Assembly: GCA_020053055.1 (NCBI GenBank)
Contig: JAGVNX010000070.1
Coordinates: 1 to 32,059 of the forward strand
Origin: Candidatus Iainarchaeum sp.
GTDB taxonomy: Archaea; Iainarchaeota; Iainarchaeia; Iainarchaeales; GCA-2688035
DNA: 32,059 nt
Reading direction: 5' to 3'
Shown in pieces: positions 1 through 32,059 of the stretch. Positions within the stretch are counted from its first letter, which is position 1. Each line of letters starts with the position of its first letter. Under the pieces are notes generated by a model, which saw only the letters and a program-made list of their open reading frames with translations, did no database searches and had not been told where the DNA came from. A program made the translations under genes and the position numbers.

Positions 1-245
1 AATAAAAAAAGCAAAATTGAGCTTCTTTGAAAAAATAAAGCTCAAAAAAATCCCAGTTCGCCAAAAATTAATATCGGTTTGTGGCAACATATGACCGAAC
101 TGAAAAAAAGAAATGCGAGAGACATAGAACAATTCGAGTTTGTATGATTCAAAAACTTGAAAATATTGGCTACCTGCTGGCACAAAATCGGGAGATTTGA
201 GTTGGGGCAAACTCGTTTTCGCGCACAGTAAACTTGTAAAAAAAC

Positions 246-1712
246 TTGCTATTTAATCATTATTTGATGTTTATGCGCATTGCCCTTGTCCAACCAAATC
301 TTGATGAAAAGCACGAGAATCAAAAGCAGGCATATGGTTCTGCAGAGCGACCCCCAGAAACAGGCCTCGCTGTTTTGGATAGTTGGATTAAGAAATACTC
401 ATCTCAACAGCACAGCATTATTGTTTTGAACCCAAATAAGGCGATTGAAAAACTTGCAGAGGAAGCAGCAAAATTTGACTTTTTGGGAATTAGTGATTGG
501 TTTTCAAATCATGATAACTGCATTTTTTTAGCAAAGAAAGTAAAAGAAGCCAATCAAAAAATATTAGTAGCGCTCGGTGGTCCGAACGCTTCAATGATAC
601 CAAAAGAAATCTTAAACAATAACTATTGTGTGGATTTTGTTGTTTCGCGTGATGGCGAAGATGCTTTTTTAGGCCTTGTAGATGGCAAAGCAATTAAAGA
701 AATTCCAAATCTCTGGCACAGATTAAAAGAAAAGCCGTTATTCACTTTTCAGAAATACACTGATTTACAGAAATTACCGCTCTGGGATTTCTCGGATTTC
801 CGAGATTTGGAACAAAGGCTCTCGGCTTATTTAAAAATACAAAATTCTCAGCAAGACCCTTGGCTTGTATCTCCAATAGCCATTTTTAGCGTAAGAGGTT
901 GCATCAAGGCATTAACTGAAGGAATTTGTAGTTATTGCAGTTCATCGGAAACAAAAATTCGGTTGTTGCCAGCACAGAAATTTTGGAAGCAAATAAAAGT
1001 ATTGAATGACAAATATGGGGCAGAATATTTTTACGTTTGCGATGACATCTTTCCCATTTCTCCAAAATGGATTAAAGAGATTGCAGAAGCTAAACCACAA
1101 GAAGCAAAAGCAAGAATAAGAGCATATGGCTATTTGCCAATTCTGGCGGCATTGAAACAATCCCAATTGGAAGAAACTGCAAAAAACCTGAAAAAAATTG
1201 GAGTTTTCAACCTATTCTTTGGTTCAGAAAACTTTGATGAAAAAGTTTTGGCTCAAATGAACAAAAAAGGAATTCGTGTTGAAGAAACCACAAGAGTAAT
1301 AGAAACAATCGGAAAAGAAGGCATTAAAACCACAATCGCTTTTCTTTTAGGATTGCCGGGCGAGTCAAAACAAAGCTTGGAAAAAAATCTTAAATCATTA
1401 GAAAAACTCTTAGAAGCCGATGACTTTATAGAACGCTTGTATATTTCCATTGGAATGCCACTAAAAGGCACTCCTTGGTGCAAGCAACTTGAAACAAACC
1501 AGAAACTTACAAAAGATTACAAAAAAGAAACAGGAAAAGATCTCAAAACAGATGATTCCCCAAATTACAAGGAATTATCCCGACTTTCAATCAAATACAC
1601 AACTTCAACAACGCCACAAGAAATAAATGAATACCTCGACAAGATGATTAATTGTGCAAGAAAAAAAATGCCTGACTACAGAATTGGTGGTTTCTTGCTG
1701 GAAATAAAGTGA
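246..1712 (+). CDS. B12-binding-domain radical SAM protein (start may be the internal ATG at 273)
   Basis: N-terminal RIALVQPN...PPETGLAVLDSWIKK and LGGPNAS, typical of B12-binding Rossmann domains; FeS motif SVRGCIKALTEGICSYCSS; LGLPGES and GMPLKGTPW downstream. Confidence 0.8.
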   Translation: MLFNHYLMFMRIALVQPNLDEKHENQKQAYGSAERPPETGLAVLDSWIKKYSSQQHSIIVLNPNKAIEKLAEEAAKFDFLGISDWFSNHDNCIFLAKKVKEANQKILVALGGPNASMIPKEILNNNYCVDFVVSRDGEDAFLGLVDGKAIKEIPNLWHRLKEKPLFTFQKYTDLQKLPLWDFSDFRDLEQRLSAYLKIQNSQQDPWLVSPIAIFSVRGCIKALTEGICSYCSSSETKIRLLPAQKFWKQIKVLNDKYGAEYFYVCDDIFPISPKWIKEIAEAKPQEAKARIRAYGYLPILAALKQSQLEETAKNLKKIGVFNLFFGSENFDEKVLAQMNKKGIRVEETTRVIETIGKEGIKTTIAFLLGLPGESKQSLEKNLKSLEKLLEADDFIERLYISIGMPLKGTPWCKQLETNQKLTKDYKKETGKDLKTDDSPNYKELSRLSIKYTTSTTPQEINEYLDKMINCARKKMPDYRIGGFLLEIK

Positions 1713-2464
1713 AAGACATGAACATAGCAGAAATGTGGGACATTTGCATAGAATTCAAGTACAACAAAAAAGCCTTTGCCAAAAGCTTAGACAAATTTCT
1801 TAAAACCCACAATGTAAAAACAATTTTAGATTGTGGAGGAGGAACTGGTTTCCCAGCTATAGAACTAAAAAAATTAGGCTGGGACATTACTTATTGCGAC
1901 GGCAACAAGCTAATGATGAAGCGCTTCCAAGAAAAAGTAAAAAAACTTCAGCTTCAAATTCCACAATTCTTTTCTAATTGGCTTGATTTAAGCAAAAATA
2001 CCACGAAAAAATTTGACGCCGTTCTCTGCAGAGGAAACTCTTTAATTTATCTGGATTCTTGGGATAAAAAACAAGTGCCAAAAAATGCTGAAGAAAAAAT
2101 CAAAAAAGTATTAAAAGAATTCTATGCCATTTTGAATCCGAATGGTTTGCTATACGTTGACATTGTCGACAAAAAAGCTTTTGGTTCGCAAAACTATTCA
2201 GCAACGCAAGAACTCGGAGAAAAAATAATCAATGGAAAAAAAATAAAACTTGTTTGGAAAATAAGCCATTCCGACAAGAAAAAAATTAGAACATGGAAAA
2301 CAATACTGGAAACTAATGGAAAAAAACAAGAATTCACATATTACAGCTATTTACTCAAGCCTGAAGAATTAATCAAACTTTTGAAAGAAACCGGCTTTCA
2401 CAGAGTAGAAGAAACAAAAATCAAAGGCGAAAACAATTACACAGTTTTCATCGCGTACAAATAA
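1709..2464 (+). CDS. class I SAM-dependent methyltransferase
   Basis: Motif I ILDCGGGTGFPAIELKKLGWDITYCDGN; FDAVLCRGNSLIYL; GTG start overlaps the upstream TGA stop (GTGA). Confidence 0.85.
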   Translation: MKDMNIAEMWDICIEFKYNKKAFAKSLDKFLKTHNVKTILDCGGGTGFPAIELKKLGWDITYCDGNKLMMKRFQEKVKKLQLQIPQFFSNWLDLSKNTTKKFDAVLCRGNSLIYLDSWDKKQVPKNAEEKIKKVLKEFYAILNPNGLLYVDIVDKKAFGSQNYSATQELGEKIINGKKIKLVWKISHSDKKKIRTWKTILETNGKKQEFTYYSYLLKPEELIKLLKETGFHRVEETKIKGENNYTVFIAYK

Positions 2465-2568
2465 AGAATCTGTTCTGGGCCTGCCATAAATTTTGCTGAA
2501 ATTGCCTGTCTTAAGATGGCCTCGGATACCAGCAATACTCAAACGCGCTGAAATAGTACCGCTTTATT

Positions 2569-3243
2569 TCAGGATATTATTTCATAGAACGGTTCTTCTT
2601 TCTTTTCTTCCAATAAAAAGAAATTGAGCTTGGGAGCTTTCACTTTTTGGATTTCTTTTTTTGCCTGGTTGATGAATGTTTTGTCATTGCTATAAAATTT
2701 TTTTAGTTCCTCTTCAAAAGAAACAAAAACAAATTCTGTGAAAATGCTTTTGTCGTCAGAATCACTGAAAACAAGTTTCTCTGCTTCTTTGAGAAATTTC
2801 TTTTGTTTAACAGTTGGCTCACTGGATTCTTTCATTTCCCGAAACTTGAAACCCAAATTTTTTTCAATCACTTCAACAGTGTTATTGATTATTTTTATTA
2901 CATCAGACCGCAAAACCAAAAACTTGTCAGCAGAAAAATCATTACCCAATTGCGCAAGAATAATTTTGTAAAAATTCTGCAACTTTGGATTCTGCTCTTT
3001 AAGACCATCAAGCTTTTTGATTTTTTCTTGCGCAGAAACTTGTTCACTAATTATTTTTATGACATCAGCCAAAGCAGCGTTGTAGTATTTCAAGTATTTT
3101 GTTTTAAATTCAATAAGAACGCTTTGCAGCAAATACAATTCGTCTGATTCTTCTTGATTTTTACAAAAATTGTGCGCTGCTTTATGCAAACGGTCTTGCG
3201 GATTGATTAATCCCATTACAATGTTGGTATCAATAGAATACAG
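2569..3243 (-). CDS. PIN-domain-like ribonuclease, 5' end damaged or non-canonical CTG start (track ORF 2569..3216 lacks the catalytic DTN motif)
   Basis: Extending the frame upstream of the track ATG gives YSIDTNIVMGLINPQDRLHKAA; acidic residues IDTN, LIEF, DDKSIF, SNDKTF match a PIN pattern; no in-frame ATG/GTG/TTG before DTN. Confidence 0.55.
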   Translation of the reverse strand: MYSIDTNIVMGLINPQDRLHKAAHNFCKNQEESDELYLLQSVLIEFKTKYLKYYNAALADVIKIISEQVSAQEKIKKLDGLKEQNPKLQNFYKIILAQLGNDFSADKFLVLRSDVIKIINNTVEVIEKNLGFKFREMKESSEPTVKQKKFLKEAEKLVFSDSDDKSIFTEFVFVSFEEELKKFYSNDKTFINQAKKEIQKVKAPKLNFFLLEEKKEEPFYEIIS

Positions 3244-3259
3244 AATACCACGTGAACTA

Positions 3260-3949
3260 CCTGCCGCTGAAGCGGCAGGCGTCCTTTGTATCGTTAATTA
3301 AACGGTAGCAGTGTTGTTTGACTGGGTTTTTGTTTTTCTGCTTTCCAGTGTTTTGATTGGCTTTCTTCAACGTATTTTTTCATTGTTTCTGTTGTTACTG
3401 CACCTACGGTTCTGTGAAAGTATCCGTCACTCCACATTTGGTCTCCGTACAAGCCTTGCACTGAAAGTCTTACAGAATATTTTTGTCTGATGTGCCTTGA
3501 GCTTACTCCTTTGAATCGTTGCGCAAGCTCTACAATGGAATAATTTTTCCAGCTTGTAACAAAAATGTGCGCATGGTCTGGTCCAAAGCCCATTCCAACA
3601 AGCTCAACTTTGAGGTCTTGAGCTATTTGTTTAAACTCGCGTTCGCATTCTGCGAGAACGTCTTTGTCATTAAAAATCGCTCTCCTGTATTTCGGCGTAA
3701 ACTGAAAGTGACAGTTTGATTCTCCCACACAATGATTGTATTTGACAAGCGTTACTTTTGTTTCCATTTTTAACAACTCCTGAGAAACAGAAACCTTTTT
3801 GAAAGCTTTCGCTATACAAAATAAGTTGGTAAGGCGCTCCGCCGAAGGCGGACGTGCCACTGTCGTTTCTTACAATAAAAACAACAGTTAACTTGTAGAA
3901 AAAGCCCGCGATTCATCCATACGCTAAAGCGTATCAGGGGTTCTCGCGG
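3260..3949 (-). mobile_element. IS200/IS605-type element carrying tnpA only (approximate boundaries)
   Basis: End hairpin CCTGCCGCT-GA-AGCGGCAGG at 3260-3279, Y1 transposase, internal hairpin TCCGCC-GAA-GGCGGA at 3838-3852, and a structured end CCGCGA...ATACGCT-AA-AGCGTAT...TCGCGG at 3906-3949. Confidence 0.75.
3294..3767 (-). CDS. tnpA: IS200/IS605 family transposase TnpA (Y1 HUH)
   Basis: Starts METKVTLVKYNHCVGESNCHFQFTPKYRRAIF; HUH motif HAHIFV; catalytic Tyr in KKYVEESQ; the track ORF 5' extension is read through the hairpin. Confidence 0.93.
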   Translation of the reverse strand: METKVTLVKYNHCVGESNCHFQFTPKYRRAIFNDKDVLAECEREFKQIAQDLKVELVGMGFGPDHAHIFVTSWKNYSIVELAQRFKGVSSRHIRQKYSVRLSVQGLYGDQMWSDGYFHRTVGAVTTETMKKYVEESQSKHWKAEKQKPSQTTLLPFN

Positions 3950-4087
3950 AAGGCACTAAAATTTACACAACCAGCAAACAAAATCAAAAATAATATTAAC
4001 CCAACAAATGCCAATATAAAAATAATTTTCATCTGATAAATATGCCACTTTTATATATAAAAGACTATTTTTCATCGTACTACAATC

Positions 4088-4309
4088 TTGTCAACTTATT
4101 CAGGATTGAATATCAACGGCAAACAATACTGGCCATATGCTGTCTTCTATCACAAACACAAGCTTGTTTTGGCTTGGCATATTTCAGAAAATAGAACAGA
4201 ACAGGATTTTATCTGGTTGTTTCCAAAGCACGGAAAGCAAAAAAAACACAAACCAGAAAAAACCCCAGATAGTTTCTTAAAAACTTTGCACTATATTTTT
4301 TCTGTATAA
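4088..4309 (+). pseudogene. transposase-like fragment (DDE-type resemblance)
   Basis: INGKQYWPYAVFYHKHKLVLAWHISENRTEQDFIWL resembles the core of integrase-like transposases; only about 70 aa, no full catalytic triad; 3' end coincides with promoter-like sequence. Confidence 0.4.
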
Positions 4310-4389
4310 AAAATTCAACTTGAAACCGATTGACTGGACGCTTGATTTTGGCTAAGCAATCCGGCCAGGGCGTTAAACAAAAAATCCAA

Positions 4390-4401
4390 ATCCAATTGGA
4401 T
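4390..4401. promoter_or_regulatory. 12-bp perfect palindrome ATCCAATTGGAT upstream of hicB, possible operator
   Basis: Perfect palindrome about 55 nt upstream of the HicB start. Confidence 0.3.
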
Positions 4402-4455
4402 CAAGGGAGTATTCAAAAAAGAAGCTTTTTTATTTTGCTTGCGGCATAATTTTTA

Positions 4456-4680
4456 TTGGTGATTTTGTTGGATTGGAAAGTTGTTTTAGAAACAGACGAA
4501 GACGGCTGGATTACTGTTACTGTCCCTTCTTTGCCGGGGTGCATTAGCCAGGGCAAAACAAAAGAAAAAGCATTGGAAAACATTAAAGAAGCCATTGAAC
4601 TGCACTTGAGTGCATTGGCAGAAGAAGGCGTCCCATTAAAAGACAAAAAAGAAGTCGCAATGGTAAACGTTTGCATATGA
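4456..4680 (+). CDS. hicB: HicB-family antitoxin (no C-terminal DNA-binding domain)
   Basis: WKVVLETDEDGWITVTVPSLPGCISQGKTKEKALENIKEAIELHL. Confidence 0.85.
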   Translation: MVILLDWKVVLETDEDGWITVTVPSLPGCISQGKTKEKALENIKEAIELHLSALAEEGVPLKDKKEVAMVNVCI

Positions 4681-4883
4681 AACTGCCAATAATTTCAGGA
4701 AAAGAACTAACAAAAATCTTGTTAAAAAAAGGTTATTGGATTAAAGACCATAAAGGCAGCCACATTCACTTGAGGCATGCAACAAAAAGGCCCATTACAG
4801 TTCCAAACCACAAAACCATTTCAAAAGGAACACTAAAAGAAATCATAAAAGTAACAGAATTAAAACCAGAAGACTTCGAATAA
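4677..4883 (+). CDS. hicA: HicA-family mRNA interferase toxin
   Basis: ISGKELTKILLKKGYWIKDHKGSHIHLRH...ITVPNHKTISKGTLKEIIK; ATGA overlap with hicB stop. Confidence 0.9.
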   Translation: MKLPIISGKELTKILLKKGYWIKDHKGSHIHLRHATKRPITVPNHKTISKGTLKEIIKVTELKPEDFE

Positions 4884-5072
4884 CGCCCTGAAAGATGAAT
4901 TTAAAAAATCAGCCCAGCAGGGAGATTGGATTGGTTTCCTTGGTACTTGAACTATAGCAAACCGCTTATATTTTTGAACTTTTATTGGCGGTTTGTTATA
5001 TGCAAAAAGCAATTCAAATGTTCAAATACATAGGCTTTTTGCTATAATTGCATATTGTTTCGGCCAGGGCGT
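4881..5072. repeat. cluster of nested inverted repeats bracketed by ACGCCCTG / CAGGGCGT
   Basis: TATAGCAAACCGC (4953-4965) / GCGGTTTGTTATA (4988-5000, one G-T); GCAAAAAGC (5002-5010) / GCTTTTTGC (5034-5042); ATATGCAA (4998-5005) / TTGCATAT (5048-5055). Confidence 0.5.
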
Positions 5073-5104
5073 CATTCCTTTTTAATACTGTTAACTGTCC
5101 TTTG

Positions 5105-5965
5105 TTATTTGAAAATGTTTCCAATAAAATTGTTTCTGCTGTCTTCAAATTCTGCAAAAAAAGGCGCTATTATTCTCTGGTTTTTGTTGAGCAAATCAAT
5201 TGTTTTTTCATCTTCTTTTGACAATTGCCAATCAAAAACCAGCATATTTTCTTCCAAATGCTGCCTTGAACTTGCTTTGGGAATGGCAACAGCGCCTTTC
5301 TGCAAAACCCATTTGAGGCAGACTTGTGCTGGAGTTTTGCCATATTTTTTTGCAGCGATTTTTATTGCTGAATCTTCAAGAACATTGCCTCTGCCGAGAG
5401 GCGAGTAGGCAGTGAAAACAATTCCTTTTTTCGTGCAATAATCAGACAGTTCTTTTTGGTAAAGATGCGGGTGAAATTCGCATTGGTTGTTTGCAATTTC
5501 AATGCCAAGGCTTTTTGCTTTTGGCAATGCTTCTTCCAAATGCCTTATTGTAAAATTGCTTACTCCGCAGGACTTAACCAGGCCCTGTTTTTGGAGTTCC
5601 GCAAAAGCGTTCAGGGTGCCTTCAATTGGAATCTTTTTATTTGGCCAGTGTATGAGATACAAATCAAGGTAATCCGTGCCAAGCTCGGCAAGGGTTTTTT
5701 TGCAGGCTTTCAAGATTTTTTCAAATTTAAGGTTTTTCATCCAGGCTTTGGAAGTGATAAAAAGTTTTTCTCTTGGAAAGCCTTTTATTGAAGCGCCGAT
5801 TTCTTTTTGGTTTCCATAAATTTCCGCTGTATCAATGTGGGCATAGCCTATTTCAAGTGCGGTTTTAACTGTGTCCCTGCACTTTTTGCCGGTTAATTGC
5901 CATGTGCCCAGGCCAAGCAAGGGGATTGAATTTCCATTTTTGAATTTTGCAGTCGGGATTTGCAT
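5105..5965 (-). CDS. aldo/keto reductase
   Basis: MQIPTAKFKNGNSIPLLGLGTWQL, DTAEIYGNQKEIGASI, ITSKAW, LIHWPNK, GVSNF, AIPKASSRQHLEEN. Confidence 0.95.
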   Translation of the reverse strand: MQIPTAKFKNGNSIPLLGLGTWQLTGKKCRDTVKTALEIGYAHIDTAEIYGNQKEIGASIKGFPREKLFITSKAWMKNLKFEKILKACKKTLAELGTDYLDLYLIHWPNKKIPIEGTLNAFAELQKQGLVKSCGVSNFTIRHLEEALPKAKSLGIEIANNQCEFHPHLYQKELSDYCTKKGIVFTAYSPLGRGNVLEDSAIKIAAKKYGKTPAQVCLKWVLQKGAVAIPKASSRQHLEENMLVFDWQLSKEDEKTIDLLNKNQRIIAPFFAEFEDSRNNFIGNIFK

Positions 5966-6259
5966 GCTTACCGCACACAAATAAGCTGGCAAATTAATTT
6001 TAAATCCAATAATTCCACTGGTTTTAGCCAGTGGCCTGAATCCTTGCAGGGAATTATTGTCTGTCAAGAACCTTTCATGTCGCCGAATTTATTCTGCTGT
6101 TCTTGGCATTAACGCAAAATTTATGCAAAAATTTTTATATTATAATGCACTTTAGTTTATAGAATTTTTTTGTTCAAAGATTAAAAGCCGTTTGGCTTGC
6201 CTTTTGTTCTAGAAAATGTTTATCAAAGATTCGGGTTCTTTTTCTTTGGGCAACTTGCA

Positions 6260-6288
6260 CTTTCTTTTTCTTTGAAAGAAAAAGAAAG
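6260..6288. repeat. perfect inverted repeat CTTTCTTTTTCTTT-G-AAAGAAAAAGAAAG just upstream of the PRC/MgtE_N/CBS gene
   Basis: 14-bp perfect arms separated by 1 nt; related copy at 17835-17861. Confidence 0.8.
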
Positions 6289-6296
6289 GATAGGGG

Positions 6297-7577
6297 GTGG
6301 AGATTATTGCCAAGGTAACTTATTTCAGCCAGGTTTATGGAATACCTGTTTATGATGACAGTGGCTATAAAATTGGGCGTTTGAAAGACCTTGTTTTTAA
6401 AGACGGAAAAGAGCTTGCTGAAATAACCCATTTTGTCCTTGAAATAAACAAAAAAAAACTTAAGTTTCCATGGAAATTTGTTGCAAGCGTTAGCCATGAT
6501 ATTCATTTGAATGCATTGAAAGAAAAAATTTTGTGCGTTGAAGCCAATGAAAGCGATTTTCTTGCAAATGAAATGCTGATGGACAGGCAGCTTGTTGATA
6601 CCAATGGGCTTAAGGTTGTAAGGGTTAATGATGTCTTGCTTTCAAAAACAAACGGGGGATTTTATATTTCTGGAGTTTCATTCGGCTTGAGAAGCCTTTT
6701 GAGGCGGCTTGGGCTTGAAAAAATTGCGCTTTTAATAAAGCCCAGCATGAAACCAAAAATAGTGCCTTGGATTTTTGTCCAACAATTGTCATTGTCGCCT
6801 GCGCACATAAATCTTGACCTTGCCAAGGCAAAAATAAATGAGGTTCACCCAGAGGATATTGCGGATTTGCTTGATGAACTAAGCCATTCTGAAAGGCAGA
6901 TATTGTTCAATGCCCTGAATGATGAAAAAGCCGCTGAAACGCTGATAGAAGCAGGCCCAAAAGTGCAGAAATCACTCATTGAGCACTTGCAGGAAAAAAA
7001 ATTTAATTCTGTATTAAAAAAGCTTTCTCCTGCGGAAATGGCTGATTTGCTTAACACTTTGTCCAATCTTCCGAAAGAAAAAATTGTCCTTCTGATAAAG
7101 CAAATGGATGAAAAAATTTTGAAAAAAATAGGAAAAATTTTGGAGTATCCGGAAAAGTCTGCTTTTGATTTGATGCGGAAAGAATTTTTTACTGTACAGG
7201 AAGAAAACACTGCCGGAAAATTAAAAAAACTGGTAAAAAATGCAAAATTGTTTGAAGAGCCGCACAGGGTTTATGTGCTGAACAATGAAAAAGAGCTTGT
7301 CGGAGAAATTACAATAAAACAATTGCTCTTGGCAAAATCAAAGTTAATGGTAAAAGAAATCATGAACCGCAAGGTTGTTTCCGCACAAGCAAAAGACTCC
7401 CTGAAAAAAGTTGTCCAAGTTTTTTCAAAAAGCCATTTGGTGGAACTGCCTGTTGTCGGCGAAAAAAATGTTCTCGCGGGAATAATTTCAATGAACGATG
7501 TTTTTGAAGAAGTGGCTCCAAAAAAATGGAAACGAATCCGGCTTATTGCAGACAGGGTAAGCAAAAAATTGGCTTAA
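6297..7577 (+). CDS. PRC-barrel + MgtE intracellular N domain + CBS-pair regulatory protein
   Basis: GIPVYDDSGYKIGRLKDLVF (PRC-like); EVHPEDIADLLDELSHSERQILFNAL and LSPAEMADLLNTLS (MgtE_N); VKEIMNRKVVSAQAKDSLKKVVQVFSKSHLVELPVVGEKNVLAGIISMNDVFEE (CBS); GTG start after a G-rich RBS. Confidence 0.85.
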   Translation: MEIIAKVTYFSQVYGIPVYDDSGYKIGRLKDLVFKDGKELAEITHFVLEINKKKLKFPWKFVASVSHDIHLNALKEKILCVEANESDFLANEMLMDRQLVDTNGLKVVRVNDVLLSKTNGGFYISGVSFGLRSLLRRLGLEKIALLIKPSMKPKIVPWIFVQQLSLSPAHINLDLAKAKINEVHPEDIADLLDELSHSERQILFNALNDEKAAETLIEAGPKVQKSLIEHLQEKKFNSVLKKLSPAEMADLLNTLSNLPKEKIVLLIKQMDEKILKKIGKILEYPEKSAFDLMRKEFFTVQEENTAGKLKKLVKNAKLFEEPHRVYVLNNEKELVGEITIKQLLLAKSKLMVKEIMNRKVVSAQAKDSLKKVVQVFSKSHLVELPVVGEKNVLAGIISMNDVFEEVAPKKWKRIRLIADRVSKKLA

Positions 7578-7596
7578 AAAACCTGTGTTGATAAAA

Positions 7597-8841
7597 ATGG
7601 CTTTGAAATTAAACAAAAAAATCATTCTTCTTTTCCTCGTAACCTTAGGGCCTGGAATAATCACTTCTGCTGTTGACAATGATGCGGGGGGCATTGCAAC
7701 TTATTCCATTGCGGGTTCGCATTTTGGCTATGCTTTGCTCTGGACAATGATTCCGATTGCAATTCTGCTTTTTTTAGTGCAGGAAATGGGAGTCCGAATG
7801 GGAATTGTCACTGGAAAAGGATTAAGTGATTTGATAAGGGAAAATTTTCGGGTAAAAATCACTGTTCTTTTGATGGTCGGATTGATAATAACAAACATTG
7901 GGAATGTGATTGCAGAGTTTGCAGGAATAGCCGCTTCAGGGGAAATATTTGGAATAAGCAAATTTATTCTTGTGCCGGCCTGCGCTTTTTTTGTATGGGC
8001 ATTGATTGTAAAGGGAAACTATAAAACCCTTGAAAGGGCTTTTTTAGTTGCTTGCCTATTTTATGTCTGTTATGTAATAGCGGGATTAATGGCAAAGCCG
8101 GATTGGATGGCAATTGGAAAAAGCATGGTTACGCCAACAATAAGCACTGATGCCGCATACTTAATGCTAATTGTGGGGCTTGTGGGAACAACAATTGCGC
8201 CGTGGATGCAGTTTTACCTGCAATCCGCAGTTGTCGAAAAAGGATTGAAAAAAGAGCAGTATGCTTATTCAAAAATAGATGTTCTGCTTGGCAGTGCAAT
8301 TACTGTAATAATAATGTTTTTTATAATTGTTGCAACAGCCGCCACTCTTTTTGCGAATGGAATAGCAGTTAATTCCGCAGAAGATGCTGCACTTGCATTA
8401 AAGCCGCTTGCAGGGGTTTATGCTTCGGCTTTGTTTGCAATAGGCTTGTTCGTAGCTTCTCTTTTTGCAGCTGCAATACTGCCGCTTGCAACTGCTTTCT
8501 TTGTTTGCGAGGGTTTCGGATGGAATTCTGGGGTAAACAAAAAAATAAGGGAAGCACCGCAATTTTACGGCCTAATCACTTTTCTTATCGTTGTAGGGGC
8601 AGCAATAATTCTCTGGCCAAATATTCCCTTGCTGCCAATAATGTATTTGTCACAGGTAATCAACGGATTAATGCTTCCGATAATAATGGTCTTAATGCTT
8701 GTTTTGATAAACAACAAAAAAATAATGGGGCAATACAGCAATGGCATTGGATTCAATATTGCAGCGGGAATTGCAATAATTGCATTAAGCGCCCTGAGCA
8801 TAATAATGGCGCTGCAATTTTTTGGAATAAAGCTATTTTAA
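7597..8841 (+). CDS. NRAMP-family/NRAMP-related divalent metal transporter
   Basis: LGPGIITSAVDNDAGGIATYSIAGSHFGY...GTTIAPWMQFYLQSAV; about 11 hydrophobic segments. Confidence 0.85.
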   Translation: MALKLNKKIILLFLVTLGPGIITSAVDNDAGGIATYSIAGSHFGYALLWTMIPIAILLFLVQEMGVRMGIVTGKGLSDLIRENFRVKITVLLMVGLIITNIGNVIAEFAGIAASGEIFGISKFILVPACAFFVWALIVKGNYKTLERAFLVACLFYVCYVIAGLMAKPDWMAIGKSMVTPTISTDAAYLMLIVGLVGTTIAPWMQFYLQSAVVEKGLKKEQYAYSKIDVLLGSAITVIIMFFIIVATAATLFANGIAVNSAEDAALALKPLAGVYASALFAIGLFVASLFAAAILPLATAFFVCEGFGWNSGVNKKIREAPQFYGLITFLIVVGAAIILWPNIPLLPIMYLSQVINGLMLPIIMVLMLVLINNKKIMGQYSNGIGFNIAAGIAIIALSALSIIMALQFFGIKLF

Positions 8842-8895
8842 TGGAAAAAAAAAGGGATGCAAAAAACATGGAAATCATCCAAATCTTAGGCGCAG

Positions 8896-8952
8896 GCCCA
8901 ATGGAAAATAAATGTTTATTTATAAAAATGCAAACAAGAAAAATGCGCCCAA
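8896..8952 (+). repeat. 57-bp direct repeat, copy 1
   Basis: GCCCAATGGAAAATAAATGTTTATTTATAAAAATGCAAACAAGAAAAATGCGCCCAA; 50/57 identical to 9611-9667. Confidence 0.85.
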
Positions 8953-9094
8953 CTGGTTCAATTTAATAAAAAATAAAACTGGGGATCTTACGTTATTTTT
9001 TGAATAAATTGGCTTTTTTTTGCCAGAAATGCGCGTTATTCCGCTGGTTTTTTTTTATACGGCCTTTCAAATATCCTGTTTGGCAATAAAAGCT

Positions 9095-9319
9095 TTATTC
9101 GAGCATTTTGTAGAATTCTTCTTTGTTCATTTTCAAGTCTTGTTTTATGATTTTGAGTAACAGGCCTGTTCCGATTGGTTCGTTGCTGTGTATTGGCACT
9201 GATGTTTTTCTTCCGTCTGGGTGTGCAAATCTATGGTGGCTTCCTGTGATTCTTGTTTGTGTAAAGCCAAGTTTTGCCAATGCTTTAATCATTTCTCTTG
9301 GAGTCACTTGCTTTGGCAA
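9095..9319 (-). CDS. hicA: HicA-family toxin
   Basis: VTPREMIKALAKLGFTQTRITGSHHRFAHPDGRKTSVPIHSNEPIGTGLLLKIIKQ. Confidence 0.9.
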   Translation of the reverse strand: MPKQVTPREMIKALAKLGFTQTRITGSHHRFAHPDGRKTSVPIHSNEPIGTGLLLKIIKQDLKMNKEEFYKMLE

Positions 9320-9322
9320 GAA

Positions 9323-9535
9323 TTACACCTTAACAATTTGGACTCCAACAAATTCTGGTTTTTGCTCTTCTTCTTTTTGTTCTTCCAAGCAGAGCTGAAT
9401 GACTTCTTTTGTTCTTTTGATTAGTTCATCCATTGTTTTTGCTTGAGTGTGGCAGCCTTGCAGTTCTGGAACATCCGCTACAAGCCAGCCTTCTTCATCG
9501 CGTTCAATAATGACAGTAAAATCCTTTTTGGTCAT
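9323..9535 (-). CDS. hicB: HicB-family antitoxin
   Basis: FTVIIERDEEGWLVADVPELQGCHTQAKTMDELIKRTKEVIQLCLEE; immediately upstream of hicA. Confidence 0.88.
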   Translation of the reverse strand: MTKKDFTVIIERDEEGWLVADVPELQGCHTQAKTMDELIKRTKEVIQLCLEEQKEEEQKPEFVGVQIVKV

Positions 9536-9610
9536 TTTAAATCACTAATAATTATCTGCATCGATTCTAATAAAAAACTTTGGAATTCCAAACAAAAAAT
9601 TTGGGTTCGA

Positions 9611-9667
9611 GCCCAATGGAAAATGAGTGTTTATTTATCAAAATGCACGAAAGAAAAATGCACCCAA
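9611..9667 (+). repeat. 57-bp direct repeat, copy 2
   Basis: GCCCAATGGAAAATGAGTGTTTATTTATCAAAATGCACGAAAGAAAAATGCACCCAA. Confidence 0.85.
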
Positions 9668-9670
9668 AAA

Positions 9671-9943
9671 TCAAAATTTTTTGTAGGTGCTTTCTTTTCT
9701 TCTTTCTATTTTTAATATTCTGATTATTTTTTGCTCCCAATATATACAGTAAGTTGTTCGATATCTTGATAGCCTTATTCTGTATGTGTTGGCTTCTCCA
9801 GCGATTTTTCTTAAATCATATTCTTTTGCTGGCACTGGATTTTGCCCCAGTTTTAAGAAAAGTTCGTTTAAGCGTGCCTTTATTTTTTCATCGCATTTTT
9901 TCAAGAACTTTTCGGCATTGTTGCTGAATTTTATTTCAAACAA
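9671..9943 (-). CDS. RelE/ParE-superfamily toxin
   Basis: FEIKFSNNAEKFLKKCDEKIKARLNELFLKL...YDLRKIAGEANTYRIRLSRYRTTYCIYWEQKIIRILKIERRKESTYKKF. Confidence 0.88.
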   Translation of the reverse strand: MFEIKFSNNAEKFLKKCDEKIKARLNELFLKLGQNPVPAKEYDLRKIAGEANTYRIRLSRYRTTYCIYWEQKIIRILKIERRKESTYKKF

Positions 9944-9959
9944 GGGAACCGCCTTTTAT

Positions 9960-10130
9960 TCAGCAAAAAATTTGTTTGAATGATTTTTCTTTGCCCGCTT
10001 CCATTTCTTTTTTTATTTTCCTTATTTGAGCTAATTCTTTTGCCGAAACTTTTTCCTCGGGAATAAGCGCATACTTAACAGTTTCCACTTCGTTTTTCAA
10101 ATCCTTCAATTCTTTATAAATCAGTTCCAT
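9960..10130 (-). CDS. RelB-like antitoxin (ORF can extend to 10208 with a hydrophobic N-terminus)
   Basis: MELIYKELKDLKNEVETVKYALIPEEKVSAKELAQIRKIKKEMEAGKEKSFKQIFC, 16 bp upstream of the RelE-like toxin. Confidence 0.65.
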   Translation of the reverse strand: MELIYKELKDLKNEVETVKYALIPEEKVSAKELAQIRKIKKEMEAGKEKSFKQIFC

Positions 10131-10278
10131 TGTAACAGCCGCCATAACAACACTAAAAATAATAATGCGCAAAACAATATAAAAAACAATGCCAATCACA
10201 AACGCCAATAGCGTTGAGCTAGGCTTTTTACCTCAGCAAAAACAAAATATTTAAATGCAGTTTAATTATTATGTTTGT

Positions 10279-10629
10279 ATGTTTTCAAAAAGAATGGCTT
10301 TATTGTCAGTTGCATTATTATTGTTTGCTTTGGTGTTTGCTGGCTGTGCGTACAATCAACCAGATTGCACTAACTATGCTTTGGATGAATCTCATAAAAT
10401 ATCAGATGACGCAAAAAAGCCACATGGGACTTGGGGCAATATGAACTCTCCTGATAATAATTCTGAATTGGAACAAATAGTTATTGACCCTGATGATCCA
10501 AACATGATGGATGAACCCTGGAGAGTTGCTTACTACTCTAAAACAGAAAATGTTTTTTGGATTGCAGACATGCCGGGGTTTGAAGTAAATTGGTATGGCC
10601 CTTATCCAAGCAAACCTTGCTTAAGCTAA
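10279..10629 (+). CDS. small secreted lipoprotein, unknown function
   Basis: MFSKRMALLSVALLLFALVFAGCAYN signal peptide with lipobox-like FAGC. Confidence 0.65.
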   Translation: MFSKRMALLSVALLLFALVFAGCAYNQPDCTNYALDESHKISDDAKKPHGTWGNMNSPDNNSELEQIVIDPDDPNMMDEPWRVAYYSKTENVFWIADMPGFEVNWYGPYPSKPCLS

Positions 10630-10721
10630 TTTCAAACTTTTGAGTCAGAAACCGCAAAAATTGTGTTCAGACCATGGAAAACGGCTGTTTATGGCTGCAA
10701 TCCCGCAAAAAAGAATTTTCT

Positions 10722-11105
10722 TTATGCTTCAATTATTTTGTTTATGTCTTTTTTTTGGATTATTAAGTCAAGGCCGCCTGCAGCTGCCTTTCCGTCTATT
10801 AACTGGCCTTCTTTGCCTGTAAAGCCGGAACTGCTGATTGTCATTCTCAAATCAATTTTGAATTTGTTGCCGGCGATTCTTTGAATCTGGCCGCTGATAG
10901 TGTTTACTTCAAAAAGGCCTTCGGATTTTGTGCCAATAATGCTTCCATGCAAACCATGTGAAATCAGGTTAATTTCTTTTATTTTGCCCCTGCCTTCCTG
11001 AAAAATGCCGTAAGCAACTTGGTTGTCCTCGGCAAATTTTTCGATTGAATTCATTATTTCAGAATTGTTGCTAATCTTAAGAGTCAAAAAGTTTTCAGCC
11101 ATCAA
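10722..11105 (-). CDS. PPC/DUF296-like domain protein
   Basis: VAYGIFQEGRGKIKEINLISHGLHGSIIGTKSEGLFEVNTISGQI...GFTGKEGQLIDGKAAAGGLDLII. Confidence 0.6.
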   Translation of the reverse strand: MMAENFLTLKISNNSEIMNSIEKFAEDNQVAYGIFQEGRGKIKEINLISHGLHGSIIGTKSEGLFEVNTISGQIQRIAGNKFKIDLRMTISSSGFTGKEGQLIDGKAAAGGLDLIIQKKDINKIIEA

Positions 11106-11241
11106 ATCACCCCTATAAAAAAAGACCGATTTTTTCGCACTGCTTAAAAAAAATACCCCTTCAATCTCTATTTAAATCTATTCAAAAATCGGTTTAAACA
11201 TAAAAAAAAGGATTAAATATTGGGATTGCCTTATTTGTTAA

Positions 11242-13386
11242 GTGGCTTTTTTGGATTCTTTGGAAAAAATGTTTGACCCAAAGTCAATTGCAATAATTGG
11301 CGCAAGCGACCATCAGGACAGTGTGGGCCAGGCATTAATGAAAAATCTTGTTGGAAGCGGTTATGCCGGAAGCATTTATCCGGTGAATCCAAAAAGAAAA
11401 AATGTTTTTGGAATCCATTGTTACAAAAGCATTGGGCTGGTTCCTGAAAAAATTGACTTGGCAATAATTGCACTCCCTTCTTTTATTGTTCCAAGAATAG
11501 CAAGGCAGTGCGTCAGGGCAGGAGTGAAATCAATAATTGTAATCAGCTCTGGTTTTTCAGAAATAGGGAAAAAAGGGATTAAGCTTGAAAAAGACTTGAA
11601 AGAAGCAATTGCAGGCACTGGCATAAGGCTGCTTGGGCCGAATTGCCTGGGTTATATTCGGCCTGACAAAAAAATCAATGCGAGCTTTGCAATACGGAAT
11701 GCCTTGCCCGGAAAACTCGCGCTAATAAGCCAGTCTGGAGCGCTTTGTTCCGGAATTCTGGATTGGGCGCAAAAAGAAAATGTCGGCTTCAAGTATTTCA
11801 TTTCAATCGGCGGAATGCTGGACATTGGCTTTGAAGACATAATTGAATTTCTTGAAAAAGACCCTGAAATAGAAAGCCTTGTTTTGTACATGGAAAGCAT
11901 GAAAGATTCTGAAAAATTTTTGAATGCAGCAAAAAATTTTGCAAAAAAAAAGCCGATTATTGTTGCAAAATCCGGGCGGTTTGAAGAAAGTGCAAAAGCA
12001 GCTGTTTCCCATACGGGCGCAATGGCCGGCAATGATGCTGTTTTTGACGCGGCATTCAGGAGAGCAGGCATTGTAAGAGTGGAAGAAATACAGGATTTGC
12101 TTGCCTGTTCAGAGGCATTCTCAAAACAACTGGTTCCAAAAGGAAACAAAATTTTGGTCATAACAAATGCAGGCGGCCCGGGAGTAATGGCAACAGATGC
12201 AATAATAAAAAACGGGTGCAGGCTTGCAGTGCTTTCAAGGGAAACAATGAGAAAACTCAACAGGGTTCTTCCAAAAAACTGGAGCCACAATAATCCAATA
12301 GACCTTCTTGGAGATGCAAGCCCTGAAAGATATGCAAAAGCATTTGAAATTGCGCTTAAGGAGAAAAATGCTGATTGCATAATTGTCATTCTTACGCCCC
12401 AGGCAATTTCAAATCCATCCGGGGTTGCACTGCAAATAGCTAAAAAAGCAAAGAATTGTGGAAAAACAATTCTTGCAAGCTGGATAGGGGAAAATTTTGT
12501 GGAACAAGGCAGGGAAATTTTGCAGAAAAACAGCATTCCAAATTTTGAAACTCCGGAAGAAGCAGCAAGAGTATTCAGTTACATGAACCAGTACAGGGAA
12601 AACATAAAGAACACTTATGAATTGCATTGCGAGCTTCCTGCAATGCACAGGCCAGACAAAGAAAAAATTGCTTTGGAAATAAAAAAAATTTTGAAACAAA
12701 AAAGGCTTGTGCTTAATGAAATAGAATCAAAAGAAATCCTCAAGGCATACGGAATCCCGGTTAATGAAACCCTTTTTGCAAAAACCTTGGAAGAAGCTGT
12801 TCTCAAAGCAAAGCAAATCGGGTTTCCAGTTGCAATGAAAATTGTTTCAAACGAAATAACCCACAAAACAGATGCAAAAGGAATTTGCTTGAACCTTTCC
12901 AATGAAAAAGAAGTCGAAAAAGCTTTTTCACAAATCACTGCAAACGCAAAAAAATTCAATTCCCACGCAAAAATTGCAGGGATAAGCGTGCAAAAAATGG
13001 TTGAATCATCAGGAATTGAACTGATTATTGGCGCAAAAACAGACCCCACATTCGGAAAAGTATTATTGTTCGGCCTTGGAGGAACAGCAACAGAAATATT
13101 CCAGGACAAAAGCCTGGAATTAATTCCCCTGACAAAAAATGCGCCCTGTGAAATAGTGCAGAGGACAAAAGTTTACAAATTATTAAAAGGATACAGGAAC
13201 AAATTCAAGGCAGACCTGACAGAGCTGGCGGGAATCCTGGAAAGCTTTTCGCATTTTGCAAACGATTTCAAAGAAACAGTTGAAGAAGCAGACATAAATC
13301 CCCTGCTGGTTTCAAACGGAAAACTAATTGCTGTTGACGCAAGAATAGTGCTGGCAAAAAAAGCACAAAAAACAGGCCTGAAATAA
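11242..13386 (+). CDS. acetate/acyl-CoA ligase (ADP-forming), fused alpha and beta subunits
   Basis: FDPKSIAIIGASDHQDSVGQALMKNLVGSGYAGSIYPVNPK; GPNCLGYI; AVSHTGAMAG; ATP-grasp region FPVAMKIVSNEITHKTDAKGI; ADINPLLV. Confidence 0.95.
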   Translation: MAFLDSLEKMFDPKSIAIIGASDHQDSVGQALMKNLVGSGYAGSIYPVNPKRKNVFGIHCYKSIGLVPEKIDLAIIALPSFIVPRIARQCVRAGVKSIIVISSGFSEIGKKGIKLEKDLKEAIAGTGIRLLGPNCLGYIRPDKKINASFAIRNALPGKLALISQSGALCSGILDWAQKENVGFKYFISIGGMLDIGFEDIIEFLEKDPEIESLVLYMESMKDSEKFLNAAKNFAKKKPIIVAKSGRFEESAKAAVSHTGAMAGNDAVFDAAFRRAGIVRVEEIQDLLACSEAFSKQLVPKGNKILVITNAGGPGVMATDAIIKNGCRLAVLSRETMRKLNRVLPKNWSHNNPIDLLGDASPERYAKAFEIALKEKNADCIIVILTPQAISNPSGVALQIAKKAKNCGKTILASWIGENFVEQGREILQKNSIPNFETPEEAARVFSYMNQYRENIKNTYELHCELPAMHRPDKEKIALEIKKILKQKRLVLNEIESKEILKAYGIPVNETLFAKTLEEAVLKAKQIGFPVAMKIVSNEITHKTDAKGICLNLSNEKEVEKAFSQITANAKKFNSHAKIAGISVQKMVESSGIELIIGAKTDPTFGKVLLFGLGGTATEIFQDKSLELIPLTKNAPCEIVQRTKVYKLLKGYRNKFKADLTELAGILESFSHFANDFKETVEEADINPLLVSNGKLIAVDARIVLAKKAQKTGLK

Positions 13387-13413
13387 AGTTGATTAAACGC
13401 GATTTTGTTTTCG

Positions 13414-13857
13414 CTATCCGATGTTGATTTGGATGCGTTTACTAATGTCTATTCCGAATGAAAGGTCCAAAGCAGCTTTTATGTACCATTGGGTATTGGA
13501 AGCCAATCGGCCAACGAAAGGAATTGCTTGAAGTATGCCGCGAGTTAATGGGTCAATTTTTTGGTTTGCAAAGTTTTCCGGAATTTTAATCTCAAAAGAA
13601 TACTGTTTTTCTCCGGCATATTCTTTTTCTCCATCCAAATCAATTGAGAATGTGTAGACGCGCATTGGTACTCGATTTGTTCTTGCCCCGGATTGCCGCG
13701 TTTCAAGCCGCTCGCCAAAAAACTCCACATAAACTCGTTTTGCTTTTTTTGGATTGTTTACTTTTAGCCAGACTGTTCCAGTAATTGTTTCGCCGGGCAA
13801 AAAAATGAGTTTGTTTAATTTGACTTCAATTTTTCCTTCGCCAATTCCAAAAACCAT
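13414..13857 (-). CDS. arrestin-like / Spo0M-like domain protein
   Basis: GEGKIEVKLNKLIFLPGETITGTVWLKVNNPKKAKRVYVEFFGE...YSFEIKIPENF...WYIKAALDL. Confidence 0.65.
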   Translation of the reverse strand: MVFGIGEGKIEVKLNKLIFLPGETITGTVWLKVNNPKKAKRVYVEFFGERLETRQSGARTNRVPMRVYTFSIDLDGEKEYAGEKQYSFEIKIPENFANQKIDPLTRGILQAIPFVGRLASNTQWYIKAALDLSFGIDISKRIQINIG

Positions 13858-14007
13858 TTTTCTACGCCCCATGCACTTACTACAGTATACTTATTAATTG
13901 CAAAATATTTAAGCTTGAGTGCGCTGATTAAGTATTTTTGGCGATAGTTTATATTCCCAGATTTTTTGCAAAGGTTTTTATTCAGAAGTCACAATAGGGT
14001 AAATGAT

Positions 14008-15297
14008 ATGAAAACAAAATTTTTGTTAATAATCGGTTTAGTTGCTGTTGTTGTTTTGCTTGCAGGATGCACTCAAAATCAACTTTCTTCTCCAGTGCCA
14101 GAAGGCAAAAAAAATTGTGGAACTGACATTTCCTGTTTTGCAAACGCTGCTTTGGACAATTGTAAGCAAGCAAGTGTGACAAGCACTTTTAGCGTAAATT
14201 TGTTTGGGGTTACACAAACAACTACCATGGATATAGAAAGCAAAGGCATTGAAGGCACAAAGTGTATTTTGTATCAAAAATATATAAAGAACGAAATTGA
14301 GTTTCCACCAGAACTTTTGCAAAATATGACTGAAGAGCAAATAACCGAGGCAAAACAACTAGCAAAAATTTTTGAAGGCAAAGATATGACTTGCAAGCTT
14401 GAAAAACAAGAATTTTATGATTACATTGGCAACATTAAATCATTCGTAGAAACTGGCAGCGGCTCGTTCTCATCAGACGATTTGCCAAAAGAAAAATGCA
14501 CTGGAAGCATTTACGAAATAAGCGACCAATGCCAAACTAATACCGAATGTAATGACAACGATAATTCCACAAAAGACGAATGTAAAGAAAGTTCAAAACT
14601 ATGTGTTCACACTCCAATCATTAGTTGCACAAATAGTGACAATTATTGCCCAAGCAATTGCAATAGTGAAAATGATAGTGACTGCAAGAATAATTCTTGT
14701 GGAGAGTTGAGTGGAAGAATTTGTGCTATTGATGAGCAATGCTCTACAAACTATGTTAGTGCTTCCGATAGCACGAAATGTTGCTTGTCTGTTTGTGAAA
14801 AGATTAATAGTTGCGGTAATGTTAATTGTTCTGATGACCAAAAATGTGTTAGTGGCAATTGTGTTTTGAAAACCTGTGCTGAAAAAAATGGCATTGTTTG
14901 TTCAAGTAATCAAACTTGCAATGGAATTGGCACTAATAGTTTTGATGCTCAATCCTGTTGTATTGGAACTTGCGAATCAAGCAACACCGCACCCTCAAAT
15001 GCCTACTTTGAAGGAAACGAACTAACAAACCTAACAGGCAAAGGCACTTACACAGGACAAACCCTAAAAATAAAAATCATGAGCATAAGCGCTACAGGCA
15101 CAACCTATTCTGCAAGACTCGAACTATACTCCGGAACAACACTAATTGATTCTGAAACAGTCTCTGCAGGAACAAGACTAGACCAAACATTCCTAAGCAA
15201 CGGAAACTACATCCTAGCAGACCAAGTCACAATAACAACAATAGCAGTCGAAACTTCCACAAACAAAGGCTACATACTATTCAATGTGGTAACATAG
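14008..15297 (+). CDS. secreted Cys-rich lipoprotein
   Basis: MKTKFLLIIGLVAVVVLLAGCTQNQ lipobox; two related Cys-rich repeats at about 14699-14799 and 14873-14972; C-terminal beta-rich domain. Confidence 0.8.
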   Translation: MKTKFLLIIGLVAVVVLLAGCTQNQLSSPVPEGKKNCGTDISCFANAALDNCKQASVTSTFSVNLFGVTQTTTMDIESKGIEGTKCILYQKYIKNEIEFPPELLQNMTEEQITEAKQLAKIFEGKDMTCKLEKQEFYDYIGNIKSFVETGSGSFSSDDLPKEKCTGSIYEISDQCQTNTECNDNDNSTKDECKESSKLCVHTPIISCTNSDNYCPSNCNSENDSDCKNNSCGELSGRICAIDEQCSTNYVSASDSTKCCLSVCEKINSCGNVNCSDDQKCVSGNCVLKTCAEKNGIVCSSNQTCNGIGTNSFDAQSCCIGTCESSNTAPSNAYFEGNELTNLTGKGTYTGQTLKIKIMSISATGTTYSARLELYSGTTLIDSETVSAGTRLDQTFLSNGNYILADQVTITTIAVETSTNKGYILFNVVT

Positions 15298-15396
15298 ATT
15301 TCACAAAGCAGTGCTTGTAAAATCATATGACAATTAATTGAGCAAAATAACAAAATCCAGAATAGTTTCTTAAAAATTTTGCACATTAGTGTTTCT

Positions 15397-16257
15397 ATGG
15401 TTCTTGCACAAATTTTTGCAGCAATAATAGTTCTGATAATCATAGGCGTTATTGTTTGGGGCTACTACTACCAAAACCGACGGAAACATTTGCTTTTGAA
15501 ATTGAAAGAAATGGATTCGTTACCCCCGCCAAATGAGCACGCTGTTTTTTTTGAAGGCATTGTAACAAAACCTGTGTACTATGCTCCATTCGACGGCCAA
15601 GAATGCGGGTTTTTTGCTTTGCACATTTGGAAAAAAACTTCAAGTTTAATCAAAAAAGCAGGGCTTGGAACGCTAAATGCGTTTGAACTTGTTTATTTAA
15701 GTGGTGATTTTTTTGTCCAGCACAAGACCAGCAATCAAGAATATAGAATAGCAGTGGTTGATTGTTATGAACAGTTTTTGGGGTCAACAATCGCATTGTC
15801 CCAATTTGCACGGCCTTTTTTGGCAGGAGAAAAAAGCCAGCGAAAAGATTCTATAATTGAAATCAACGCCCAAAACAGAGCCAGTGAATCAGCGCTAAGT
15901 GTCTTGTTTGGGTATTACAATGGAAAGGCAGAAAGCGGAACACGCGTGTCAGTGCCATTCTATCAAAAAAATGTTTCAACCATTTATAGTGTAAAGCCCA
16001 AAGCAAATATTGATTTCAAAGTACAAGAATTTACAGTCGGAAATAATCTGCCAGACAGAATTATCGAATTGTTAAGGAAAAAAAGTGCATTCGACCAGTT
16101 CCTGCAAAACGGCGATGTTCTAGTTATAACACAGCTTGCAATTCCAATAGGCCAGGGAGTGTTCGTATCCGGAACGCAAGGCTCATCCGCAAACTCGATT
16201 CTACTTAGGCCTTCACAAATAGGAATATCAATTTCCTACAAAGACCCATCAAAATAA
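15397..16257 (+). CDS. membrane-anchored protein, weak resemblance to GIDE-type domain
   Basis: N-terminal TM (AQIFAAIIVLIIIGVIVWGYYY); FFEGIVTKPVYYAPFDGQECGFFALHIWKKTSS; ATG at 15397 about 25 nt after TTAAAAA, apparently leaderless. Confidence 0.5.
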   Translation: MVLAQIFAAIIVLIIIGVIVWGYYYQNRRKHLLLKLKEMDSLPPPNEHAVFFEGIVTKPVYYAPFDGQECGFFALHIWKKTSSLIKKAGLGTLNAFELVYLSGDFFVQHKTSNQEYRIAVVDCYEQFLGSTIALSQFARPFLAGEKSQRKDSIIEINAQNRASESALSVLFGYYNGKAESGTRVSVPFYQKNVSTIYSVKPKANIDFKVQEFTVGNNLPDRIIELLRKKSAFDQFLQNGDVLVITQLAIPIGQGVFVSGTQGSSANSILLRPSQIGISISYKDPSK

Positions 16258-16262
16258 ACAAA

Positions 16263-16281
16263 AAAGGCCAAGACTGCCTTT
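16263..16281 (+). terminator. short hairpin AAAGGC-caagact-GCCTTT after the stop at 16257
   Basis: 6-bp perfect stem, 7-nt loop, 5 nt after the stop. Confidence 0.35.
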
Positions 16282-16306
16282 CCAATAACATAGGTTTAAA
16301 AATAGC

Positions 16307-16322
16307 GTGAATTATAATTCAC
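16307..16322. promoter_or_regulatory. 16-bp perfect palindrome GTGAATTATAATTCAC, probable operator of the ArsR-type gene
   Basis: Lies between a TATA-like TTTAAAAAT and the ATG at 16325. Confidence 0.65.
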
Positions 16323-16324
16323 AT

Positions 16325-16621
16325 ATGGAAAAGTGCGAGAAACAGCTTTTTTTCGGCATGTTTGCCAATAAGCTAAAAGTCCAGATTTTGGAAGAGTTGA
16401 TGGCAAGGCCAATGGGTGTTACAGAAATTTCGAACGCGGTTGATGCTGAAAGAAGCAATGTTTCACATGCCTTGCTTTCAATGAATTCCTGCAAAATTGT
16501 GGGAGTTGAACAGGATGGCAGGCAGAGGCGTTATTATTTGAACAGGGAAACTGTGCTGCCAATGATGAAGCTTGCGGAAAAGCATGTTTCAAGGAACTGC
16601 AGCAAATGCTTTGCAAAATAA
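16325..16621 (+). CDS. ArsR-family winged-HTH regulator with C-terminal CxxC
   Basis: ANKLKVQILEELMARPMGVTEISNAVDAERSNVSHALLSMNSCKIVGVEQDGRQRRYYLN...NCSKCFAK. Confidence 0.85.
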   Translation: MEKCEKQLFFGMFANKLKVQILEELMARPMGVTEISNAVDAERSNVSHALLSMNSCKIVGVEQDGRQRRYYLNRETVLPMMKLAEKHVSRNCSKCFAK

Positions 16622-16634
16622 AGGGGTTGATTGA

Positions 16635-17150
16635 ATGGAAACAAAAAAAATCGGGATTGTAATTGGAATTGCTGTTGTTGCTGTTGTATTGATAGCGTTT
16701 ATGGGAATTGCAACAGGGTTTTTTGTTTTAGGGCCAGGCAATGGCGATATTAAAAAATTTGGGACTTTTTCTTATGTTGAAGGAACAGCTGTTGAAAAAA
16801 TTGACGGAAAGCCTGTTGTAAGGCTTTTTTCCACTACCTGGTGTCCGCATTGCATCTGGATAAAGGAAACTTTTGATTCAACCATGAAGGAATATGTTGC
16901 GCAGGGAAAGATTGTTGCTTACCACTGGGAAATAGATACTGGGGACAATTCTTTGACTCCTGACATGGAAAAAGAAGTGCCTGCTTCGGAACTTGCAATT
17001 TTCAGCAAATTCAGCCCTGGAAACAATATTCCCTTGTTTGTTTTTGGCGGAAAATATTATCGGATTGGAAACGGGTTTGAATCGCAGCAAGACCTTGAAA
17101 AGGAAAAAGCAGAATTCCGGGCAATGATTGAACAATTGCTCAAAGAATAA
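16635..17150 (+). CDS. membrane-anchored thioredoxin-like protein (CPHC)
   Basis: Signal anchor IGIVIGIAVVAVVLIAFMGIATGFFVL; VRLFSTTWCPHCIWIKETFD; NNIPLFVFGGKYYRIG. Confidence 0.85.
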   Translation: METKKIGIVIGIAVVAVVLIAFMGIATGFFVLGPGNGDIKKFGTFSYVEGTAVEKIDGKPVVRLFSTTWCPHCIWIKETFDSTMKEYVAQGKIVAYHWEIDTGDNSLTPDMEKEVPASELAIFSKFSPGNNIPLFVFGGKYYRIGNGFESQQDLEKEKAEFRAMIEQLLKE

Positions 17151-17212
17151 GTAAGGCGATTTGATGGCTAAAACTGCCATTGTAAAGTATTTGCCGGAAA
17201 TAACTGAGTTTT

Positions 17213-17731
17213 ATGGAATTAAAAATTGATTTTTCAAACAAGAAAACAATTGCGGGGCTAATTGCGTTAGTCTGTGTAATAGCGATTATTGCTTATTTGC
17301 CTCCATTGCTTATTGCGGCAAACCCGCAAACCTGCACTGTGGACGGGGTCTGCCAGCACGAGCAAAGATTGAATTTGATAATAGAACTTGTGCCTGTTTT
17401 TATCCTAGCCGGGATAGTAATCGGCGCAGTGATTTTCTTTTTCATGGCTTCAAAGCTTGACAACAAGCAGAAAGAAATCCAAAAAGTAACTGAAACACTT
17501 GTACAATTTTTGAACAGGGATGAAAAAACAGTTGTCCAAAAAATCCTTGAAAATAATGGAAAGGTTTTTCAGTCTGAAATTTCCCGCATTGAAGGGATTG
17601 GAAAATTAAAAAGCCACCGGATTCTCCAAAGGCTTTCAGACAGGAAAGTAATTGAAATTGAAGGCCATGGAAAAACAAACATTGTAAAACTGGCAAAAAA
17701 CATTCAGGAAGCGCTAATTATAAAAAAATAA
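17213..17731 (+). CDS. membrane-tethered winged-HTH protein (two TM, cytoplasmic C-terminal wHTH)
   Basis: TM1 IAGLIALVCVIAIIAYLPPLLIA; loop NPQTCTVDGVCQHEQRLN; TM2 IIELVPVFILAGIVIGAVIFFFM; wHTH VVQKILENNGKVFQSEISRIEGIGKLKSHRILQRLSDRKVIEIEGHGKTNIVKL. Confidence 0.75.
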   Translation: MELKIDFSNKKTIAGLIALVCVIAIIAYLPPLLIAANPQTCTVDGVCQHEQRLNLIIELVPVFILAGIVIGAVIFFFMASKLDNKQKEIQKVTETLVQFLNRDEKTVVQKILENNGKVFQSEISRIEGIGKLKSHRILQRLSDRKVIEIEGHGKTNIVKLAKNIQEALIIKK

Positions 17732-17834
17732 GCCAAAACAATTTTTCTTTCTTTTTGGGCAACCACACTTTTCTTTTGGCAAATGCCTTTCTGTTTACCA
17801 AAAATCTTGGGCTCTTTCTTTTGGACACCCCATA

Positions 17835-17861
17835 CTTTTCTTTTTTTAAAAGAAAGAAAAG
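17835..17861. repeat. inverted repeat CTTTTCTTTTTTTAAAAGAAAGAAAAG related to 6260-6288
   Basis: 13-bp arms with a single wobble around one central nt; shares upstream GGGcTCTTTcTTTTGG context with the 6231-6288 copy. Confidence 0.7.
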
Positions 17862-17918
17862 GACGGTTTCAGCAAACCATATCAATGGTTTCAGCTGCTG
17901 TTTAGTCAGGTGATTTTA

Positions 17919-18623
17919 ATGAGTGAAAAAATTTCTGAAAGCAGCAGAGACTGCTGCAATAATTCAAAGGAAAAAAGTTCCCTAAAACAGGGGCTTTTGT
18001 ATGGCCTTGTCCCCCACATTGGCTGCATTGGCTTTGTTGCTGCGTCAATTTTGGGGGTTACTGTTGCAGTTGAATTTTTCAAGCCGCTTTTAATGAATCC
18101 CTGGTTTTTCTATATCCTGATTGGCATTTCATTAATGTTTGCAACAGTTTCAACAGCAATTTATTTGAAGCAAAACAACATCCTGTCAATGAAAGGGGTT
18201 CTGCGCAAAAAGAAATACATTAGTGCAATGTTTGGCTCAACAATCGGAATAAACCTGCTGTTCTTTTTGCTTATTTTTCCAATGGCTGCAAATTTTGGAA
18301 CAATTGTTTCGGCAAGCCCAAGCGGCCTTGCAATACTGCCGGAAAATAATTCAATTAGTACAATTACTTTGCAGGTGGAAATTCCCTGTTCCGGGCATGC
18401 GCCATTAATTTCAGGCGAACTCAAAAAAATACAAGGAGTGCAGGCAGTTAAATTCAATTTTCCAAACAATTTTGATGTGGCATTTGATTCAAGCAAAACA
18501 ACAAAAGAACAGATGTTTGCACTGGATGTTTTCAAGCAGTATCCTGCAAAAGTCATTTCAGAATCAAAAGCAGGGGGGAACGCAAATCTTGCACCCTTGC
18601 TGCAGCAAGTCCCCCATAAATAA
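17919..18623 (+). CDS. multi-TM membrane protein with C-terminal HMA-like domain (CxGH in place of CxxC)
   Basis: [87 protein letters not shown]. Confidence 0.65.
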
Positions 18624-18718
18624 TTCAGGAAGCCGCAGCGCGAAACAGGCTGGGCAGATGCTGCGGAGGCCCTGAAGAAACATGCGCGGATGCGGAGCAA
18701 AATAAAAAGCTGAAAATT

Positions 18719-20950
18719 ATGGAAAAAAAGTATTTTGCAATTGGAAAAATGCACTGCGCAAACTGCGCTCTTACCCTAGAAAAGGCTCTCAAAAAATTGC
18801 CAGGCGTGAAAAATGCAAGCGTGAATTTTGTTTTAGGAAAAGCAAGAGTGGATTTTGACAATGCAAAGCTTGATGAAAAAGAAATTGCAAAGGCAGTTGA
18901 AAAAGCCGGCTATGAAGTAATTTTTGGGCAAAAATCAAAAGATATTGAAAAAGAGGCAAGGGAAAAAGAAATCAAAGGATACAAAACAAAATTTTCTGCC
19001 TCTTTTGCATTAAGCACGCCCCTGGTTTTTTTCATGTTCGCAGAACTGGGTGGAATTGCATTGCCGGAAATTTTAATGCAAAACATGGCAGCAATCCAAT
19101 TTGCCCTGGCAACAATTGTGCTAATCATTGGAAGGGAATTTTTTGTTGGCGGTTTTAGGGCTATTCTGAACAAAAACCCAAACATGTTTTCTCTTGTTGC
19201 AATTGGCGTAGGGGGCGCATATGTTTACAGCCTGATTGCGAGCATTGGATTCTGGGCAGGCATTCAAATTCTGCCAAGCGAAAATTTGTATTACGAAACA
19301 GCAGCGCTTTTGATTGCATTTATTTTTTTGGGAAAATTTTTTGAGGCAAAGGCAAAAGGCAGGGCCTCAGAAGCAATAAAAAAGTTAATATGGTTGCAGG
19401 CAAAAACAGCCCTTGTCCAAAGAAATGGAAAAGAAATAATTGTGCCAATTGAAGAAGTAAAAATAGGGGACATAATAATTGTAAAGCCTGGCCAAAAAAT
19501 TCCTGTTGATGGAACAGTGATTTCAGGCCATTCAAGCATTGATGAAAGCATGGTTTCTGGCGAAAGCATCCCGGTCGAAAAAAATCTTGGCGACAAAGTA
19601 ATTGGAGCAACAATTAACAAAACCGGCTCCTTCAAGTTTTGCGCGGAAAAAATTGGTTCAGAAACTTTTTTGGCACAAATAATTTCGCTTGTGGAAGATG
19701 CACAGGCAAGCAAGGCGCCGATTCAGGCTCTTGCAGACAAAATCGCCTCTGTTTTTGTTCCAAGCGTAATGGCAACTGCAATAATTTCGGCAATTGCATG
19801 GATTTTGATTGGGCAGGGCTTTTTGTTCGGGCTTACTATTTTTATTTCAGTGCTTGTGATTGCGTGCCCATGCGCACTGGGCCTTGCAACACCAACAGCA
19901 GTAATGGTCGGCACTGGAAAGGGAGCAGAGCTTGGAATACTGATTAAGAATGCCTCTGCTCTGCAAAAAGCAGATGAAATTGACACAATTGTTTTTGACA
20001 AAACAGGAACAATCACAAAAGGCAAGCCGGAAGTAACAGACGTAATTGCCGCAAACGGCTTCGGAAAAAAAAGCATCTTGGGTTTTGCGGCAGCCGCGGA
20101 AAAAAATTCAGAGCATCCTCTAGGAGAAGCGGTTTTGCAGAAAGCAAAATCTGAAAAAATAAAAGTGATTGAACCAAAAAAATTTGCTTCTTTTTCAGGA
20201 AAGGGAGTTGAAGCGGAATTTGAAGGAAAAAAAATTTTGCTTGGAAACAAAAAATTAATGGCTGAAAATAAAGTGAACTTGGGCCTGCTGGAAAAACAAA
20301 TTATGGGTTTTGAAAATCTTGGGAAAACGGCAATGATTATTGCAGTGAATGGAAAAATTGCCGGAATTATTGCTGTTGCAGACACAATCAAAGAACATTC
20401 AAGAGAAGCTGTTGAAGCATTGCACAGAATGGGCAAAGAAATTGTACTGCTGACTGGGGACAACAAAAGAACAGCAGAGGCAATTGCAAAACAAGCTGGA
20501 ATTGAAAAAGTGCTTGCAGAGATTTTGCCAGCGCAGAAAAAAAACGAAATCAAAAAGCTGCAAAAGCTGGGAAAAAAAGTCGCAATGGTGGGCGACGGAA
20601 TTAACGATGCTCCTGCTCTGGCACAGGCGGACATTGGGATTGCAATCGGCTCTGGGACAGACATTGCAATTGAATCAGCAGACATTGTGCTTGTGAAAAA
20701 TGATTTGCGCGATGTTGTAGCCGCAATTGATTTGAGTTCATACACAATGAAAAAAATAAGGCAGAATTTTTTCTGGGCATTTGCATATAATCTAATAGGC
20801 ATTCCAGTTGCAGCAGGCGTGCTTTTCCCCTTCACAGGCTGGCTGTTAAGCCCTGTAATTGCAGGCACTGCAATGGCATTCAGTTCTGTAAGCGTTGTAA
20901 CAAATTCGCTTTTAATGAAAAGATACAGGCCAAAAATTAAAACCAGTTAA
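18719..20950 (+). CDS. copA: copper-translocating P1B-type ATPase
   Basis: [22 protein letters not shown] in [56 protein letters not shown]-terminal [11 protein letters not shown] and [13 protein letters not shown] typical of Cu(I) ATPases. Confidence 0.96.
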
Positions 20951-21944
20951 TCCTCATTTTTTCAATTTCTTCTGCAGAAATTTTTTTTACCAATAACTTT
21001 TTTGCATTTTTTGATTTTTCTTTTTTTAATTCAACCACTGCCTCTGCGGCCTTGCAATCAGAATAATGCAAAGCCACTTGCGCAGCAAACACGATTGCGT
21101 TTTTCGCTTTTGGCCCCTGCATTATCACAATCGGGCTTCCAATATTTGGAACTTCAAAAACAAAATCGCTTTTTTGCTTCAATAAAGCCAATTGCTTGTT
21201 TTCCTGTTCATTGCGCCCTGCAATTATCTTGTTTTGCCCAAACCGAAAGTGCCTCCCAATTTTTAACAATTCAATGTCAATAAGTGCGACTTTTCTTTTG
21301 TGCCTAAATAAATCGCGAACCTTTGCTGCAAATTCTTTGTAGGTTAAAAGGCACCCCCCTGAAGGGCAGGGATAATCATTAATGCCAAATTTTTTTGCCA
21401 GTTCAAACTGGGGCTTTCTCCGGCGCCCGCTTATAGCCAAGAGTTTTTCCCTGTTTATCCAAAATTTTTTTTCCGCCTCAGTAGGAGGCAAAAGCCTTGC
21501 GGAAAGAGGGCGCAAAAGCTTTCCTTCAAGGCCGGCTTCTTTTTCAATTATTTTCATTGCGCCAATGCGCTGGCTCATTGGCCTTTCGCCAAGAACTTCT
21601 CCTGTAAAAATAAATTTTGCGCCAATGCTTTTGGCAAATTTTTTTGCTTTTTTCAAAATAAAAATCCTGCAGTCAATGCAGGGGTTCATGGCAGAGCCAT
21701 ATCCGTGCGGGGGATGCCGGATTATTTTCAAATACTCTTTTCCTTTCGGAATACTCTTAAACTGAAGCCCAAGCTGCTTCGCGGCTTCAGCAGAATAGCA
21801 TTTTCCTTTTTGGTTGCATAAACAAAAAGGGCTTGTAAAATTCAGGGCAATTACTTCTATGCCCTGTTCCGTAACAAGCTTTGCAGCCAGAGTTGAATCA
21901 AGCCCCCCTGAAAGCAAGCCAACTGCCCTGATTTTTTTTGCCAT
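20937..21944 (-). CDS. PP-loop ATPase, MnmA/ThiI-like tRNA thiolation candidate
   Basis: [72 protein letters not shown]. Confidence 0.8.
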
Positions 21945-22130
21945 AAAAAAATTGTAATAACAAGAATATATAAATCAAATATTGTTGAATTGGCTTTCAG
22001 TTTTTTGCCTAACAAAAAGAATACTGCCTTTAATAGGTCAGTGCGTTATTAGTATAATCAAATTTTAAAAAGTGGTGTTATGCAAAGCGAAAAGAATAAA
22101 AGCAACAAAAATTATTTATATTTTGGTTTT

Positions 22131-25100
22131 ATGAACAGAGAAAAAAAGTTTTGGACACTGCTGCCTTTTTTGGCAATTGCAATTGTTTTCTTTTTTGCCA
22201 TGAGCGCAAATGCAGAAAATGATTCAAGTGTTGTTTGTCCAGACATTTATGCGCCTGTTTGCGGAACTAATGGCGCAACATACGGCAACAATTGCTATGC
22301 AAATGCAGAAGGAGTTGAAATTGCCTGCAATACTGCTTGCCCTTGCCAACAAAATTGCATTGAAGAAGGGCAGAACGGCGCAGTTATTCCGGGGAATAAC
22401 TGCTGTTCAGGATTGGAATCATTAACGCCGCATCAAAAAGATTCTTATGGAAACTGCCAGCCCTTGATTGGCAGCTTTGTTTGCGCAAAATGCGGCAATG
22501 GAGAATGCGGGCTTGGCGAAGATTATTGCAACTGCCCATCTGACTGCAAAAACGGCTGCACAAAAGAATATATGCCTGTTTGCGGCACTGATGGAAAAAC
22601 TTATTCTAACACATGCTATGCAGAAACAGCAGGAGTAAAAATAAATTGCAAAGGAAAATGCCCCTGCGAATCAAGCATTTACATTAGCTCTGTCTGGACT
22701 GACAAGGAAAAATATGTCTTGAATGAAGACAAACAAATGCAAATTTTTGCAAAGGTTTTGGATTCTGACGGAAGCCCAAGCCTGCCCGAAGAAGGCACAA
22801 CAGCAAGGGCAAAAATTATAGGATTAACATATACAAGCACCAATGTACAAGACAAACAACAAGATGGGCAAGTTACGCAAATTGCCACCAGTGTAAACAT
22901 TGAAGTGTCAGCATTGTTTGAAACAACATTAATTTTTAATCCTGCAACTGGATATTATGAAGGAAAAACAAATTTGCCTGGCAGCACAGGCACTTACATA
23001 GTGGATGTTTATGCAAACAACCAGAACAGAAAGCCGAACAATGTTTCCCAGAGCACAAGATTTTTGGTAACAGAAGAAGGCTTTGAAGAAATTGTTTTTG
23101 CTAATTTGAACGAAAATTTTTCTTTTGCAGAGGGACAGCAGGCAAATGTGCAGGAAAACAAGGAAACAATAATGAAAATAAAATTCAATTCAGTAATATC
23201 CCTTTTGTGCCAGGCAAATGAAAAAAGTGAAAACGCGGGAACAAAACCAAGTGTTCCCTGTGGGGGAAGCTATGCGCAGTTTTCAATCAGCACTGCAAAT
23301 TCAGGGCAATATGAAATCAGGCTTTCCGAAGGGCAAAGCACTACTGTTGGCGAATACAAAATCACTCTTGGAAATTTATATTACAAAGACAAATGGATTG
23401 CAACATTGCTGGTGCAAAAAGGCTCTGAAACAAATGTTTATGCAGAGCTTGACACTCCATTCTGGCTGAATACAAGCCAAACAGCTGTTCTGAAAGAACA
23501 AGGATTGGAATTAACCCTTGTTGATTTGGATTCTTCTTCGAATTCTGATTTTATTTGCGAACCAAATAATTGCACTCCAAACACAATTGCTTACTTAAAA
23601 ACAAACTTGCCGCCATACAAAGTGAAAATTAGCCTTGGAAAAGAAGAGCAAATCGGGAATTTTACAGTAAAATTCAATTCTGCAAAAGAAAACACAGCAG
23701 CAAATTTTACTGTTTCAAAACAGGCTGGGGAGCAGACAAAACTTGTTGGTTTGAATGAAAAATTCGAATTGCTTTTGGAGCAAACAGCGCAAGTAAAAGA
23801 AACTGGAATGATAATAAAATTGCTTGGCATTGCAATGCCAATCCAGCCAACTGCATCAAGCGCAGGCGGGGTTTCAAGCACTGGAAACATTACTGCAACA
23901 GCAAGCACTGCACGCGCTTTAAACACAGGCACAACAATTATCCAATCAGTTTCAAGTTCCGGAAAAGTGGAAGAGGTTAATGCGCCAATTAAAATTGATT
24001 CAAGGCAAGCTGCAAGGCTGCTCATATCAATGCCCAGCATTTGCCCGGCCGTGATTAATTGCACAAAAGAAGAGAAAGAATTGGGCAACTGCCAATCTTC
24101 ATGCCATAGCAATGCAACAGAAATCTGGCTGAGGCAGGGGGAATCAAGAACAATTTTTGGCTATAGGATTCATGCTTTGCAAATTGATTCTGACAGGATT
24201 GTCTTGATTGTGAAAAATGACACTGAAGAAAATTATGTCAAAGCCTGGCTTGGGCAGAAATTTTCTTTGCAGCCCAAACAAACTGCCCTTGTTGTTGATG
24301 CAAGCCTGTTTTTGCGCTTGAACAATATTGTTTTTGCAAAATGCCTTGAATCAGATTCTCCTGCAAGCGAAAAATGCATTGGAGCGCAATTTGCAAAAAT
24401 CACTGTTTGGAGAGAAAAATACGGCTTGGAAAATGAAAAAGCAAGCATTGAAAGGGAAATAAAAATTTCGCAGGGAGAAACAATTGAATTGTACGGCTAT
24501 AAAATAAGCCTCTCAAAATTGTCGCCTGAAACCGCAGTGTTTGTGGTAAGCCAAGAACAAAATCCAAATGAAATAAACGTGCATTTGAATGACCCATTCA
24601 AACTGGCAGAAAACATGAGTGCAAATGTTTTGGAAGCCAACATTAGAATAGAGGTTTTGGGTTTAAGCGAAGAAACAGTAAAATTCAGCGTGAGCAATTA
24701 TTTGTATTCAAAAGAATATGCTGGAAAAAAAGTTTCTTCCACTGCAATTGAAAAAGCCATAACTAAAAAAACAGGCAATGCAGAAGAAACAACGGCTAAC
24801 ACTGCGGCAAAAGAAAAGAAGAATGTTATCCTGCTTGAAGAAACAACTGCGGAAACAAGCATAACAACCGGAACAATGCCGCCAATGCCTTTTGAGGTTT
24901 ATTCTCTGCAGGCAGGCCAGAGCATTGAAAAAAACGATTACACAATAACTGTCCTTGAAGTGAATTCCAATGCAGCAGTGTTTGTTGTAAAAGAAAAAGG
25001 GTTGGACAAACAAATTGTGATTCAGATTAGCAATGGCTGGAACCTGTTTTCACTGCCAGGGGAAATGAACTCGGGAAACAGCGACTGCGATTCAGGCAAT

Positions 25101-25496
25101 TTCAAGATTTTTGAGTACAATAAGGCACTGAACAAATTTGAAATTGTTTCAAGCCCAAAAATAGGAAAAGCTTATTGGATTTACAATGCAGGAAAAACCT
25201 GCACTGCAAAAGGGAATATTGGAAAGGCAGCAACATTTGAAGACCTTGAAACAATTGGAACGGGCTGGAATTTTATTGGAATAATCCAGGGCATGGTTGG
25301 AAAAACAATTAATGAAGCCGGGAACTGCAGGTTCACAAGCGCATTTGCCTTCAATTCTGCATCGCAGAAATGGGAAAAAGCATTGGACAAAAAAATCTTG
25401 GAAAACAACCTGGGAGAAGCAATGGCAGTATTCTCGGAAACAACATGCAGCTGGGTTGCTGTTTCAGAAACACCGCCAATGCCGCCAACACCATAA
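22131..25496 (+). CDS. large secreted surface protein with two Kazal-like domains and five tandem beta-type repeats
   Basis: Signal peptide MNREKKFWTLLPFLAIAIVFFFAMSANA; CPDIYAPVCGTNGATYGNNCYANAEGVEIAC and CTKEYMPVCGTDGKTYSNTCYAETAGVKINC; C-terminal ISNGWNLFSLPGEMN. Confidence 0.85.
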   Translation: MNREKKFWTLLPFLAIAIVFFFAMSANAENDSSVVCPDIYAPVCGTNGATYGNNCYANAEGVEIACNTACPCQQNCIEEGQNGAVIPGNNCCSGLESLTPHQKDSYGNCQPLIGSFVCAKCGNGECGLGEDYCNCPSDCKNGCTKEYMPVCGTDGKTYSNTCYAETAGVKINCKGKCPCESSIYISSVWTDKEKYVLNEDKQMQIFAKVLDSDGSPSLPEEGTTARAKIIGLTYTSTNVQDKQQDGQVTQIATSVNIEVSALFETTLIFNPATGYYEGKTNLPGSTGTYIVDVYANNQNRKPNNVSQSTRFLVTEEGFEEIVFANLNENFSFAEGQQANVQENKETIMKIKFNSVISLLCQANEKSENAGTKPSVPCGGSYAQFSISTANSGQYEIRLSEGQSTTVGEYKITLGNLYYKDKWIATLLVQKGSETNVYAELDTPFWLNTSQTAVLKEQGLELTLVDLDSSSNSDFICEPNNCTPNTIAYLKTNLPPYKVKISLGKEEQIGNFTVKFNSAKENTAANFTVSKQAGEQTKLVGLNEKFELLLEQTAQVKETGMIIKLLGIAMPIQPTASSAGGVSSTGNITATASTARALNTGTTIIQSVSSSGKVEEVNAPIKIDSRQAARLLISMPSICPAVINCTKEEKELGNCQSSCHSNATEIWLRQGESRTIFGYRIHALQIDSDRIVLIVKNDTEENYVKAWLGQKFSLQPKQTALVVDASLFLRLNNIVFAKCLESDSPASEKCIGAQFAKITVWREKYGLENEKASIEREIKISQGETIELYGYKISLSKLSPETAVFVVSQEQNPNEINVHLNDPFKLAENMSANVLEANIRIEVLGLSEETVKFSVSNYLYSKEYAGKKVSSTAIEKAITKKTGNAEETTANTAAKEKKNVILLEETTAETSITTGTMPPMPFEVYSLQAGQSIEKNDYTITVLEVNSNAAVFVVKEKGLDKQIVIQISNGWNLFSLPGEMNSGNSDCDSGNFKIFEYNKALNKFEIVSSPKIGKAYWIYNAGKTCTAKGNIGKAATFEDLETIGTGWNFIGIIQGMVGKTINEAGNCRFTSAFAFNSASQKWEKALDKKILENNLGEAMAVFSETTCSWVAVSETPPMPPTP

Positions 25497-25532
25497 AATT
25501 AAATAAAACAAAAAACATATTGCTTGATTGAC

Positions 25533-25751
25533 ATGAAAAATAAAAAAATTGTAATTGCAATGCTAGTGGCTTTAATAGTATTTGCGGTTTTGTTCAGCGG
25601 CTGCACACAGCAAAACTCTTCTGTTTGTGGCAATGAAACCTGTGATTCTGGGGAAACATTCCAAAATTGCCCTGGCGACTGCCCTGAAGGCAATATTCCA
25701 ATGCCAAACAATGCAGATGGCAGTGAAGTTCAGCCGGAATTGCCATTCTAA
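25533..25751 (+). CDS. small Cys-rich lipoprotein
   Basis: MKNKKIVIAMLVALIVFAVLFSGCTQQ lipobox; CGNETCDSGETFQNCPGDCP. Confidence 0.7.
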   Translation: MKNKKIVIAMLVALIVFAVLFSGCTQQNSSVCGNETCDSGETFQNCPGDCPEGNIPMPNNADGSEVQPELPF

Positions 25752-25936
25752 AAAAAATTGTTTCTAATTTTTGCATTGCAAATGGCGAGCAATTTTCCTA
25801 ATTTGTAATGCCTTTGTCTATGCACGCCCTGCTCTTGCAAGAAACAGTTCGGGGCACTACAAGGCGGTCGATCGATTCGATTCAAAAAACCAAAAAACAA
25901 GTCTTTTAAACTACATTAGCTCCAAGCATATTTAAT

Positions 25937-26350
25937 ATGTCCGATGACCAACCACTTAGAGAAAAACTGCATTTGTTTAATGCGAGTCTTGTTCAAAAAA
26001 ATTGGTTTTGGAAACTATTTTTTGTTTTGGGCCTGATTATGCTCCTTGCAGGATTATTTGGTTCTCCCTCGGGCGCTGACCTTATTGTCGGGGGAGTCGG
26101 AGCTGCTTTTATAGTACTTGGATTTCTTTACCTTCTTTATCCAAATAGAAGGCCAACTGCTGGACAAACACCGCAAGAAGTTTCCCAAGGTTCAAAAATT
26201 GGTTTGTTAGCGCTTTTATGGATCATAGTTATTGCAGCCATATATTATTTTGCACATCTTGAGACAACTCATTTCTATTTGGCTACGGCAGGATTGTTTG
26301 TCTTAGTAATTCTAATAGCAAAATTTGGCATTATCCCAAGTAAGAAATAA
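25937..26350 (+). CDS. small integral membrane protein, unknown function
   Basis: About four hydrophobic segments; TATA-like TTTTAAA about 27 nt upstream of the ATG. Confidence 0.65.
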   Translation: MSDDQPLREKLHLFNASLVQKNWFWKLFFVLGLIMLLAGLFGSPSGADLIVGGVGAAFIVLGFLYLLYPNRRPTAGQTPQEVSQGSKIGLLALLWIIVIAAIYYFAHLETTHFYLATAGLFVLVILIAKFGIIPSKK

Positions 26351-26445
26351 CTCAATTCTTTTGGATTTTCATTTTTGCAAGGTTGTTCCAAGACCCAAAT
26401 CTGGTTCTGAATTTTTGGCTGCACAAGCGCTTTTATTGCTGGCAA

Positions 26446-26476
26446 AAACAAGCCGTAGCCTGACAAGGGCTTGTTT
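26446..26476. repeat. hairpin AAACAAGCC-(13 nt)-GGCTTGTTT between convergent genes
   Basis: 9-bp perfect arms. Confidence 0.5.
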
Positions 26477-26531
26477 AAGAAGTCACGCCATTACTGAAAT
26501 TCGGCGCATTTTTTGGGTTTTTGTGTAAAAA

Positions 26532-26963
26532 CTAATTAAGGTCTCTTGCGCGCTTTCTCAAAAGCCTATTTAACCTTTCCTTTACCAGAATCGAGTCTCG
26601 ATTAAATCTAGATATTTCCGCGTCAACTCTGGGGTGAACATGCCCAAATGCTTTTTGTTGTGTTCTCCTGGTTTTTATAAGATTTTTTAAAAAAACGTCC
26701 ACTGCTAGAATATAGTCTTGAAAAAAGCTAATCGATGGCTGCACCCTATGCCAATCAACTGGCATTCTCGAAGTAAGTGCATTTTCAAGAATTTCTTGGT
26801 GGGCAAGTTCTGTTTCAGCAAAACGATTTGTAATATCTGCTTTTTCTTGAGTAATTTCTATTCTTCTTTGAAGAACTTTTTTCCTTAACTCTATCCTGTT
26901 TATCCTTGCCATAGTGATAAAATCGCCTGCCAAATTTCTTTTAAGGCTTCTGATGAAAAACAA
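26532..26963 (-). CDS. hypothetical helical protein (probable start MARINRIELRKK)
   Basis: Highly charged helix-rich ORF, no recognised domain. Confidence 0.5.
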   Translation of the reverse strand: MFFIRSLKRNLAGDFITMARINRIELRKKVLQRRIEITQEKADITNRFAETELAHQEILENALTSRMPVDWHRVQPSISFFQDYILAVDVFLKNLIKTRRTQQKAFGHVHPRVDAEISRFNRDSILVKERLNRLLRKRARDLN

Positions 26964-27149
26964 GTGAATTGAAACTACTTAGAACAGGCACACTTTTGCA
27001 CTACTTTTTAAACAAAAGTCCCTACTCTGAACTTTTTAAACAAGCAAGCCTGACAAGATATGTTTATATATAAAAAAAGAGTAATTTATTTGTAAAAATT
27101 GCTTATTGCTTTATTGATTAATAAATATATTATGGGCTAGTGTGGTTGA

Positions 27150-30100
27150 ATGGCTTTGGAATTCCTGAAAGATGCTTATTATTCTTTAGAGGATAAAATC
27201 GGCAAAAAAGGAGTAATTGGAATTATTGTTGTGGTAATTGCAATAATTGTTGCCGGCTTTTTTTTGCTGCAGGGCCTGCCTGTTTCTGAAATGAAAACCA
27301 TTGATTTGAGGGTTTTGGATTCTTCCGGGGCAGCGCTTGAAGGCATTGTTGTAAAATACACTGTCAATGAAATTGCAGGGGAAAAAACAAGTGATGCTGA
27401 TGGAACGGTTTCTTTTGAAGCGCCGCTTAATGCAAGCGTGCTTGTTGAAATTTCAACCCAGACAATTTTGGGCACAAAATTTGAAGAGCATGCGGAATCA
27501 TTCACTGTGAGTGACAATGTTTCAAAGGAAATTTCTTTGCAGCTGGCAAGCGCAACAGCCATTGAAAAAACAATTATTTTCAAAGGCACAAACAATGCAA
27601 GAATAATGGGAAAACTGATTGCAATAAAATTGTCCTGTGCAAACGGATTTGAAATGGTGCCGGACACTGCTGTTGATTCTGACAAGGATGGGGTAATACG
27701 GGTAATGCAGCCGCAGGAATGCGATGTTCTGACTGCAATTGTAACAGGGCCTGCAGAATTCAAGCAGGCAACAATAAAAATTGATGCTGAGCCGAAAACA
27801 GCCTTGCTTGAGCCTGTAACAATTGACTTGCCAAAAGGCGGTTTGAGAATAATGGTTAAAAATCAGGGCTTGGAGCTTGTAACAGGCACAAGTTTCACTG
27901 TAACCATAACAAAGCCTGATGGCTCGCCAGTAGATGAAAAAGACACTGGCGCTTATGGGGAAGCAATTTTTGCAGACATTCCTGTTGGAACATACAATGC
28001 GAGCATAAGCAATTATTCCAATGAATATGGGCTTGCTTTTTTGTCGGGATTAAATGTTACAGCAGGCCAGACAAAAGAAGCTGATGCAGCGGTAAGCAAA
28101 AACATTAAGCGCATAATAAAAGTCACTGTTTTGGACAAACAGTCAAGTGCAAGAATTCTTAATGCAAAAGTCCAGTTAATTGATTCTTATGAAAATGTAA
28201 TTGCAGAGGGCAATACTAGCGAAGATGCAAACACTGTTTTTTTTCCCCTGATTGAAAGCGAGGCATTCACTGTTTTTGTGTCACAGGACGAATATATTTA
28301 TGAGCGCGTGGAATTGAAAGAAACTGATTCTGATGTAACAGTAAAACTGGAAAAACTTACTCCTGAAAATTCAAGAATAATCAGGGTAAAGGTTTTGGAT
28401 GAAGACGGAAAAAATGTTGAAGGCGCAAAGGTTGCATTGAGGGCTTTTGATGGCGGGGTTCTTGCAACGCCTTACAAAAGCACTGATTATAATGGCATTG
28501 CAATTTTTTCCGGGCTGAAGCAGGAAAAATATTATGCTTATGCGTCAAGAGAGCCTGTTGCTTTTGCAGACAACAAGGATTCAGCTGCAGAGCCCAGCCT
28601 AAGGGGGATAACGGATTTTACTGTTGAATTGGTAATAGGAAACGCGGTTTTGAAATTAAGCGCGGCAAATTCTGATGGCGAAGCCATAACTGAAGTGGAA
28701 GCTGAAATTTTCAGTGCTGATGGAAAAAGCCTTGGAAAAATTCCGTTGCCGCAAGGAAGCGCTGATTACACAATCAAGGCAGACAATAAAGTGTATATTG
28801 TATTTGAACATCCGGATTATGCAAAAGTTCGGACATTGCCGGAGCAATTATGGCCCGACAGGGATTTTGAATTTAATGTTACAATGGTTCCAAAGGCAAT
28901 AAGCGGTTCCTTAAAGGTTGAGAACGAGGGAATATTTGCAAAGAACGGCGAAAAAACAACTTTGTTCAATGCAGGGGAAAAATATTTGGCAGTATTCAAA
29001 GTCACTGTTCCTGAAAACAGTTTTTTTGGCACGCTTGGATTGCATTTCAGGGTTGGCGATGAAAAATTGTTTGACAATGACCCTTTGGCAGTAGTGGAAG
29101 GCATTGCTGGAAATGCTTCTGCAATAATAAAGGGATTGGCTTTTAGCGCGCCAATGGGCTATGAAGAAGACTCAAAAAACCTTTCGGAAGGGGATGCGAA
29201 GTGGATTAATATTTCAATAGCCAATGCGGACAGCGGAATTTATTATTTTGGCGTTTGGTTCAGGGTTAAGAAAACAACATTGCCAAGCACACTGCTGACA
29301 ATGCATTACAGGGCATGGGGAATTGATTCGTCAAATGGTTATGCACGGGCGCCTGCTGATGACGAGCTTGGAAATTCAGAGAATACGCAGCAAAAACAGG
29401 CGTTGTATGCAAAAACAATTGACAATCTGAGGTTTTATGAAGGGGATGCCCCGAATTGCGAAGAAGAATTTTGTTATTCGGGAGAATGGTGCTATGACAA
29501 TATTGAAAAGCTTTACCTGAATACGCCTTATGAAGGAATAATTCTGGCCGATTACAATTGCCATTTTTCAATAACAAACAATTCAGACAAGGCATTTGAA
29601 AATTCTGAAATCAGCATAAAAAATTACACTGGCGATGAAAGCAAGGGAGAATTAAAGTTCAAATCATATATTATTGAAGATGCCGGAAGCAAAAAAACAA
29701 GCAGTTTCAATGCAGAATTAGACCAGATAGAAAAAATAAGCCTTGGAAAATTCCTGAAAGGCACAAGCGTTTCTGGAAACCTGCTTTTTAAAACAATGAA
29801 AATAGGCCCAGGAAAAATTTATTTATACATAATTGCAGATGGCCGGAAAGTTTTTGAAAAAACAATAGACTTCAAAATCAATTCCAACAAAAAAATGGAA
29901 ATTGCAATTGAACCTGAAACAATCCCTTCTTTCGCAGAAACAATCATCAAGGCAACTGTTACCTACAAAAAAGACAGCGGAGAAACCCAGATTGAGGGCG
30001 CAAAAGTTTCTTTGGCAAAAAGCAATCCTGATAAAACAAAAAATGTTTTCATTGCAACAACAAATTCCAGCGGGATTGCAGAATTCATTCTTCCGGCTTC

Positions 30101-32059
30101 TTCCCCGGGAACAAAACTTGTTTTCACAGCTGAAAAAACAGGTTTTTTTGCAGACCCTGTTGAAAAAGAAATTGGCTCTGCAACAATTTCCTTTGACCCG
30201 CCTGCATTAAATGCAGAACTTGACACGAGAAATGCCACTGAAGCATTGTTTGACGAAAAAATCAAAAATGAAACCGGCGCGGATTTTGCAATTGATTCGA
30301 TTTTAATGACGGGCAAAATCGCAAAAATCCTTGACACAAGCGCAATGATGAATTATTCTGAAAATTTTAAAGGCCAAAAAATAAAAGCCCTTGATACGAC
30401 AGAATTTGAAAAATTGTTTTTGGTAAGATTAAGGGCGGAAGCCGCAAAAGAACTGGCGCAAAACCTGCAGATTGACGGAAACTTTTGGATTGCGCTTATT
30501 GAACAAAAAACCAAAAACAAATTTGATTTCCAGGTTCCGCTGAGATTGGGAATAACAATTGCCGAGCTTCCGAAAGAAGCCTGCATTTCCATTTCAAAAG
30601 GGGACTGGGAAGCATCCACGCAGGGAAACGCAGCAATTCTTGAATTTGAAGTGCAGAACAACTGCGAAGCAGACGGCCAGGCTCTTGCGCTTGAAAATCT
30701 GATGGCAAGGATTGTCTGGAGTTCTTCCCAAAACGGGACAGTGGAATTGTCTTTAACAGACTCTGAAACAGGCGAAACAAACACTGAAACTCTTGCAATG
30801 AACTGGAGCAGATTATTCGGAAGAATACGGCCAGGAGCTTCTTTTGCAGGATTTTTGACATTCACTCCGAAACAGGGTTCCCTGGGAAAAGACGCGCAGT
30901 TTGCAGTTGAAATAGACGGGCAAATGCTAAGTTCCGGCGGATTAAAATTTGTCGGAGCAACCCCAAAACAAATCAATTCAACAATCAAAATAATCAATTT
31001 GGAACAATGCATCCAGTCAAAAGAAGCAGAAGAATTATTGAAAATTGCTGCAGGAACAAAAGAAGTGAAGTTTTCGCTTGATTCAAGCAATTGCGGGGCA
31101 ACAGAAATTGAAATCTCCCTCTGCAGGGAAGACTCGGGAAAATGCGCGGGAGGCGCAGAAGGCAGCATTCAATTAAGCAAAACAGAATTCACTTTGACTC
31201 CTGACAAGCCAAAAATTGAAATCACTGTTTATAGCGGAGAAATTCCAGGAATGTATGGCATAACATTGGAAGCAAAAGTTCCCGGAAAAAGCTGGCAAAC
31301 AGTCAGGACAATTGATTTGTTGGTAGAACCCGACGAAGACAATATTTTTTCGCTTGACAAATATTCTTTTGTAATAAAAGGGATAGGAAGCAAGGATTCT
31401 GCAACCTTGTCCAGCAAGAATGTAGTGGAAACAGTTACAATTGATGCAAGCGCCTGCGACTGGACAGAAGGCTATGAAAACGGCAAAGACAAAAGCAACA
31501 ACAATATGCTGTTGCCATTGGCAGCAATGCCGTTAATGATGGGAGTTCTGCCGCCAATGATGAGTGCAATGAACAATTCGACAGAAGGAATAGTAAAAGC
31601 GCAGGAAGAGCCGACAGCAAAAATTTCTCTTGGTTCAACACAAAAAGCATTGGCAGATGCAAAGAAAGCAAACACGGATATTGGAAAAATTAAAAAAACC
31701 GTTGTGGACGATTGGGGCAAAAACTTTGGAAAACCAGGTGAAAAAGAACTTGGGGCTGTTGAAGAAGCACGAAAACAATTGGACGAATTAAACAAGCTGA
31801 TAGTCGGAGATTCGGAAGAGGGAACATTGCCTCTTGGAAATCTTTTGACAATTATGGAAAGCGAATGCCCATCGGACGGCTGTGCTGCACTTGTAACTGC
31901 TCTTCTGAAGAAAAAAACTGCTTTGCAAAAATCCATAGGAAATGCAAAGGAAAAAATGGATGATTGCACTGACGGCGCTGGTTCTGACTTTGGAAAAGCA
32001 ATTGAGTCAGCCAACAATGCTGAAAACGCTTCTGCAACAGCCCTTGGAGATGCAGCAAA
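27150..32059 (+). CDS. giant membrane-anchored surface protein, truncated by window end (at least 1636 codons)
   Basis: Read codon by codon from ATG 27150: MALEFLKDAYYSLEDKIGKKGVIGIIVVVIAIIVAGFFLLQGLPVSEMKTIDLRVLDSSGAALEGIVVKYTVNE...; no stop in frame to the last base; absent from ORF track; repeated Ig/CarboxypepD_reg-like segments. Confidence 0.93.
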   Translation, partial: MALEFLKDAYYSLEDKIGKKGVIGIIVVVIAIIVAGFFLLQGLPVSEMKTIDLRVLDSSGAALEGIVVKYTVNEIAGEKTSDADGTVSFEAPLNASVLVEISTQTILGTKFEEHAESFTVSDNVSKEISLQLASATAIEKTIIFKGTNNARIMGKLIAIKLSCANGFEMVPDTAVDSDKDGVIRVMQPQECDVLTAIVTGPAEFKQATIKIDAEPKTALLEPVTIDLPKGGLRIMVKNQGLELVTGTSFTVTITKPDGSPVDEKDTGAYGEAIFADIPVGTYNASISNYSNEYGLAFLSGLNVTAGQTKEADAAVSKNIKRIIKVTVLDKQSSARILNAKVQLIDSYENVIAEGNTSEDANTVFFPLIESEAFTVFVSQDEYIYERVELKETDSDVTVKLEKLTPENSRIIRVKVLDEDGKNVEGAKVALRAFDGGVLATPYKSTDYNGIAIFSGLKQEKYYAYASREPVAFADNKDSAAEPSLRGITDFTVELVIGNAVLKLSAANSDGEAITEVEAEIFSADGKSLGKIPLPQGSADYTIKADNKVYIVFEHPDYAKVRTLPEQLWPDRDFEFNVTMVPKAISGSLKVENEGIFAKNGEKTTLFNAGEKYLAVFKVTVPENSFFGTLGLHFRVGDEKLFDNDPLAVVEGIAGNASAIIKGLAFSAPMGYEEDSKNLSEGDAKWINISIANADSGIYYFGVWFRVKKTTLPSTLLTMHYRAWGIDSSNGYARAPADDELGNSENTQQKQALYAKTIDNLRFYEGDAPNCEEEFCYSGEWCYDNIEKLYLNTPYEGIILADYNCHFSITNNSDKAFENSEISIKNYTGDESKGELKFKSYIIEDAGSKKTSSFNAELDQIEKISLGKFLKGTSVSGNLLFKTMKIGPGKIYLYIIADGRKVFEKTIDFKINSNKKMEIAIEPETIPSFAETIIKATVTYKKDSGETQIEGAKVSLAKSNPDKTKNVFIATTNSSGIAEFILPASSPGTKLVFTAEKTGFFADPVEKEIGSATISFDPPALNAELDTRNATEALFDEKIKNETGADFAIDSILMTGKIAKILDTSAMMNYSENFKGQKIKALDTTEFEKLFLVRLRAEAAKELAQNLQIDGNFWIALIEQKTKNKFDFQVPLRLGITIAELPKEACISISKGDWEASTQGNAAILEFEVQNNCEADGQALALENLMARIVWSSSQNGTVELSLTDSETGETNTETLAMNWSRLFGRIRPGASFAGFLTFTPKQGSLGKDAQFAVEIDGQMLSSGGLKFVGATPKQINSTIKIINLEQCIQSKEAEELLKIAAGTKEVKFSLDSSNCGATEIEISLCREDSGKCAGGAEGSIQLSKTEFTLTPDKPKIEITVYSGEIPGMYGITLEAKVPGKSWQTVRTIDLLVEPDEDNIFSLDKYSFVIKGIGSKDSATLSSKNVVETVTIDASACDWTEGYENGKDKSNNNMLLPLAAMPLMMGVLPPMMSAMNNSTEGIVKAQEEPTAKISLGSTQKALADAKKANTDIGKIKKTVVDDWGKNFGKPGEKELGAVEEARKQLDELNKLIVGDSEEGTLPLGNLLTIMESECPSDGCAALVTALLKKKTALQKSIGNAKEKMDDCTDGAGSDFGKAIESANNAENASATALGDAA

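Follow-up and report, generated by a model that had tools for sequence, protein, structure and literature searches.

Membrane-tethered winged-helix proteins with a conserved Cys/His loop are predicted regulators of copper and thiol genes in small-genome Archaea and share a TGAAAC operator

Two-component systems are few in Archaea and, to our knowledge, the sensing of metals or of the thiol state outside the cell is little understood for most of these organisms. ArsR/SmtB proteins, MarR-type sensors and the archaeal TRASH regulators are soluble and sense cytoplasmic metals or thiols with ligands located in or beside the winged helix-turn-helix (wHTH), not across the membrane. The ToxR/CadC proteins are bacterial and consist of an N-terminal OmpR-type wHTH, a single transmembrane (TM) helix and a large periplasmic domain. 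Regulators in which a TM region and a DNA-binding domain are joined in one protein, the TTRs, are widespread in bacteria and archaea (PMC10269533). In Sulfolobus, ArnR and ArnR1 activate archaellum and pili; their HTH is N-terminal and is followed first by HAMP and sensor domains and then by two TMs at the C-terminus, and no Cys/His loop is described for them (PMC6396743).

We analyzed a 32,059-nucleotide stretch of Candidatus Iainarchaeum sp. DNA (the window; contig C4 in a draft genome of 1.12 Mb). It encodes a small protein that fits the sequence part of the TTR definition, since one chain holds both a DNA-binding domain and a predicted TM region. Its ORF is conserved in the phylum at 35–91% identity and is hence not a chance ORF; the 91% identical orthologue is found in a 'Candidatus ainarchaeum' (Diapherotrites) MAG. 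The protein has the following parts:

17213-17731, + strand: two-TM winged-HTH regulator of 172 residues with a DUF7343-type wHTH, an ORF with ATG start
17240-17320, + strand: TM1 helix, residues 10-36, from hydropathy and AlphaFold2
17333-17359, + strand: loop ligand motif C41-x5-C47-x-H49 (CTVDGVCQH), predicted to be extracytoplasmic, from orthologue conservation
17375-17506, + strand: long helix, residues 55-98, comprising TM2 and a cytoplasmic stalk, from AlphaFold2
17516-17716, + strand: winged HTH, residues 102-168, from the DUF7343 match, with a MarR/ArsR-like fold

Two TM segments and no more are seen in the hydropathy profile, where windows of 19 residues exceed 1.6 when they start at residues 7-20 and 51-65. 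The AlphaFold2 model, obtained from an alignment with 69 relatives, has a mean pLDDT of 84, with 95-97 in the wHTH blocks, and runs from a first helix (residues 10-36) through an irregular loop (37-54) and one long helix (55-98) to the wHTH (102-168). Positive and negative charges over 20 orthologues were +2.25/-0.80 at the N-terminus, +1.0/-4.1 in the loop and +4.15/-2.95 after TM2, and from this distribution the loop is predicted to lie outside and the wHTH inside. The preliminary description of this ORF had read two TMs, the CTVDGVCQH loop, a linker and a wHTH from the letters and had proposed a one-component transmembrane regulator with its wHTH in the cytoplasm; hydropathy and structure model agree with the architecture, two TMs and a wHTH in one protein support the one-component reading by sequence comparison, and the charges predict the same topology.

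The wHTH matched DUF7343 (PF24034) with E=2.8e-6 and 27.5 bits at a gathering cut-off of 27.6, and 67 of the 69 relatives matched the same model (E<=0.001). Foldseek returned MarR/ArsR-type folds for the wHTH (CadC, AntR, MarR), none of them with E<0.001 in the PDB. A sequence search of solved structures gave generic wHTH matches only, and Foldseek against a viral structure library gave generic HTH proteins. NCBIfam matches to SecY and pilin in the window were discarded as weak TM similarities. The genome encodes a paralogue on contig C63 (L002:1258-1851) with a long Cys-free loop; it adjoins an ABC transporter ATPase gene, and immediately 5' of the paralogue TGAAAC is directly repeated at 22 bp (L002:1220-1247).

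Among the full-length orthologues (35–91% identity), C47 is present in 20/20, C41 and H49 in 18/20 each and E50 in 17/20, while the other loop residues mostly vary in kind and number. The preliminary description had named conservation of these ligands as a check, and they were indeed retained. C21 in TM1 is the only Cys besides C41 and C47; stalk and wHTH have none. Both exceptions, L042 (genome G032) and L054 (genome G023), have lost C41 and replaced H49 by Tyr, a joint loss as predicted for a shared ligand site. Judged from these alignments, the loop Cys/His residues are under strong constraint.

An operator was first spotted in the upstream regions of the orthologues and then emerged as the top dyad de novo. 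TGAAAC repeated at 22 bp occurred in 15 of 23 regions, compared with a maximum of one in shuffled intergenic regions. In the consensus from 22 loci, CTGAAACCATatATAtngnTTnnTGAAACCaT, both TGAAACC copies are perfectly conserved and spaced by exactly 22 bp; its right half is a palindrome with the ideal form GGTTTCATGAAACC. Read in the direction of the target gene, a TATA-like core, TATATATGGTTTCA, lies between the two half-sites. At all 22 operator loci, a metal/thiol gene on the opposite strand adjoins the motif; gene calls were simple longest-ORF calls that sometimes picked antisense ORFs, such that at L042 the target, a gene of the Cys-rich c3 family, was located by tblastn on the complementary strand and at L040 the target is an HMA-DsbD fusion beside a spurious ORF.

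Within the window, the operator and its predicted targets are:

17865-17893, - strand: operator TGAAACCATTGATATGGTTTGCTGAAACC, a TGAAACC repeat with 0 mismatches
17919-18623, + strand: the probable target, coding for a MerT-like membrane protein whose C-terminal domain is HMA-like (PCSGH), from a MerTP fusion model and the operator 26 bp upstream
18719-20950, + strand: copper-type P1B ATPase (CopA) with N-terminal HMA, TIGR01511 with 634 bits at a cut-off of 397

At up to 3 mismatches, 0.03 matches were expected in the window from dinucleotide shuffles. The site is the sole exact TGAAACC-N15-TGAAACC in the genome assembly and ends 26 bp 5' of the ATG (17919) of the MerT-like gene, which is followed by copA (18719). 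The MerT-like product matched the MerTP fusion model with E=3.9e-6, below the model cut-off, and had no Pfam match. Its HMA-like domain carries PCSGHAPL in place of CxxC; some homologues have an extra N-terminal HMA domain, and homologues also add a C-terminal Cys-rich tail. In genome G002, a second operator and MerP-like gene copy (C90:3860-4480) lie beside a truncated regulator at the contig edge, 96% identical to the window's protein over 28 residues.

The preliminary description had proposed that the regulator controls promoters such as that of copA and had pointed to four intergenic regions near 16300, 17150, 17880 and 18620. The window scan places the operator in the 17880 region and none in the other three, so that control of the gene group containing copA, through the MerT-like promoter, is supported and a site of copA's own is not; the 16300 region carries a palindrome fitting the ArsR-like gene instead (see below). 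Since the window copy sits 3' of the regulator gene, no operator is seen 5' of that gene. copA is probably downstream in one transcript with the MerT-like gene; a point against our overall reading is that no operator lies immediately 5' of copA, in the 95-bp gap at 18624-18718. The preliminary description had also suggested that the adjacent CPHC protein acts with the loop. Such a partnership would at best be a weak proposal because the CPHC gene adjoins the regulator only in three genomes of the same genus.

Operator and regulator co-occur across the phylum, a pattern that supports transcription control from the membrane. In 87 genomes, TGAAACC-N15-TGAAACC was found in 22 of the 24 with a regulator of the same loop type (type A, defined below) and in 3 of the 63 without one (Fisher p=2.5e-15, a statistic from which shared ancestry is only partly removed); the reversed control pattern matched once. 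One of the two misses, G023, has TGAAACA as a variant repeat, with spacing and orientation unchanged, and the other, G011, has a regulator fragment only. Of the three extras, G046 and G079 deviate from the full consensus, and the site in G066 lies 5' of a DsbA-type membrane gene, as in other genomes. The raw pattern matches in G046, G079 and G067:C55 were set aside as chance matches, being off the full consensus and next to apparently unrelated genes. Secondary sites precede Trx+CcdA and cupredoxin+CopZ/HMA genes in G028 and Trx-CcdA in G071. The operator does not merely track CopA: in the 35 CopA-bearing genomes, the consensus operator was present in 17 of 18 with the regulator and in none of 17 without it (p=4e-9, again with shared ancestry only partly removed). 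Genome G018 (contig C1; L108 and 509179-512265) keeps the MerT-like gene and CopA together with a type-E regulator and has no type-A operator, possibly a natural replacement of type A by type E. From these comparisons, we regard the operator as well supported, and likewise its connection with the regulator and with the targets. The ligand-poor loci still have an operator, canonical in G032 and the TGAAACA variant in G023; this retention despite loss of two of the three ligands counts against the mechanism proposed below.

Neighbours of type-A regulators recur, i.e., CopA, HMA, MerT-like proteins, HMA-DsbD-cupredoxin fusions, DsbA, DsbD, FtrD-like proteins, DUF411 and the c3 family (CEYCCGA..ACGCAH). 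A metal/thiol gene lies at most four genes away in 21 of 23 type-A loci, and metal/thiol profiles matched 36 of 132 genes at up to three positions compared with 13 of 170 at six or more (p=4e-6). A Cys-rich membrane-anchored family with CEYCCGAEYIVAPNGQPACGCAHSAAMRGLA and a C-terminal PDMVGGC (L053:1030-1794, L045:2266-3069, L044:7275-8021) has no Pfam match and recurs among the targets of type-A as well as type-E regulators.

When 389 genomes were searched with a profile, small two-TM wHTH proteins of similar build turned up beyond the phylum in many archaeal families. Five loop types were set up by us after the sequences had been seen, namely CxnCxH (A), CxC (B), YHxHFM or YHFEAM (C), Cys-free (D) and CxHGxxCxM (E). 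Partner genes differ between these types. Type B lies beside a secreted thioredoxin-DsbD fusion in 22/30 loci, type C has an HMA/CopA partner in 5/6 and type E has copper/thiol genes in 15/15. Type D has a small secreted protein family in 14/17 loci and metal/thiol genes at 0/90 neighbours. Small secreted SAYRGDY... proteins are encoded divergently from type-D regulators in many genomes (L112:1770-2255, L113:4416-4901, L116:6011-6442); the pair is possibly an envelope-stress system.

TGAAAC half-sites were found in target promoters of all five types, with type-specific geometry. Types A, C and D have the direct repeat of 22 bp, and type B combines GTTTCA-N5-TGAAAC with TGAAAC-N15-GTTTCA. Type E has the palindrome TGAAACTAGTTTCA in 14/15 loci, with one further site in all other loci together; in type E the palindrome sits 5' of the TATA region, 44-75 nt ahead of the start codon. 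A first motif scan restricted to type-E upstream regions gave nothing, and the palindrome emerged once the downstream side was added. Counted over all loci, 74 direct and inverted repeats fall in the 116 kb that lie no more than 350 bp from a regulator and 7 in the other 865 kb, and 4 of these 7 are type-A sites at farther metal/thiol targets. In a tree computed without the loop, types C and E form single clades and type A requires one or two changes, although few columns were available. Among the C and D branches of this tree, CxC loops recur: L107 and L129 have them together with Trx-DsbD partners, and L140 has a CGCHH loop and a P-type ATPase partner. Loop and partner gene thus seem to change together, on the strength of few cases and few tree columns. 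With good though not full confidence, we propose an undescribed archaeal family, found especially in small-genome lineages, of minimal membrane-tethered wHTH regulators that share TGAAAC with a geometry set by subfamily; an exchangeable extracytoplasmic loop would set the specificity and predict the regulon, whether that is copper export or copper chaperones, the disulfide machinery or small secreted proteins.

For the protein in the window, the patterns of architecture, loop conservation, operator, and links to regulator and targets stand as described above. We consider it rather likely to be a one-component membrane-tethered regulator of copper/thiol genes, probably a TATA-occluding repressor, that senses Cu(I), another soft metal or the thiol state outside the cell. 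The two TM helices would hold the short extracytoplasmic loop, with C41, C47 and H49 as a small soft-ligand site, and the long helix of TM2 and stalk would link this site to the cytoplasmic wHTH. As a dimer or a pair of dimers, the wHTH would read the TGAAAC half-sites. At 17865-17893 it would sit on both sides of the TATA-like core predicted for the MerT-like/HMA gene preceding copA, and because the operator brackets this core, bound regulator would most likely block TBP/TFB, i.e., repress. Cu(I) or soft-metal binding, or a thiol redox change, in the loop might then re-orient the stalk and release the operator, inducing extracytoplasmic copper- and thiol-handling genes, with read-through into copA. 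Cu(I) or a soft metal is our somewhat favored signal, a thiol/disulfide signal is appreciably less probable, and any other signal is unlikely; as some type-A targets are thiol genes (c3, DsbA, DUF411), copper may not be the common signal. A further point against our reading is an ArsR-like regulator in the window (16307-16621), which has a palindrome of its own and could be the metal sensor for copA.

The thiol genes bear directly on a variant with the same regulator and operator, where a C41-C47 disulfide set by the neighbouring DsbA/DsbD/thioredoxin-like proteins would set wHTH activity. Many targets are in fact DsbA, DsbD/CcdA, FtrD-like or thioredoxin-like proteins, the CxC-loop relatives have their secreted Trx-DsbD fusions, and a redox-active periplasmic disulfide is described for ToxR (PMC6242745, PMC7265457). 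However, H49 would not be needed for a disulfide, yet it is as frequent as C41 and is lost jointly with it, and CopA, HMA, cupredoxin and MerT-like genes are prominent among the targets. We hence consider a disulfide switch rather unlikely.

Another alternative is activation, in which the regulator around TATA would recruit or stabilize TBP/TFB when the signal is present. The arrangement around the TATA-like core in type A is expected to exclude TBP, although in Sulfolobus the membrane-bound ArnR acts as an activator (PMC6396743) and the type-E palindrome lies upstream of the TATA region. Activation is in our view about as unlikely as the disulfide switch, if not slightly more so.

That the TGAAACC operator belongs to an ArsR-like or TRASH/PadR regulator, and that the TM protein does something else, is very improbable. 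An ArsR-like gene does lie next door in the window, and a PadR-TRASH gene is found in the vicinity in G034 and, in G028, close to one further operator site. But the ArsR-like gene is common to only three type-A loci and has its own palindrome, the TM-wHTH gene is the only one common to operator-bearing loci, and other lineages again show TGAAAC half-sites, with five loop types. The palindrome, GTGAATTATAATTCAC, is a perfect 16-bp one (16307-16322, + strand) just 3' of a TATA-like box and overlaps the start of the ArsR-like gene; it is kept in G001 and imperfect in G002. The ArsR-like gene (16325-16621), with Cys at both ends, likely starts at ATG 16325 and not at GTG 16307, and the palindrome would fit a second, cytoplasmic metal regulator that controls its own gene. 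A remnant of a small ferredoxin-like gene (MAKTAIVKYLPEITEFYGIKN up to its stop) spans 17164-17226 (+ strand); the neighbouring species G001 has the gene intact, and in G002 it is nearly so.

A SieB-like superinfection-exclusion protein, the top Pfam match (PF14163, 32.3 bits at a cut-off of 26, residues 48-152), can be practically dismissed, since only 11 of the 69 relatives match it compared with 67 for DUF7343, and since the gene is conserved beside metal/thiol and housekeeping genes in many genomes, with a conserved operator and no phage genes nearby.

In uncultivated small-genome lineages, regulator, operator and targets could thus be defined together from sequence. The loop types lead to direct ligand predictions and form a natural loop-swap series for transmembrane signalling in a protein of about 170 residues, and the TGAAAC geometry provides a testable operator code for uncharacterised archaeal promoters.

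With the soluble ArsR/SmtB, MarR-type and TRASH regulators, the protein shares the wHTH fold, Cys/His ligands and copA-type targets; it is no ArsR/SmtB protein, however, being membrane-anchored and free of Cys in stalk and wHTH. A tethered wHTH is common to it and ToxR/CadC, including ToxR with its periplasmic disulfide, but we rejected this assignment because of the C-terminal wHTH, two TMs and short loop. ArnR/ArnR1 are also archaeal and membrane-bound, with an HTH, two TM helices and paired promoter boxes (PMC6396743), but the domain order is reversed and our protein has no HAMP or sensor domain, which excludes an ArnR. Its wHTH family matches DUF7343 (PF24034), a domain of unknown function, and our literature search, mainly of open-access papers, found no description of DUF7343, the regulator family or the TGAAAC operator. 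The likeness to TTRs is that of a one-component protein with TM region and DNA-binding domain, under a definition that is broad and without families (PMC10269533). Compared with TTRs in general, the regulator has a ligand loop of about 20 residues rather than a sensory domain, two TMs at the N-terminus, a DUF7343 wHTH at the C-terminus and an operator known from comparative analysis. The predicted regulator would therefore fit the known TTR kind, and what appears new is its operator and the family of loop types.
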